From: Verrucomicrobiia bacterium
GTDB lineage: Bacteria > Zixibacteria > MSB-5A5 > DSPP01
Reading direction: 5' to 3'
Assembly: GCA_035574275.1 (NCBI GenBank)
Contig: DATLYY010000008.1
Location: 1-56,059, forward strand
DNA: 56,059 nucleotides
Shown here piece after piece: positions 1 to 56,059 of this stretch. The translations under genes were made by a program, and so were the position numbers. A model generated the notes under the pieces. The model was not told the origin of the DNA. It saw nothing but the letters and a program-made list of their open reading frames with translations, and did no database searches. Positions within the stretch are counted from its first letter, which is position 1, and each line of letters opens with the position of its first letter.

Positions 1-1545
1 GCGGGGACAATGACCAATCGGGGCTTGGAATACTTTTTCCGCACCTCGGATGGCTTTGTAACCGCCAATAATCCGGCTTCAAGTTATAACCGGTTGAGCA
101 CCTCGGTTACCGAAAACGCGCCCCCCACGCTCAATCGTTCCTATCAACTGGTCTCACTTCCGATGCGTTTTACTGGGACAAATGGGACTCCCAATATTCA
201 AATCGCCGACGACTTCAGTCTGTCCGATCCGAATTCCGCCCGGCTCTTCTGGTGGGATCCGATCCTGGCGGATACCACGTCCGACACCTCCAGTTTGAAA
301 GGTTACCGGGAGTTTCCCTTTCCCGGTCTGACAAATTTTGCCTTTACCCCCGGCCGCTCCATGTTTCTGGCCACGGTCGGCTCAAAGGTGTATGACGCGG
401 TTGGGCTTTCCAACCAGCCCAATATTACCATTCCCCGCCCCACACCATTCGGTGACAGCGTGCCGGTGGAATACTATCTGGCGTTGTTCACGGTCGATTC
501 CGGCTGGAACATGATTGCCACCCCCTTCCCCTACACGGTTCATCTGGACTCTGTGGATGTTTTGGTACCTGACATTGACTTGGAGGTACGTGAAGTCACG
601 GACCCGATACGGGATAATCGCATCGGTGGTCAGGCCGTGATAAACTTGCGGGAGAGAACTGCCGCCGGCTACATTGTTCCCAACCCTCCGCTTTTAAAGC
701 CTTGGCGGGGTTATTTCCTTATGAACAACGGCCCCGAAGATGTACTCCTGCTTTTCCCAAAAATCGATGCCAACTTCCCCATCTCCGCCCCCGTGCCGGT
801 TGCCCCCGTGGCCGCCGGACTGAACTGGAAAATCGACATTGCCGCCCGAAGCGGCGAGCTGGAAGTCCCGCCGACCACCTTGGGGACTTCGGAAGCCGCC
901 CTGTCGGGATATGACCGTATGGATTGGGAACTCCCTCCGGCGCTTCCCGGCGATTTGCGGGTCGTTTTCCAAAGGGATAAGGATTTCGGGCAGGCCGGGG
1001 ATTACCTGACCGATATCCGCCCCACTTTGACCGAAAGCGAGTCCTGGGGCTTCACCGTCCAGCCCGGGGAATCCCGCGCCATCGAGCTCTCCTTCGGCGG
1101 CTTGGCGGACGTCCCGGAAGGGTTCGATGTCATTTTGACCGACATTGAAGGACGCGCCAAGCAGAACCTGCGCACCGAAGCGGTGTACCGCTTCATCGCC
1201 AGCGAGGATCGGCACTTCGAACTGACCGTAACACCAAAAACAACGGGCCAGACCGCCTTGATGCCGACAAAATACGAGCTTCACCAGAACTTTCCGAACC
1301 CCTTCAACCCGCAGACCTTGATCAAATACGACCTGCCGGAAGCGGCCAACGTCCGGTTGGAGGTGTTCAACATCTTGGGGCAGAAGGTGACCACGCTGGT
1401 GGATCGCTACGAAGCCGCCGGTCCCAAATCGGCTCTCTGGGACGGCACGGATGCGGCAGGAAATAAGGTCTCCTCCGGCGTTTACTTCTACAAACTCAAA
1501 GCCGGCGACTATCTGGCCACCAAGAAAATGACCTTTGTGAAATAA
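1..1545 (+). CDS. Secreted protein with T9SS-type C-terminal sorting domain, 5' partial
   Basis: The reading frame is open to the left edge, so the N-terminus is missing; an ATG at base 10 is in frame but has no convincing ribosome binding site. About 420 residues carry no motif I recognise and look like beta-rich extracellular sequence. The last 90 residues (from about base 1261) form the FlgD-like/Por-secretion tail seen in FCB bacteria: an NFPNPFNP motif, a VFNILGQKV-type strand, a GVYFYKL strand and a terminal KKMTFVK. In that family the tail directs export and surface attachment through type IX-like secretion. The function of the body is unknown. Palindromic repeats follow immediately downstream. 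Confidence 0.8.
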   Translation, partial: AGTMTNRGLEYFFRTSDGFVTANNPASSYNRLSTSVTENAPPTLNRSYQLVSLPMRFTGTNGTPNIQIADDFSLSDPNSARLFWWDPILADTTSDTSSLKGYREFPFPGLTNFAFTPGRSMFLATVGSKVYDAVGLSNQPNITIPRPTPFGDSVPVEYYLALFTVDSGWNMIATPFPYTVHLDSVDVLVPDIDLEVREVTDPIRDNRIGGQAVINLRERTAAGYIVPNPPLLKPWRGYFLMNNGPEDVLLLFPKIDANFPISAPVPVAPVAAGLNWKIDIAARSGELEVPPTTLGTSEAALSGYDRMDWELPPALPGDLRVVFQRDKDFGQAGDYLTDIRPTLTESESWGFTVQPGESRAIELSFGGLADVPEGFDVILTDIEGRAKQNLRTEAVYRFIASEDRHFELTVTPKTTGQTALMPTKYELHQNFPNPFNPQTLIKYDLPEAANVRLEVFNILGQKVTTLVDRYEAAGPKSALWDGTDAAGNKVSSGVYFYKLKAGDYLATKKMTFVK

Positions 1546-1553
1546 CCGAATTT

Positions 1554-1581
1554 GTAAGGGCGAGGCATGCCTCGCCCTTAC
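1554..1581. repeat. 28-base perfect palindrome (GTAAGGGC type)
   Basis: The left arm GTAAGGGCGAGGCA is the exact reverse complement of the right arm. It lies nine bases after the stop of the secreted protein. It belongs to the same family as the palindromes near 1.6, 9.2, 10.9 and 50.3 kb: a fixed outer GTAGGGGC-like end around a variable, self-complementary core. As RNA it would make a strong hairpin, but there is no U-tract. Confidence 0.8.
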
Positions 1582-1594
1582 GCCCCGCAACTCG

Positions 1595-1620
1595 TAGGGG
1601 CACGGCACGCCGTGCCCCTA
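1595..1620. repeat. 26-base palindrome (TAGGGGC type)
   Basis: Twelve-base arms (TAGGGGCACGGC and its exact complement) flank a two-base centre. This is a second member of the palindrome family, 13 bases from the first and with a different core, followed by a T-rich stretch. The pair sits between two convergent genes. Confidence 0.8.
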
Positions 1621-1627
1621 TTTTATT

Positions 1628-2200
1628 TCATAACCCGATTCTATCCGCAATCCCCTGCAAGGCCCCCAAAACCGTGGCAATGTGTTCATCAAGGGGAACG
1701 CCCAATTCCTCGACCCCTTTTTGAATATCCTCCCGGCTCACCTTCCGGGCGAATTCCTTCTTTTTCAATTTGCTTTTCACCGAATCCACCGTCACTTCCG
1801 CCAGCTTTTTGTTCGGCATTACCAAGGCGACCGCCACGATGAACCCGCACAGCTCATCGCAGGCATACAGCGTCTTTTCCAAAGGGGTCACCCGCGGCAA
1901 TCCCAGATACTCCGCGTGGGTCAAAATGGCGTGCCGCACTTCTTCCGGATACCCCCGCTCTTTTAGAATTTCCGACCCTTTGACCGGATGGGAGGAGGGG
2001 TCGGGGTTCTGCTCGTAATCAAAATCGTGCAAAAGCCCGACCGTCCCCCAAAGCTCCAAATCGCCGCCGTATTTAGCGGCATACGCCCGCACCGCCGCCT
2101 CCACCGCCAGCATATGCCGCCGCAAATTCTCGTTTTTCGTATACTCGCAAAGCAACTCCCACGATTTCTCGCGCGGAATCGAAAAATTATTACCGCTCAT
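1628..2200 (-). CDS. HD-domain metal-dependent phosphohydrolase
   Basis: This 190-residue protein has the HD superfamily pattern: His29, the His58-Asp59 doublet in LLHDFDYEQ, His71, His95 and Asp115 are placed as metal ligands. It resembles the small stand-alone HDIG hydrolases common in anaerobes and candidate phyla, whose substrates are generally nucleotides or phosphoesters but are mostly undetermined. It starts with ATG and has only a weak AAAGACAAG upstream. It lies 60 bases downstream of the endonuclease III gene on the same strand. The fold is secure; the substrate is unknown. Confidence 0.85.
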   Translation of the reverse strand: MSGNNFSIPREKSWELLCEYTKNENLRRHMLAVEAAVRAYAAKYGGDLELWGTVGLLHDFDYEQNPDPSSHPVKGSEILKERGYPEEVRHAILTHAEYLGLPRVTPLEKTLYACDELCGFIVAVALVMPNKKLAEVTVDSVKSKLKKKEFARKVSREDIQKGVEELGVPLDEHIATVLGALQGIADRIGL

Positions 2201-2260
2201 CTTGTCTTTCGCAATGATACGCCACCGAAAAACCGGCTTATCATTGTTTCTCCTTCCCTT

Positions 2261-2923
2261 TCATGCGGTTGACGACGGGCACAGCCTGTTCAACACGCAC
2301 CCCGGACAGTTCGGGCGCTGGGCTTTGCAAACCGCCCGGCCGTGGTGGATGATTTGGTGTGGAAACAAAATCCAATCCTTCTTCGGGATCACTTCCATCA
2401 AATGCCTTTCCATCTTTTCCGGCGTGGAAGCGGGTGAAAGCCCCAGTCGCGCGGCAATGCGGGAAACGTGGGTATCGACGACGACTCCGGAGGCAATGCC
2501 GTAGCCGGTGCCTAGTACGACGTTCGCCGTCTTGCGTCCCACGCCGGGCAGGCGAATCATTTCCTCCATCGTTCTGGGTACTTTTCCGCCGTGCCGTTCG
2601 ACGAGCGCCTGCCCCATCGCCTTCAAGCTTTTCGCCTTGTTGCGGTAAAACCCGGTCGTGCGGATGTATTTTTCCAGCTCCGGCAAACTGGCCTCGGCGT
2701 AATCTTTGGCGGTCTTGAAGCGGGCAAACAAAGCCGGCGTCACCAAATTCACCCGCTTGTCCGTGCACTGCGCGGAAAGGATGGTGGCCACCAGAAGCTG
2801 CAGGGGATTTTTATGATCGAGCGAGCATTTCGCCTCCGGATAGGCCTTGGCCAGCAGGGCGATAATCTTTTTCGCCCGCTTCTTTTTCTCCTCCGGCGTC
2901 TCTTTCCAGCTTTTGATTTTCAC
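2261..2923 (-). CDS. nth: Endonuclease III (DNA glycosylase/AP lyase)
   Basis: This 220-residue protein removes oxidised pyrimidines from DNA and cuts the resulting abasic site in base excision repair. The helix-hairpin-helix is LPGVGRK at residues 125-131, ending in the catalytic Lys131. The catalytic Asp is Asp150 in VVDTHVSR. The C-terminal 4Fe-4S cluster loop is complete: Cys199, Cys206, Cys209 and Cys215 with C-x6-C-x2-C-x5-C spacing. Length and domain order match the family. The likely start is GTG at 2923. It lies directly upstream of the HD hydrolase gene. Confidence 0.95.
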   Translation of the reverse strand: MKIKSWKETPEEKKKRAKKIIALLAKAYPEAKCSLDHKNPLQLLVATILSAQCTDKRVNLVTPALFARFKTAKDYAEASLPELEKYIRTTGFYRNKAKSLKAMGQALVERHGGKVPRTMEEMIRLPGVGRKTANVVLGTGYGIASGVVVDTHVSRIAARLGLSPASTPEKMERHLMEVIPKKDWILFPHQIIHHGRAVCKAQRPNCPGCVLNRLCPSSTA

Positions 2924-2944
2924 TTATCCACCACCTATGGGTAG

Positions 2945-2999
2945 TCCCCCAGCCCCTGCTGGGGGGATTTTAAGTCGCGTCAGGAGTTACTCCTGACGC
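2945..2999. repeat. Two adjacent hairpins, one inside the end of the next gene
   Basis: The first hairpin is at 2945-2967 (TCCCCCAGC arm, CCCT loop, matching GC-rich arm) in the gap after the endonuclease III start. The second, at 2977-2999, has perfect ten-base arms (GCGTCAGGAG and its complement) around TTA. The second lies inside the last codons of the DUF4149-like gene and encodes its C-terminal residues, as if a palindromic repeat had been captured by the reading frame. The first could also act as a weak terminator for that minus-strand gene. Confidence 0.65.
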
Positions 3000-3515
3000 A
3001 TTCGCAACGGCTTGCTTCCGCCTCCCCGCCGTCTCAAACCCCTTCAAAAGAAGAATCGAAATCCCCAAAAGCAGGTTAACCGAAACCAAAGCCGTATACC
3101 GCCGGTGCAGCTTTTCAAATTCCCGCCGCGCATGAGACGTATCCTGTTCCGCTGGAATGTCAAAGTTTGTAACCTGCACGCGCAAGGCGCTCATTTGCGG
3201 CCGCCAAACCTTGGCATACAGCGTGGCGAAAAGAAACATCAACACCAAAACAATCGAACTGTACGTCCGCACCCAATTTTTCTCCGTGACTAAAAGCAGC
3301 GCGATGGCGACAAAGAACAATAAAAGTGCAAAAATGTATTCCATCTGCGAAAATTTCTGGATGATGACCGCCACCACCGACCCGGCAATGGCCCGGGATT
3401 CGAACGCCTTGAAAACCACCGGCGCGGTGAAGGCCGCCAGAAAAACGAGTCCGCCGACCCATACTCCCAAAAGCAAATTCTCCACCCCCCGCAAAAACCC
3501 GACCAGGCGCGTCAT
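2970..3515 (-). CDS. DUF4149-like integral membrane protein
   Basis: The 181-residue protein has about four hydrophobic segments: near residues 10-30 (LLLGVWVGGLVFLAAF), 42-75, 80-97 and near 150-165. The pattern and the N-terminal G-x-W-x-GG motif resemble DUF4149, a family of unknown function. I chose the ATG at 3515 because it overlaps the upstream methyltransferase stop by one base (TAATG); a longer frame would run far into that gene. A polar loop between helices 3 and 4 may be exposed. The last residues are encoded by a hairpin repeat and are probably not conserved. Confidence 0.7.
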   Translation of the reverse strand: MTRLVGFLRGVENLLLGVWVGGLVFLAAFTAPVVFKAFESRAIAGSVVAVIIQKFSQMEYIFALLLFFVAIALLLVTEKNWVRTYSSIVLVLMFLFATLYAKVWRPQMSALRVQVTNFDIPAEQDTSHARREFEKLHRRYTALVSVNLLLGISILLLKGFETAGRRKQAVANASGVTPDAT

Positions 3516-4153
3516 TAAAGCCGGATGGAGACCGAAACCCCGTCCCGCAGGGGGAGTATGGTGGTGAAAAAATGCCTGCTGGCGTACAACTTTTTGGTGA
3601 ACTCCAGAATCCCTTTGGTATCCTCGTCCGGATTTTCGTCCAGAACCTGCGCGCTCCAAAGCAGGTTGTCGGTGACCAAAACGCCCCCTTTTTTCAGCCG
3701 CTTTTCGGCAAACGGCGCCACGGCCGGGTATTCCCACTTGTCAATGTCGCACAAGATGATGTCAAACTTCCCCGGTATTTTGGCCGCCAGCTTCAAAGCA
3801 TCCCCGATGCGGTATTCTATCTGCGTCTTGATTTTCCCTTTTTTGAAAAAATCCCGCGCCCGCCGGGCGTTTTCGGCATCCCCTTCCGTGCAGAAAATAT
3901 GCCCCCGCGCGCCGATGGCCCGCGCAAACCAGAAAGCGGAATAACCATACCCGCTCCCTAGTTCCAGAATCCGCCGGGCTTTGGTTAAATGCGCCAGCTG
4001 GTACAGAAACCGCCCCACCAGAGGCCCGATTATGGGAAAATCTTTCTCCTTGGCCAGTGCTTCCATTTCTTGAAGCACCGGCTCCCGCGCGGGCGTAACT
4101 TTGAGTAGATATTCATCCAATCCCTGATACAAAAGCGGCCAGATTTTCGGCAT
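3515..4153 (-). CDS. Class I SAM-dependent O-methyltransferase (catechol type)
   Basis: This 212-residue protein matches O-methyltransferase family 3, which moves a methyl group from SAM to hydroxyls of small aromatic or caffeoyl-type substrates using a divalent metal. The SAM-binding motif is LELGSGYGYS at residues 64-73. Acidic residues typical of the metal site are Asp136 in CDIDK and Asp162-Asn163 in TDN. A good AGGAGAG ribosome site precedes the ATG. The stop overlaps the start of the downstream membrane protein, so the two are coupled. The natural substrate cannot be read from sequence. Confidence 0.88.
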   Translation of the reverse strand: MPKIWPLLYQGLDEYLLKVTPAREPVLQEMEALAKEKDFPIIGPLVGRFLYQLAHLTKARRILELGSGYGYSAFWFARAIGARGHIFCTEGDAENARRARDFFKKGKIKTQIEYRIGDALKLAAKIPGKFDIILCDIDKWEYPAVAPFAEKRLKKGGVLVTDNLLWSAQVLDENPDEDTKGILEFTKKLYASRHFFTTILPLRDGVSVSIRL

Positions 4154-4161
4154 CTCTCCTC

Positions 4162-4758
4162 CTATTTGGCGGCCGCCACGGCCTCTTTCAACGCCTTGTA
4201 ATCCTCGTCGCTTCCGGCCTTGAACGCCAGATTTTTGTAGCGCACCACACCGTTTTTGTCGAGGACATAAACCGTCCGCTTGCTGTACCCCGATTCCGGA
4301 TTGTAGCTGGCAAATTGTACAGAGACCTTTCCCAAATGGTCGGAAGCGAGGTAGAACGGCAGATTATGATGGGCCGCCCATTGCTTGTGGGAATACACAT
4401 AATCGCCTGAGATGCCGATGACGGTGGCCCCCAGTTTTTCGAATTCCGAAAAACTGTCCCGCAGCGTGCAAACCTCCTTGGTGCAGCCCCCCGACCAGTC
4501 GGCCGGGTAAAAGGCCAGAACCACCGGCCCTTTGCCCAGAAATTCGGAAAGCTTTTTCTCCTCCTCAAAAATGGTGTCCTTGGTCGCCACCGGCAATTGA
4601 AAATCCGGCGCCTTTTCTCCCACGTCCGGCACGCTCACCTCCGCTTTGTTGGTTTCCTGCGGCTTGGAGGCTTGGTAATTTTTCTCCTCCTTTGCCTGCC
4701 CCAAAACCGCGCTCGCCGCCAGTCCGAAGCCCATCGCGATCAACAAAAGTTTTTTCAT
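4162..4758 (-). CDS. Exported peroxiredoxin (AhpC/TSA, BCP-like)
   Basis: The protein has 198 residues. A hydrophobic leader (residues 1-21) suggests export. The thioredoxin-fold domain carries FYPADWSGGCTKEVC, giving a peroxidatic Cys92 in the P-x3-S-x2-C context and a second Cys97, the spacing seen in atypical two-Cys BCP-type peroxiredoxins. It should reduce peroxides outside the cytoplasm using thiols. An AAGGAGG site sits upstream of the ATG. It lies 34 bases downstream of the Rieske ferredoxin gene and 8 bases before the O-methyltransferase, so it is probably part of one redox-related operon. Confidence 0.9.
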   Translation of the reverse strand: MKKLLLIAMGFGLAASAVLGQAKEEKNYQASKPQETNKAEVSVPDVGEKAPDFQLPVATKDTIFEEEKKLSEFLGKGPVVLAFYPADWSGGCTKEVCTLRDSFSEFEKLGATVIGISGDYVYSHKQWAAHHNLPFYLASDHLGKVSVQFASYNPESGYSKRTVYVLDKNGVVRYKNLAFKAGSDEDYKALKEAVAAAK

Positions 4759-4792
4759 CTTAACCTCCTTTACTTTTCGCGGACTGGAACTT

Positions 4793-5152
4793 TCACCCCG
4801 TCTCCCAGTCCTCCGCCAGCTTTTCGACCGCCGCCTCCTCCGGCAGGCCGACGTAAACCTCCTCCCCTTCGATTTTCACCGGATAGGTTGCCAGCTTCGC
4901 CCACTCGTTGGTCAAACATTGCCCGTTGGAAACATCATACCGCCACCCGTGCCAGGAACAGGTAAGCTCTCTGCCTTCCAAGTGTCCGGTCAAAAGCGGT
5001 GCGTGCATATGCGCGCAGTGCCCCTGCGTGGCAAAAACCTCTCCTTCCGCGTAAAAAATAGTCACGCTTTTGAAAAGCCCGATTTTGAACGACCGTATCG
5101 GCCGTTCCCGCAAAAGCCGGAGAGTCGTCGCCTTAACGAACCGCGGCGGCAT
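4793..5152 (-). CDS. Rieske [2Fe-2S] ferredoxin
   Basis: This 119-residue soluble protein has the full Rieske cluster motif: Cys46-x-His48 and Cys65-x2-His68 (CAH and CSWH). It has no membrane anchor, so it resembles the small ferredoxins that feed oxygenases or act as redox sensors, not the cytochrome bc1 subunit. The start overlaps the end of the upstream GrdB-like gene by 20 bases, which points to co-translation. Its partner could be the GrdB-like protein or the peroxiredoxin, but that is inference. Confidence 0.9.
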   Translation of the reverse strand: MPPRFVKATTLRLLRERPIRSFKIGLFKSVTIFYAEGEVFATQGHCAHMHAPLLTGHLEGRELTCSWHGWRYDVSNGQCLTNEWAKLATYPVKIEGEEVYVGLPEEAAVEKLAEDWETG

Positions 5153-5933
5153 TTCTGGCCGATTTCTCTTTCGAAGCGGGGGGAGGAAATCTCCACACTT
5201 CCCCCGCCGTTTTCATCTCGAAGGCCGCCCGAATCGCCAGCTGCAAAAGCTCCTTGCGGGTCTCGACGGCCGAAGCGCCGAACGGCAGCCCGCAGTCCCC
5301 GCCGAAAAGAATCGTCCGCGGTCCCTTGGCCGCTTCCAGCGCCCGCTCAATAAAAGCAAATGTTACGGTGGCAACGCCTGCCTCCTCCAACTTTGATGCA
5401 ACCTGCGGCAAAACCTCGTGACACACCACGCAGGCCGGAACGAGGAACACAAGATTGGTCCCGTCCTCTTTGAGGGTTTTCAAAATCAAGGGGATGCTCG
5501 TTTCCAGAAGTTTTTTCGGCTTCAAACAGAACCCCAAAAGCGAAAAATGATGCGCCGCCGCCCCCCCGCCAAATTCGGCGGCAACCGTTTTCAACTCCGC
5601 CAGCGGAAACAAACTCCCCGGGTCGGCCTCAAAACGGCTCCGGTCGAAATCCGATTCGGTCAGCCGTAGACTGGATAGCGGAAAGTCAGCCGGAAAAATC
5701 CGGAACGAAAAATCGCCGTAGAAATTCTTGTATTGGAACGGTTGTTGATTTTCCAAGTACAGCCCCGCGCTGGATAAAAGCGCCACCCGCGGAGTTTTCG
5801 TTGCAAAAGCCGCCAGCCGGCCCGGCTCCCGCCGGGCAAAAGGATACCCCGGCTCCAGCTTTTTCGAAAACCGGGGGGAAATCCGGTGTATCGTTCTCCC
5901 GATGGCAAGCAGCACCGCCTTGAAGAACTTCAT
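5133..5933 (-). CDS. GrdB/PrdB-like reductase family protein, Cys form
   Basis: The 266-residue protein resembles the glycine/sarcosine/betaine/D-proline reductase selenoprotein B family. The clearest stretch is LVFLVPACVVCHEV (Cys168 and Cys171), where the family has a selenocysteine or cysteine pair. Both are ordinary Cys codons (TGC, TGT), so no selenocysteine machinery is needed. The middle holds the family-like ALLSSAGLYL strand and conserved acidic residues. True reductases act with a pyruvoyl subunit, which is absent here, so this is probably a stand-alone thiol-redox paralogue of unknown substrate. It is the first gene of the Rieske/peroxiredoxin/methyltransferase run. Confidence 0.7.
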   Translation of the reverse strand: MKFFKAVLLAIGRTIHRISPRFSKKLEPGYPFARREPGRLAAFATKTPRVALLSSAGLYLENQQPFQYKNFYGDFSFRIFPADFPLSSLRLTESDFDRSRFEADPGSLFPLAELKTVAAEFGGGAAAHHFSLLGFCLKPKKLLETSIPLILKTLKEDGTNLVFLVPACVVCHEVLPQVASKLEEAGVATVTFAFIERALEAAKGPRTILFGGDCGLPFGASAVETRKELLQLAIRAAFEMKTAGEVWRFPPPASKEKSARNAAAVR

Positions 5934-6007
5934 GCCTTCAATCTAACCCCCCGCATTTTGCCGGTCAAGCCGGCCGCACGCCCCAAGCTCCCCGCAACCC
6001 CGCCCCG

Positions 6008-6067
6008 ATTACACCGTATAAACCGGTGTAATGACCGCTTTACACCGCCCGCTTCCGCATTTATACT
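6008..6067 (+). promoter_or_regulatory. Sigma-70-like promoter with operator-like inverted repeat
   Basis: A TTTACA box (6039-6044) and TATACT box (6062-6067) are 17 bases apart, close to consensus, and point at the M16 gene start at 6118. Just upstream, 6008-6032 is a perfect inverted repeat with arms ATTACACCG and CGGTGTAAT around seven bases. A third TTACACCG half-site (6040-6047) overlaps the -35 box. The arrangement suggests a dimeric regulator binding next to and over the promoter. The regulator is not encoded nearby. Confidence 0.6.
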
Positions 6068-6117
6068 TCCCTTCGTTTTGATGTATTCTATGGCCCAAAA
6101 ACAACCCTGGAGGATGT

Positions 6118-7629
6118 ATGTTTAAACGCGTAACGGCCTTATCCTGGGCCCTCCTTTTCCTGCTTTTTTCCTTTGCATGGGGGAAAGTCACCCTGGACGT
6201 CAAGGAAAAAACCTTGAAAAACGGGCTCAAACTGCTGGTGGTGGAAAACCACACCGCCCCCGTGGTCTCCTGCATGATGCGCTTCAAAGTCGGCTCCGTG
6301 GACGAGCGCCCCGGCATCACCGGCACAGCCCACCTTCTGGAGCACATGCTCTTCAAGGGAACCAAACAGATTGGCACCACCAACTACGAGGCCGAAGTCC
6401 CGATTATGAAAAAAATCGACTCCCTGGCCGTCCTTTTGCGCGCCGAGCAGAACAAGCTGCAAAACGTCCTCTGGGGAGGGGACTCCGCCAAAATCAAATT
6501 CCTTCGGGAGGAAATCGCCAAATGGCAGGATCAGCAGAGAAAATACATCATCAAAGACGAGCTCTGGGAAACCTATCTCGAAAACGGAGGCACCGGCCTG
6601 AACGCTTCCACCGGCAACGACCGCACCCAGTACTATGTCTCGTTGCCCGCCAACCGGCTGGAGCTCTGGGCCTGGCTGGAATCGGACCGCCTGCGCAGCC
6701 CCGTCCTGCGGGAGTTCTACTCCGAGCGGGACGTGGTGTTTGAGGAAAGGCGGCTGCGGACGGACACCCAGCCCTTCGGCAAGCTGTTCGAGCAGTTCAA
6801 CGCGCTGGCCTTCGCCGCCCACCCCTACGGCTGGCCGGTGGTCGGCTGGCCGGGGGATTTGAAAACCGTGATGCGCGAGGAGGTGGAAGCGTTCTTCAAG
6901 CAGTATTACGCCCCTAACAACGCGATTATGGCCATCGTCGGGGATGTCCGTGCCGAGGAAGTTTTTGCGATGATGACCCGCTACTTCGAGGATATCCCCC
7001 CCTTTCCCGAGCCGCCGCGGCCGGTCTTTACGGACGAGCCCAAGCAAGAAGGGGAGCGTCGGGGGGAAGTGGAATTTGAAGCCAACCCCCTACTGGCCAT
7101 CGGCTACATGGCCCGCGAGATTGCCCATCCGGATAACGAGGTTCTGGATGTTACCGCCGCCGTTTTATCGCAGGGGCGTACCAGCCGGCTCTACAAAAAA
7201 ATCGTGGAGGAGAAAAAGCTCGCGGTGAATATCAGCGCCGATAACTCCTCCTCCCGCTATCCCGATTTGTTCTACATAACGGCGACCCCCCTCGCCCCCC
7301 ACACCCCGGCGGAAATCGAAGCGGCGGTCTACGAGGAGCTCGAACGGCTGAAAACCGAGCCGGTTTCGCAGTGGGAGCTGGACAAGGTCAAAAACCAGCT
7401 GGACGCCAACTTCATTCGATCCTTGTCGTCCAACACCGGCATCGCTTTCGGCTTGGTGGAGGTGACCGCCCTCACCGGCGACTGGCGCTATTTGCTGCAG
7501 AATATTGAGAACATGAAAAAAGTGACCCCCGATGACATTATGCGAGTGGCCCAAAAATATTTCACTAAATCCAACCGCACGGTGGTGACCTTGGTTACCA
7601 AGGAAAAATCCCCCAGCGCCAAACTGTAA
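6118..7629 (+). CDS. M16 family zinc peptidase, catalytic subunit
   Basis: This 503-residue exported protease has a signal peptide (residues 1-22) and the inverted zinc motif HLLEH at residues 72-76. The third zinc ligand is Glu209 or Glu210 in FEERRL. The gap between the two is about 60 residues longer than usual because of a charged, probably coiled-coil insertion at about 93-150. A conserved HPYGWPVVGW segment follows. M16 peptidases degrade peptides or process proteins, often as a catalytic/non-catalytic pair. The gene downstream is the inactive partner. A GGAGG ribosome site lies five bases before the ATG, behind a strong-looking promoter. Confidence 0.92.
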   Translation: MFKRVTALSWALLFLLFSFAWGKVTLDVKEKTLKNGLKLLVVENHTAPVVSCMMRFKVGSVDERPGITGTAHLLEHMLFKGTKQIGTTNYEAEVPIMKKIDSLAVLLRAEQNKLQNVLWGGDSAKIKFLREEIAKWQDQQRKYIIKDELWETYLENGGTGLNASTGNDRTQYYVSLPANRLELWAWLESDRLRSPVLREFYSERDVVFEERRLRTDTQPFGKLFEQFNALAFAAHPYGWPVVGWPGDLKTVMREEVEAFFKQYYAPNNAIMAIVGDVRAEEVFAMMTRYFEDIPPFPEPPRPVFTDEPKQEGERRGEVEFEANPLLAIGYMAREIAHPDNEVLDVTAAVLSQGRTSRLYKKIVEEKKLAVNISADNSSSRYPDLFYITATPLAPHTPAEIEAAVYEELERLKTEPVSQWELDKVKNQLDANFIRSLSSNTGIAFGLVEVTALTGDWRYLLQNIENMKKVTPDDIMRVAQKYFTKSNRTVVTLVTKEKSPSAKL

Positions 7630-7639
7630 GGAGCCGAAA

Positions 7640-9136
7640 TTGAAAACCAAAATCTGGATACTGACGCTTTCTGCCGCCCTGTTGGCCTCGGGCTTTGTCT
7701 ACGCCCAGCACGGCCGCCCCGCCGAAGGCGGAACCAAAAAAGACCCGGCGAAGGTCTCCCCCGGGTCCAAAAAACTGGAGGCCTTGAAATACCGCGACCT
7801 GGTCTGGACCGTGCCGGAAATCGGCAAGGAAGTCAAGAAGCTGACTTTGGCCAACGGCATGACCCTCTATCTGTACCCCGACCACGCCCTGCCGGTCTTC
7901 AACGTGCAGGCCATTATTCGCACGGGTGAAATTTACGAGCCGGCCGAAAAATCCGGCCTTGCGCGCCTCTGCGGCACCGTGATGCGCACCGGGGGGACGA
8001 AAAATTTGAGCCCGGATTCCTTGAACGCCGAGCTGGAGTTTATGGCCGGCTCGGTGGAAACCGGCATCGGCACGGAGCAGGGGAGCGCCTCCCTGAACGT
8101 GCTTTCCAAGGACATCGACCGCGGGCTGGAAATCTTCGCCGACGTTTTGATGAACCCCGAATTTCGGCAGGACAAATTCGATTTGGCCAAAGACCAGATA
8201 AAAGAGCAAATCCGCCGCCGCAACGACCAGCCCGGCTCCATCTTGGCCCGCGAATTCACCAGCCGCATTTATGGCGGCCACCCCTATGGCCGCATTTTGG
8301 AATGGGAAACGGTCAAAAAACTGACCCGCGAGGATTTGATTAACTGGCACAAGACCTATTTTGCCCCCAACAACGTGATGCTGGGAATCTCCGGCGATTT
8401 CGACGCCGAAAAAGTGGTGGAAAAAATCAAAAAAGTCTTTGCCAAATGGGAAAAGAAAAGTATAAACTTTCCTTCAATTCCCAAAGTGGCCGAAAAACCC
8501 GCCCCCGGCATCTACGTGGTGGACAAGCCGAACTTGAACCAGACCAATCTGACAATGGGGCATCTGGGGGTGGATTTCACCAACCCGGATATCTACGCCC
8601 TAAACGTGATGAACTACATTTTGGGGGGCGGCGGCTTCACCTCGCGGCTGACCTCCCGCGTCCGCTCCGATTTGGGTCTTGCCTATTCCGTCGGCTCCCA
8701 GTTCAACACCGGCTCGCGCGATTTGGGCACCTTCGCCGCCACCTGCCAGACCAAGACCGAAACGACTCACAAGGCCGCCGCCGAAATGCTGGCGGTGATA
8801 AAGGCGATGCGCGAAGCCCCCGTGACAGAAGAGGAGCTGAAAACGGCCAAAGATGCCTACATCAACCGTTTCGTTTTCCAGTTCACCTCCGCGGGGGCCG
8901 TGGTGGGGCAGTTGATGGGGCTGGACTATTTCGGCCGCGACCCGAAATTTTTCAACAATTACCTGGACAACGTCCGCAAAGTGACGGTTGAGGATGTTTT
9001 CCGCGTCGCCAAAACCTACTTAAAACCGGAAAATTTGACGATGGTGGTCGTCGGCAACGTCTCCGGCTTCGACGGCGATTTGTCCGACTTGGGCTCCACC
9101 ACCAAAGTGGCTTTAACGCCCCCTTCAGTAGATTAG
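7640..9136 (+). CDS. M16 family peptidase homologue, non-catalytic subunit
   Basis: The 498-residue protein has a signal peptide (residues 1-22) and the M16 fold, but the HxxEH position reads RLCGT (residues 109-113), so zinc binding is lost. In other bacteria and in mitochondrial processing peptidase such inactive partners shape the peptide-binding chamber. The start is TTG at 7640, supported by an AAGGAG site six bases upstream. It follows the catalytic M16 gene by ten bases, clearly the same operon, and is closed by a strong terminator. A role as its heterodimer partner is inference from the pairing. Confidence 0.88.
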   Translation: MKTKIWILTLSAALLASGFVYAQHGRPAEGGTKKDPAKVSPGSKKLEALKYRDLVWTVPEIGKEVKKLTLANGMTLYLYPDHALPVFNVQAIIRTGEIYEPAEKSGLARLCGTVMRTGGTKNLSPDSLNAELEFMAGSVETGIGTEQGSASLNVLSKDIDRGLEIFADVLMNPEFRQDKFDLAKDQIKEQIRRRNDQPGSILAREFTSRIYGGHPYGRILEWETVKKLTREDLINWHKTYFAPNNVMLGISGDFDAEKVVEKIKKVFAKWEKKSINFPSIPKVAEKPAPGIYVVDKPNLNQTNLTMGHLGVDFTNPDIYALNVMNYILGGGGFTSRLTSRVRSDLGLAYSVGSQFNTGSRDLGTFAATCQTKTETTHKAAAEMLAVIKAMREAPVTEEELKTAKDAYINRFVFQFTSAGAVVGQLMGLDYFGRDPKFFNNYLDNVRKVTVEDVFRVAKTYLKPENLTMVVVGNVSGFDGDLSDLGSTTKVALTPPSVD

Positions 9137-9151
9137 ATTTTTGCACCCAAC

Positions 9152-9183
9152 AAAAAACCCCACCCAAGAGGCGGGGTTTTTTT
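9152..9183. terminator. Bidirectional rho-independent terminator
   Basis: An A-run, a CCCC-rich arm, a short CAAGA loop, a GGGG-rich arm and a T-run make a symmetric hairpin between the convergent M16 pair and the dockerin gene. It can stop transcription in both directions. Confidence 0.85.
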
Positions 9184-9228
9184 CTATCCGTAGGGGCAAT
9201 TCCACCGTGCCTGCCCATTTTTGTTTTT

Positions 9229-9297
9229 ATAGGGGCGAACCTCGTGTTCGCCAGTCTTTGTTTTTTCGTCTTTCGCAGGGGCACAATATATTGTGCC
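9229..9297. repeat. Two palindromic repeats of the TAGGGGC family
   Basis: At 9229-9252 a TAGGGGCGAAC arm faces GTTCGCC across a CTCGT loop. At 9278-9297 is a perfect 20-base palindrome with GGGCACAATA arms. A decayed third copy starts near 9190. All lie between the terminator and the convergent dockerin gene. The cores differ but each stays self-complementary. Confidence 0.75.
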
Positions 9298-9304
9298 CGT
9301 TATT

Positions 9305-10801
9305 CTAACAGGGCGGCGAAACCGAAAGAAAGAAAATCTGCAGCATAATCACGGCATCCGCCGGGGAAATTTTCCCGTCGCAGTTCAAATCCCCCGCCGA
9401 GGGGGCCGCCGCAAACGGGTCTCCCAAAAAGGCAAAATTGAGCATTAAAACCACATCGGCCATCGTTAAAACCCCATCCAAATTCAAATCCCCTTTCAGG
9501 GCGGGAAGGGTGGCATATTTAAGCGTCAAAATATCTGATTGGCCGTTTCGATCCGACCTGCCGGTTATATAAACGTTCCCCATCTCATCAAAATCTGCAA
9601 ACGTGGCCAAATCATCAGAAGAAGTATCTTGGCCAACATAGTGTGCCGCCCAAAGCTCATTTCCCATCGAATCGAGTTTGAGCGCCATAAAATCCCGCCT
9701 CGATCCAAATCCCATGGTACGTCCAGCCACATAGACATTCCCTCTTTTATCCACTTTAATTCCCGAAGGCATGGTGGAACCGGTGGGGCCGGTGTAACGA
9801 TGTTCCCACAATTTGTTGCCGCTGATATCATATTTGATGGTGGCTGTTTCGTTCCCGCTGTATCCGCTTATATAAACATTTCCAACGGAGTCCAAATCCA
9901 GAACGATCACCAGATCCTCGCTGTATGTTGGCCCGTTTTCCTGTGCCATCCAAAGGGTATTGCCAAGGGAATCGTATTTAATGGTAACAAAGTCGAGCGC
10001 ACTGGCGCTGTCCGTACTGCCGCCGGTGACTATCACATTTCCAAAAGCGTCAACCCGTATCTTCGTCGCCAAACTTCGGCTCGCGTTTGACCAAAGTTTA
10101 AACGTCCTGACCCATTTTTCCTGCCCAAGTGAATCGTACTTGATGGTGTTCAATTCCCCTCCCCCAATGCAGCACGGGCCGACAACGTAGACGTTTTTAT
10201 TGTTGTCTACTGCGATGAAGCCGCACGGATCTTGGAAGTTCAGCGGGCTGTTGTAGCGTGCCACCCATTGTTGATTGCCATTGGGGTCATATTTTATGAC
10301 TGCCGTTTCCCGCTCTCCGCTGGAATCGGCCGAGCCTCCCGTAACATAGATATTATTTGCTTTATCGATAACCATCCAGTGAGCCCGATCCCTTCCCCCA
10401 GCGGGTCCGTCGTATTTTGCCACCCAAATTTCATTTCCTTGCGGGTCGTATTTAATAATCGTGTAATCGGGGTCTCCCCCACTGACGTAGATATTACCCG
10501 CCGGATCCAAAATAAGGTAGAATGACCAGCCGTCGGCAGCTGGGCGTTGACGAAGCCATTCGAGGTCGCCATTTCGATTATACTTTAATACAGCCCAACT
10601 TGAGCCGCTGCCGCCGATATAGCCGGCAACGTAAACATTCCCGCTGTCATCCACTTTCACCGTATAGGAATCGTCAAAATTGCTTCCCGACCCGCTATAA
10701 TAGCGTACCCAGACCGTATCGACTTGGCAAAAGGCGGAAGGGGGAAATGCCAAAAGGCAGAAAAATAGAACGACTGAAATTTTCTTTGCAAAGCTGCGCA
10801 T
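9305..10801 (-). CDS. Secreted beta-propeller-like protein with C-terminal dockerin
   Basis: The chosen start (ATG at 10801) gives 498 residues and a clean signal peptide (SVVLFFCLLAFPPSAFCQ). The body holds about eight SBBP-like repeats of roughly 50 residues, each with a GN-[IV]YV-[ST]G strand and a TIKYD..GN..W strand, a pattern expected to form a beta-propeller. The C-terminus is a type I dockerin with two calcium-binding helices that begin GDLNLDG and GDLNCDG. Such dockerins are frequent in FCB candidate phyla and need not mean a cellulosome. No cohesin is seen nearby. The terminal Cys might be structural. The role is unknown, probably extracellular binding. Confidence 0.85.
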   Translation of the reverse strand: MRSFAKKISVVLFFCLLAFPPSAFCQVDTVWVRYYSGSGSNFDDSYTVKVDDSGNVYVAGYIGGSGSSWAVLKYNRNGDLEWLRQRPAADGWSFYLILDPAGNIYVSGGDPDYTIIKYDPQGNEIWVAKYDGPAGGRDRAHWMVIDKANNIYVTGGSADSSGERETAVIKYDPNGNQQWVARYNSPLNFQDPCGFIAVDNNKNVYVVGPCCIGGGELNTIKYDSLGQEKWVRTFKLWSNASRSLATKIRVDAFGNVIVTGGSTDSASALDFVTIKYDSLGNTLWMAQENGPTYSEDLVIVLDLDSVGNVYISGYSGNETATIKYDISGNKLWEHRYTGPTGSTMPSGIKVDKRGNVYVAGRTMGFGSRRDFMALKLDSMGNELWAAHYVGQDTSSDDLATFADFDEMGNVYITGRSDRNGQSDILTLKYATLPALKGDLNLDGVLTMADVVLMLNFAFLGDPFAAAPSAGDLNCDGKISPADAVIMLQIFFLSVSPPC

Positions 10802-10893
10802 CTCTTTCAAATTATCGGCAAAACCACCCACCAAAATCATCCACCCATTCCATTTTTCTGTCCCCCTGCCTGCCCGCGTTCGTCGTTGTTTTT

Positions 10894-10987
10894 GTAGGGG
10901 CAATTCATGAATTGCCCGTTTCCCCTCTTTGTCTTTGTAGGGGCGTATTGCTATACGCCCTTCCCCCTCTCCGCATCGGAGAGGGGG
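10894..10987. repeat. Three palindromic repeats in a row
   Basis: 10898-10917 is a perfect palindrome (GGGCAATTCA arm) behind a GTAGGGG end. 10941-10960 has GGGCGTAT arms around TGCT, also behind GTAGGGG. 10963-10987 is a CCCCCTCTCCG hairpin with a CAT loop. The first two belong to the TAGGGGC family. The third is a different pyrimidine-rich hairpin seen again at 11583. This cluster begins the long non-coding stretch upstream of the dockerin gene. Confidence 0.75.
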
Positions 10988-11159
10988 TTAGGGGGTGAGG
11001 TCACAAATTCACACCTAAATCGGAGGTTTTTTCGCACCCCCGCCATAGGGTAGAGGGACGTGGTGAGGACTAACCCCCAAGCCGCCATCCCTCTTTAACA
11101 GGGGTTGCGAGGTGGGGACGAATCTCTAATCTCCAGTCTCCAATCTCTGTCGTGCATCG

Positions 11160-11478
11160 GGTCGGCTCGGCGCCTCTGGCGTGACCGGGCCGAACCCCAA
11201 AAGGAGACCCAAAGCCGGTACCGACCATAATCCACGGCTTTATCTCCTTATGGGGTTGATTTCCTCTCAATGGTCGGGGGGAATGGACAGCCGCTTTTTC
11301 TTAGCTAAACCGCCGCTTCTCCTTGAAAGGGAAAGCGGACCTAGACCAGACGCGCCTGGGCGGCGCTTGCCGCGCCTAAGGCAGAACAAAATAAACAGGC
11401 AGGCCGTACGGAGAGGACCACCATACGGGGATATAAAGCCCCGTTTCAGAGTAGGTTCCGTCTCCCACTTTCACGGCC
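11160..11478. ncRNA. Candidate structured RNA or fold-rich block in the gene-poor region
   Basis: The 872-base gap 10802-11673 has no gene I can support. Its first part is repeats and pyrimidine/purine-rich debris. From 11160 to 11478 the sequence folds into several nested stems: GGTCGG (11160-11165) with CCGACC (11221-11226), CGCC/GGCG (11171-11181), CCGACCAT (11221-11228) with ATGGTCGG (11270-11277), CGGGG/CCCCG (11426-11443) and GGCCGT (11402-11407) with ACGGCC (11473-11478). Two stems compete for the same CCGACC. I found no RNase P, tmRNA, SRP or 6S signature on either strand. The strand and function are unknown; a decayed mobile element is an alternative. Confidence 0.35.
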
Positions 11479-11582
11479 GTTTTAAAACCCGTCGCACGAA
11501 AAAAAAAGAAACAAAAAAAGGAAAGGCGAGAGGGACAGAGCTCCCGCTCTGCCCCTCCCTCTCCTTAAAATAACCTCTTGTC

Positions 11583-11603
11583 CCCTCTCCTTGTAGGAGA
11601 GGG
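11583..11603. repeat. CCCTCTCC hairpin repeat
   Basis: CCCTCTCC and GGAGAGGG arms surround a TTGTA loop. It resembles the hairpin at 10963-10987 in its pyrimidine-rich arm and lies upstream of the small CxxC gene. It is probably a dispersed repeat, not a terminator, because no T-run follows. Confidence 0.6.
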
Positions 11604-11673
11604 TCGGGGAGAGGTTGCATTTTACGTGCAAAATCCCCCCGATTTTGCAGCCAAAAAGGAGGTATGTCTATTC

Positions 11674-11985
11674 ATGCGCCCGGATTTCGGCAAAATCTAC
11701 TCCAATTTGCAAAAAACCGCCTATCCCAGGCAGGGTAAAATCAAACGCTGCCACCTTTGCGAAAATGACCCGGAACGAGTCATTCGCTATCTTGACAGAA
11801 AAATCCGTCGCCGTCGCATCTAATCCGGGCTGTACATGGTCATCAAATCCGGCGATTACGACGACCGCGCTATCCTGCAAGTCTGTCGCTACTGTTTCCT
11901 CTTGGGTAAGCAACATGACTTCCTGCGTCCCGCCCTCCCCCTCGGCGCCGCCCGCCGCAAACGCTTCAAACTCCCCCCGATTTAA
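11674..11985 (+). pseudogene. Small CxxC...CxxC protein gene interrupted by in-frame TAA
   Basis: An AGGAGG site (11657-11662) precedes an ATG at 11674 that encodes 49 residues containing CHLC and a basic RKIRRRRI tail, then a TAA (11821-11823). The same frame continues for 54 more codons with an internal ATG at 11836, a CRYC motif and a basic end, and stops at 11985. Together the halves give a roughly 103-residue protein with two CxxC pairs, the layout of a zinc ribbon. It may be a recent pseudogene, a sequencing error, a readthrough case, or two small genes. An opposite-strand frame at 11668-12039 is open but has no recognisable motif. Confidence 0.5.
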
Positions 11986-12145
11986 AAGCAGCAAAGAATC
12001 ACGGGGAGATTTTTTTTGTTTGTTTTTACAAAATCGCAACTAATTATCTCCCGTTTTTGCCACTTTACAAACTCTTTCAGTTTAACTACAGTTACACCAG
12101 CCACCCGGAACTGGGGGGTGAAAACAGCTTTGGCATAAGAATAAA

Positions 12146-13291
12146 ATGGTAAAGCCGCTCATTTTTCCGGAAGAAAAAATCCTGGCGCCCTATGCCGCCC
12201 ACTCGGCACAAAGCCGCGGCCGCATGCACCCGGAGCCGGAGCATCCCTACCGTTCCCCCTTCCAGCGGGACCGGGAACGGATTGTCCATTCGACCGCCTT
12301 CCGGCGGCTGGAATACAAAACGCAGGTCTTCGTCAATTTGGAAGGGGATTTATACCGCACCCGGCTGACCCACACCATCGAGGTTTCCCAAATTGCCCGC
12401 TCGGCGGCAAGGGCGATGGGGTTGAACGAGGATTTAGCGGAGGCGATTGCGCTGGTGCACGATTTGGGGCACACCCCCTTCGGCCACACGGGGGAGGAAA
12501 TTTTGAACGATTTGACCGCCGAGGCCGGCGGCTTCTCCCACAACCGCCAGTCCCTGCGGGTGGTGGACTGGCTGGAACAGAAATATCCGGATTTTTTGGG
12601 GCTGAATTTGACCTACGAGGTGCGGGAGGGAATCGTCAAGCACAAAACCGCAACCAAGCTCCCCGTGCCGAAGGAATTTCACCCCGAGGAGCAGCCCACG
12701 CTGGAATGCGACCTGGTCGACCTGGCGGATGAAATCGCCTACAACTGCCACGACGTCGACGACGGCCTCACCTCCGGAATTTTGACCCCGGAGCAGGTGA
12801 AAACCTTGCCCGTTTGGAAAAATCTGGAAAGCTCCGCCCTCCGGAAATTCAAACAGCTACCCTTTGCCCGCCTGCAAAGCCACGTCGTGCGGGAGATGAT
12901 AAACCGGGAAGTGAACGACTTGGTGACGACCTCGCTGGAGGCGATTGAAAAGCGGAAAATCCGGAGTTTAACCGACGTTAGAAAAGCTCCAAAAAGCCCG
13001 CTCGGGTTTTCGGAAGGGATGAAGAAAGAGAACAAGGAGCTGCGGGCCTTTTTGAACGAAAATTTCTACCGCCACCACCGCTTGGTGCGAATGGCGGACA
13101 AGGCCAAACGGATTATTGCCGACCTCTTTTCCGCTTATGTTCGCAACCCCGACCTGCTCCCCCCCGGCACCCGCGCCCGGTTGAAAAAGGAGGGAGCAAA
13201 GCGGGCCGCCGCCGACTACATCGCCGGAATGACCGACCGCTATGCAATTTTGGAACACCAAAGATTATTCGACCCGGCCGAGCGGGTCTGA
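12146..13291 (+). CDS. dgt: dGTP triphosphohydrolase (dGTPase-like, HD family)
   Basis: This 381-residue protein should hydrolyse dNTPs to nucleosides and triphosphate. The conserved N-terminal LAPYA..S..SRGR and EHPYR..FQRDR..I.HS.AFRRLEYKTQV elements are present. The HD metal ligands are His76 in RTRLTHT, His105-Asp106 in HDLGHTPFGH and Asp195 in LADEIAY. Length and order match the type 2 dGTPase-like family. There is no clear ribosome site before the ATG, but the conserved N-terminus supports this start. It converges on the HD-GYP gene with a ten-base gap and no terminator. Confidence 0.93.
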   Translation: MVKPLIFPEEKILAPYAAHSAQSRGRMHPEPEHPYRSPFQRDRERIVHSTAFRRLEYKTQVFVNLEGDLYRTRLTHTIEVSQIARSAARAMGLNEDLAEAIALVHDLGHTPFGHTGEEILNDLTAEAGGFSHNRQSLRVVDWLEQKYPDFLGLNLTYEVREGIVKHKTATKLPVPKEFHPEEQPTLECDLVDLADEIAYNCHDVDDGLTSGILTPEQVKTLPVWKNLESSALRKFKQLPFARLQSHVVREMINREVNDLVTTSLEAIEKRKIRSLTDVRKAPKSPLGFSEGMKKENKELRAFLNENFYRHHRLVRMADKAKRIIADLFSAYVRNPDLLPPGTRARLKKEGAKRAAADYIAGMTDRYAILEHQRLFDPAERV

Positions 13292-13301
13292 TTAGGAAAA
13301 T

Positions 13302-14747
13302 TTAAACGTAGAGGAACTTGCTCAAATCAATCCCGTAGTCGTGGGAGTTGAGCAACCGCTTGATGTTCCGGACGAACTGGCCGGAGTTCTGGTCCCGCTC
13401 CGCCAGGTCCACCACCTGAAAATCGGAAGTTTGGCCGGAGGGACCGGCAATCACCCGCACCTTGGGACGGTAAATGTTTTCCGGGTTGGTTTTATAGACG
13501 ATCCCCACCTCGCCGGTGTCCAAAAGCACCAGCGACCCGATGGGGAAGACACCGACGGTGGAGACGAAGATTTTCAAGAGCAACGGGTCGTACTGGGTCC
13601 CGATTCCGGCGATCATCTTCTGGATCACCTCGTCCGGGGAAAACGGCTTGGCAAAATAAATCCGCCCGGAGGAAAGGGCGTTGAAAGTGTCGCAGATCTT
13701 GACGATCATCGGAAAAACACCCGGCACCCGTTTTTCCGTCAAAACCGGATAGCCGGTCTTGTCCTGGTTGACGTGGTGCAGAAAGGCGATCTCCGCCGCC
13801 CGGCCGGTGTACTCGTCCGTGCCGCGGGTCAAAATCACGGTCTTGGCCCCCAGAACGGGATGCCGCCGCATTTGTTTCCAGTCCTCCTCGTTGTATTCGG
13901 AGGGCTTGTTGATCAAATCGGCCGGCAGTTTGACTTTGCCAATGTCGTGGAAGAGCGCTCCGAATCCGAGAAGGGCCAAAGTTTTTTTATCCAGCCCCAG
14001 GCGGACGCCGAGTGAAATGGACAAAACCGCCACATTGACCGAGTGGGCGTAGGTGTAGTTGTCGTAATGCTTCAAGGCCGCCAGCTCCATCAAGGCCGCC
14101 TCGTCGGACATAATCTGGTCCACCAGCTCCTGCACCACCCGCTTGGCGGCGTTCAAGTTGGCCCCCTTGCCGGTGCGCGCCGCGGCCATCGTGGTCTCCA
14201 CCAAGGAAACGGCCGTGGCGAAGGTCTTGCGGGCGGCGGCGCGGGACCCCTCCAGCTTCTCAATCTTTTTGGGGTCTTCCTTCTCAGCTTTCTGCTTGGG
14301 AACGATGTGGGTGATCTGCTCCCGGGCAAGCAGGTCCGGGAGCCCGTCCAGCTCCTCGGGCGGTTTTTTGAAGAGCGCCACGAAGCGGTCCAGCTCTTCG
14401 CGGGAAATCCCCGCCTCGAAAGAAAACCCCCCCAGGTTGTGGGAGGCCAGAAGCCCCACCACGAACTTGCTGGCGGCAAACCCCTCGAAATCGAACTTCA
14501 AGCGGGCGTCGTTGACGAACAAATGCCCGTCCAGGGTTTCCAAGAGGACGTTCCCCTCCCCCTCCAAAAGGCCGTTTACCGTGGCAAAAAAATGCTCCGC
14601 CTGCTTTTGATAGGAGGGGTGAGTGGCGGCGTACAGTTCGGCCGTGCGGAACAAAACGAAAAACCCGTTCACCAACTCCCGCTTGAGGTCAAGCCCCTTT
14701 TCCGAAACGGGTGCGGGGGGTTTGACGGCGGCCGGTTTGGCTCTCAC
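13302..14747 (-). CDS. HD-GYP domain protein
   Basis: The 481-residue protein starts at GTG 14747, which overlaps the stop of the upstream HEAT gene (GTGA); a longer frame would lie inside that gene. The C-terminal half carries an HD-GYP domain: His235, HDIGK at 267-271, His296, the HH pair at 324-325, the GYP signature at 332-334 and Asp353. HD-GYP proteins usually hydrolyse cyclic di-GMP or related dinucleotides. The first 190 residues have no recognised sensor domain. Coupling to the HEAT protein suggests that it acts with or is controlled by it. Substrate specificity is not established. Confidence 0.85.
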   Translation of the reverse strand: MRAKPAAVKPPAPVSEKGLDLKRELVNGFFVLFRTAELYAATHPSYQKQAEHFFATVNGLLEGEGNVLLETLDGHLFVNDARLKFDFEGFAASKFVVGLLASHNLGGFSFEAGISREELDRFVALFKKPPEELDGLPDLLAREQITHIVPKQKAEKEDPKKIEKLEGSRAAARKTFATAVSLVETTMAAARTGKGANLNAAKRVVQELVDQIMSDEAALMELAALKHYDNYTYAHSVNVAVLSISLGVRLGLDKKTLALLGFGALFHDIGKVKLPADLINKPSEYNEEDWKQMRRHPVLGAKTVILTRGTDEYTGRAAEIAFLHHVNQDKTGYPVLTEKRVPGVFPMIVKICDTFNALSSGRIYFAKPFSPDEVIQKMIAGIGTQYDPLLLKIFVSTVGVFPIGSLVLLDTGEVGIVYKTNPENIYRPKVRVIAGPSGQTSDFQVVDLAERDQNSGQFVRNIKRLLNSHDYGIDLSKFLYV

Positions 14748-16504
14748 TTTCGCTCCTTGGTCACGTATCCCGAGCGGGAAAGCGCCTCCTGCGCCCGCCG
14801 GGCGATCTCCTTGTCGCCGCTGCCGGCCAAATTGGTCAAAAAGGAGGCGGCCGCGTTGCCGCAAAAGCCCAAAGCCTCGACGGCCAGAAGCTTTTCGACC
14901 TGCAGCGCCTTCCGGCCGAAGAAGGAAAAACGCTTGATGCGGTTCACCAACGGCAGCACCGCTTCTTCCTGTCCGACTCTCGCGGCTGCTTCAAACCAGG
15001 CCTTTTTCTCCTCCCCGGATTTATGGGCGAAATCCTTGGCCTCCATCCCGGCCGCCAGGGGGGCCAAAAGCTCTTTGGTGGTGCAGCGGGAGAGAAGCTG
15101 CAGCGCCATGATGCGAATCTTTTCGTCGGCGTCCTTCAACGCCTCGGCCAAAAGCAGATACGCCTTGGGGGTGCCGATGCGCGCCAAGGCGGAGAGGGCC
15201 TCTTTTTTCACCCGGTTGTCCGGATGGGCCAAGGGCTTTTTCAAGTAATCCAGGGCCCGCTCCCCGCCGATTTTCCCCAAAACGGCGGTGACGTTGCGCA
15301 CCACAAACCAGCGCTTGTCGAAAACGGCGTTGCCGACGATGTCCAAAACCTCGCTCCCCTTGACCTCCAACGCCTCGCAAACCGCCCGGCGGAAGGCGAA
15401 GCTTTCCAGATCCCCCAGCATCGCCACCATGTTGGCGAAGGCCGGCCGGCCCATAAAGGAAAGGTAGGTTTTAAAGTCGTTGACCGACGCCTCCGGATTG
15501 GAATTTACCGCCTTGACCAAGAGGGCCACCCGGGCCCGGTCCCCCGCGCGGGCCAAAAGCGTTTTCAACCGCTCCCGACGCTGCGGGTTTTCCTCGCCGA
15601 TCAAATACCCCACTTCGCTGGCCGCCGTCAGAATTTTTGAACAGGCGGAAAAGTTGCCGGCCTTCAATTGTTCCTCAAAAAGTTTTTCCAAAAGCGTGAC
15701 CGTTTCGTCGAAAGCCGGCCGGTCGGTCTCCAAAAACAGGGTCTCCCGCAGGATGAAAAGCGCCATCTCGAAAGAGTCGAAAGCCGCCTCGCGGGAGAGC
15801 CGCTCCAGAATCCCCTCCAACTCCTCTTTTTCGAGGTTCTGGGGGTCTCCCAAGCTCTCCACGATGGCCCGCACCTGGGGCTGGAAGCTCTGGCGGTCGT
15901 CTTTTTTCTCTTCCGCGGAAAGCTCCCCCTTTCCTTGTTCTTCCAGGGCGATTTCGCTGTACTCGATTTTGCCGGTGTCCTCTTTTTTGATTTCAAAGGG
16001 GGTCGTGTCCAAAGTTTGCATAAAAGGGGCTTCCACCACAGCAAAGCGGATGTGGCGCAAGTCCTTTTCCCACAACCGGGCCACCAGGTCGTCGGCCGCC
16101 GCCCCCCCGTTTTCCACCGCGGCCGCTTTCTCGGCCGCCTCCGCGATTTCCCGGAAGGTTTCCAGAAAGGCCAGAATCTCCTCCGGCGTCGTTTCCCCGG
16201 CGAAGGTTACTTCGCGGATGCCGTCCGTGTGCATCCGGGTGGCAATCGATTCCTCGCGGGTGGACTCCACGAAAACCTTTTCCTCCCCGCACCAGAATTC
16301 CCCCGGTTTGACGGCGAGCGTGATGGGGCCGCCGGAGGAGAGAAAGGCGCAGAATTTTTCGGAGAAGTTTTTCTTGAATTCCTTCGGCAGGGGGTTGTCC
16401 GGCGGGTAGAGCATCACCGTCTTCACGGTCTTGGAAAACAGGCCGAACAAAAACTTCAGCTCGTCGATTTTCGGTTTTTCGAGTGTCGCTTTTTCTTCCG
16501 TCAA
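14744..16504 (-). CDS. HEAT-repeat protein coupled to HD-GYP gene
   Basis: This 586-residue cytoplasmic protein has no signal peptide. Its C-terminal part (about residues 340-580) is helical with HEAT-like repeats, for example FDKRWFVVRNVTAVLGKIGG and VKKEALSALARIGTPKAYLL. The first 300 residues are acidic, with an N-terminal segment resembling that of the HD-GYP partner (hydrophobic helix, then strands around FWCGEEKVFVE). HEAT repeats normally bind proteins. The likely start is TTG at 16504 behind GGGGAAAAG. The stop overlaps the HD-GYP start by four bases, so equal production of both is likely. Confidence 0.7.
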   Translation of the reverse strand: MTEEKATLEKPKIDELKFLFGLFSKTVKTVMLYPPDNPLPKEFKKNFSEKFCAFLSSGGPITLAVKPGEFWCGEEKVFVESTREESIATRMHTDGIREVTFAGETTPEEILAFLETFREIAEAAEKAAAVENGGAAADDLVARLWEKDLRHIRFAVVEAPFMQTLDTTPFEIKKEDTGKIEYSEIALEEQGKGELSAEEKKDDRQSFQPQVRAIVESLGDPQNLEKEELEGILERLSREAAFDSFEMALFILRETLFLETDRPAFDETVTLLEKLFEEQLKAGNFSACSKILTAASEVGYLIGEENPQRRERLKTLLARAGDRARVALLVKAVNSNPEASVNDFKTYLSFMGRPAFANMVAMLGDLESFAFRRAVCEALEVKGSEVLDIVGNAVFDKRWFVVRNVTAVLGKIGGERALDYLKKPLAHPDNRVKKEALSALARIGTPKAYLLLAEALKDADEKIRIMALQLLSRCTTKELLAPLAAGMEAKDFAHKSGEEKKAWFEAAARVGQEEAVLPLVNRIKRFSFFGRKALQVEKLLAVEALGFCGNAAASFLTNLAGSGDKEIARRAQEALSRSGYVTKERK

Positions 16505-16534
16505 GCGCTTTTCCCCGCAACAAAGGTTGCCGCG

Positions 16535-16558
16535 CGGCTTTCCGCAATCGGAAAGCCG
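16535..16558. other. Perfect hairpin in the leader of the HEAT/HD-GYP operon
   Basis: Ten-base arms (CGGCTTTCCG and its complement) surround CAAT, about 30 bases upstream of the HEAT gene start. On the plus strand a T-rich run follows, but no plus-strand gene is present. It may affect leader stability, or be another repeat. Confidence 0.55.
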
Positions 16559-16618
16559 TCCTTCTTTTTATCGGAAAAGCTTGCGAATTCTAAAGTTGCG
16601 GGGATTTCGAACGGACGA

Positions 16619-17038
16619 TTAGCCCGCCGCGTCAAAGGGCTTGGTCTCCGGCTTTTTCCGCCATCCCTGGGACATCAAATAGATGCCGAAAAGGGACATC
16701 GCCACCAGAAGCAGATTCAGATGCAGCCGGGAGAACATTTCCTTGCCGGTGGACATTCCCCAGACGGTCGGGGGAATCCGGTCAAAAAGCAGATTGCCAA
16801 AAATGAAGTTAATTACCACCAGCCAGAGGATGACCCCGCCGGCGATGAGCTGGCGCCGTTCCGGCTTGCGGGTCAAGAGAAAGAGGGCAAAAAACCCCCC
16901 CGCCAGGCCGCAGATTGTGGGAACGAACGCGAAAAATGGGGAATTGGTCGCCAGCCCGGTGATAAAAAGCCAGATGACCGATCCCAAAGCGCCCCCCATA
17001 ATGCCGATCGCCGCCCCTGCATTGTAGGTTTTTTCCAT
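16619..17038 (-). CDS. Small integral membrane protein, unknown function
   Basis: The 139-residue protein has four predicted hydrophobic segments: about residues 8-28, 33-55, 66-86 and 105-123. The ATG follows a weak leader. I do not recognise a family. It sits 62 bases downstream of glmS on the same strand and about 115 bases upstream of the HEAT gene. It has no catalytic motifs, so I assign no function. Confidence 0.65.
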   Translation of the reverse strand: MEKTYNAGAAIGIMGGALGSVIWLFITGLATNSPFFAFVPTICGLAGGFFALFLLTRKPERRQLIAGGVILWLVVINFIFGNLLFDRIPPTVWGMSTGKEMFSRLHLNLLLVAMSLFGIYLMSQGWRKKPETKPFDAAG

Positions 17039-17100
17039 ACTAAGTGTATCGGCAAATGGGAAGAAAGATTTTAGAGCGGGAAGCGGCTCGTGAACCGCCT

Positions 17101-18927
17101 TTATTCCACCGTGACGCTTTTCGCCAGATTTCTGGGCTGGTCCACGTTGCAGCCGCGCAAAACGGCGATGTGGTAGGCCAGAAGCTGGAGCGGAATAACC
17201 GAAAGCATCGGGGTCAAAACCGGCAAAGTCGGGGGAATGTAAATCACATGGTCGGCCAGACGGGCAATCTCCGTATCCCCTTCGGTCGCAACGGCAATCA
17301 CCTGCCCCCGGCGGGCTTTTATTTCCTGAATGTTGGAGACCACCTTGTCGTAAATCGGGTCTTTCAGGGCAATCACCACCACCGGCATGTTTTCGTCAAT
17401 CAGGGCAATCGGGCCGTGCTTCATTTCCGCCGCCGGATACCCTTCGGCGTGGATGTAGGAAATCTCCTTCAGCTTCAAAGCCCCTTCCAAGGCCACCGGG
17501 AAGTTGATGCCCCGACCCAAGTAAAGAAAATGCTCCTTGGTGTGGTATTTTTCCGCCAGCTTTTTAAGCTGGTCCTCCGTTCCGAGGATCTTTTGAACCA
17601 GAGCGGGGATCTTGTTGAGCTCGATGATAAATTCCCGCCCCCGCTCCAGGGACATTGTGCGGATGCGCCCCAAAAGCAGGGTAATCAAGGCCAAAGTCAT
17701 CACCTGCCCGGTGAAGGCCTTGGTGGAAGCAACCCCGATTTCCGGCCCGGCGTGGATATAGAGACCGCCGGAGGCCTCGCGGGCTATCGTGGAGCCGACC
17801 ACGTTGCAGATGGCCAAGACCTTCGCCCCCCGGCTTTTGGCTTCCCGCTGCGCAGCCGACGTATCCGCCGTCTCCCCCGATTGGGAAATGGCGAAAACGA
17901 TGGTTCCGGGATTCACCACCGGCGAGCGGTAGCGGAACTCGGAGGCGTATTCCACCTCCACCGGGATGCGGGCGATTTCCTCCAGCATATATTCGCCGAC
18001 CAAGGCGGAATGCCAGGAGGTGCCGCAGGCGGTGATGATGATCCGGTCTATATCCGCCAGCTCTTGCGGGGAAAGATGCAAGCCGGAAAGCCGCGCGGTG
18101 CCGTCGGTAAAGTTCAAGCGCCCGCGCAAACAGTTTTCCAGCGTGGTCGGCTGCTCGAAAATCTCCTTTTGCATAAAATGGGAAAACCCCTCTTTTTCCG
18201 CCTCCTCCAAGCTCCAGGAGATTTCTTCCAGCTTGGGGGTCACTTCCACTTTGTTTATGGTGGAAACGGAGAAACCGTCCTTGCGCACCCGGGCCACCTC
18301 TTTGTCTTCGAGATAAACCACCTGGTTGGTGTGGCGCAAAACGGCGGCGGCATCCGAGGCGACGAAGTTTTCCTTTTCCCCGCGGGCGATTAGAATGGGG
18401 GAACCCCGCCGCGCGGCGATGATTTCATCCGGGCAATCCTCGTGCAGAACGGCAATGCCGTAGGTTCCCTCCACTTTGGTCAAGGCTTCCCGCACGGCGT
18501 CCAGCAAATCCCCGTCGTAGTTTTCTTCAATCAGATGCGCCAGAACTTCCGTGTCCGTTTCCGTGCGGAAGATATGCCCCTTTTCCGCCAGAACCTCCCG
18601 CAGAGTTTTATAGTTTTCGATGATGCCGTTGTGAATCAGGGCCAGCTTTCCCTTGCAGTCGGTATGGGGATGGGCGTTGGAATCGTTCGGCTCCCCGTGG
18701 GTGGCCCAGCGGGTGTGGGCAAAACCGATGCTGGAGGAAAAGTTGTTCCCTTCCAAAATTTTGTCCAGAACGGCGATTTTGCCGGCCGCTTTTTTGATGA
18801 CGAGCTTTCCCTTTTCCAAAAAGGCGACGCCGGCCGAATCGTACCCCCGGTATTCCAGCCGGTGAATCCCTTCCATCAAAATCGGGAGCGCCTTTTTCTC
18901 CCCCACGTAAGCCACAATGCCGCACAT
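17101..18927 (-). CDS. glmS: Glutamine-fructose-6-phosphate aminotransferase
   Basis: This 608-residue enzyme makes glucosamine-6-phosphate, the first step towards UDP-GlcNAc for peptidoglycan and LPS. The N-terminal glutaminase begins MCGIVAYVG with the catalytic Cys2, followed by HRLEYRGYDSAG and HTRWATHG. Two SIS sugar-isomerase domains follow, with SQSGETADT and STKAFTGQ motifs. The C-terminal NVDQPRNLAKSVTVE is the usual end. It is full length. It follows glmM by 11 bases; that gap is too short for a glmS ribozyme. Confidence 0.97.
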   Translation of the reverse strand: MCGIVAYVGEKKALPILMEGIHRLEYRGYDSAGVAFLEKGKLVIKKAAGKIAVLDKILEGNNFSSSIGFAHTRWATHGEPNDSNAHPHTDCKGKLALIHNGIIENYKTLREVLAEKGHIFRTETDTEVLAHLIEENYDGDLLDAVREALTKVEGTYGIAVLHEDCPDEIIAARRGSPILIARGEKENFVASDAAAVLRHTNQVVYLEDKEVARVRKDGFSVSTINKVEVTPKLEEISWSLEEAEKEGFSHFMQKEIFEQPTTLENCLRGRLNFTDGTARLSGLHLSPQELADIDRIIITACGTSWHSALVGEYMLEEIARIPVEVEYASEFRYRSPVVNPGTIVFAISQSGETADTSAAQREAKSRGAKVLAICNVVGSTIAREASGGLYIHAGPEIGVASTKAFTGQVMTLALITLLLGRIRTMSLERGREFIIELNKIPALVQKILGTEDQLKKLAEKYHTKEHFLYLGRGINFPVALEGALKLKEISYIHAEGYPAAEMKHGPIALIDENMPVVVIALKDPIYDKVVSNIQEIKARRGQVIAVATEGDTEIARLADHVIYIPPTLPVLTPMLSVIPLQLLAYHIAVLRGCNVDQPRNLAKSVTVE

Positions 18928-18938
18928 AAGTGTTTTCC

Positions 18939-20291
18939 CTAACCGGTTAACAGTTTTTTAAGTTCCCGGGCCTTGGTTTCCGCCCAATCCGGCCGGCCTT
19001 CGACCGCCAGCCGCCAAATCGGCTCGGTGTTGGAAAGCCGCACCTGAAACCAGCCCTCCGGAAAGCCGAGCCACAGCCCGTCTCTTTTATCTTTTCGGCC
19101 CTTTCGATGCAATTTTTCAATTTTCACCAGTTTCCCCTTTATATCCGACTTGGGGGTTAAAGTTCCCTTGGCCTTAATAAAGCTAAAGCGGGGGAGAGCG
19201 TCAACCGCCTGCGCCAGCGTTCTGCCGCTTTCGGCCAGATGCGAAAGCACCAAAGCCGCCCCCACCAAGGCATCCCGCCCCGGATGCAGTTGGGGCAGGA
19301 TCACGCCCCCGTTCCCTTCGCCGCCGATAACGCCGCGGTATTTTTTCAAAGCCAAGGCCACATGCGCTTCCCCAACCGGCGTACGGTAGCATTTTTGACC
19401 GTATTTCTTGGCAACCTCGTCGTTCATTTGCGAAGTGGACAGATTCACAGCCACCGGCCCGGGCGTTTGGGACAAAACATAATCGACCGCCAAAGCCAAA
19501 GTGTATTCTTCTCCAATTGCTTTGCCCGCCTCCGAAACCAAAGCCAGCCGGTCGGCATCCGGATCGGTTGCCATACCCAGTTCGGCGTCCAATTCACGGA
19601 CTTTTGCTTCCAACTGGCCCAGATTTTCCGGCACCGGCTCCGGATTATGGGGAAAACGGCCGTCCGGGGTTGTGTTGATAGCGGCAACTTCACATCCCAT
19701 CCGTTTCAAAAGCAACGGCAGAGCGTAGTATCCGGCCCCATTGACGCAATCAATGGCAATTTTGAAACGTCGGGCGGCGATTTTTTCTTTTTTCACCAAT
19801 CCGAGAGCCAAAATTTTCTCGATATGCGCTTCCACCGCCCCTTCCCAGCTTGCCTTTTTTCCTTGTTTGCCGGAACCCTTTCGAACCCGTGACGTTTTTG
19901 TCAATTTTTTTAACTTTTCCACCTGTTGCGGATTTAAAAAAGTGCTTTCCGGCCCAAAGAATTTGAGCGCGTTCCATTCCGCCGGGTTATGGCTGGCAGT
20001 GACCATAACCCCGCCGGCCAGTTTTTTCTCCAAAATGGCCATTTCGAGGGTGGGCGTCGGCACGATTCCTAGCATCAAAACATCGATTCCCGCCGCCATC
20101 AGGTTGTCGACCACCAGATTTTCGATGGCCACACCCGAAGGGCGGGTATCCCGCCCGACGGCCACCGTTCCTTTTTTGACCAACCGGGCGAAAGCGGAAG
20201 TGTAGGTGGTTATAATCTCCGGCGTCAGCGATTCGCCTACGATGCCGCGTATGCCGGAGACGGAAACGAGGGGCGCTGGCTTTGATTCCAC
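18939..20291 (-). CDS. glmM: Phosphoglucosamine mutase / phosphohexomutase
   Basis: This 450-residue alpha-D-phosphohexomutase carries TASHNP with the phosphorylated Ser100, the metal-binding DPDADR loop (Asp243, Asp245, Asp247) and the GEGNGGV sugar-binding loop. The C-terminal SNTEPIWRLAVEG phosphate-binding loop is present. GlmM converts glucosamine-6-phosphate to glucosamine-1-phosphate, and the adjacent glmS makes that role the best fit. The sequence is somewhat like archaeal and FCB-type mutases that also accept other sugars, so phosphomannomutase activity cannot be excluded. Confidence 0.88.
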   Translation of the reverse strand: MESKPAPLVSVSGIRGIVGESLTPEIITTYTSAFARLVKKGTVAVGRDTRPSGVAIENLVVDNLMAAGIDVLMLGIVPTPTLEMAILEKKLAGGVMVTASHNPAEWNALKFFGPESTFLNPQQVEKLKKLTKTSRVRKGSGKQGKKASWEGAVEAHIEKILALGLVKKEKIAARRFKIAIDCVNGAGYYALPLLLKRMGCEVAAINTTPDGRFPHNPEPVPENLGQLEAKVRELDAELGMATDPDADRLALVSEAGKAIGEEYTLALAVDYVLSQTPGPVAVNLSTSQMNDEVAKKYGQKCYRTPVGEAHVALALKKYRGVIGGEGNGGVILPQLHPGRDALVGAALVLSHLAESGRTLAQAVDALPRFSFIKAKGTLTPKSDIKGKLVKIEKLHRKGRKDKRDGLWLGFPEGWFQVRLSNTEPIWRLAVEGRPDWAETKARELKKLLTG

Positions 20292-20349
20292 AGTGCGAAA
20301 TTAGAGCCGATTTCCGTTTTTGTCAAAGAAGGTTATATTGGGGGCAAAC

Positions 20350-20423
20350 GGGCGGTTAGCTCAGTTGGTTAGAGCGTCTGCCTTACACGCAGAAGGTCAG
20401 AGGTTCGAGTCCTCTCCCGCCCA
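20350..20423 (+). tRNA. tRNA-Val (anticodon TAC)
   Basis: The 74-base cloverleaf has a D-arm (GCTC...GAGC), an anticodon stem TCTGC/GCAGA with loop CTTACAC and anticodon TAC at 20384-20386, and a T-arm AGAGG/CCTCT with TTCGAGT. The acceptor stem has six good pairs and a T-C mismatch at pair 7-66. CCA is not encoded. It reads valine GTA and related codons. Confidence 0.95.
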
Positions 20424-20472
20424 GTTTAAGACAGGGATTAGTGATTGGGGATTAGTAAAAACTGGATTAAAG

Positions 20473-21252
20473 CTACTCCACTCTAAAAATAACCGAGTCG
20501 ATATACCAAGCCTTTGTCGGTTTCTGGTTGTAAATCGCGGGTTTAAAAAAGTATTGTTTTGTAGCTGTTATAGCAGATTCATAAAAAATCTCATTGGAGC
20601 CTTCCAAAATAATATTCTTTTCTACACGGCCGACCGAATCAACCAACAACCCCAAAACCACACGACCCCAAATCTTATTTATTCGGGCAATCGCCGGATA
20701 CTCGGGTTCGATTCTCTGAATTAAAATCGGTTTTTCATCAAAGGGAGGCTTAGCAAAAACTATGGCAGTCGTATCGAGGGTGAGATCCATAGGTATATCT
20801 ATACGTACCCCAGCCTCATTCTGTTCCTTCGTCTTACTAATAGAAACCGAATCCTTAGGGCTTTCAATATTAGGTTTTGTATTAGCGTTCAAGTACGTTT
20901 TTTTCCACAAATAAAAAGCCATCGGAATGTTATACCAAAATTTTATCGGTTTTTCATTTTGAATGACGGGTTTAAAAAGCCATTGCTTCGCCGCTTCCAC
21001 AGCCGCCTTGTTAAAAATCTCGTTTTCACATTTAACTACCCTTGCAGTTTCCACAACACCTGTATCTCCGACTCGAACAGCCACGACAACCTGACCTTCG
21101 ATTTTCTCTTCATAGGCCTCTTTAGGATAAATTGCCTCAACCTTCTTCAAAACGACTGGCTCCTCATCTATCGCTGTTATCCCGTCAGACGCATTTACAA
21201 AACCAAAAAAGAATAGAGGCAAAAACAAGCTGATAAAAATCCTTCTCTTCAC
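20473..21252 (-). CDS. Exported protein with two TonB C-terminal-like domains
   Basis: This 259-residue protein has a signal peptide (about residues 1-21), then two copies of a TonB-C-like domain at about residues 33-110 and 170-255. Each copy has the P-x-YP-x-A start (IYPKEAYEE, EYPAIARIN), a G-x-V strand and an aromatic-rich KPAIYNQKP-type end. Real TonB has one such domain and an inner-membrane anchor. Here there is no proline-rich linker, and the leader looks cleavable. The start is GTG 21252 with AAAGGA upstream. The gene is visibly more AT-rich than its neighbours, which suggests acquisition or different constraint. No TonB function should be assumed. Confidence 0.75.
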   Translation of the reverse strand: MKRRIFISLFLPLFFFGFVNASDGITAIDEEPVVLKKVEAIYPKEAYEEKIEGQVVVAVRVGDTGVVETARVVKCENEIFNKAAVEAAKQWLFKPVIQNEKPIKFWYNIPMAFYLWKKTYLNANTKPNIESPKDSVSISKTKEQNEAGVRIDIPMDLTLDTTAIVFAKPPFDEKPILIQRIEPEYPAIARINKIWGRVVLGLLVDSVGRVEKNIILEGSNEIFYESAITATKQYFFKPAIYNQKPTKAWYIDSVIFRVE

Positions 21253-21307
21253 CGGTTCATTCCTTTACGAAAGATATACGCTGTTAAAGTAGTAAGACGA
21301 TAAATAA

Positions 21308-21338
21308 AAAAAAGCCCTCCTCGGCGGAGGGCTTTTTT
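21308..21338 (-). terminator. Terminator of the upstream Cys-rich gene
   Basis: Perfect arms AAAAAAGCCCTCC and its complement flank a TCGGC loop, with a U-tract in the minus-strand transcript. It lies just downstream of the 21353-21907 gene. The core is identical to that of the terminator at 22024-22053. Confidence 0.9.
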
Positions 21339-21352
21339 GGGGCAAACCCCTA

Positions 21353-21907
21353 TTAGTATTTCTTTTTCTCCGTCGTGGCCGGCTTGATTTCCTTCGAACC
21401 ATCCATCTCAGCCATCATCGTCACGCACAGCGCGTGAAAGTCCGATATCTTGGCCTGAACGGCAGGGTCGCTGGACGAAAACACCAGCAAATCGCCGGTT
21501 TCGGTCTTGCCGTAGCTTGCCTGCGCCCCGGCTTTCACCACACCGCGCATACTCCGGCAATGCTCGCACAGGTCGGTTTTGGCTTGGTCGTCGGTCATTT
21601 GCACAGCCGTTGCAAAGCCCGCGCTCCACTTATCACAAAGCCCGTGGTAGGTGGCCACCAGCTTGGGGTCGGTGATCGTGCCGGTCATCGCCATTCCGTT
21701 GTCCAGCTTTATCACTTCCATTTTCGTTACCGGCATCAACTGCTCCATCGAGCCGACCATATTTTTACAGACCGCGCACTTCATCGCTTCGGCTTTGAAT
21801 TGCTCCATCATCTTGGGGTCCATCGTCCCTTTTTTGGCATCCCCGGCCCAAACCAGAGCGAAAGCCAAAACGACAAAGAGCGCTGACAGTATGACTTTTT
21901 TGGTCAT
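21353..21907 (-). CDS. Exported Cys-rich protein, paralogue A
   Basis: The 184-residue protein begins at ATG 21907 behind an AAGGAGGTG site; an in-frame GTG at 21916 lies in that site and is unlikely to be the start. A signal peptide (about residues 1-22, ending VWAGD) is followed by KCAVCKN (CxxC) and later DLCEHCRSMR (CxxC), with single Cys residues between and after (GLCDKW, HALCVTM). The C-terminus is basic. The spacing suggests metal or disulfide chemistry, but CxxC without a following His is not a c-type heme site. I do not recognise the family. Its paralogue follows upstream. Confidence 0.75.
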   Translation of the reverse strand: MTKKVILSALFVVLAFALVWAGDAKKGTMDPKMMEQFKAEAMKCAVCKNMVGSMEQLMPVTKMEVIKLDNGMAMTGTITDPKLVATYHGLCDKWSAGFATAVQMTDDQAKTDLCEHCRSMRGVVKAGAQASYGKTETGDLLVFSSSDPAVQAKISDFHALCVTMMAEMDGSKEIKPATTEKKKY

Positions 21908-22023
21908 TATTTTCACCTCCTTATGGGATTGAAAAACATCGCGTACGTCAAAAAAGTTCCTCCAACAGTCATTTATACGGGTGGAATTAAAATCGTTCCA
22001 AAGTAATTGTCAACGATTCAAAT

Positions 22024-22053
22024 AAAAAAAGCCCTCCTCGGCGGAGGGCTTTT
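22024..22053 (-). terminator. Terminator of Cys-rich paralogue B
   Basis: GCCCTCC and GGAGGGC arms with a TCGGC loop, and an A-run at 22024-22030 that gives the U-tract on the minus strand. The core is the same as in the terminator at 21308-21338, consistent with duplication of the whole transcription unit. Confidence 0.9.
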
Positions 22054-22066
22054 GGGTGTAATCGGA

Positions 22067-22612
22067 TTAGTATTTCTTGGCCGTGGTTTTGGCACCAGCA
22101 GCCGGGGTTTCCATCGAGGCGGCCATCATCGCGCACTTCTCGTGGAGGGTGGTAAGCTGGGTCTGAACGCCGGGGTCGGAAGAGGTTAAAACCATCACGC
22201 TCCCGTTTTTGGTGTCCCCGTAGCTCATATGCGCGCCAGCCTTCATTGCCGTGCGCATATCCTGGCAGAACTGGCACAGGTCGGTTTTCGCCTGTTCATC
22301 GCTCCAGCCAAGCGTGGCTTCGCCCGCCTTGTTGGCGGCGTTGCAGGCGGCGTGGAAGGCCGCAACTTTTGCGGCGTCGCTGCTCTTCACCCAGTGGCGG
22401 ATAGCCAGACCGTCATTGAGCTTGGCCGCTTCCATGCCCATTGGGCCGATTTCGTCCATGTGCATGGCCACGTTCTTACAAACCGCGCACTTCATCATCT
22501 CGGCTTTCATTTGCTCCATTTGAGCGTTGCCGGCGGCTTTTTTATCGCCGGCCCAAACGAGACCGATTGCCAGAATGACAAAGAGCGCTGCGGTTAAGAC
22601 TTTTTTAGTCAT
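22067..22612 (-). CDS. Exported Cys-rich protein, paralogue B
   Basis: The 181-residue protein starts at ATG 22612 with a perfect AAGGAGGTG site. The signal peptide (MTKKVLTAALFVILAIGLVW, ending AGDK) closely matches that of paralogue A. KCAVCKN and DLCQFCQDMR keep the two CxxC positions, and further Cys residues match A in order. Between them the sequences have diverged. The pair looks like a tandem duplication including leader and terminator. The localisation is probably periplasmic. The function is unknown. Confidence 0.78.
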   Translation of the reverse strand: MTKKVLTAALFVILAIGLVWAGDKKAAGNAQMEQMKAEMMKCAVCKNVAMHMDEIGPMGMEAAKLNDGLAIRHWVKSSDAAKVAAFHAACNAANKAGEATLGWSDEQAKTDLCQFCQDMRTAMKAGAHMSYGDTKNGSVMVLTSSDPGVQTQLTTLHEKCAMMAASMETPAAGAKTTAKKY

Positions 22613-22750
22613 TTTTTCACCTCCTTTATGAGATAGAGAAAACATTGCAGGTTTCAAAAATGTTCCTCCAACATTCATTTATACTGCGGGAATTAAATTC
22701 GTTCCCAACTAAATGTCAACCAGCCGGAAAACTCCGGGTTTTCGGGATGC

Positions 22751-23383
22751 CTAACCGTTCGGTTTTATTTCCCCCGTTTTGGGACGGACGAGGTCAAAGA
22801 TGTCCGTTACCCGGCAGTAGGAAGAACCGGCCAGGCGGCCGATGGGGGCCAGCTTTTTCAAGTCGATGCGGAAATTGTCGAACAGTTCATCGGCTACGTG
22901 AAACAAAACCACTTCGCCGATAACCACCGTGCCGCCCAAAGGTCCGGTTCCCACCGTGACCATTTGGAGCAGTTTGCATTCCATATTGATGGGGGATTCT
23001 TTGACCCGGGGCGGTTTTACTTTTTGCGAGGGAACGGGGGTCAGGCCCGACTCGGCAAACTCGCTTATCTCCGGCGGAAATTCAGCCGAAGTCAAATTCA
23101 TCTTTTCAGCGATCGCTTCGGTGACAACGTTCACCACGAATTCACGGGTGGCGGTGATGTTCCGCAGGGTGTCTTTGGTCTTGCTGTCCGAGGCGCGGAC
23201 GAGCGGGCAAAACAACACCGCGGGGGGATTGCCGGAAACGCCGTTGAAAAAGGAAAAGGGGGCCAAGTTCGTGGCCCCCTCCGAGTTTTGGGTGGAGACA
23301 AAGGCGATGGGCCGGGGAACAATCGACCCAATCATCAACTTATAGATGTTTTTTGGGTCGTTGGCCTTGGGGTCTATAATCAC
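22751..23383 (-). CDS. Flavin reductase-like FMN-binding protein
   Basis: The 210-residue split-barrel protein matches the flavin reductase family: GSIVPRPIAFVST near the start, TNLAPFSFFNGVS, an NPP strand, and a VIGEVVLFHV strand near residue 155. Members bind FMN and reduce flavins or act as small oxidoreductases. The start (ATG 23383) overlaps the homogentisate dioxygenase stop by four bases, so it is the last gene of the tyrosine operon. A partner oxygenase needing reduced flavin is not obvious in the cluster. Confidence 0.85.
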   Translation of the reverse strand: MIIDPKANDPKNIYKLMIGSIVPRPIAFVSTQNSEGATNLAPFSFFNGVSGNPPAVLFCPLVRASDSKTKDTLRNITATREFVVNVVTEAIAEKMNLTSAEFPPEISEFAESGLTPVPSQKVKPPRVKESPINMECKLLQMVTVGTGPLGGTVVIGEVVLFHVADELFDNFRIDLKKLAPIGRLAGSSYCRVTDIFDLVRPKTGEIKPNG

Positions 23384-24597
23384 CCCTTTTTGGCTCCCAC
23401 CGGCTTTTTGCTGTTCCCCGGGGTTTTTCCCGTCTTGGCCATCGCCGTGGCGGCCGCTTTGACCGCTTCGGCCGGACGGTGGGGAGCCGGCTTTTTCACA
23501 TCCTCCAGCCAGGACTTCCAGTATTCCTTCCAGTCCACCGCTTCACCCGCGGGGGTCAGATGCAAGGGGTTCAAGCCGTCTAACATCACGGCATATTCAT
23601 CCGTTTCTGTTTTGGTCGCCTGCGCCAAGCGGGCCTGCGGATGGGGACCGTGGTGGATGCCGCGCGGGTGCAAGGTCAGCATCCCGGCGTAAATGTTGTG
23701 CCGGGAAAAGAAATTCCCCTCGTGGTAGAAAATCACCTCGTCGTAGTCAGTATTCCGGTGGAAAAACGGCACCTTCACCGCTTCCGGATCCTGCTCTAAG
23801 GGGCGGGGCAGAAAGGAGCAGACCACCGCCCCTTGGGTGACGAAGGTGGTGTGGGCCGAGGGGGGCAGATGCGCTCGGTGGCTCATAATCGGCCGGATGT
23901 CCCGCATATTGATTTTCCATACGGTCAAATCCCCCTTCCAACCCACCACGTCCAGCGGGTTGAAGGGATAGAAAAGGGAGGAGTACTCCCCGTCCGCCTT
24001 GACGCGCACTTCCCATTCCCGCTCCTCGTTAATCGGCTGCGGTTCGGGGGTGGTAACGACGGCCGGGTCGTAGAGGGCATGCTGTCCCAAAAGCCCCTTT
24101 TCCGGCTCTTCAAATTCAGTTTTCGACTCCATTACCAAAAAGAAATTATCCTTCGTTTGGGGAACGATGCGGTGGGTGACCGAACGGGGGACGATGAGGT
24201 AATCTCCCGGCTCAAAATCCAAAGGTCCGAAATCGGACTCCAAGCGCCCCTTGCCGCGATGCACGAACCAGAGCTCATCCCCGTCCGCGTTGCGCCGGTA
24301 AAACGGCATCGGCTCTGTGCGGCGGGAAACGTAGAGGATAATGTCGTTGTTCCCCATAAAGGCGACTGGCTCCCCTTTGGCGCTTTTCTGGTCGGCCGGC
24401 TCCAGCTTGTTCAAATCCAAACAGTGGGGACGCAGTTTTCCTTCAAAACGAATCCAAGCGGTCGGCGGATGGGTGTGATAGAGATGGGCCGACTTGCCGT
24501 AAAACCCCTTGCGGCCGTGCTCTTCTTCAAACGTCCCTTCCGGCAGCCCCACGTGGGCCTGCTGGGCGGCTTTTCCTTTTTTCAATGGGTAATTCAT
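23380..24597 (-). CDS. hmgA: Homogentisate 1,2-dioxygenase
   Basis: This 405-residue cupin-type dioxygenase opens the homogentisate ring to maleylacetoacetate in tyrosine catabolism. It has the conserved FFHRNTDYDEVIFYHEG stretch with metal ligand His280 and the acidic Asp286/Glu287, and HPRGIHHGPHP with His315/316. Length and order match the bacterial family. An AAAGGAG site precedes the ATG. The last 40 residues are a proline/lysine-rich tail not needed for the fold. Neighbours HPPD and fumarylacetoacetase confirm the pathway. Confidence 0.92.
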   Translation of the reverse strand: MNYPLKKGKAAQQAHVGLPEGTFEEEHGRKGFYGKSAHLYHTHPPTAWIRFEGKLRPHCLDLNKLEPADQKSAKGEPVAFMGNNDIILYVSRRTEPMPFYRRNADGDELWFVHRGKGRLESDFGPLDFEPGDYLIVPRSVTHRIVPQTKDNFFLVMESKTEFEEPEKGLLGQHALYDPAVVTTPEPQPINEEREWEVRVKADGEYSSLFYPFNPLDVVGWKGDLTVWKINMRDIRPIMSHRAHLPPSAHTTFVTQGAVVCSFLPRPLEQDPEAVKVPFFHRNTDYDEVIFYHEGNFFSRHNIYAGMLTLHPRGIHHGPHPQARLAQATKTETDEYAVMLDGLNPLHLTPAGEAVDWKEYWKSWLEDVKKPAPHRPAEAVKAAATAMAKTGKTPGNSKKPVGAKKG

Positions 24598-24637
24598 GAC
24601 TTGCTCCTTTCGATACCGCCTGAAGTTTGCAACCTCT

Positions 24638-25627
24638 TTATTTTTTTACCACTCGATTCCGCAATATACCAATTTTTTCGATTTCCAGCTCGATAACGTC
24701 CCCCGGTTTGACCCAGCGGTCCAGTTCTAACCCACAGCCGCTGCCGACCGCGCCGGAGCCCAAAACGTCGCCGGGATAAAGCGTTTCCTCCTTGGAAGCG
24801 AAGGCGATCATCTGTGAAAATGAATAATGCATCTTTCCGGAATTTCCTTCCGACCAAACCTCGCCGTTAATCCGGGCAGTCATTTTTAGCCGGTGCGGAT
24901 TGCCGACTTCATCCGGCGTAACCAGAGCGGGCCCCAAGGCGGTGGCAAAATCCTTCCCCTTGGCCGGGCCGAGCCGGATTTTCATTTCTTTTTTTTGAAC
25001 ATCCCGGGCCGAAAAATCGTTCATCACCGTAAAACCGGCGATGAAGTCAGCCGCCCGCTCCTCCGGAATGTTTTTCCCCTTCTTGCCGATGACGCAGGCC
25101 AGCTCCAGCTCGTAGTCGAATTTTTCTGTGAAGCTGGGCCAGGTGACCTCCTCCTCCGGCCCGATAATGGACTGGTGGCTCCCTTTGTAATAGACGGGCA
25201 TTTCGTACCACTCCGGCGGCACCGGCTCGCCGCGCAGTTCAAACGCTTTTTTGACGTGTTGCTCGAAGGTATAAAAATCCCGCAGGGAAGTCGGGTTGGG
25301 CAACGGGGCTTTCGATTTCACTTCCTCCGGACGATAAAACAACCGTTCCCCTTCTTCGCCAACGGAGATTTTTCCCGACTCCAAATCTGCTTTCAAGGCG
25401 GCAAGGGCCTCCTGGGCTCTAAGCATCGAATTTTTCTCCCCTCGCAGAAAGGAAAGCATATCGGCCGGCACAAACGCATCGGCCAAGCGATACGGCTGGG
25501 CCTGTCCCGCTTTTTTAAGCTGATAGGCGCAGGCGAAGTTCAAGTCGACGATCCCCTTATCCGTCTGGGCGCCCAAGCGGCGTTTGCGGCCGACCGGGGT
25601 GGCTACCTCAAAGGTAACCAGCCGCAT
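24638..25627 (-). CDS. Fumarylacetoacetate hydrolase family protein
   Basis: The 329-residue protein contains the FAH C-terminal domain: FYTFEQHVKKAF, YELELACVIG and VMNDFSARDVQ, which carry the metal-binding acidic residues and the catalytic His region. In this operon it should split fumarylacetoacetate to fumarate and acetoacetate, the last step of tyrosine breakdown. It starts with ATG directly at the HPPD stop (no gap). Related family members act on other acylpyruvates, so the assignment rests partly on context. The maleylacetoacetate isomerase gene is not seen. Confidence 0.85.
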   Translation of the reverse strand: MRLVTFEVATPVGRKRRLGAQTDKGIVDLNFACAYQLKKAGQAQPYRLADAFVPADMLSFLRGEKNSMLRAQEALAALKADLESGKISVGEEGERLFYRPEEVKSKAPLPNPTSLRDFYTFEQHVKKAFELRGEPVPPEWYEMPVYYKGSHQSIIGPEEEVTWPSFTEKFDYELELACVIGKKGKNIPEERAADFIAGFTVMNDFSARDVQKKEMKIRLGPAKGKDFATALGPALVTPDEVGNPHRLKMTARINGEVWSEGNSGKMHYSFSQMIAFASKEETLYPGDVLGSGAVGSGCGLELDRWVKPGDVIELEIEKIGILRNRVVKK

Positions 25628-26761
25628 TTATAAATTTCCGCGGCGGGCCTGCTCCCGCTCGATTGACTCAAAAAGCGCCTTGAAGTTCCCTTTGCCGAAA
25701 CTTTTGGAACCCTTGCGCTGTATCACTTCAAAAAAGAGGGTGGGACGGTCCTCCACTGGCTTGGTGAAAATCTGCAGCAAATATCCTTCGTCGTCCCGGT
25801 CAACCAGAATTCCCAACTTTGCCAATTGGTCCACCGGCTCGTCGATTCTTCCCACCCGCTTTTGCAAATCTTCGTAGTAGCTGGTGGGAACATAAAGAAA
25901 ATCGAGCCCCTGCGCGGTCAGCTTGGTCACGGTGTCGATGATGTTGTCCGTGGCCATGGCGATATGCTGCACGCCAGGGGTCTTGTAGTAGTCCAGATAT
26001 TCCTCGATTTGGGATTTTCTCTTCCCCTCCGCCGGCTCGTTGATGGGAAATTTGATTCTCCCGTTGCCGTTGGTCACCACCTTGGACATCAAGGCCGAAT
26101 ATTCCGTGGAGATATCCTTGTCGTCGAAATGCTTGAAGAGCCGGAATCCCATGATCCGCTCATAGAAATCGACGAATTTGTTCATCTCGTTCCAGCCAAC
26201 ATTCCCCACCACGTGGTCAACAATCTTCAGCCCAACCGGATGAGCCAGTTTATCCGGTTGGGGAACCGGTTTGTAGCCGGGCAAGAACGCCCCCTTATAG
26301 TTTTTCCGTTCCACAAAACTGTGAAAAGTCTCGCCGTAGGTGAAAATGGCCGATTTTTTCACCTCGCCGAATTCGTCTTTCAAGACAACCGGTTCATAAG
26401 CCGCCCGCGCCCCCCGCTTGGTTGTCTCGGCAAACGCCCGCTCGGCGTCATCCACCCACAGAGCGATGTCTTTGACGCCGTCCCCATGCAGTTTGATATG
26501 CTCGGAAATGGGGTGTTCCGGCTGCAGGGGCGTGGTTAAAACGAAACGGATTTTCCCTTGCTCCAGAACATAGGAGGCCCGGTCCCGCACGCCGGTTTCC
26601 AGGCCGGCGTAGGCAACGAGTGAAAAACCGAGCACGTTGCGGAAAAAAAACTGGGATTGTTTGGCGTTGCCGACGTAGAATTCGAGGTGATCAATCCCGT
26701 TGATGGGCAAAAAATCCTGTGCGGTCTGGATTTTCTCGGTGCTTTCCTGCCCTTTGGCCAT
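25628..26761 (-). CDS. hppD: 4-Hydroxyphenylpyruvate dioxygenase
   Basis: This 377-residue two-domain VOC enzyme converts 4-hydroxyphenylpyruvate to homogentisate. The Fe(II) ligands are readable: His183 in VDHVVGNV, His266 in PGVQHIAMATDNI and Glu345 in LFFEVIQRKG. The N-terminal domain starts with GIDHLEFYVGN. An AGGAGG site precedes the ATG at 26761. It lies between the aminotransferase and the FAH gene. Length matches the bacterial family. Confidence 0.95.
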   Translation of the reverse strand: MAKGQESTEKIQTAQDFLPINGIDHLEFYVGNAKQSQFFFRNVLGFSLVAYAGLETGVRDRASYVLEQGKIRFVLTTPLQPEHPISEHIKLHGDGVKDIALWVDDAERAFAETTKRGARAAYEPVVLKDEFGEVKKSAIFTYGETFHSFVERKNYKGAFLPGYKPVPQPDKLAHPVGLKIVDHVVGNVGWNEMNKFVDFYERIMGFRLFKHFDDKDISTEYSALMSKVVTNGNGRIKFPINEPAEGKRKSQIEEYLDYYKTPGVQHIAMATDNIIDTVTKLTAQGLDFLYVPTSYYEDLQKRVGRIDEPVDQLAKLGILVDRDDEGYLLQIFTKPVEDRPTLFFEVIQRKGSKSFGKGNFKALFESIEREQARRGNL

Positions 26762-26769
26762 TCGACCTC

Positions 26770-27882
26770 CTAACTGCCGACCAAAGCCGGCTGGGCTTTC
26801 AGAATTTTTTCCAACGCTTCAATCAAAACTTGATTCTCCTCTTCCGTCCCGACCGAAATACGGATTCCCTGCGGCAGATCGGAGGCCTCCTGCGGCCGGA
26901 CGATGATCCCCTTCGTGAGCAAGGTTTGGAATAGATTTTGTGCCATCTCCGCGCCGGGTAGCAAGACCAAAACAAAATTTGCATCGGACGGAATCACCTG
27001 GAAACCGAGCTCGGATAGCGATCCAAACAAAAACTTCCGCCCTTTGCGGTTGTTTTCCAAGGTCTTTTCGAGAAATTCGGAATCCTCCAAGGCCCCCAAA
27101 CCGGCTGCCTGGGCCGCATGAGAGGGCTCGAAGGGCAGCTTGACTTTGAGCAGGTTTCTTATCAATTCCCCGTGGGCAAACCCGTAGCCGATGCGGAAAC
27201 CGGCCAGCCCGTATGCTTTGGAAAAGGTGCGCAAAGTTATCACATTGTCGTGGCGATAGGCCATCGAGTCGGGATAGTTCCGATTTTCCCCGGCAAACTC
27301 AAAGTACGCCTCGTCCAAAATGACCAAAAGCCGCTCCGAAACTTTCTTCAAGAAGGCCTCGAATTCAGTACGGGTGAAAATGGTGCCGGTGGGGTTGTTC
27401 GGGTTGGCCAAATATAGAATCTTGGTGTTTTCGTTTATTCTTTCCGCCATGGCCGCTAAATCGAACCGCCAATCACCGGTCAAAGGAACTGTGTTAACCT
27501 TGACTCCCCGCGAGCGGGCCAAAACCATAAAACCGAGAAAAGTGTGCTCGGCGGTCAAAACTTCATCCCGGTCGGCCAAAAAGGTGCGGATGATGTTGGA
27601 CATGATCCCCTCCGAACCGGCCCCGGCGATGACGTTTTCCAGCTTCAAACCGAACCGCTCCGCCAAGACCGTCCGCAGACACAAACCGCCGTCCGGATAC
27701 AGATGCGAACCGGAAAGCGACTTTTTGACCTCATCCAACGCCTTGGGAGAAGGCCCCAACGGGTTTTCGTTGGAGGCCAGCTTGATGACGCGCGAAAGCC
27801 CGTAGGTCCGCTTGATTTCCTCTATCGATTTGCCTGCAACGTACGGGCGCAAGCTTTCGATATAGGACGGCACCAAGCTCAT
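26770..27882 (-). CDS. Histidinol-phosphate/aromatic aminotransferase (class I/II PLP)
   Basis: With start at ATG 27882 the protein has 370 residues. Lys222 in TFSKAYGLAGFRIGYG is the PLP lysine, Asp190 in VILDEAYFEF holds the pyridine nitrogen, and ASNENPLGPSP and NPNNPTG are the usual substrate and cofactor loops. The sequence is HisC-like, but it sits directly upstream of hppD, so transamination of tyrosine to 4-hydroxyphenylpyruvate is the likely job. HisC family members often accept aromatic amino acids. No other histidine genes are nearby. A longer frame exists upstream but reads into spacer sequence. Confidence 0.85.
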   Translation of the reverse strand: MSLVPSYIESLRPYVAGKSIEEIKRTYGLSRVIKLASNENPLGPSPKALDEVKKSLSGSHLYPDGGLCLRTVLAERFGLKLENVIAGAGSEGIMSNIIRTFLADRDEVLTAEHTFLGFMVLARSRGVKVNTVPLTGDWRFDLAAMAERINENTKILYLANPNNPTGTIFTRTEFEAFLKKVSERLLVILDEAYFEFAGENRNYPDSMAYRHDNVITLRTFSKAYGLAGFRIGYGFAHGELIRNLLKVKLPFEPSHAAQAAGLGALEDSEFLEKTLENNRKGRKFLFGSLSELGFQVIPSDANFVLVLLPGAEMAQNLFQTLLTKGIIVRPQEASDLPQGIRISVGTEEENQVLIEALEKILKAQPALVGS

Positions 27883-27940
27883 TTTCGCATTTCTCCCAGC
27901 CAAAAAGATACCCAAAACGGCCTGTTTGGCAAGCTGGACG

Positions 27941-28342
27941 CTACTTGACCGCTTTCCAGACCCCGGGCGTGGCGATTTCCAAAACGTTGCCGGAAGGGTC
28001 ACGGAAATAAAGTGAGCGGGCGGAGCTTTTCCAGGTGACCTCTTTTTCAATTATAACCTTCTTTTCCGCCAAATAATTTTTCCAGACCTCGTACTCATTT
28101 TTATCAATTTCAAAAGCGATATGCCCCGGGCCGTTCGTCCCGTGCGGCGGCAGGTTGGTTTTCTTGAGCGATTCCGGCGCGTAGAAAATCAAAAGCATAT
28201 CGACTCCGACCGTATAGGCCAAGCTTCGACCCGGCTCCTTGGTCAAAAGTGGAAGTGCCAGCACATCCGAGTAAAATTTCTCTGCAGCGTCCATATCGAC
28301 GGCATAGAGCACCGTTTCAAGAATGCGGGAAAGTTCGGGCAT
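27941..28342 (-). CDS. VOC (glyoxalase-like) family protein
   Basis: The 133-residue protein is a single vicinal-oxygen-chelate unit: ILETVLYAVDMDAAEKFYSD at the start, GPGHIAFEID in the middle and FRDPSGNVLEIATPG at the end. Candidate metal ligands are His near residue 94 and Glu near 122. It is probably a small isomerase, lyase or resistance-type protein. It lies in the tyrosine catabolism operon, 58 bases before the aminotransferase, so a metabolite-handling role is likely, but the substrate is unknown. Confidence 0.85.
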   Translation of the reverse strand: MPELSRILETVLYAVDMDAAEKFYSDVLALPLLTKEPGRSLAYTVGVDMLLIFYAPESLKKTNLPPHGTNGPGHIAFEIDKNEYEVWKNYLAEKKVIIEKEVTWKSSARSLYFRDPSGNVLEIATPGVWKAVK

Positions 28343-28348
28343 TCGACC

Positions 28349-28636
28349 CTACCCGGGAATCCAGATTTTTTCGGCCCAAATCAGCTCGGCGTTTCCCAAG
28401 GCCAATGCCGAAGACGACTCGGTATAGAAGAAAAACCCCTTAAGACTGGCCAAATACTTGAACTTAGGACCGAAAAAGCTCCCCTTGGCGCCGACCACCC
28501 AGGGGGAATCCGCCTTTCCCAAAAGCTGCATAAAAACCTCCGGTTCCACTTTGACGATTCCCCCCATCGCCTTTGTGGCTTGGGCTAGGGCGGCCGCGGC
28601 CGCCGCGTGAATCGCCACATGCGCCCCACCAGCCAT
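28349..28636 (-). CDS. Small conserved-looking protein, unknown function
   Basis: The 95-residue protein begins at ATG 28636 behind a GGAGG site. It starts with an Ala/His-rich helix (HVAIHAAAAAALAQATKAMG) and ends in a mixed beta-type segment (FFGPKFKYLASLKGFFFYT, LIWAEKIWIPG). It has no Cys motifs and no signal. It fits snugly in the operon, 6 bases from the VOC gene and one base from the thioesterase gene. I do not recognise a family. Confidence 0.6.
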   Translation of the reverse strand: MAGGAHVAIHAAAAAALAQATKAMGGIVKVEPEVFMQLLGKADSPWVVGAKGSFFGPKFKYLASLKGFFFYTESSSALALGNAELIWAEKIWIPG

Positions 28637-28637
28637 A

Positions 28638-29081
28638 CTACCTCCTTTCTTTTTTAATCTCTCCCCGCGGCAAAATCAGATTGGTAATCAAAGCCACCGC
28701 GCAGAGTTTCTTGTTGGAGTCAAAGACCTTCACTTCGGCAATCGAGGTCTTGCCGCCGGAATGCAAAATAACCGCCTCCGCGTATGCCTTCTTCGTGATG
28801 AGCGGGGCGATATAGTTGATTTTCAGCTCGACCGTGATGGCATCCCGCTCGGGGTAAAGCAGCGTGTTGGCGGCGTAGGTGGCGGCCGTGTCGGCAAGGG
28901 AAGCCAAAACCCCGCCGTGCATAAAGCCGTGCACCTGTCCCAGTCGGCGTTCAAAGTCAATCGAGACGCGGGCCGCACCGGCGCCGACCGTTCCCAACTT
29001 CATTTTAAGGTTGGATATAAAGGGAACGGCGGAGAATCTTCTTTTCAGCGCCCGCGCCGTCTTTACGGAAAGTTTTTTCAT
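28638..29081 (-). CDS. PaaI-type hotdog thioesterase
   Basis: The start at ATG 29081 overlaps the stop of the transporter gene by one base (TGATG), giving 147 residues; a longer upstream frame lies inside that gene. The hotdog signature HGFMHGGVLASLADTAATYAA carries the HGG loop and catalytic Asp region of PaaI-like acyl-CoA thioesterases. It should release CoA from aryl- or acyl-CoA esters, which fits aromatic catabolism nearby. The exact substrate is unknown. Confidence 0.88.
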   Translation of the reverse strand: MKKLSVKTARALKRRFSAVPFISNLKMKLGTVGAGAARVSIDFERRLGQVHGFMHGGVLASLADTAATYAANTLLYPERDAITVELKINYIAPLITKKAYAEAVILHSGGKTSIAEVKVFDSNKKLCAVALITNLILPRGEIKKERR

Positions 29082-29956
29082 CACGCCACCTCCACCAGCA
29101 AAACGCCGATTAAAACCACGATGCCGGCAAGCACGAATCCCAACGAAAAACGCTCGCCGTAAAAAGCAAACGAGAAAAGAGCCGTCACCACCGGCTGAAA
29201 GTTGTTCACCACCGCCACCCGAGAGGCCTCCATTTTCGAGAGGGCATAGTACCAGAGAATATAGGCGATTCCAGAGGTCAAAAAGGCGATGTAACCGAGC
29301 GAGAGCAGAGCTTTGGTGGAAACCGAACCCCAATCGTATTGCAGAGCCGGCACGATGCCAAACGGGAGGGAAAGAAGGGTGCCGATGGCCACGGCGGCAA
29401 ACGTCAGAAAGGGGGGGCCGTATTTGGACAGATACGGCTTCCCCATCACGGTATAGGCGGCCCAGGCAAAAACGGCAAGCAGTATTAGAAAATCGCCAAA
29501 GAGGTATCGGGTCTCAAATTTCAGCCCCTTTTCCAGCATGATGTAGAGAACGCCTAAAAAGGCCAGGGCAATGCCGAAGACCTTTTGCCAGCGAAACTCC
29601 TCCTTCAGGTAAAAATGCGCAATCAGGAAAACCGAAACGGGTAACGTGGAGTACAAAAGGGCGGCATGGGTGGGGCTGGTGTAGGAAAGCCCCCAGAGAA
29701 AAAGCCCCTGGTTGATGGGAATTCCGAGCAGCCCCAGAAGGAAAAACCCCTTGTAATCCTCCCTTTCAATCCGGCGCATGTTTCCGGATAGAAGGGTCAA
29801 AACCAGAAGAAAGAGGGCGGAAAGAACAAAGCGGGCGGTCGCCAGATCAATGACCGGTAATTCCAACAGGGCAAATTTGGCCACCAAAAAGGTGCCGGAG
29901 GCCAGAAGCAACTGGGCCGAAAGAGCGATTACAACGGGGAGAGGCGGCCTCGCCAT
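29081..29956 (-). CDS. EamA/DMT-family membrane transporter
   Basis: This 291-residue protein has about ten hydrophobic segments in two EamA repeats (about residues 5-140 and 150-290), typical of drug/metabolite exporters. It contains FLLGLLGIPINQGLFLWGLSY in the first repeat and AFLTSGIAYILWYYALSKM in the second. It starts at ATG 29956 and is the first gene of the minus-strand catabolic run, so it might export amino acids or aromatic compounds. The substrate cannot be read. Confidence 0.9.
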   Translation of the reverse strand: MARPPLPVVIALSAQLLLASGTFLVAKFALLELPVIDLATARFVLSALFLLVLTLLSGNMRRIEREDYKGFFLLGLLGIPINQGLFLWGLSYTSPTHAALLYSTLPVSVFLIAHFYLKEEFRWQKVFGIALAFLGVLYIMLEKGLKFETRYLFGDFLILLAVFAWAAYTVMGKPYLSKYGPPFLTFAAVAIGTLLSLPFGIVPALQYDWGSVSTKALLSLGYIAFLTSGIAYILWYYALSKMEASRVAVVNNFQPVVTALFSFAFYGERFSLGFVLAGIVVLIGVLLVEVA

Positions 29957-30089
29957 AAGGAATGGGCAATCTATCCGAGCGGGGAAGTTTTGACAAGCGG
30001 CAATTCGTGCCTATACTTGCCGGTTGTGACGGCAAAAGTGAACGGGAGAAGCTAAACTGGAAAACTTCCTTCTTTTTTCGCGCTCGCTG

Positions 30090-30473
30090 GTGCTGCCCAT
30101 CCCCCCGCTTTTGGGAATCGCCCTCCTTTCGATCTGGCTGGAGAAAAAATTTCCCTTTGGCAGTAAGCTGAAAAACGCCCCCGGCGGCCTCTTTTTGGGG
30201 GAGGGGCTTTTCCGCTTTCTATGGTGTCTTTTGTTTTGCGATTTGATTCCCGCCGGGATCTACTTTCAATTCCGGCCGGAGCTGTTCTCCTCCTCTTTGG
30301 TGACCGCGCTGGCCGCCACGGCCGTGATTTTTCTTCTGGGGTTTTTGCCGCTGGCCGTTCTTTTGGGCGGCCGGTACAATTTCGACTGGGGATATCTATT
30401 CTTCACGCTTCTTTGGATTTTCGCGGCCATGAGCGTATCCTTGTGGGGGATACAGAAAGCGTATGGGGTATGA
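30090..30473 (+). CDS. Small integral membrane protein
   Basis: About 127 residues from a GTG at 30090 give three or four hydrophobic segments: residues 1-17, 30-55, 68-92 and 100-120. A stronger GGGAGAAG site at 30044-30051 would fit a CTG start at 30057, which would add 11 residues; the start is uncertain. The stop overlaps the aminotransferase start as ATGA. I do not recognise a family. It may be a membrane partner of the next gene. Confidence 0.6.
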   Translation: MLPIPPLLGIALLSIWLEKKFPFGSKLKNAPGGLFLGEGLFRFLWCLLFCDLIPAGIYFQFRPELFSSSLVTALAATAVIFLLGFLPLAVLLGGRYNFDWGYLFFTLLWIFAAMSVSLWGIQKAYGV

Positions 30474-31645
30474 GCGCCCCTCTTTCCAGGCGAACGAAGT
30501 CGATGGCCGCCTATAGGCGGCATTTCCCGCTTACGAATATCTACTTAAACACCGCCTCCGTCGGGCCGCTGTCCCTATTTGTCAAAAAGAAACTGGCGGA
30601 GTTTGATAAGCGTTGGCTGGCGGGGGATACCCGTTTCGACGAGGAAACGTTCCGGATGCTGGAGGAAATCCGTAAAATGTGCGCCCGGCTGATTGGCGCC
30701 GACCCGGAGGAAATCGGTTTTTGCCCCAGTACCTCCCACGGGTTGAACGTCTGCATCTCCGGGCTGGACTTAAAACCGGGAGACGAGGCGGTGGTTTCCG
30801 AACTGGAATTCCCGGCCGGCGTGTATGCCCTGAAGTTGCTGGAGCAGAAGGGGGTAACCACCCGCTATTTAAAAACCGAGAAGGGCTACCTGACGCCGGA
30901 AGAGCTGGCGGTGGGTCTAACGCCGCAGACCAAGGTGTTTTTGACCTCCTACGTGCAGTTTTTCAACGGATACAAACATGACTTGGCCGCCTTTTCCGAA
31001 GTTTGCCGTCATAATGGGACGCTCTTGGTGGTGGACGGCATTCAGGGAGTCGGCAATCAATTGCTGGACGTGCACCAAACTGGCGTGGACTTTTTGGCCG
31101 CCAGCGGGCAGAAATGGCTCCTTTCCGCCGGGGGAACCGGCTTTTTTTATTGCTCAAAAACCCTTTTGGAAAAGCTTCGGCCCACCTATTTCAGCTGGAT
31201 GGGGGTGGACTGGAAACTGGACTGGTCGGATTTGTGGAAGAAAGATTTAAAGCCGTTCGATTCCGCCCGCCGCTTCGAGATCGGCTCCTATCCGCATCAG
31301 GCCATCCGCCACTTTTACTGGTCGCTGGCGCTTCTGCACAAAGTCGGCATTGCCAAAATCGAGCGTTACAACAAAACCCTGCTCGATTTGTTGATTGATT
31401 ATCTGTCCGACTCTCCCTATCATTTGCGCGGCTCGCTGGAAGAGCCCCACCGCTCCTCGATTCTTTCCTTCACCCACCCGAAAGTCGAGGAGCTGGTGCG
31501 CTATTTGAGAATCAAAAAAATCATCGTCAGCTTGCGGGAAGGAGGCGTGCGGGTCTCGGCCAACTTTTACAACACACCTCGTGACATCGAGCGCTTAATT
31601 GCCGAGCTGAAACGTTTTGCCGGCCGGAAAGTCCGAAAAAAATGA
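30470..31645 (+). CDS. Class V aminotransferase (cysteine desulfurase-like fold)
   Basis: The 391-residue PLP enzyme has YLNTASVGP near the start, a cofactor loop PSTSHGLN (residues 86-93), Asp189 and Gln192 in VVDGIQGVGN, and Lys215 in SGQKWLLSAGGTGF as the Schiff-base lysine. This matches class V enzymes such as isopenicillin-epimerase-like and cysteine-desulfurase-like proteins. I see no clear active-site Cys loop, so desulfurase activity is not assured. It starts as ATGA overlapping the small membrane protein; a later ATG 11 codons on is also possible. Confidence 0.88.
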   Translation: MSAPLSRRTKSMAAYRRHFPLTNIYLNTASVGPLSLFVKKKLAEFDKRWLAGDTRFDEETFRMLEEIRKMCARLIGADPEEIGFCPSTSHGLNVCISGLDLKPGDEAVVSELEFPAGVYALKLLEQKGVTTRYLKTEKGYLTPEELAVGLTPQTKVFLTSYVQFFNGYKHDLAAFSEVCRHNGTLLVVDGIQGVGNQLLDVHQTGVDFLAASGQKWLLSAGGTGFFYCSKTLLEKLRPTYFSWMGVDWKLDWSDLWKKDLKPFDSARRFEIGSYPHQAIRHFYWSLALLHKVGIAKIERYNKTLLDLLIDYLSDSPYHLRGSLEEPHRSSILSFTHPKVEELVRYLRIKKIIVSLREGGVRVSANFYNTPRDIERLIAELKRFAGRKVRKK

Positions 31646-31745
31646 ACTTGGCCGGGAACGGGTCTATATGGCTGGAGGTATCAAAGTTACAAGCATCTAC
31701 GATTCTTCCCGTAAACCAAACGAAAGCCAAAGAAAAGGAGGACCT

Positions 31746-32294
31746 ATGCGCAGGATGCTTTGGTTGGTACTAATTTTTGCCGCCCTCGCAGCGTTGGGCG
31801 GCTGCGGCGGCTACCGCACGGTGGTCGTGGCGGAAAGCGAGCCGCCCGGGCAAATTCGCGCCTCCCGCGTGCACACCCGCAACGGGATTCGTTTTTACGA
31901 ACGCGCTCACTACCGCAAGGCGATTGTCCAGTTCGAACTGGCGATTGCCAAAGACCGTTCCAACTGGGAGGCTCACTATTATTTGGCAGAGTGCTATCGT
32001 GAACTGCGGGAGTACGACCCCTGTTTGAAACATTACCGCATCGTCCTGGAACTGCGTTCCGAGCCGGCCTGGGTCGCGCGGGTGGAATACAAAATCGGCT
32101 GGGTGTACGAAAAACAAAGAAAGTACCGGGAGGCCCGCTCCCATTACGAACTGGCCTTGGTCGCCGTTCCGAACCACCGGGAGGCGCGGGAGGCCAAACG
32201 GCGGCTGGAATCGAAAAAATACCGGGATTGGGAGGATGGCGAAGACGATGATGACCGCCGCCGGGACCGGGGAAAAAAGGAAGACGACAATTAG
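31746..32294 (+). CDS. TPR lipoprotein, paralogue 1
   Basis: The 182-residue protein starts at ATG 31746 after an AAAAGGAGG site. A lipobox (ALGGC) suggests lipidation at Cys19. After a short linker come the ASRVHTRNGIRFY segment and about three TPR-like helical pairs (residues 45-150: YRKAIVQFELAIAKD, WEAHYYLAECYREL, YREARSHYELALVAV). The C-terminus is a charged D/R/K tail. The second copy, 190 bases downstream, has the same order. It probably sits on the inner face of the outer membrane and binds proteins. Confidence 0.85.
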   Translation: MRRMLWLVLIFAALAALGGCGGYRTVVVAESEPPGQIRASRVHTRNGIRFYERAHYRKAIVQFELAIAKDRSNWEAHYYLAECYRELREYDPCLKHYRIVLELRSEPAWVARVEYKIGWVYEKQRKYREARSHYELALVAVPNHREAREAKRRLESKKYRDWEDGEDDDDRRRDRGKKEDDN

Positions 32295-32311
32295 GCCGGA
32301 TTTTTCCGAAT

Positions 32312-32340
32312 AAAAAAGCGCCCGCACGGGCGCTTTTTTT
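32312..32340 (+). terminator. Terminator after TPR lipoprotein 1
   Basis: GCGCCC/GGGCGC arms with a GCAC loop, an A-run before and a T-run after. It is strong in the plus direction and similar in core to the terminator after paralogue 2. Confidence 0.9.
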
Positions 32341-32483
32341 ATTGCCCGTTGTTTCCCTCTTGGGTCAAATCGGGCTTAGGAAAAGGGAAAAACAGCCGAA
32401 AATAGGATATGGCGTTCCGGGTGACCGGGAGTCAGACTTGGGAGTTCCTTTGAACCCTGAAACCAAAAAATAAAGGAGGGCAT

Positions 32484-33050
32484 ATGCGCAAGCTTTTGGG
32501 ATGGGGACTTTTGCTGGGTCTCTTTTTGACCGGTTGCACCGCCTCGCGGACGGTCATTGTGCACGAACGGACCACGCCCCCTCCGCCGTCGGAAGCCAGA
32601 ACGCCGGGGCTGGAAAACGCCTCCCGCGTGCACACCCGCAACGGCATCCGTTTTTATAATCGGGGGCATTACCGCAAGGCCATTCAGCAATTCGAGCTGG
32701 CGCTGGCCAAAGACCCCTCCAACTGGGAAGCACATTTCTATCTGGGGGAATGCTACCGGGAATTGCGGGATTGGGACCGCTGCCTGTCGCATTACCACCG
32801 GGTTCGGGATTTGCGTCCCGGCGAACGGGTTTGGGTGGCCAAGGTGGAGTTTTCCATCGGGCTGGTGCACGAGCGGCGCGGGCATCTGGCCAAAGCGCAC
32901 GAGCATTACGATTTGGCCCTGGTTGCCGTGCCCGACTTTGAACCGGCGGTTAAAGGAAAATCCCGGTTGGCCGGTAAAAAATATCAGGATGACGACGGCA
33001 AAACCCGCGGTAAGGGAAAGCATTACAATTACAAGGGCAAAAATGACTGA
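32484..33050 (+). CDS. TPR lipoprotein, paralogue 2
   Basis: The 188-residue lipoprotein (lipobox LTGC at Cys18) shares the ASRVHTRNGIRFY segment with paralogue 1, and the TPR units line up with it (YRKAIQQFELALAKD, WEAHFYLGECYREL, LAKAHEHYDLALVAV). The linker before ASRV is proline-rich here. An AAAGGAGG site precedes the ATG. The C-terminal tail is basic and probably disordered. The tandem copy and matching terminator point to duplication. The function is unknown, but cell-envelope assembly is plausible. Confidence 0.85.
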   Translation: MRKLLGWGLLLGLFLTGCTASRTVIVHERTTPPPPSEARTPGLENASRVHTRNGIRFYNRGHYRKAIQQFELALAKDPSNWEAHFYLGECYRELRDWDRCLSHYHRVRDLRPGERVWVAKVEFSIGLVHERRGHLAKAHEHYDLALVAVPDFEPAVKGKSRLAGKKYQDDDGKTRGKGKHYNYKGKND

Positions 33051-33064
33051 AATGCCCGCCCTAC

Positions 33065-33094
33065 AAAAAAAGCGCCCCTGCGGGCGCTTTTTTT
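33065..33094. terminator. Bidirectional terminator
   Basis: AAAAAAA, a GCGCCC arm, a CTGC loop, a GGGCGC arm and TTTTTTT form a symmetric hairpin between TPR lipoprotein 2 (plus) and the HtrA protease (minus). Confidence 0.92.
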
Positions 33095-33148
33095 GTAGGT
33101 ATTTGTAAGAGATGAATCGCAAATACGCCCCTCTTGAAATTTCCCAAA

Positions 33149-34495
33149 TTATTTTTCGGCCTTCTGTTTGGCGCCGGGAATGAGGACAAAAACCTTGTCC
33201 TTGCCGCGCACCACGCGCAAAAGCAGTTGCGACTTTTTGGCGTGCTTGTCAATGGCCGTTTTGAACGAGGGCAAATCGGTCACGTCGGTCTCTTCGACTT
33301 TGACGATCACATCCCCTTCGGAAAGTTTCCCCTGAAAGGCCGCCCCCCCCACCTCGACGAAGCTGACCAGAACCCCCAGCTTGTCCGGCAGGGCGTACTG
33401 GCGGTAGAGCCCCTCGGTAATCTCTTTGACCGTAAAACCGAGCCCGGTTTCAAATTCCTCCGGCTTGACCTTGGGCTGGGAACCGACGTTCAAAACCAGT
33501 TTCTTTTCCTCCTTGCCGCGGCGGATTTTCAGTTCAATCGGTTCTCCCACCGGCGTCTCGGAAATGCTCAAGCTGAAGGCGTTTAAGTCGTCCTCTTTTT
33601 CGGCCGTCACTTCCTTTTTGCCGACCGCCGTGACGATGTCTCCGGCCTTTAACCCGGCCTTCTCGGCGGGAGAACCTTCCAAAACGTCGGCAATCAAAAC
33701 GCCGGAAAGCTCCGGCTCCCCAAAGTAACGGGCAAACTCCCGGTTGAAGGGCTGAATGACCACGCCGATCCAACCCCGTTCAATGGTGCCGGAGGCGATT
33801 ACCTTTTTCTCCACCTCCTTGGCCATGTTAATCGGAATGGTGAACCCCTGTCCCCGCCCCAAACCCATCGAGTTGATGCCGATGACTTCCCCTTTGAGGT
33901 TAACCAAAGGCCCCCCCGAGCTGCCGGGGTCAATGGCGGCGTCGGTCTGCAGAAAATCGTTCACGAACGGCACTTCCCGCCCGAAGGTGGGCATCACCCG
34001 CCCCTTGCCGGACACGATGCCGAAGGAGACCGTGCGGTCAAAGCCGTAGGGGTTCCCCACGGCAATCACCCACTCCCCCACCTTGGTCAAATCCGAGTTG
34101 CCCAGCTTGGAGAGGGTGAGTTTCTCCGGGGTGTTCACCTTGATGACCGCCAAGTCGGTCTGCTTGTCCACGCCGATTAAGTCCGCCGGATATTCCCGCT
34201 TGGAGGGGAGGGTGACCATAATCTGCTGGGCGTTGTCCACCACGTGTTCGTTGGTCAAAATGTAGCCGTCCTCGTGGGTCACCACGCCGGAGCCCATCAC
34301 CTTGAACTTCCGGTCGTCCACCTTTTGGACAACCTCGATATGCACCACCGAGTTTTTGACCGAATTGGAGACCGAGATAATGACCTGCTGCAGTTCTTCG
34401 AAGGTTTTGAGGACGTCCTTTTTCTGTCCCCAACCGGCGGCGGGGAAATAGGCAAGAACCAGCATGAGCATGACAACTTGGCTAAACTTTTTCAT
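33149..34495 (-). CDS. HtrA/Deg serine protease with PDZ domains
   Basis: The 448-residue exported protease has a signal peptide (residues 1-23) and a trypsin-like domain with His84 in TNEHVV, Asp114 in TDLAVI and Ser193 in DPGSSGGPL. Two PDZ domains follow, at about residues 225-320 and 345-440. Deg proteases degrade or refold damaged periplasmic proteins. The start is ATG 34495 after AAAGGAAAAA; an ATG 8 codons earlier gives a poorer leader. It diverges from the FG-GAP-like gene. Confidence 0.93.
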   Translation of the reverse strand: MKKFSQVVMLMLVLAYFPAAGWGQKKDVLKTFEELQQVIISVSNSVKNSVVHIEVVQKVDDRKFKVMGSGVVTHEDGYILTNEHVVDNAQQIMVTLPSKREYPADLIGVDKQTDLAVIKVNTPEKLTLSKLGNSDLTKVGEWVIAVGNPYGFDRTVSFGIVSGKGRVMPTFGREVPFVNDFLQTDAAIDPGSSGGPLVNLKGEVIGINSMGLGRGQGFTIPINMAKEVEKKVIASGTIERGWIGVVIQPFNREFARYFGEPELSGVLIADVLEGSPAEKAGLKAGDIVTAVGKKEVTAEKEDDLNAFSLSISETPVGEPIELKIRRGKEEKKLVLNVGSQPKVKPEEFETGLGFTVKEITEGLYRQYALPDKLGVLVSFVEVGGAAFQGKLSEGDVIVKVEETDVTDLPSFKTAIDKHAKKSQLLLRVVRGKDKVFVLIPGAKQKAEK

Positions 34496-34554
34496 CTTTT
34501 TTCCTTTCGACTTTTGCAAAAACCAACAACCCTGTCATTACCTTCTATCGGTAT

Positions 34555-34560
34555 ATTATA
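34555..34560 (-). promoter_or_regulatory. Candidate -10 box for the HtrA gene
   Basis: A perfect TATAAT on the minus strand sits about 60 bases upstream of the protease start in the divergent gap. A matching -35 box is weak (TTCCCT with 18-base spacing). The element overlaps an AT-rich stretch that could also serve the divergent gene. Confidence 0.4.
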
Positions 34561-34609
34561 TGCAAAAAAAAACTTAAAAGGGAAGGGAATTGTTATCTTA
34601 TTACCGGCC

Positions 34610-35347
34610 GTGAAAACGCTCAAACCGTTGATTGCGCTGGTTCTTTCCACCCTCGTGGGATGGGGACTTGCGGCTCCCTTTGGCGCCTGCCAGTCCCAAA
34701 GCCCCGCCCCCGATGACGAGTTGGTAAAAATTGCCCCCCAAAGCATTCTGGATTCCTGCAAGGAGGCGGAAAGAAAGTTCAGAATCTATCTGGCCCGCTT
34801 CAGCCCTAAAGAGTTAAGGGATACGGCTGTTTGGAGGGGCAACGCACTGCGCGCAGGGAGCTTTTGGATGGGGGATTTGGGCCCCGACTCGGCAGAATAC
34901 GCCATCATCCACTATCGCTGTTTCGAATCCGGCTACCTGGCCGTTTTGAAAAAGAACCAAAAACAAGAGCACAAACTGCTGTGGCAGAGCCCCGATTTCG
35001 GAATCGGCGTGAAATTTGGCCGACTCGGCGAGCCGCAGGACATTAACAAAGACGGAAACAAGGAGATTTTTTTCTATCATCCTGAAAGAAATGCCATGGA
35101 TACGACGCTTGAGTTATATGGCTGGGATGGAAAAACCGCTCAAGTCATAGGCCGGGTTACGGGAAATTCCATCGTGATTACAGACCTGAACGGGGACGGG
35201 ATGAAGGAAATTATTGCAAACCATAAACGCTACGTTTGGAGTCAGGCCGTGGATACGCTCGTGACCTATTCCGAATTTTATCGATGGGATGGAAAGGCCT
35301 ACAAGCACTATGATACAAAGAAAACAACCACGCCCGTCAAAGATTAG
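34610..35347 (+). CDS. Exported FG-GAP/VCBS-like repeat protein
   Basis: I chose the GTG at 34610, which gives a signal peptide (VKTLKPLIALVLSTLVGWGL) and 245 residues; a longer frame is antisense to the protease gene. The second half carries DINKDGNKEIFFYH and DLNGDGMKEIIANH, two calcium-binding FG-GAP-like loops found in beta-propeller-type surface proteins. The first half is charged and unassigned. Only two repeats are seen, so it is too short for a full propeller. It is probably a periplasmic or surface protein. Confidence 0.65.
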   Translation: MKTLKPLIALVLSTLVGWGLAAPFGACQSQSPAPDDELVKIAPQSILDSCKEAERKFRIYLARFSPKELRDTAVWRGNALRAGSFWMGDLGPDSAEYAIIHYRCFESGYLAVLKKNQKQEHKLLWQSPDFGIGVKFGRLGEPQDINKDGNKEIFFYHPERNAMDTTLELYGWDGKTAQVIGRVTGNSIVITDLNGDGMKEIIANHKRYVWSQAVDTLVTYSEFYRWDGKAYKHYDTKKTTTPVKD

Positions 35348-35390
35348 AGGGCGGGCAAAATAGTTTCCGGTTCCAAAAGAATTTCAGCTT

Positions 35391-35954
35391 TTAACTCAAG
35401 TCAAAAACTTTCGTAAGCCCTGCGCCTTTTTCTTTGAGCTCTTTTACGGCTTTTTCACTATCTCCCGGCTTGACGTCCACGCCCCGGATGGCGTCTTCTA
35501 AAAGTATTACTTCAAAACCGGTGTTTAAAGCATCCAAGACCGTGGCCCGGACGCAGTAGTCGGTGGCCAGCCCGCCGACAAAAACCCGCTTTATCCCTTC
35601 CCGTTTGAGCCGGGTTTCCAAATCGGTCCCCTGAAAGCCGGAGTAAGCGTCCTTGTCACGTTCAAACGCCTTGCTTATCACCCAGGTGCGGGAGATCTCC
35701 AAATCCGGGTGAAATTTGGCGCCATGCGTGTTCTGAATGCAATGCGGCGGCCAAGGGCCGCCCCGGCCCATGAAGGAAGAGTGGTCTTCCGGGTGCCAGT
35801 CGCGGGTGGCAAAGATGTGCCGGAAGAACTTTTGCGCGTGGTTTAACGGTTTGACCACCATATCCCCTTCCCGGACGGCCAACGCTCCGCCCGGGCAGAA
35901 GTCGTTTTGTACGTCAACCATTATCAATGCGTCGGTGCCCAAGTTTATCTTCAT
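35391..35954 (-). CDS. pncA: Nicotinamidase
   Basis: The 187-residue isochorismatase-fold hydrolase converts nicotinamide to nicotinic acid for NAD salvage. The catalytic triad is Asp14 in VDVQNDF, Lys95 in ISKAF and Cys134 in ATDYCV. The metal site DWHPEDH (Asp52, His54, His58) and His71 are present. The start at ATG 35954 aligns with the family N-terminus; a longer frame upstream adds non-conserved residues. It is convergent with the FG-GAP-like gene. Confidence 0.93.
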   Translation of the reverse strand: MKINLGTDALIMVDVQNDFCPGGALAVREGDMVVKPLNHAQKFFRHIFATRDWHPEDHSSFMGRGGPWPPHCIQNTHGAKFHPDLEISRTWVISKAFERDKDAYSGFQGTDLETRLKREGIKRVFVGGLATDYCVRATVLDALNTGFEVILLEDAIRGVDVKPGDSEKAVKELKEKGAGLTKVFDLS

Positions 35955-36085
35955 ACTGTATTTGTCACCCTTTACGCTCGCACGCAAAGCAGCAAAACAA
36001 AGGAAACCAAACCACCTTTATTCACGTAAGCTAAAATAGAGATTTGAAGAAGATTTGAAAACAGTCCCTTTCCGGTTAAAGGTGA

Positions 36086-36108
36086 AAGGCCGCCCAAAAG
36101 GCGGCCTT
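36086..36108. other. Hairpin in the antiporter leader
   Basis: AAGGCCGCC and its complement surround CAAAA, about 60 bases before the antiporter ATG. A weak T-rich stretch follows. It may be an attenuator or a repeat; I cannot tell which. Confidence 0.4.
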
Positions 36109-36169
36109 CCTGTTTTACGGGAAAGTTTTCCATTTCTTACAAACGGAAAATTTATTACCATAAGGCGCA

Positions 36170-37381
36170 ATGGAGCCCCACGTCAATCTGCTTCTGGAAA
36201 TCTTTCTGGCTTTCGGGGCGGCCAAACTGGCGGGGGAAATTTTCGAGCGGCTGCGCCTGCCGGCGTTGGTGGGGGAAATGGCGGCCGGCGTCCTTTTGGT
36301 GCCGGTGCTGGGAGCCATACACGGGGAAACCGTTCTGGAGGTTCTGCCGGAAATCGGCGTGGTCTTTCTTTTATTCGAGGTGGGGTTGGGGACGCCGGCC
36401 AAAAAGCTTCTGGAAGTGGGGAAACTTTCCCTCATGGTCGCCGTTCTGGGCGTCGCCCTCCCTTTTGGCGTGGGGGGTTCCTATCTGTACGCCACCGACC
36501 ACCCCGGATACGAGGCGCTTTTCGGGGGGGTGGCCCTGGTGGCGACTTCCGTCGGCATCACGGCCCGCATTTTCTCCGAGCGGGGGCTCTTGGACACCAA
36601 GGTGGCCCGGGTAATCTTGGGTGCCGCCGTTTTTGATGACATTCTGGGGATGGTTTTTCTGGCGGTGGTCTCCGGCCTTGCCCTGGGCGGTTTTTCCTGG
36701 CTGGGGTTGGGGATCGTGATTCTGGAGGCGGCCGTTTTTGTGCTTTTTCTAATTTTTTTCGGCCACCGCATTACCCGGCCGATGGTCCGACGGGTGGAAC
36801 GGTTCAAAACCAGAAATCCGGCCTTTGCCTTCGCGCTCCTTTTCTGCCTGGGGCTTTCCGTTTTGGCCGCGGAAATAAAAATCGCCGCCATCGTGGGGGC
36901 TTTTCTGGCCGGAATGGTACTTTCCGACTACGATGCCAAGTTCCGGCTGAAGGAAAAATTCGAGCCGATATACGATTTTTTCGTCCCCTTTTTCTTTTTC
37001 GCTTTGGGGGCCAAGCTTTCGCCGGAGGCACTTTTCAACCCCGCCACCATCGGCGTGGCCGGCATAATCACCCTGATTGCCATTTTAACCAAGTTTGTCG
37101 GCTGCGCCCTTCCGGTATGGAAATTGGGGTTCCGCAATTCTGTGGCCGTGGGCTGGGGGATGGTGCCGCGAGGGGAGGTCGGCGCCATTGTAGCTTTGGT
37201 GGGGCTTTCCGCCGGAGTGATATCGGAATCGTTTTACGGCGTGGTGCTGTTTATGGTGACCGTCACGACCTTGATTGTCCCTCCTCTTTTTCCCGTTTTC
37301 CTGAAAAACATCAAACCGGCCGCCGACTCCCCGCCGGAACCCGGAGCGAATCTTGAGCCCGAATCCCCGACTTCGAACTGA
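36170..37381 (+). CDS. CPA2-family cation:proton antiporter
   Basis: This 403-residue membrane protein has about twelve hydrophobic segments and the CPA2 pattern: LRLPALVGEMAAGVLLVPVLG near the start, LVATSVGITARIFSERG in the middle, DDILGMVFLAVVSG (the acidic pair of the ion site) and PRGEVGAIVALVGLS near the end. It should exchange Na+ or K+ for H+. It lacks the cytoplasmic RCK domain of Kef channels. The stop overlaps the next gene by 29 bases, so the two are probably coupled. Confidence 0.93.
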   Translation: MEPHVNLLLEIFLAFGAAKLAGEIFERLRLPALVGEMAAGVLLVPVLGAIHGETVLEVLPEIGVVFLLFEVGLGTPAKKLLEVGKLSLMVAVLGVALPFGVGGSYLYATDHPGYEALFGGVALVATSVGITARIFSERGLLDTKVARVILGAAVFDDILGMVFLAVVSGLALGGFSWLGLGIVILEAAVFVLFLIFFGHRITRPMVRRVERFKTRNPAFAFALLFCLGLSVLAAEIKIAAIVGAFLAGMVLSDYDAKFRLKEKFEPIYDFFVPFFFFALGAKLSPEALFNPATIGVAGIITLIAILTKFVGCALPVWKLGFRNSVAVGWGMVPRGEVGAIVALVGLSAGVISESFYGVVLFMVTVTTLIVPPLFPVFLKNIKPAADSPPEPGANLEPESPTSN

Positions 37382-39668
37382 CTTAGTCGAAAGCCGGCAG
37401 GAAGAAGGGGGCCAGACCTACTACATCGTCAAAGACCCCCGCACCCAAAGCTTTTTCCGCATGCGGGAAGTCGAGCACCGCATCGTCCAGCTGTTGGACG
37501 GCCGGACCTCCCTGCCGGAGATTGTCCCGAAGATTGAAGAAGAGTTCGGCTTCAATCTTTCGCTCGAGCAGTTGGAGCGGTTTGTGGACAAGCTCGACGA
37601 CCTTTTGTTTTTGGAATCGGAAAAATCGGAAAAGAAGCTCGCAGCCCGGGGTGGAAAATGGGAAAAACAGGACAAAACCTTCTTGGAACGAATGCTTTTT
37701 GTCAAGTTGAAGGCCTTCGACCCGGACGAGCTGGTTGCGAAGCTGGAAAAGAAGTTTCAATTCGTATTCTCCCCGTACTTTCTGGCCCTGGGCCTTTTGC
37801 TCTGCTTCCTAGCGGCCAAAGTGACCGTCGCGCGCTGGGAGGAATTTTCCGGGCTGACGTTGGGGCAGCTTTTCCGGGCGGAATCGGTTTTGGTGGTGCT
37901 GTTCACCATTTTCGCCACCATCTCGCTCCACGAATTCGCCCACGCCATCACCCTCAAACATTTCGGCGGGGAGGTGCGCCAGATGGGGTTTTTGCTTTTG
38001 TACTTCCAGCCCTGCTTTTACTGCGACGTTTCCGACGCTTATTTGTTTGCGGAAAAAAGAAAAAAAATCCTGGTGACGTTTGCCGGGGTGATTTTCCAAA
38101 TATTCTTGTGGAGTCTGGCCACCCTGGCCTGGCACTTGCTGCCGGAAGGTTCGGCCTTGGGCCATCTTTTCTTCATCGCCTCCGCATTTACCATGCTTAC
38201 GACCCTGTTCAATTTGAACCCGCTCATCAAACTGGACGGCTATTACATTCTGACCGACTGGGTCGGCATCCCCAATTTGCGGGCCAAGGCTTTCGGTTTC
38301 CTCAAAGCGAAGCTTTTACAGGTCGCCTTCGGTGCCCGGCCCGCGCTGCCCCCCTATACGCCCCGGGAGAAGCGGATTTTTCTTTTGTACGGGGTTTCGG
38401 GGCTGGTTTATTCCTTTTTGTTTTTGGGTTTCTTCTTCCTTTGGCTTTTCCGGGTCTTGACCGGTGCCTGGCGGGGGCTCGGTTTCCTGTTGTTTTCGGC
38501 TTTCGCCCTCTTTATCTTTGCCGTGCCGGTGGCGCACACCATCCAGAAGATGTACGGTTTTTTCGGGAAGGAGAACTTGAAAAAACTATCTCGCACCAAG
38601 CTGGGAATCACAATTGGAGGGGGGCTTCTTTTTTTGCTTTTCTTTTTCTTTTTTCCCTACCCGCAAACCGTCTCGGGGGACGCGGAAATCGAGCCGTTGG
38701 CCAGTTATACCCTCTCCGCCCCCCAGCCGGGGGTGCTGGAGGAAAAAATCGTGATGGGCGGGCAGGAGGATAAAAGCTCGACCGAGCTGACGGCCCTTTT
38801 TGGAACCGATTTCGCCTCGGTCAGAATCAGTTCCCGGGTAAAGGTGGGGGATATGGTCGCCGCGCAGGAAACGGTGGCCCACCTCGTATCCAACCAGTAT
38901 GAAAATGAGTTGAAATCGAATCAGGCGGCCTACGACCAAGCCCGTGCCAAACTGGATTTATTGAGAAAGGGGGCCAAACCGGAGGAACTGGAACGGTTGA
39001 GGGAGGCGGAGAAGCGGCTGAAGGTGGAATACGAACAGAAGAAACGGGAGTTTGACCGTTCGCAACAGCTTTTCGACCGCAAGGCGATTTCGCAGGAGGA
39101 ATTTCAAAAGTTCGAAAGCGAAAAGAACAAGGCCGAGGCGGCTTGGAAGGAGGCCCGCCAGGCCTACGCCGGCCTCGCCTCCGGCGCGCGTCCAGAGGAA
39201 ATACGGCAGGCCCAGGCCGAAATGTCCAAGCTGGAGGGTACCATCCGTTACCTGAAAGAGCAACTGGCCAAGCAGGCCGTGGTATCCCCCTTTCCGGGGC
39301 GGGTCACGCTGGTCAATTCCCCGCAGGCCTTGTTGCGCATCATCCGGCTGGACTCCGTGCGGGTTTTGACCAGGGTTTCCGAAACCGATTTGGATTTGGT
39401 CAAGCCGGAGGCCCCCATCCAATTGCGGTTGCACAGCTTTCCGAACCAAAGCTATTCCGGCCACGTCCAGCAGGTGAGCAACGAGGCGGAGGAGATGCGT
39501 TCCCAGAGCTTTTTCAAGGTGACCGGAGTTTTGGCCAATTCCGACGGCCGGCTGAAAGCCGGAATGAGCGGCAAGTTGAAAATCCACGCGGGGAAAAAGT
39601 CGCTATTCAAGATTTTGGGCCGTTCCGTGGTTCGCTTTTTCAAAGTGGAATTCTGGAACTGGTGGTAA
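37353..39668 (+). CDS. PqqD-like / M50 zinc metallopeptidase / HlyD fusion protein
   Basis: The 771-residue protein combines three modules. Residues 1-90 are PqqD-like (IVQLLDGRTSLPEIV). Residues 140-440 form a multi-span membrane domain with the site-2-protease motif HEFAH (193-197) and its partner NPLIKLDGYY (Asp295), plus a CFYC pair at 221-224. Residues 460-750 are a HlyD-like periplasmic adaptor with a coiled coil (about 510-630). Such fusions occur in peptide (RiPP) export and maturation systems. The start is TTG 37353, preceded by CGGAG and overlapping the antiporter stop. No peptide precursor or partner enzyme is visible nearby. Confidence 0.85.
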   Translation: MSPNPRLRTDLVESRQEEGGQTYYIVKDPRTQSFFRMREVEHRIVQLLDGRTSLPEIVPKIEEEFGFNLSLEQLERFVDKLDDLLFLESEKSEKKLAARGGKWEKQDKTFLERMLFVKLKAFDPDELVAKLEKKFQFVFSPYFLALGLLLCFLAAKVTVARWEEFSGLTLGQLFRAESVLVVLFTIFATISLHEFAHAITLKHFGGEVRQMGFLLLYFQPCFYCDVSDAYLFAEKRKKILVTFAGVIFQIFLWSLATLAWHLLPEGSALGHLFFIASAFTMLTTLFNLNPLIKLDGYYILTDWVGIPNLRAKAFGFLKAKLLQVAFGARPALPPYTPREKRIFLLYGVSGLVYSFLFLGFFFLWLFRVLTGAWRGLGFLLFSAFALFIFAVPVAHTIQKMYGFFGKENLKKLSRTKLGITIGGGLLFLLFFFFFPYPQTVSGDAEIEPLASYTLSAPQPGVLEEKIVMGGQEDKSSTELTALFGTDFASVRISSRVKVGDMVAAQETVAHLVSNQYENELKSNQAAYDQARAKLDLLRKGAKPEELERLREAEKRLKVEYEQKKREFDRSQQLFDRKAISQEEFQKFESEKNKAEAAWKEARQAYAGLASGARPEEIRQAQAEMSKLEGTIRYLKEQLAKQAVVSPFPGRVTLVNSPQALLRIIRLDSVRVLTRVSETDLDLVKPEAPIQLRLHSFPNQSYSGHVQQVSNEAEEMRSQSFFKVTGVLANSDGRLKAGMSGKLKIHAGKKSLFKILGRSVVRFFKVEFWNWW

Positions 39669-39702
39669 CACCGCCTCATCGGCCCGGCGAACGCATCCGG
39701 CC

Positions 39703-40311
39703 CTATTTTTCCTCTGAAACTTCCCCGGGTGTGGCTCCCCGTCGGGAAAAATAATTGAGGGCCGCTTGATATCCTTTTTGATAACAGGTCTCCACAAGAA
39801 CAACGGCCCTTTTCATCATCTCTTCGGCCGTTTTCTTCTCCTCCGGTGAAAACTCGCCAAGGACGTGGCCGACGGCTGCCTCCTTGGCCTCCGGCGTGCC
39901 AATGCCGAGTCGCAACCGGGCAAACTCCTCGCTTTGCAGTTGGTAAATGATCGATTCCAGCCCGTTATGGCCGCCGGAAGAACCCTTGGCGCGCAGCCGC
40001 AGTTCCCCCAAAGGCAAGGCCATGTCGTCCAGAATCACCAGAAGGTCGGACGGGGTTTTGCCGAAAAACGCCAGCGCCTCTTTGACCGCTATTCCGCTCC
40101 CGTTCATAAAAGTTGTCGGTTTGAGAAAAACGACTTCCCTGTCATCCTCTTCAAGTAACGCAACGTAGTAGTCTCCTTTGCCGGATTTGAAACCGATTTT
40201 GAGTTTCCCGGCCAGCCGGTCCAAAACCTGCCAGCCCAGATTATGGCGGGTTTTGGCGTACTGCCGGCCGGGATTCCCCAGTCCGACGATTAGGGAAAGC
40301 GGCCGGCTCAC
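39703..40311 (-). CDS. pth: Peptidyl-tRNA hydrolase
   Basis: The 202-residue enzyme releases peptides from stalled peptidyl-tRNA. It has LIVGLGNPGRQYAKTRHNLGW with the catalytic His in TRHN, FMNGSG and the usual DDMALPLGELRLRAKGSSGG stretch. The start is GTG 40311, overlapping the thioesterase stop (GTGA). The family normally ends around residue 190, so the C-terminal tail is slightly long. Confidence 0.95.
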   Translation of the reverse strand: MSRPLSLIVGLGNPGRQYAKTRHNLGWQVLDRLAGKLKIGFKSGKGDYYVALLEEDDREVVFLKPTTFMNGSGIAVKEALAFFGKTPSDLLVILDDMALPLGELRLRAKGSSGGHNGLESIIYQLQSEEFARLRLGIGTPEAKEAAVGHVLGEFSPEEKKTAEEMMKRAVVLVETCYQKGYQAALNYFSRRGATPGEVSEEK

Positions 40312-40790
40312 GAGCCTCCCCGGCTTTTCCGGGCCGCCCTTTCCTTGGAAAGTTCTTTAATCCGCTTGCCGGTTTCCCATTCCCGCTTTTCCTCGCTGGT
40401 TTCGACGATTAGCTCCGGGACTTCCCTCGGGCGGCCCTCCTCGTCCACGGCCACCATGTTGAAATACCCGGTGGTGGCCAAAAACTTTTTATGGTCCCGC
40501 CGCCCCTCCCCAAAGGCGTGGATGCGCACCACCATCGAGGTGCGCCCGGTAAAAATCACCTTGGCGGCAAGCTCGATGATGTCCCCGAAGCGGATGGGAT
40601 GGTGAAAATCGACCGACTCCGAGGAGGCCGTCACCGTGTCGGAGTCGGCAAAGCGGGAGGTGGCGATGAAGGCGGCCTTGTCCATCAGCTCCAGGAGCTT
40701 TCCCCCGTACAGCGTGCCGTAGTGGTTCGTGTACGGCAGCATCACCTGCTCCGTTAAAATCGTCTCGACTGCCTTTTTCGTTCCGCGCAT
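40308..40790 (-). CDS. Acyl-CoA thioesterase (hotdog, YciA-like)
   Basis: With start at ATG 40790 (AAGGAGAG site) the protein has 160 residues. The hotdog signature is NHYGTLYGGKLLELMDKAAFIA, with DSDTVTASSESVDFHHPI following. This matches the YciA/BFIT group that hydrolyses acyl-CoA. The C-terminus is a basic tail (KRIKELSKERAARK). It diverges from the S9 peptidase gene and overlaps pth at its stop. A much longer frame extends upstream but reads into the divergent gap. Confidence 0.9.
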   Translation of the reverse strand: MRGTKKAVETILTEQVMLPYTNHYGTLYGGKLLELMDKAAFIATSRFADSDTVTASSESVDFHHPIRFGDIIELAAKVIFTGRTSMVVRIHAFGEGRRDHKKFLATTGYFNMVAVDEEGRPREVPELIVETSEEKREWETGKRIKELSKERAARKSRGGS

Positions 40791-40875
40791 GGCTCTCCTT
40801 TGGCCTAAAAAGCGGTTGCCAACCGCCCAAAGCTTGATAATATTGGGGGCAAGAAACCGAAAGCAAGGAGGAAAA

Positions 40876-42795
40876 ATGTCGGGCTTTGCGAACAAATGGG
40901 AAAAACAGTTCTTGGGCGTTGTTGCCGTTTTGCTTCTGGCAGCAAGTCTTTGGGCCCAGCCGTATCCGTTCGCCCAGTATATGAACATCAAATCCTGCGG
41001 CGGGGGGGACATTTCGCCGGCGGGGGACAAGGTCTTGTTCACCTCCAACATGCCGGGGGTGGCCCAGCTCTTTGTCGTCTCTTCCAAGGGGGGCTGGCCG
41101 AATCAGATAACGTTTTACGAAGACCGGGTAGCCTATGGAACCTGGTCGCCGGACGGGCAGTGGATACTGTTCGGCAAGGATATCGGCGGCAGCGAGCGCA
41201 TCCAGCTCTTTTTATCCAGCCCCACCGGGGAAAAGGTAATTCAATTGACGGATAACAACAAGGTGATTCACAGCTTCGGCGACTGGTCGCCGGACGGCAA
41301 AAAAATCGCCTTCGCCGCCAACGAACGGAACGAAGCATATTTCGACATTTATGTGATGGATCTGGCCACTAAAGAGAAAAAAATGGTCTATCAGAAGGAC
41401 GGCAATTTCGCCGTGGCGGACTGGTCGCCGGACGGCAAAAGTTTGATTCTCGAGGAGACGGTGACCAATACGAACGCCAATCTGTATCTCTTCGATATCG
41501 CCACCGGCCAAGCGGCTCTTTTGACCCCACACGAAGGGGATGCCGTTTACTCAAACGTCCGTTTCACCCCCGATTCCAAAACGATTTACCTTTCCTCCGA
41601 CCAGGATCGGGATTTTGAGAATCTGGCCAAAATCGAGTTGCCGAACGGCAAACTGGCCTATCTGGAAAACGAAAAGCGGGAGGTTTCCGGAATGATTCTC
41701 TCCGAGAACGGCCGCTACATGGCCTACACGGCCAATGTCGACGGCTACGGCGAGCTGTTTGTGAAGAATATGCGGACCGGCAAAATGGTGAATCTCCCCA
41801 AAATGCCCAAAGGAATCGTCGGCGGGCTCTCCTTCACCAAAACCGGTGACAAGCTGGCCTTCAGCTTCACCTCGGCGGCGCGTACCAACGACGTCTGGAT
41901 TTACGACCAGACCGCCAAGACCGTAAGCCAGTTGACCCGTGCTCCGATGGGGGGGATTGATGCCTCCACGATGGTGGAGCCAGCTTTAATCAAGTACAAA
42001 AGCCATGACGGGTTGGAAATCCCGGCCTTCTTCTATCTCCCGGCCGGGGCCAAAAAGGACGGCTCCCTGCCAGTCATTCTTTCCGTCCATGGCGGGCCGG
42101 AAAGCCAGGAACGCCCCTGGTTTGCAAAGCTATACCAATACTACCTGTCCCGCGGCTACGCCATTTTGGCCCCCAACGTGCGGGGCTCGGCCGGCTATGG
42201 CAAAACATTTATGGCGATGGACAATATCCGCAAACGCCCGGAGGCTCTGAAGGACTTAGTCTGGGCGGTGGAATATCTCAAATCCTCCGGGTACGCGGAC
42301 CCGAAGAAAATTGCCGTGATGGGGGGGAGCTACGGCGGCTATTCCACGTTGGCGATGCTGACGATGTATCCCGACTTGTGGGCGGCCGGCGTGTCGATTG
42401 TCGGGATTGCCAACTTTGAGACCTTTTTGAAAAATACCGGCGCCTGGCGGCGGAAGCTTAGGGAATCGGAGTACGGCTATCTGGACAAGGACCTCGACTT
42501 TATGAAATCGATTTCCCCCATTTACATGGTGGATAAAATCACCGCCCCTTTGATGGTTATTCAGGGAGCCAACGACCCGCGCGTCCCGCAAATCGAGGCC
42601 GACCAGATTGCCGAAAAATTGAAAGCCAAGGGGGGCGTGGTGGAATATCTGCTCTTCCCGGACGAGGGGCACGGGCTGGCCAAAATTCCGAACCAGATCA
42701 AGGCCTATACCGCCGCGGCCGATTTTCTGGACAAATACGTGAAGAACCGCTCATCCGCCGCCACCACCGGCGGGGGGAGCGGCCTGGACAAGTGA
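40876..42795 (+). CDS. S9-family prolyl-oligopeptidase-like peptidase
   Basis: The 639-residue exported protein begins at ATG 40876 after an AAGGAGG site. A signal peptide (about residues 1-28) is followed by a seven-bladed propeller with TolB-like repeats (WSPDGKKIAF, WSPDGKSLIL, FTPDSKTIYL). The C-terminal alpha/beta hydrolase has Ser485 in GGSYGGY, Asp567 in GANDPRVP and His599 in DEGHGL. S9 enzymes cut small peptides after proline or alanine, or acyl peptides. The specificity is not known. Confidence 0.93.
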   Translation: MSGFANKWEKQFLGVVAVLLLAASLWAQPYPFAQYMNIKSCGGGDISPAGDKVLFTSNMPGVAQLFVVSSKGGWPNQITFYEDRVAYGTWSPDGQWILFGKDIGGSERIQLFLSSPTGEKVIQLTDNNKVIHSFGDWSPDGKKIAFAANERNEAYFDIYVMDLATKEKKMVYQKDGNFAVADWSPDGKSLILEETVTNTNANLYLFDIATGQAALLTPHEGDAVYSNVRFTPDSKTIYLSSDQDRDFENLAKIELPNGKLAYLENEKREVSGMILSENGRYMAYTANVDGYGELFVKNMRTGKMVNLPKMPKGIVGGLSFTKTGDKLAFSFTSAARTNDVWIYDQTAKTVSQLTRAPMGGIDASTMVEPALIKYKSHDGLEIPAFFYLPAGAKKDGSLPVILSVHGGPESQERPWFAKLYQYYLSRGYAILAPNVRGSAGYGKTFMAMDNIRKRPEALKDLVWAVEYLKSSGYADPKKIAVMGGSYGGYSTLAMLTMYPDLWAAGVSIVGIANFETFLKNTGAWRRKLRESEYGYLDKDLDFMKSISPIYMVDKITAPLMVIQGANDPRVPQIEADQIAEKLKAKGGVVEYLLFPDEGHGLAKIPNQIKAYTAAADFLDKYVKNRSSAATTGGGSGLDK

Positions 42796-43184
42796 AGGAG
42801 GTCATCAAAACCGCGGAGGCCCCCGCCGCCATCGGCCCCTACAGTCAAGGAATTGCCGCCGCTTGCGGGAAGATCATCTACACCGCCGGCCAGATTGCCA
42901 TCAACCCACGCTCGGGGGAGTTGACCAACGGCGGGATTGTGGAGCAGACCAAGCAGGTTCTGGAAAACGTCAAATCGATTCTGGCCGCTTCGGGAGCGGG
43001 AATGGAGGATGTGGTCAAAACCACCGTCTTTTTGCAGTCGATGGATGATTTCACCTTGATGAACGAAACCTACGCCCGTTACTTCGGGGCCAATCCCCCT
43101 GCCCGCTCGACGGTCGAGGTCGCCCGCCTCCCCCGGGGGGCCAAAGTGGAAATCGAAGCGGTGGCGGTCGTCCAAAAAAAATAG
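42792..43184 (+). CDS. RidA-family imine/enamine deaminase
   Basis: The 130-residue YjgF/RidA protein clears reactive 2-aminoacrylate-type imines formed by PLP enzymes. The conserved arginine is Arg105 in NPPARSTVEV, with the acidic strand VEIEAVAV after it. The start is GTG 42792, overlapping the peptidase stop (GTGA). It is full length. It probably acts in the cytoplasm as a trimer. Confidence 0.94.
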   Translation: MKEVIKTAEAPAAIGPYSQGIAAACGKIIYTAGQIAINPRSGELTNGGIVEQTKQVLENVKSILAASGAGMEDVVKTTVFLQSMDDFTLMNETYARYFGANPPARSTVEVARLPRGAKVEIEAVAVVQKK

Positions 43185-43209
43185 CGCGTGATGGAGAAGG
43201 CCCGAAGGC

Positions 43210-44415
43210 ATGATTGATTTTGAGTTGAACGAAGACCACAAAAATATCGAAACGCTAGTGCGGGAGTTCGCCGCCCGCGAAGTGCTCCCCGGCATCCGGG
43301 AACGGGACCGGGAGCAGAAGTTCGACCCGAATCTCTTGAAAAAAATGGGGCAGGCCGACATTTTGGGCATCTGCATCCCCCAGCGCTACGGCGGCGCAGG
43401 CTACGACTACATCTCCTTCGGGCTGGCCTGCGAGGAACTGGAATATGCCGACACTTCCGCCCGGGTGATAATGTCCGTCCATCTGGGGCTCAATTCCCTC
43501 ACCCTTCTTTCCTGGGGAACGGAAGAGCAGAAGCAAAAATATCTGGTTCCGCAGGCCAAAGGGGAGAAAGTGGCGACCTTCGGGCTGACCGAGCCGAACG
43601 CCGGCTCCGATGCCGTCGGCATCCAGACCACCGCCCGGAAGGATGGAAGCAAGTACATCCTGAACGGCGAAAAAATCTGGATTTCGCTGGCGGACGTGGC
43701 AGATAATTTTTTGATTTTCGGCTGGACCGACCAGGAAAAAAAGAAAAAGCGGGACCACACCGGCTTATCCGCCTTCATCGTGGAACGCTCCTTCCCTGGC
43801 GTCAAAACCGGCACCATCCACGGCAAACTGGGGGTTCGCGCCGGCAACACCGGCTTTATCGTATTGACCGACGTGCCGGTCCCCAAAGAAAATCTTCTGG
43901 GACAGGAAGGGGAGGGATTCAAGATTGCAATGTTCTGTCTGGAACAGGGGCGTTTCACCGTCGCCTCCGGTGCCACGGGGCTCACCCGCGCCTGTCTGGA
44001 CGCCTGCGTTTCCTACGCTCAGACGCGCAAAACCTTCACCCGCCCCATTGGTGAGCACCAATTGGTAAAAGAGATGATTGCCAATATGGTGAAGGGGTAC
44101 GAGGTCTCCCGGCTTTTGTGGCTCAAGGCCGCCTGGCTGAAAAACAAAGGGGAGCGTAACACCCGCGAAACCTCGCTGGCGAAATGGGTCGCCTGTCTGG
44201 AGTCGGAAAAGGCGGCCGCCGACGCCGTGCAGGTGCACGGCAGCTACGGTTTTTCGGACGAGTATCCAGTGGAGCGATTCTACCGCAACTCCAAGGGCTC
44301 TTCCATCTACGAGGGGACGCGGGAAATCCACACCCTCATGCAGGCCGACTATGTTCTGGGCTACCGCACGGACAAGCCGGTGCGGGTCAAGCTGCCGCCG
44401 TATCCTTTCGACTAA
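43210..44415 (+). CDS. Acyl-CoA dehydrogenase
   Basis: The 401-residue FAD enzyme introduces a 2,3-double bond in acyl-CoA. It has FGLTEPNAGSDAVG, a FAD-binding KIWISLADVADNFLIF strand, and IYEGTREIHTLMQADYVLG with the catalytic Glu in YEGT, as in the short-chain group. It lies 25 bases after the RidA gene and ten before the nuclease gene. The chain-length preference is not known. Confidence 0.95.
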   Translation: MIDFELNEDHKNIETLVREFAAREVLPGIRERDREQKFDPNLLKKMGQADILGICIPQRYGGAGYDYISFGLACEELEYADTSARVIMSVHLGLNSLTLLSWGTEEQKQKYLVPQAKGEKVATFGLTEPNAGSDAVGIQTTARKDGSKYILNGEKIWISLADVADNFLIFGWTDQEKKKKRDHTGLSAFIVERSFPGVKTGTIHGKLGVRAGNTGFIVLTDVPVPKENLLGQEGEGFKIAMFCLEQGRFTVASGATGLTRACLDACVSYAQTRKTFTRPIGEHQLVKEMIANMVKGYEVSRLLWLKAAWLKNKGERNTRETSLAKWVACLESEKAAADAVQVHGSYGFSDEYPVERFYRNSKGSSIYEGTREIHTLMQADYVLGYRTDKPVRVKLPPYPFD

Positions 44416-44424
44416 GTTTTTGCA

Positions 44425-45648
44425 ATGCCGGTTTACTCCCATACCCAACTCGAAACCTTCCGCATCTGTCCCAAGAAGTACGAGTTCCGCTACATTTTGA
44501 AGCCGGAAGTGCCGGAAGTGGCCACCGCGGAAACGATACTTGGCTCCACCGTTCACAAAACCCTTTCCCGTCTGTTTCAAGATGTCCAGATGGAAAAAAT
44601 CCCGGCCCTGCCCGAGGTGGAAAATAACTTCGACGAGTTCTGGAAAAAAGAATGGCATTCGGGTCTGCGGATGTCCGGGGATTATGACGCCGGGGACTAC
44701 CACCGCATCGGTTTAAAGTGTCTGAGGGATTTTTACCAGCACCATCATCCGTTTAACCAGAGCCGGACTTTGGGGTTGGACTACAAGGCCACCGTTTCGT
44801 TGGACGAGTCCGGCCGTTACAAAATGACCGGTTTCATCGACCGACTGGCCAAATCGCCGGACGAGACCTACGAAATTCACGATTTCAAAACCGGCAAAAA
44901 TCTCCCAACCCAGGCCGATTTAGAATCCGACCAGCAGTTGACCCTCTATAATCTTTTGGTGCGTCAGCTCTGGCCGCAGGTCAACAGAGTCCGCTCCATC
45001 TGGCATTTTTTGCGCTTCGACGAGCTTTTGGAAACCGTCCGCACCCCGGAACAGGTGGAGGAAGCCAAGCAAAAAGTGATGCAGCGGATTGACGAAGTGG
45101 AGGCGGCCCGCGCAGCCGGCCATTTCCCCACCAAGGTCTCCGATTTTTGCGGCTGGTGCGACTACAAGCATATCTGCCCCGCCTGGAAGCATCTGTTCTG
45201 GCTGGAGGAGGAAAAAGAAAAAATCGCCGACGCCGACCAGGGAAAGCAGATGGTGGACGAGCTGGCCCGGCTGAAGGCGGACAAGGTCGAGCTGGAGGCC
45301 AGAATCGAGCAGGTGCGGGAAATCATTCTCGAATTCGCCCGCCAGAACGGACTTACCGCTCTCTTCGGCAGCGGCCAGATTGCCCAAATCAAGGATTCCG
45401 AATGGCCCCGGCTGCCGGATCGAAAGACAAATCCCCAAGCCCGCGAGGCGTTGGAAAAACTTTTGAAGGAACACAATCTCTGGGAAAAGGCCGCCGAAGT
45501 CAGCCGCTTCAAGCTGGATAGGATTTTAAAAGACCGTACCCTTCCCGAAGAAGTAAGAAAAAAGTTGCGGACTTTGGCGCCGGTGGAAAAACAGTTTACC
45601 GTCTCCGTTCTCCGCCGAAAAGACGAGCTGGTACAAGAAGAGGAGTAA
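44425..45648 (+). CDS. PD-(D/E)XK nuclease with Fe-S cluster (Cas4/AddB-like)
   Basis: This 407-residue protein has the RecB-family nuclease core: His44 in GSTVHKTL, the Asp139 region, Asp153-x-Lys155 in HDFKTGK and QQLTLYNLL. Four cysteines fit a 4Fe-4S site: Cys15 in FRICPKKY and Cys242, Cys245, Cys251 in FCGWCDYKHIC. The layout resembles Cas4 and AddB-type nucleases, but no CRISPR array and no helicase subunit are nearby. A 150-residue helical tail follows. It probably processes DNA ends; the exact pathway is unknown. Confidence 0.85.
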   Translation: MPVYSHTQLETFRICPKKYEFRYILKPEVPEVATAETILGSTVHKTLSRLFQDVQMEKIPALPEVENNFDEFWKKEWHSGLRMSGDYDAGDYHRIGLKCLRDFYQHHHPFNQSRTLGLDYKATVSLDESGRYKMTGFIDRLAKSPDETYEIHDFKTGKNLPTQADLESDQQLTLYNLLVRQLWPQVNRVRSIWHFLRFDELLETVRTPEQVEEAKQKVMQRIDEVEAARAAGHFPTKVSDFCGWCDYKHICPAWKHLFWLEEEKEKIADADQGKQMVDELARLKADKVELEARIEQVREIILEFARQNGLTALFGSGQIAQIKDSEWPRLPDRKTNPQAREALEKLLKEHNLWEKAAEVSRFKLDRILKDRTLPEEVRKKLRTLAPVEKQFTVSVLRRKDELVQEEE

Positions 45649-45700
45649 ATCCTTCCACAAAACCGCGGGGCCTCCTTCCTCCAGCAGTACGACACACGGT

Positions 45701-45730
45701 TTGTCATTCTGAGCAAAGCGAAGAATCTGG
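45701..45730. repeat. Short dispersed repeat (TTGTCATTCTGAGC type)
   Basis: The TTGTCATTCTGAGC...AAGCGAAGAATC block resembles a short repeat I have seen in many environmental bacterial genomes. It sits in the gap before purB. Only one copy is in this window, so the call rests on recall. Confidence 0.4.
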
Positions 45731-45761
45731 TTGGTGGGGCGGAGGGGCAGCCAAGTACCGG

Positions 45762-45790
45762 TTCGCATTTCGCTTTCGGAAACATATATT
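45762..45790 (+). promoter_or_regulatory. Candidate promoter for purB, possibly leaderless
   Basis: TTCGCA (45762-45767) and TATATT (45785-45790) are 17 bases apart. The ATG of purB at 45799 is only nine bases after the -10 box, and there is no Shine-Dalgarno sequence. This would give a leaderless or near-leaderless mRNA. Confidence 0.4.
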
Positions 45791-45798
45791 CCCCCGAA

Positions 45799-47286
45799 AT
45801 GAAGGAAAACGACAAAATTTCCATTTTCGACCTCGCCTCCCCGCTCGATTTCCGCTATTACGCATCGGATACGGCCGTTTTTGAGCGGCTTAAAAACCAC
45901 GCCTCGGAAGAGGCCTACGTGCAGGCCCAGTTGAAAGTAGAATTGGAACTATTGTGGGCCTTGGAAGAACTCGGCATTGTTCCAAAGGGCACGTACGCCA
46001 AAGCCGGGAAAGCACAAATCACCGCCCAAAAAGTTTACGAGGAGGAAAAGAAAACCGAGCATAACGTCCGGGCGCTGGTGAATCTGATTCAAAAAACCCT
46101 CCCGCCGGAAGCGGCCCCCTACGTCCATCTTTTTGCCACCTCGATGGACATCACGGACACAGCCCAGGCCCTGCGCATCAAAAAAATGGTGCAGGAGGCG
46201 ATTCTTCCCGATTTTATCGCGCTGACCGAACTGATAGCCCAGATGGCCAAAAAAGAGGCCAAAACAACCCAAATCGGCCGCACCCATGGGCAGTTCGCCG
46301 AGCCGGTCACCTTCGGTTTCTATCTCGCCTACTACGCCAGTCGCCTTTTGGGACGCATCGAAAAAATTCAGGAGGCCAATAACAAGCTGGTTGGAAAATT
46401 CGCCGGTCCGGTGGGGGCCTACAATTCGCTGGCCTTGGCCTTCGGGGATAAAGCCCCGCTTTTTGAGAAATTGATTCTGAACCGGCTTGGCTTGGAAGTG
46501 GACGAACAGCAGGTCTCGACCCAAATCGTCCAGCCGGAGCCCCTGGCGGACTTGGGCTACGCCATCCTTTCCGCATTCTCCGTTCTGGCCAATCTGGCCG
46601 ATGATATGCGCCATTTGTATCGCTCCGAAATTGCCGAGGTGTACGAGCGGGGGGCCGAAAAGCGGGTCGGCTCCTCCACCATGCCGCACAAAATCAATCC
46701 CAAGGATTTCGAAAACGTCAAATCCCTCTGGAAGGCGTACGCGCCGCGAATGGTGACCCTGCTATCCGACCAGATTTCGGAACACCAGCGGGACTTGACT
46801 AACTCCGCCTCCAACCGCTTCGCGGTGGAGCTTTTCGTCGCCTTCGAGCAGGCGGTTTTGCGCATGAACAAGGCCCTTTCCCGCCTGGAACCGAACCGCG
46901 AGAATCTGAAAAAGAACCTCGAAGCAAGCAAATCATTGACCGTGGCCGAGCCGATTTACATCGCCTTGGCCCTGGCCGGGCATTCCGCGCCGTATGAAAA
47001 AGCGAAAGAGCTGGCCAACCGCCTCAGAAACAAAGGTGAAAATCCCGTTGCCATTGTCAAAAAAGAACTGCCGGAGTACTGGAACAAAATATCGGACTTG
47101 ACCAAAAAGGTTCTGGACGACCCGACCGCCTACGCCGGTGCCGCCCCTGTCCGGGCGGTCGAAATCGCCGCTACCGTTGCCCAACGGCTGGCCCGGTTGA
47201 AAACGGAATTGAAAAAGCCGGCTCCAAGGTCGGATTTTTCGGCGGATCTTGAGGCGTTGAAAGCAGAATTGAAAAAACGGAAATAA
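45799..47286 (+). CDS. purB: Adenylosuccinate lyase
   Basis: The 495-residue protein is a fumarase/aspartase superfamily lyase with QIGRTHGQFAEPVTFG and the GSSTMPHKINP signature loop. The best fit is PurB, which acts twice in purine synthesis and in AMP formation. The C-terminus ends in a lysine-rich tail. The stop overlaps the next small gene (TAATG). A relaxed match to argininosuccinate lyase is possible but less likely. Confidence 0.87.
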   Translation: MKENDKISIFDLASPLDFRYYASDTAVFERLKNHASEEAYVQAQLKVELELLWALEELGIVPKGTYAKAGKAQITAQKVYEEEKKTEHNVRALVNLIQKTLPPEAAPYVHLFATSMDITDTAQALRIKKMVQEAILPDFIALTELIAQMAKKEAKTTQIGRTHGQFAEPVTFGFYLAYYASRLLGRIEKIQEANNKLVGKFAGPVGAYNSLALAFGDKAPLFEKLILNRLGLEVDEQQVSTQIVQPEPLADLGYAILSAFSVLANLADDMRHLYRSEIAEVYERGAEKRVGSSTMPHKINPKDFENVKSLWKAYAPRMVTLLSDQISEHQRDLTNSASNRFAVELFVAFEQAVLRMNKALSRLEPNRENLKKNLEASKSLTVAEPIYIALALAGHSAPYEKAKELANRLRNKGENPVAIVKKELPEYWNKISDLTKKVLDDPTAYAGAAPVRAVEIAATVAQRLARLKTELKKPAPRSDFSADLEALKAELKKRK

Positions 47287-47495
47287 TGGGCAAACCGGCC
47301 GGGTTTTCGTATCAAAGCACGGCGGATGGTCGCGTCCGGATTTTCCATCGCGGCCGGTTGGCCGCCACGCTGGCCCGGGCGGCCGCTTCCGGCTTCCTGG
47401 AAAAAGCCCGGACGGCCGGCGAGGAGGAACTGCAACTGCTGATGGCTAAAGCCACCGGGAACCACAAGCACGGCAATGAAAAAAACAACCAATAG
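47286..47495 (+). CDS. Small basic protein, unknown function
   Basis: The 69-residue protein starts at the ATG that overlaps the purB stop (TAATG). It has a short strand-rich start (GFSYQSTADGRVRIFHRGRL), a helix (EKARTAGEEELQLLMAKATG) and a His/Asn-rich end. I do not recognise a family. Overlap with its neighbours on both sides supports it as a real gene. Confidence 0.6.
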   Translation: MGKPAGFSYQSTADGRVRIFHRGRLAATLARAAASGFLEKARTAGEEELQLLMAKATGNHKHGNEKNNQ

Positions 47496-48024
47496 AAAAA
47501 ACCGCCCAAAACCGAAAAAAAACAGACGGCGGAAACCAACACAAAGGATCGATTTGAAGCGCGAATTCCTGCGCCACACGGTAGCCACGCTCGCTTACCG
47601 TGGGGGCAAGGCCGTCCGGGATGCGCCCGAAGGTTTCGCCAACTTCAAAGTTGGCGACAAAACCAGAACCCCCATCGAAATTTTGAAACATATCGGCGAT
47701 TTGCTCAAATGGGGACGGCTTTTGGCCATCGGGCCGCACAAATGGGAAGAGGTGCCGCCCCGGCCATGGGAGGAGGAGGTCAAACGCTTCTTTGACGAAC
47801 TCAAGGAATTGGATGACTGCCTCGCTTCGGAGGCCCCTTTGGGCAATCCGGCCGAAAAAATCTTTCAAGGCCCGATTGCCGATGCCCTAAACCACGTCGG
47901 GCAGATTGCGATGCTCCGCCGGCTGGCCGGCTCGCCGGTTAAAGGTGAAAACTACTTTAAGGCCGAAATCGTAACCGGCCGGGTGGGGCCGGAGCAGTCC
48001 GATAAACGGGTGGAGTTTGACTGA
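47476..48024 (+). CDS. DinB-like protein
   Basis: The 182-residue protein has a basic start (KKTTNRKNRPKPKKNRRRK) and then a helical body with IEILKHIGDLLKW and DALNHVGQIAMLRRLAGSPV, which match the DinB-like metal-binding bundle. The His in each motif is a probable metal ligand. DinB-type proteins are often thiol-transferase-like or of unknown role. The start overlaps the previous gene by 20 bases. Confidence 0.65.
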   Translation: MKKTTNRKNRPKPKKNRRRKPTQRIDLKREFLRHTVATLAYRGGKAVRDAPEGFANFKVGDKTRTPIEILKHIGDLLKWGRLLAIGPHKWEEVPPRPWEEEVKRFFDELKELDDCLASEAPLGNPAEKIFQGPIADALNHVGQIAMLRRLAGSPVKGENYFKAEIVTGRVGPEQSDKRVEFD

Positions 48025-48045
48025 AAACCATAACGGGAGGTTGAA

Positions 48046-48456
48046 ATGAAAAAGAAAGTGAACCCGATACCAAAAGGGTATCACACCGTCACGCCGTACC
48101 TGACCGTTGAGGGGGTGGCGCGGCTGATTGAGTTCTTGAAAAAGGCCTTTGGCGCCAGGGAAAAGGAACGGATGATCCGGCCGGACGGCAGCATCGGTCA
48201 CGCCGAGGTCAAAATCGGCGATTCGATTGTGATGATGGGGGATGCGACCGAGAAATATAAAGCGGCGCCGGGAAAAATCTACCTCTATGTAAAGAACACG
48301 GACGCTTTCTACAAAAGTGCCTTGGCCGCCGGCGCTACCTCAACAATGGAGCCGCAGGATATGTTCTGGGGAGACCGCAACGCCGGGGTGAAAGACCCCT
48401 TCGGCAACGAATGGTGGATTGCCACGCACAAGGAAGACGTGCCACCCAAGAAATGA
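48046..48456 (+). CDS. PhnB-like VOC protein
   Basis: The 136-residue protein fits the PhnB/glyoxalase-like group: GYHTVTPYLTVEGVARLIEF at the start, IGHAEVKIGDSIVMMGD in the middle and FWGDRNAGVKDPFGNEWWIA at the end. It follows the DinB-like gene by 21 bases and has a GGGAGG site. The function is not known. Confidence 0.85.
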   Translation: MKKKVNPIPKGYHTVTPYLTVEGVARLIEFLKKAFGAREKERMIRPDGSIGHAEVKIGDSIVMMGDATEKYKAAPGKIYLYVKNTDAFYKSALAAGATSTMEPQDMFWGDRNAGVKDPFGNEWWIATHKEDVPPKK

Positions 48457-48521
48457 AAAAACGGGCCGAGGCCTACTTTAAAAAGCTAAGCCAGAGCTCG
48501 ACTGGCTAACCTTTAAAAACA

Positions 48522-49337
48522 ATGGAGCCGGAAAAGGACTACATCCTCGGCACCCACGACGAGGAAATCGAGCGCCTCGGTCTGCAGCACCGGGTCTGGC
48601 GGCCGAAGGTGCTGGACGCTTGGAAACGGGCGGGGCTTACCATAGGCCAGACGATTCTGGACACTGGCTGCGGCCCGGGATATGCCTCGCTCGATTTGGC
48701 CGAAATCACAGGCCCTTCCGGAAAAGTTTTTGCCATCGACCGCTCGCGGCGGTTTCTCGACGCATTGGAAGCCACTTCCAAACAGCGCGGGCTGAAAAAC
48801 ATTTCGACTTTTGAACTGGATTTGGACGACTCGGAATTGCCCGCCGTCCAAGCGGACGGCGCCTGGTGCCGCTGGGTTTTGGCGTTCGTCAAACATCCGC
48901 GCAAGCTGGTCCAGCGCATCGCCGGGGCTTTGAAACCGGGCGCCTTTTTTGTCTCCCACGAATATTTCGACTATCGCACTTGGCGGTTTGCGCCTCATTC
49001 TCCAATACACGAGGAATTTGTCCGGCTGGTGGTCAAAAGCTGGCGCGACGCGGGCGGCGAACCGGACATCGGGCTTTCCCTCCCCGGCTGGCTCTCGGAA
49101 TTGGGATTCAAAATAAAAACACTGAACCCGATAATCGAAATCTTTCCCAAAACCAGCTACTGGTGGCAATGGCCAAAAGCGTTTGTGGATGTCGGCACAC
49201 GCCGATTGGTGGATTTGGGACTTATCTCGCCGGAGCGCGCCCGGGCCATTGCGGAGGACTTTGCCGCCCGCGAAGCCCAGCCCGGCACGCTGATGATAAC
49301 GCCGGGGGTGTTGGAGATTATTGCGGTTCGGAAGTAA
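48522..49337 (+). CDS. Class I SAM-dependent methyltransferase
   Basis: This 271-residue protein has the SAM motif ILDTGCGPGYASLDLAEI near residues 45-62 and AIDRS after it. WCRWVLAFVKHP is the usual motif near the active site. There is no Shine-Dalgarno sequence before the ATG. It is separated from the VOC gene by 65 bases with a short AGCCAG/CTGGCT hairpin (48489-48507). The substrate is unknown. Confidence 0.88.
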   Translation: MEPEKDYILGTHDEEIERLGLQHRVWRPKVLDAWKRAGLTIGQTILDTGCGPGYASLDLAEITGPSGKVFAIDRSRRFLDALEATSKQRGLKNISTFELDLDDSELPAVQADGAWCRWVLAFVKHPRKLVQRIAGALKPGAFFVSHEYFDYRTWRFAPHSPIHEEFVRLVVKSWRDAGGEPDIGLSLPGWLSELGFKIKTLNPIIEIFPKTSYWWQWPKAFVDVGTRRLVDLGLISPERARAIAEDFAAREAQPGTLMITPGVLEIIAVRK

Positions 49338-49344
49338 ATAAAAA

Positions 49345-50235
49345 TTACGCGGGACGTTTCCCCGCCGCCACCAAATACCCGATAATCTTATAAACCAGCT
49401 TGGCCGCGATGAAATCGGAGGAAATCTGGCCGGGAAGGGGGCAAAGCTCCATTACGTCAAAGCCGACCACCCGCTTGCGCTCGGCCAAAAAACGTAAAAG
49501 TTTGAGCGTTTCATACCAGCCCACCCCTCCCGGCTCCGGCGTGCCGACCGCCGGCATAAAGGAGGGGTCAAAACCATCCAGATCAAAGGTCAAGTAGACC
49601 GTGTCGGTCAAGCGGTCTAAAATTTCGTCTATCGAGGTCTCACCGGAAATGAAACTGTAGGCGGAGACGACCGGGATTTTTTTGGCTTTGATGAACTTGG
49701 CCTCGTCTATCGAATAATTGCGGATGCCAACGCCGACCGTGGGGCAAAGCTCGGTTATCCGACGCATCACGCAGGCGTGGTTGTAAGGGGAATCTTCAAA
49801 GGAATCACGCAAATCGGCATGGGCGTCGATTTGCAAAACGGAAAGGTTTTTGTAAATCTGCTTGTAGGCCCGAACGGTGCCGAAAGTGAGGGAATGCTCC
49901 CCGCCCAGCATCGCCACCTTCTTTTTCTTGCGCGCCAAGGGCAAAACGGCCCGATAAACACGTTCCACCATCTCCTTTGGCCCCTTGGTGGTTATTTCCA
50001 AGGAGGGATGGGTGTAAATCCCCGCTTCATACGGCTCGAATCCAAGTTCGTCATCGTAGGTTTCCACTTGGCGTGAAGCGGCCAAAATGGCCGCCGGCCC
50101 CTCCCGCGTACCGGCCTTGTAGGAAGTGGTGGAATCGTAGCCGACCGGCAGGATGACGAATGGGGATTTTGGGGAGGAAAATTCCGGCGGAATCCCTAAA
50201 AAATTATTGTGATGAAAATGGAGGGCGTCAGCCAA
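49345..50235 (-). CDS. speB: Agmatinase (ureohydrolase)
   Basis: The 296-residue enzyme converts agmatine to putrescine and urea. Metal ligands are His114 in GGEHS, Asp137-x-His139-x-Asp141 in IDAHADLR, and Asp218 and Asp220 in FDLDGFDPSF. PAVGTPEPGG follows, as in the family. The start is TTG 50235 after AAAGGA. It is downstream of the arginine decarboxylase gene on the same strand, so the two form a polyamine route. Guanidinobutyrase-type activity is possible in principle. Confidence 0.9.
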   Translation of the reverse strand: MADALHFHHNNFLGIPPEFSSPKSPFVILPVGYDSTTSYKAGTREGPAAILAASRQVETYDDELGFEPYEAGIYTHPSLEITTKGPKEMVERVYRAVLPLARKKKKVAMLGGEHSLTFGTVRAYKQIYKNLSVLQIDAHADLRDSFEDSPYNHACVMRRITELCPTVGVGIRNYSIDEAKFIKAKKIPVVSAYSFISGETSIDEILDRLTDTVYLTFDLDGFDPSFMPAVGTPEPGGVGWYETLKLLRFLAERKRVVGFDVMELCPLPGQISSDFIAAKLVYKIIGYLVAAGKRPA

Positions 50236-50266
50236 GATGATTTCCTTTTTCAGATATGTTTTTGTA

Positions 50267-50316
50267 GGGGTTCAATAAATTGAACCCCGTAGGGGCGTAT
50301 TGCAATACGCCCCTAC
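50267..50316. repeat. Two adjacent palindromes of the TAGGGG family
   Basis: 50267-50288 has GGGGTTCAAT arms around AA. 50289-50316 is a perfect 28-base palindrome with GTAGGGGCGTATTG arms. They lie back to back between pdaD and speB, both on the minus strand, so they would be inside the likely transcript. Confidence 0.85.
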
Positions 50317-50326
50317 TCCCCGCGCC

Positions 50327-50878
50327 TCATTCCGTGATGAAAATCCCGGCTGCCACGACGGTGGTCCAAAGCCCATTTTTGTCCCCCTCGGCCGACTGGG
50401 TGATGGAGCGGGTGCGCACGATTTTGCCGGAAATTTTCCAGATTTCCCGCTTTTCGTCGTACCCTTTGTTCGGGTCAAACTCCAGCCCCAAGGTGGTGGC
50501 CAGCATCTCCGCCGCCAGATCCTCGGCGTAATCGCTGGCTTTCTTTTCGGTCATCCCGTAATCATGGTGCTCGGACAAATAGCCGAACTGCCGCCGGTCC
50601 TGCGGCACGGCCAGCCCCACGGAGGAGGAAATCAGCCGGTTCGGCTCGTTGGTCGCCGCCCGGGCCATCACGCAAAAAACCACCTGCCCGTCGTACAAAT
50701 AGGTCAGCCCTTCCTGCTTGCTGATGATTTTGCACTTGGGGGGGAAAATGGAGGAGACCGAAACCAGGTTGAACCGGGCGATGCCGGCCGAACGCAGCGC
50801 CAGCTCGAAGCTGGATAGCTGCTCTTTGTGCTTCCCCACCCCCTTGGTCAGAAAAATTTTTTTCGGCAGAATTACCAT
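50327..50878 (-). CDS. pdaD: Pyruvoyl-dependent arginine decarboxylase
   Basis: The 183-residue proenzyme is cleaved between two serines (Ser42-Ser43 in [10 protein letters not shown]) to make the pyruvoyl cofactor; the family cleaves at the same kind of site. It decarboxylates arginine to agmatine, the substrate of the downstream agmatinase. An AAGGGAGG site precedes the ATG 50878. Length and motif order match the archaeal and bacterial enzyme. Confidence 0.92.
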
Positions 50879-50975
50879 TTTCGCCTCCCTTTCGGTCTGT
50901 TTTTTGTCAAAGCGCCGAAAAATATAGGGAAGCGCCGCATAAATGCAATAATTTTTTGCGAAAACGGGGCGGATT

Positions 50976-52175
50976 TCACGCCGTTTTTGCCTCCCCCGTC
51001 GCCAAACTCACACCCAGAAGGAAAAAAAGTATCATCCGCACTTCGCGGTGCACGAGTGCGGATTCAAACGGCGTGAAGACCAGGTAGGTCGCAACGGTCA
51101 CAACTCCCATCAAAAGATAGTGGGAGGCCCGGTTCTGCCGGAAATTTGTCCAAATGCGCCAAATCAGTTCCTTCCAGAATAAAAGAAAGGCCGCCAGCCC
51201 GAAAAGCCCGCAACAAACGAGCATGTTTAGAAATTCGTTATGGGCATGGCCGAAGAAGGTGGTATCCATCCCTTTTATTTTCGGGCCGTAGGCCAGCCGG
51301 AAATTCCCCGTGCCGACCCCCAGAACCGGCTGGTCCTGGAAAATTTCGTAGCTTTTCTGCCAAATCGAGGCCCGGCTTTCCGGATTGGCGGCCTGCATAT
51401 CGAATCGTTGCACGATTTCGAAGCGGGAAAACAGGGCCGGATTGATCCCCCACGCGGAAAGCGTCAAAAAGGCGACACCGCCAACCAGATAAGCTTTCTT
51501 TTTTTCTGGTGAAAGCAGAAGGTAGAGAGCCAGCCCAACCGCTATAGCCAAAAGCCCGGCCCGCACGGCGCCGAAAAGCACCGCCAGATAGCAAAGAGCG
51601 GCCACGGAAAGAAAAAACTTCCCGAGCGTTTCTTTACGTCGCGGCCAGCCGAGCGCCATAAAGGTCAGAGCCGTCAAGCTGAAAAAAAGCCCAAAGACCA
51701 GCTTGACGTTAAAAAAACCGCGCGCCCGGAAGTGTTTTCCAAGCGACTCCATCGGGTCAATCATATTGAAATCCCACCCGGTAAAGGACTGTAGAATAGA
51801 ATAAACGGCTACCAGCCCCGAGGAGATTCCAAGCAGCACGAATGCTTTCCGCCGAACGAGTTCATCTCTAAATCGCAGGGCGAAAAAGAAAATCCCCAAA
51901 AATACCCACTGTTTGGAGATGTAAACAAACGAATTGGAAAAGGAAAGTCCGAATATGGCGGAAAGAAACAGTACCGCAAAGAAAACCAATGTCGGAAAAA
52001 CGAGAAAGGAGGCCGGAAACGGGCGCGGCAATTCAAAAAGCCAATCCAAAACCCAGCAGGAAAGCACCAAGGCAAAACCCGCCTCTGCTCCGGAAGTCCA
52101 AAAAGGAGCGAAAAAAGCAAAAAGGTAACAGCCGAAAAGCTGCCCCCACCATAAAAGTTGGCGGATGGTCCCCAT
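50976..52175 (-). CDS. O-antigen ligase-like membrane protein
   Basis: The 399-residue protein has about ten membrane segments and a large periplasmic loop with [22 protein letters not shown] and [14 protein letters not shown], the pattern of the WaaL/Wzy family. It may join or polymerise surface sugars. It lies directly after gmhA on the same strand (no gap), which supports an envelope glycan role. Ligase and polymerase cannot be told apart. Confidence 0.83.
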
Positions 52176-52760
52176 TTACCGGGAAAGGGCCGCTTCCAGC
52201 GCCTCACCCCAGAAATGGAGGATGGTGATATGCATTTCCTGAATCCGCTGGGTATCGACGGAGGGAACGGCGACCCACAAGTCCGCCAGCTTTCCCAGCT
52301 TTCCGCCGTTTGTGCCGGTCAGCGCGATGACTTTCAACCGTTCTTTTCGGGCCATACGCACCGCTTCGAGCACGTTGGCCGAATTGCCGGAGGTGGAAAT
52401 CGCCACCAAAACGTCACCAGTAGCACCCAGGGCCTCCACCTGGCGGGAAAAAAGCTTTTCAAATCCCAAATCGTTGCCCGTGGCGGTCAAAATAGAGCTG
52501 TCGGTGGTCAACGCGATGGCCGGGCGGGCTTTCTGCAGTTTTCTCTTGCGCAAGCGGACGACCAGCTCGGCCGCAAAATGCTGGCAGTCGGCCGCCGAGC
52601 CGCCGTTGCCGCATAGAAGGATTTTTTTGCCCGCTTTCAAGGCCGAATAAAGCAGCCGGTAAGCGGCCGCCCATTCTTCGATCCAGTCGAAGCAATGCTG
52701 CCGGAGCTCGATGGAGTCGGCCAGAATCCTGCGGGCGATTTCCTGCGGCGAGTTTTTCAC
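52176..52760 (-). CDS. gmhA: Phosphoheptose isomerase-like SIS protein
   Basis: This 194-residue SIS-domain protein has GNGGSAADCQHFAAELVVR and STSGNSANVLEA loops, as in GmhA, which makes D-glycero-D-manno-heptose 7-phosphate for LPS core. The start is GTG 52760, overlapping the GGGP synthase stop by one base (TAGTG). Other SIS isomerases remain possible; the adjacent ligase-like gene favours the LPS role. Confidence 0.88.
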   Translation of the reverse strand: MKNSPQEIARRILADSIELRQHCFDWIEEWAAAYRLLYSALKAGKKILLCGNGGSAADCQHFAAELVVRLRKRKLQKARPAIALTTDSSILTATGNDLGFEKLFSRQVEALGATGDVLVAISTSGNSANVLEAVRMARKERLKVIALTGTNGGKLGKLADLWVAVPSVDTQRIQEMHITILHFWGEALEAALSR

Positions 52761-53503
52761 TATCCCTTATGGCAGGCGGCGGCAAATTCGCTCAAAAACC
52801 GGCCTGAATCATTTTTTTCAAACTGATTTCCCGCCACGACAATCTTAGCCCCGGCACGAACCTTCGAGGCCGCCTCCTCCGGCGTTTTGATGCCTCCTCC
52901 AGCAATGACCGGAAGTGAGACGAAAGACGAAACTGCGGAAATAACCTCGTCCGGCACGGAGGTTGCCGAACCGGAGCCAGCTTCCAGATAGACCAGTTTC
53001 ATCCCGAAATATTCGGCGGCCAAGGCATGCGAACAGGCGATGTCCGGCTTGTCGCGCGGAATCGGCCGGGTGTCGGAAACGTATTCAACCGATGTCGTTT
53101 TCCCCGATTCGATGAGCAAATACCCGGTCGGAATCGGCTCCAAACCGTATTTTTTGACCAAAGGCGCCCCTTTCACCTGTTCGCCGATTAAAAAATCCGG
53201 ATTGCGTCCGGAAAGAAGCGACAAAAATAAAACGGCATCCGCTTTTGGCGCAATCTGGTTGGAATTGCCGGGAAAAAGAACGAGGGGGATCGAAATTTTC
53301 TGCTTGATGGCCGCCACCGCCTCGTCGAACTGGGAATTGACCAGCATGGAGGAGCCGACCAAAACAGCATCCGCTCCGGCCTTTTGGGCCACTTCCGCCT
53401 GACAAGCCAACTCGGCGGCGGCTTTTCTGTCCGGGTCCAAAAGCAAAAAGAAAAGCCCCCGTTTTTTTTTCAGTTCATTGGTGAGGTGTTGAAAGACACC
53501 CAT
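52760..53503 (-). CDS. Geranylgeranylglyceryl-phosphate synthase family (GGGPS/PcrB)
   Basis: The 247-residue TIM-barrel protein has FFLLLDPDRK, GADAVLVGSS, LVLFPGNSNQI, YLEAGSGSATSV and VIAGGGIKTPEEA, the prenyl-transferase pattern of GGGPS. In archaea it makes the first ether bond of membrane lipids; homologues occur in FCB bacteria and as PcrB in Firmicutes. It starts at ATG 53503, overlapping the alaS stop by one base. The chain length and the acceptor polyol are unknown. Confidence 0.88.
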   Translation of the reverse strand: MGVFQHLTNELKKKRGLFFLLLDPDRKAAAELACQAEVAQKAGADAVLVGSSMLVNSQFDEAVAAIKQKISIPLVLFPGNSNQIAPKADAVLFLSLLSGRNPDFLIGEQVKGAPLVKKYGLEPIPTGYLLIESGKTTSVEYVSDTRPIPRDKPDIACSHALAAEYFGMKLVYLEAGSGSATSVPDEVISAVSSFVSLPVIAGGGIKTPEEAASKVRAGAKIVVAGNQFEKNDSGRFLSEFAAACHKG

Positions 53504-56059
53504 CAGCGTGCTAAAAGCTTTTCGACCATTTTGGGCACTTCGGTCAAAACTTCGGATAGTTTGGCCTTATCCTTGCCACCTCCTTGGGCTAAATGCGGCC
53601 TGCCTCCGCCGGTTCCACCGAGTCGCACGGCCACTTCCTTGACCAAATCGGGGGCTTTCAAACTTTCCATTGTCGGTTTGGAGACCGCCGCCACCAAGGC
53701 CACATCCGATTCCAAAACCGCCGCCAGAACGCCGGCAATTTTTTCCTTGGCGTTCACAATCAAATCGGCGGAGTCCATCAACGCCTGCCGGTTTTCCACT
53801 TCCAAAGCTGTTGCTACAACCTTGATGCCGTTAACCTGCACGGCATTCTGCAAGGCCAAGGTCAATTTTTCTTTGGATTGTTCCTTTTCCAGCTCTCCCA
53901 GCCGCTTTTCCAACTGCCGATGGGTGGAAAGCAACTCTTCAACCTTCTGGGCCAGCATTTCCGCCGGCACTTTCATCTTTTCGGCAAGCAAATTCAATAG
54001 CTCCCGTTCCCCTTTGGCCAGCCGCAGAAAACCGGAACCGGTGACAGCCTCCAAACGGCGGACGCCGGAAGCGATACCGCTTTCCGAAAGGATGGAAAAA
54101 AGCCCGATTTGGCCGGTGTAAGCCACGTGCGTGCCGCCGCAAAGCTCCATTGAATAGTCGGCGATTTTAATGACCCGGACTTTTTCTCCGTACTTTTCGC
54201 CAAAAAGCATCATTGCCCCCATCTTTTTGGCTTGCTCCAAGGGGATATCCAAGAGTGTTTCTATCATTATGCTTTCCAGTATCTTTTCATTTACCTCTTC
54301 TTCGATTCGTTTCAATTCTTCGTTTGAAAGCGGCTTGAAATGGGTGAAATCGAAACGCAGCCGGTCGGGCGCCACCAGGGAGCCTGCCTGATGGACGTGC
54401 TCTCCCAAAGCGTTGCGCAAGGCCTTGTGCACCAGATGGGTGGCCGAGTGATTCCGCATTATTTCCTGCCGGCGTTGCCAGTCGATTTCGGCGGCAACTT
54501 CTTTTCCTACCATCTCCTGTGGCTTAATCGGTGTATCCGCCAGCTCGTGGAAAATGTACCCGTCTTTTTTCTGGGTGTCAGTAACCGGCAGAGCGGTATG
54601 GTCGGCAATCAGTTTGCCAGTATCCCCCACCTGACCGCCCGATTCGGCGTAAAAAGGGGTCGATTCCAAAACCATTGCCTTGGCGTCCGCTTCGAGCACT
54701 TTCGATTTCCATTTGACGTTGGCCGGATCGTAGCCGACAAAGCGTGTTTCCGGCAGTCTCTTTTCCTTGATGCGGATCACCAATTGGTCTGTGGAGGCGG
54801 CCGTGAATTTGGAATGCTCCCGCGAGCGCTGGCGTTGTTTTTCCAGTTCCTTTTCAAAACCGGCCCAATCGATGGTGAGCTTGTAATCCTTCGCCACCAG
54901 CTCGGTCAAATCGGCCGGAAAACCGTACGTGTCGTAAAATTTAAAAACCAGCTCCCCCGGAACAATCTTTTGCCCTCTTTTGACAAGAGCCGGAAACTCC
55001 TTGGCCGCCAGCTCCAATCCGGTTTCGAGCGTGACGCCGAAATTTTTCTCCTCCTCTTCAATGACCAGCTTGACGTGCTCCTTTTTGGCCGAAAGCTCCG
55101 GGTAAACATCGCCCATTTCCGCAGCGAGCGTATCCACCAACTTGTAAATGAACGGCTCTTTTTTCCCCAAAAGATGGGCGTGGCGCGCCCCCCGGCGCAA
55201 AATCCGTCGCAGAACGTACCCCCGCCCTTCGTTGGAAGGGAGGGCCCCGTCGGCAAAACAAAAGGAAAGTGCCCGGAGGTGGTCGGCAATCACCCGGAAG
55301 GAAACCCCTTCCGGCCCGGGCGAATATTTTTTTCCAGTGAGCGACTCGATTTTTCGGATAATCGGCACGAACAAATCGGTGTCGTAATTTGACTCCACTC
55401 CCTGTAAAACGGCCGAAAGCCGCTCCAGCCCGGCGCCGGTATCGACGGAGGGCTTGGGGAGGGGGGTTAGTTTTCCCGATTCATCCCGGTTGTACTGCAT
55501 AAAAACCAGATTCCAAAGCTCCATAAACCGGCCGCATTCGCAGTTCGGGCCGCAATCCTTCTTGCCGCAGCCGTACTTTTCTCCCCGGTCATAATGAATT
55601 TCCGAGCAGGGGCCGCAGGGGCCGGTTTCCCCCATCGACCAGAAATTGTCGGCCTCCCCGAACCGGCGGATTCGCCCTTTCGTCTCCGGCGCTACGGCCA
55701 GCCAATGCTTTTCCACCTCGTCGTCATCCTTATAAATGGTGGGCCAAAGCTGCCAGGCGGGCAACTTCAACTTCTTGGTCAGATACTCCCACGCAAACGC
55801 CACCGCCTCCTTTTTGAAATAGTCCCCGAAGGAAAAATTTCCCAGCATTTCAAAAAAAGTGTGATGCCGGGGGGTCAAACCAACGTTTTCCAAATCGTTA
55901 TGCTTTCCCCCCGCCCGCATGCATTTCTGCGAGGAAGCGGCCCGTTTGTACGGGCGGTTCTCCAGCCCCAAAAAAACCTTTTTGAACTGGTTCATCCCGG
56001 CATTGGTGAAAAGCAAAGTCGGGTCCTCTTCGGGAACAAGGGGAGAAGAGGGCACCCGG
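53503..56059 (-). CDS. alaS: Alanyl-tRNA synthetase, 5' partial
   Basis: About 850 residues are visible; the N-terminal start is beyond the right edge and the frame is open there (RVPSSPLVPEEDPT). Motifs include LLFTNAGMNQFK, HHTFFEMLGNFSFGDYF, a Cys-rich insert (GCGKKDCGPNCECGRF), HSATHLVHKAL and CGGTHVAYTG of the editing domain, and the C-terminal GGTGGGRPHLAQGGG. It charges tRNA-Ala and edits Ser/Gly mischarging. The stop overlaps the GGGPS start. Confidence 0.96.
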   Translation of the reverse strand, partial: RVPSSPLVPEEDPTLLFTNAGMNQFKKVFLGLENRPYKRAASSQKCMRAGGKHNDLENVGLTPRHHTFFEMLGNFSFGDYFKKEAVAFAWEYLTKKLKLPAWQLWPTIYKDDDEVEKHWLAVAPETKGRIRRFGEADNFWSMGETGPCGPCSEIHYDRGEKYGCGKKDCGPNCECGRFMELWNLVFMQYNRDESGKLTPLPKPSVDTGAGLERLSAVLQGVESNYDTDLFVPIIRKIESLTGKKYSPGPEGVSFRVIADHLRALSFCFADGALPSNEGRGYVLRRILRRGARHAHLLGKKEPFIYKLVDTLAAEMGDVYPELSAKKEHVKLVIEEEEKNFGVTLETGLELAAKEFPALVKRGQKIVPGELVFKFYDTYGFPADLTELVAKDYKLTIDWAGFEKELEKQRQRSREHSKFTAASTDQLVIRIKEKRLPETRFVGYDPANVKWKSKVLEADAKAMVLESTPFYAESGGQVGDTGKLIADHTALPVTDTQKKDGYIFHELADTPIKPQEMVGKEVAAEIDWQRRQEIMRNHSATHLVHKALRNALGEHVHQAGSLVAPDRLRFDFTHFKPLSNEELKRIEEEVNEKILESIMIETLLDIPLEQAKKMGAMMLFGEKYGEKVRVIKIADYSMELCGGTHVAYTGQIGLFSILSESGIASGVRRLEAVTGSGFLRLAKGERELLNLLAEKMKVPAEMLAQKVEELLSTHRQLEKRLGELEKEQSKEKLTLALQNAVQVNGIKVVATALEVENRQALMDSADLIVNAKEKIAGVLAAVLESDVALVAAVSKPTMESLKAPDLVKEVAVRLGGTGGGRPHLAQGGGKDKAKLSEVLTEVPKMVEKLLAR

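Follow-up and report, generated by a model that had tools for sequence, protein, structure and literature searches.

A solitary fusion of an RRE-like domain, an M50 site-2 protease core and an HlyD-type adaptor in Candidatus Zixiibacteriota

Background

In the window studied here (the whole analysed stretch of 56,059 nt from contig DATLYY010000008.1), one gene joins a PqqD-like domain, an M50 site-2 protease and an HlyD-type adaptor in a single chain, and the locus raises the question of what such a protein does. The original prediction suggested a device for peptide maturation and export, coupled to the neighbouring CPA2 antiporter and perhaps an undescribed variant; on the whole, this interpretation is partly supported by our analysis. 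The protein is not of an undescribed kind, since M50-HlyD proteins were already reported in 2015. As described in passages of PMC4452313 (Kamneva et al. 2015), they occur with a secondary SecA_DEAD protein, HlyD, GAF-HlyD and sometimes OEP, in a type-I-related locus that is thought to move by HGT and whose role was left unexplained; the main text of that paper has no mention of PqqD. Within the open literature (subscription papers lying outside the scope), we found no report combining PqqD, M50 and HlyD in one fusion.

Results and discussion

Architecture of the fusion protein

The ORF is not a chance one, since a second genome of the same genus has a relative with 85% identity across the full length, and 37 full-length relatives could be aligned. 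These 37 rows were drawn from 41 loci, four loci with ORFs shorter than 740 aa being excluded (three truncated at contig ends and one ORF of 691 aa). The organisation into three parts is confirmed, with predicted structures backing each of them (Table 1), and the domains and their order had been read correctly from the start.

Table 1. Positions of the fusion gene, its domains and motifs, and the neighbouring gene in the window
Feature	Position	Strand	Description or basis
RRE(PqqD-like)-M50 site-2 protease-HlyD/MFP fusion	37353..39668	+	771 aa, TTG start
RRE/PqqD-like winged-helix domain, residues 3-89	37359..37619	+	Pfam PqqD, structure alignment
M50 intramembrane protease region, residues 112-436	37686..38660	+	AF2 model, fold match
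HEFAH zinc-binding motif, residues 193-197	37929..37943	+	37-sequence alignment
Second catalytic motif NLNPLIKLDGY, residues 287-297	38211..38243	+	37-sequence alignment
Periplasmic adaptor (HlyD/MFP) domain, residues 437-750	38661..39602	+	HlyD_D23, fold match
RLS-type TolC-docking motif RSQQLFDRKAIS, predicted hairpin tip, residues 569-580	39057..39092	+	motif definition from an excerpt of PMC3391258
C-terminal helix and tail, end VEFWNWW	39603..39665	+	alignment, stop-anchored pattern
CPA2 cation/proton antiporter, neighbour gene	36170..37381	+	Na_H_Exchanger 233.7 bits

The N-terminal domain scores below the Pfam PqqD cut-off (18.6 bits, and 22.8 in a second search, vs 23.4). Aligned with VIA-align, its predicted structure resembles those of leader-binding RRE proteins, namely 6jx3 (Z 11.4) and 5v1v (Z 11.1, with 83 aa superposed at 2.3 A), both solved with a leader peptide, and 5v1u (Z 11.0), and from this modelled fold the domain may bind a leader. 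The best sequence family for the first 390 residues is NCBIfam daptide_HExxH (234.1 bits, residues 7-391), the cut-off of 300 being missed, and no protein of the daptide protease family NF041824 is above cut-off in 132 genomes. Like the daptide protease MpaP/DapP of this family (daptides are described in an excerpt of PMC10036551), the fusion has an RRE-like domain followed by M50; however, the NF041824 model (379 positions) is without the HlyD half, and the daptide example that we opened is part of a RiPP cluster in which precursors and ABC genes are also present.

The middle part is also under its Pfam cut-off (Peptidase_M50, 19.6 bits vs 27.2). Its AF2 prediction has a pLDDT of 84.5 and a pTM of 0.74, and in a structure search this part alone matches the folds of SpoIVFB, RseP and MjS2P with Z of 8.2-10.3. 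All six matches at Z >=8 are site-2 proteases, including the sixth, RasP, which we take to be one, and the next match is unrelated (Z 5.2); Foldseek alone gives no match at E <=0.001 for this part. The residues H193, E194 and H197 of HExxH as well as N289 and D295 of the second motif are invariant in all 37 full-length relatives. The protease is intact as anticipated, and loss of its motif, looked for among the homologues as evidence to the contrary, occurs in none of the 37. Judged from these motifs, the M50 core may cleave a substrate. The fold and the two catalytic motifs are shared with SpoIVFB and RseP, while we know of no RRE domain or adaptor fused to either of them.

For the adaptor half, Pfam HlyD_D23 is above cut-off (41.2 vs 30 bits), and residues 413-757 align with the folds of MacA, MexA and EmrA (best Z 15.5), the half being complete in the predicted structure, with a long coiled-coil hairpin. 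The fusion shares the RLS docking motif with these adaptors, and differs from them by its tether to a protease, by the lack of a paired pump gene beside it and by an unusual W-x-W tail. The strict form of the motif is present in 18 of 37 relatives vs 5% in shuffled hairpins; by position, R569 is kept in 35, L/M573 in 36 and S/T in 23, while 14 have A or P in place of the serine. In the tail, E766 and W768 are found in 37/37 and W770 in 36/37. The hairpin may dock on TolC and serve export, and the tail may have a role at the membrane. A stop-anchored pattern of this tail matches in 34 of 58 genomes, one match in each and every one at the fusion's own end (the backward control has 0 matches), showing that no partner with the same tail is found in the class.

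Distribution and gene surroundings

Overall, the fusion is matched in 100 of 132 genomes of Candidatus Zixiibacteriota, with a distribution that follows taxonomy. In an earlier search of 58 genomes, 46 have a match with E <1e-40 to the fusion or to a piece of it cut by a contig end, a count obtained from reading the rows, as the raw figure of 49/58 takes in HlyD-only matches. The fusion is a solitary, vertically inherited single-copy core gene of the phylum; the only zixiibacterial copy seen with GAF-HlyD and HlyD genes alongside is a second one in genome G130.

No conserved operon partner is found across the 41 loci. The antiporter ORF overlaps the fusion ORF by 29 nt, and the proposed coupling of the two did not hold when their adjacency was checked: of the 41 loci, only two show it, and these belong to a single genus, so that the antiporter was dropped as a functional partner. 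Beside the fusion in the window there is neither an inner-membrane pump gene nor a GAF-HlyD or HlyD gene, and a partner pump may be encoded at a distance. Among the main ORFs examined, which cover about 17.1-56.1 kb of the window, no ABC or radical-SAM gene is present, in agreement with what was first noticed here, and the ORFs examined include no RiPP enzymes or daptide-type cluster genes; SPASM and C39 peptidase are missing from the whole source genome. The locus is therefore rejected as a RiPP locus, and it is unlike a type I secretion system in having no ABC gene over this range. By names given by eye, a convergent group of a Ser/Thr-kinase-TPR and a histidine kinase lies downstream in about half of the 41 loci, and a ClC channel immediately upstream in six; we found no reason for a functional tie of either to the fusion.

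The source genome has one SecA. In the 58 genomes searched, exactly one SecA match is found in 55, two pieces in one and none in two, and a secondary SecA in none, so that a secondary SecA as motor of the fusion is rejected for the class. TolC-family genes are located at four loci of the source genome, one of them without an adjoining transporter gene, and MacAB-like genes (named by eye) on contigs C7 and C75 have adaptors of their own.

Relatives outside the phylum

We opened 18 plasmid regions picked by hand from 97 and 74 matching records, including 14 annotated proteobacterial regions (two of which, L125 and L135, are one plasmid), two unannotated regions (L143 and L145) and two from Streptomyces. 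In 11 of the 14 annotated proteobacterial regions, the relatives of the fusion are in TolC/HlyD loci adjoining giant-protein genes, and five of these regions have a secondary SecA. The three without a giant gene are L124, which has a gene of 492 aa, L136, with a 790-aa frame that is open-ended and unannotated, and L126, which starts at the start of its record; L145 also has an open-ended frame upstream. A classical export operon using the same fusion had been named as evidence against the original prediction: operons with relatives do exist in other phyla, but no ABC exporter is present in the annotated proteobacterial ones opened. Both Streptomyces relatives lie in RiPP clusters.

The fusion thus has M50 and HlyD in common with the locus described in passages of PMC4452313, and neither has an ABC transporter; unlike that multi-gene locus, the zixiibacterial gene is solitary and vertical, in genomes with a single SecA. 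It is a variant of this known, uncharacterised M50-HlyD kind, without the module partners, in which one chain has the features that the modules spread across several proteins. In sequence scores, the adaptor half appears nearer to GAF-HlyD and MacA-like adaptors (best 137.5 bits for the former; 90.4 and 83.3 bits for the MacA-like ones of its own genome) than to most M50 proteins of the modules, 14 of 15 of which score <=20 bits with their HlyD half. Here GAF-HlyD stands for the second HlyD protein of each module (n=16), with GAF confirmed by Pfam in L123, L125, L140, L006 and L008 and absent in L122 and L127 among the seven checked, and the link is a loose one, since the MacA-like adaptors of the genome score equal to most of the GAF-HlyD ones. 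W.W tails were also found by a regular expression on 7 of these 16 proteins, the match in L132 and L008 not being at the very end.

Among 14 candidate substrates examined in the proteobacterial loci, 12 have an N-terminal [LFI]ExR leader in common; a giant LEPR-XLL protein is described for a Vibrio in an excerpt of PMC10868602. A leader model of 12 rows (LExR) was searched in 16 hand-chosen genomes. The source genome has no match at E <=1, and a match in G130 (E 0.0058) was dropped for being antisense to a 631-aa ORF, other matches in the class having E of 0.37-0.90. In G132 and G133 the best matches are the training rows themselves, and G134 has one of E 0.60 only; a second protein in G132 (1632-aa frame, E 1.1e-6) had no part in building the model, but has a paralogue among its rows. 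The LEPR-8K model has no match above cut-off in 20 genomes, and with the result for the source genome, a LEPR/LExR leader in the zixiibacterial class is rejected.

Possible function

We tentatively favour, at somewhat below even confidence, the reading that the fusion is an export adaptor complete in itself, which both recognises and cleaves its substrate. In the cytoplasm, the RRE-like domain would capture the leader of a substrate protein or peptide, and the site-2-protease core would cut the substrate at the membrane; the periplasmic adaptor, anchored in the inner membrane by the TM helix before it and the W-x-W tail after it, would dock with its hairpin tip on a TolC-family channel, and the product would be handed out. 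Its role would then resemble that of the M50-HlyD protein in the giant-protein loci with secondary SecA and HlyD, but in a solitary protein that has the predicted TolC-docking hairpin and a W-x-W tail in one chain. This is consistent with the three folds, the invariant catalytic residues, an RLS motif above the shuffled level, the TolC-family genes of the genome, the relatives beside giant-protein genes with [LFI]ExR leaders on candidate substrates and a secondary SecA in five regions, and the scores of the adaptor half against GAF-HlyD and MacA-like adaptors. Against it are the searches in which no substrate, leader or energy source was found, the missing secondary SecA and operon partner, the replaced RLS serine in 14/37, the PqqD and M50 Pfam scores below cut-off and the loose link to GAF-HlyD. 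If right, this would connect three things hitherto treated apart, namely leader recognition by RRE domains, proteolysis by site-2 proteases and export through TolC; a locus type unexplained since 2015 would gain a testable function, with candidate substrates and a candidate leader in culturable bacteria, and the fusion would mark an envelope function that is conserved, and probably important, in a phylum not yet cultured.

A wider conjecture, which we regard as doubtful, is that RRE-M50-HlyD proteins recognise the N-terminal [LFI]ExR leader of giant surface proteins, which they cleave and send out by way of an HlyD/TolC conduit, with SecA or another source as the driving force, Zixiibacteriota keeping a condensed, solitary core form with a leader of its own. 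If true, RRE domains, which are associated with RiPP and PQQ peptides, would be a means of signal recognition in protein secretion.

The solitary, single-copy and vertical nature of the core gene, its invariant motifs, the nearest core folds being SpoIVFB and RseP, and the lack of an export partner nearby also fit a site-2 protease like RseP or SpoIVFB with a housekeeping task in the signalling or quality control of the envelope, in which the adaptor-like part would be a periplasmic sensor or gate with no export, as the PDZ domains are in RseP, and the RRE-like domain would select a membrane-bound regulator or a remnant peptide. We consider this unlikely, as the adaptor half is complete with its long hairpin and a tip motif above chance, and relatives elsewhere sit in TolC/HlyD loci. 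It is improbable that the fusion, anchored in the membrane, serves as adaptor to another exporter such as one of the MacAB-like pumps on C7 and C75, with M50 mainly a scaffold and cleavage secondary: the scores of the adaptor half against the adaptors of these pumps speak for it, but the pumps have their own adaptors, and such a role would not require catalytic residues invariant in 37/37.

As for the proposed peptide maturation and export device, the folds are compatible with it; however, the fusion does not look like part of an accessory RiPP locus, being a core gene that is inherited vertically and present in single copy. An enzyme of RiPP maturation and export with a distant or unrecognised precursor, as suggested by the resemblance to leader-bound RiPP proteins, by daptide_HExxH and by the two Streptomyces clusters, is in our view highly improbable, given the missed daptide cut-off, the core distribution, and the lack of SPASM and C39 in the genome and of RiPP enzymes among the window ORFs examined. 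In addition, the PqqD-M50 copies that do group with the daptide protein lack HlyD; they are distinct from the fusion and occur in two genomes.

Domain architecture and conservation

The fusion is a real and well-conserved protein, and its reading as PqqD-like, M50 and HlyD domains in one chain, as originally predicted, is backed by the predicted folds and by Pfam, where HlyD is over the cut-off and M50 and PqqD are under it. The NCBIfam model daptide_HExxH gives 234 bits across residues 7-391, missing its cut-off of 300. Two AlphaFold2 models, with input alignments of 37 sequences, settle the predicted folds of the parts. Residues 3-89 resemble the leader-bound RiPP leader-binding structures 6jx3, 5v1v and 5v1u (Z 11.0-11.4, 2.3-2.5 Å, 81-83 residues), and residues 413-757 superpose on MacA, EmrA and MexA in the model alignment. 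The M50 part alone (residues 112-436) matches SpoIVFB (Z 10.3), RseP orthologues (9.6 and 8.3) and MjS2P (8.4), the first unrelated structure dropping to Z 5.2, while a search of the M50 model with Foldseek alone gives no row at or below E 0.001. Because the full-length model has a pTM of 0.45, it does not fix the relative placement of the domains.

Features of the window and of the loci opened elsewhere
Feature	Position	Strand	Basis
RRE-M50-HlyD fusion, 771 aa, TTG start	37353-39668	+	open frame
CPA2 antiporter frame, 29 nt overlap with the fusion	36170-37381	+	open frame
Arginase-family gene adjoining pyruvoyl-dependent arginine decarboxylase gene	49345-50878	-	
PcrB-family gene	52760-53503	-	168 bits
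Secreted-looking protein, own genome	L095:2826-5171		by eye
Secreted-looking protein, own genome	L098:6420-8813		by eye
HlyD-less PqqD-M50 protein, 399 aa	L139:7414-8613		
HlyD-less PqqD-M50 protein, 437 aa	L141:1175-2488		
GAF-HlyD, HlyD and PqqD-M50 frame, consecutive; stretch partly N (genome G130)	L140:4300-8626		
TolC/HlyD/HlyD/PqqD-M50-HlyD locus (L122), E. coli plasmid	NZ_CP081687.1 55505-69240		
Alteromonad acidic repeat protein	L006:2455-5655		
Alteromonad acidic repeat protein	L007:2397-5624		
Alteromonad acidic repeat protein	L194:1483-3090		

Conservation was counted in 37 full-length sequences, one for each of 37 genomes. Neither the HExxH residues nor N289 and D295 vary in any of them, and loss of the protease motif in homologues, which was originally named as a refuting condition, is not seen. 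The cysteines are not invariant (C221 in 24, C224 in 21). The adaptor hairpin tip of the window fusion bears RSQQLFDRKAIS, fitting the TolC-docking motif RxxxLxxxxxxS as defined in PMC3391258. Of the 37 fusions, 18 have the strict motif, with S or T as its last residue, versus 5% of shuffled hairpins; taken singly, the R is conserved in 35 sequences, the L or M position in 36 and the S or T position in 23. At the C-terminus, the tail V-E-x-W-x-W-W/F shows almost no variation, and a pattern for it anchored at the stop codon has one match each in 34 of 58 genomes, always at the fusion gene.

Distribution in Candidatus Zixiibacteriota

On the whole, the PqqD-M50 model matches 100 of 132 genomes of the phylum, and 63 of 78 when the best assemblies are taken by themselves. 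The copy number is nearly always one across the 132 genomes, with frames of about 700-860 aa unless cut by a contig end. In the tree of PqqD-M50 halves, all nine genome families with at least two rows are single clades, and the solitary fusions are one extra change short of a single group because a long-branched Streptomyces row falls within them. Such a distribution and tree are those of a core gene passed on by vertical inheritance.

An additional copy is present in three genomes. Those of G090 and G107 are HlyD-less proteins, positioned in the tree with the daptide protease. The HlyD-less proteins of the table, from two zixiibacterial genomes, have this tree position, and a RiPP-like cluster may lie around them. 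The extra copy of G130 adjoins GAF-HlyD and HlyD genes and groups with the alteromonad modules; this is the sole zixiibacterial genome found carrying a second, module-type copy.

Neighbourhood and own genome

Coupling to the CPA2 antiporter, as initially proposed, does not extend beyond one genus, adjacency being found in 2 of 41 loci, the window and the other genome of the same genus. Other neighbours, named by eye, are variable upstream (ClC directly upstream in 6 of 41, a MoeA-like gene in 5 of 41), and the gene downstream lies on the opposite strand in 23 of 41. In about half of the loci, genes read by eye as coding for a histidine kinase, a TPR-bearing Ser/Thr kinase and an outer-membrane-like protein form a convergent set downstream of the fusion (neighbourhood clusters 1, 2 and 3, for example loci L058, L074 and L075).

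The 34 window proteins examined, the fusion counted, are metabolic or housekeeping wherever a family was assigned, and none is an ABC or radical-SAM protein, in agreement with the original prediction. In the whole genome, the single PqqD candidate better than E 0.01 is the fusion itself, and neither SPASM nor C39 is found; together with the lack of a radical-SAM gene among the window ORFs examined, this speaks against a RiPP system. One SecA is present. TolC-family proteins lie on four contigs, their genes partnered by MacAB-like, RND and CusA-like transporters and one having no adjoining transporter gene (by eye).

Modules, giant proteins and a common leader

The kind of protein, once taken as possibly undescribed, was described before and never explained, and the solitary form is new within it: in Kamneva et al. 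(2015, PMC4452313), secondary SecA_DEAD genes are clustered with M50-HlyD, HlyD and GAF-HlyD genes, their broader role unknown. Two alteromonad relatives and one from Chthoniobacter lie in loci holding GAF-HlyD, HlyD and TolC. The adaptor half of the fusion scores best against a GAF-HlyD, here any module's second HlyD protein (137.5 bits), versus 90.4 and 83.3 bits for its own genome's MacA-like adaptors and 20 bits or less for 14 of 15 module M50 proteins, the exception being Chthoniobacter (86). The solitary fusion has the strict RLS motif on its own hairpin, whereas most module proteins have no match; matches judged plausible are in the small HlyD proteins of L123, L132, L144 and L140, the remaining ones lying elsewhere in the chains. 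Its W-x-W tail resembles those of several second HlyD proteins. From these sequence features, the solitary chain seems to unite what modules spread over two or three proteins, and it could be either a condensed module or an older simple form.

Plasmid records match the window protein (97) and the alteromonad protein (74). In 14 hand-picked, annotated proteobacterial plasmid regions, a giant gene (2,347 to 16,239 aa) is at the module's upstream end in 11, and 5 encode a further SecA whose domains are SecA_DEAD, PP_bind and P-loop. Among 14 candidate substrates, the N-terminal 110 residues include strict LExR in 10 (expected by chance in 2.9% of shuffled sequences for each) and [LFI]ExR, by reading, in 12, the Alisedimentitalea and Magnetospirillum candidates lacking it; examples are ALESRQLFDGAA in E. 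coli, ALEPRLLLSAD in Mesorhizobium and KLEDRIAPGG in alteromonads. The LEPR-XLL domain is a name already in use at NCBI. We infer that the leader is recognised by the RRE domain. The link of RRE-M50-HlyD loci, giant proteins and a common N-terminal leader is that of most promise, and a search of non-subscription papers found no published source for it.

At L122 and L128, the locus adjoins a gene for a 4,459-aa Ig-like protein; of 5,426 complete E. coli genomes, 24 carry the PqqD-M50-HlyD gene, for the most part on plasmids. The alteromonad acidic repeat proteins have a common N-terminal stretch with IEKLEDRIAPGGIGGLVGD, and one of them, in the L006 genome, sits apart from the module.

Possible mechanism

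For the fusion itself, anatomy and conservation are what the data establish. Most likely, the RRE domain would capture a substrate leader, the S2P core would then cleave the substrate, and the adaptor would pass the product to TolC. The export idea stands as a proposal, consistent with the predicted adaptor fold and the TolC-docking motif on the hairpin; its weak points are the lack of a substrate and of an energy source, the window's genome having no LExR leader and no second SecA. The strongest rival is that the fusion is a housekeeping signalling protease, an enzyme that would be expected to have a solitary core gene and to keep its catalytic residues unchanged.

Other observations

By eye, the secreted-looking pair in the own genome have dockerin-like C-termini that resemble each other and may act as a signal for sorting or anchoring. 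The arginase-family and decarboxylase genes of the window are those of a polyamine route. The PcrB-family gene, here in a bacterium, is of the geranylgeranylglyceryl or heptaprenylglyceryl phosphate synthase type.
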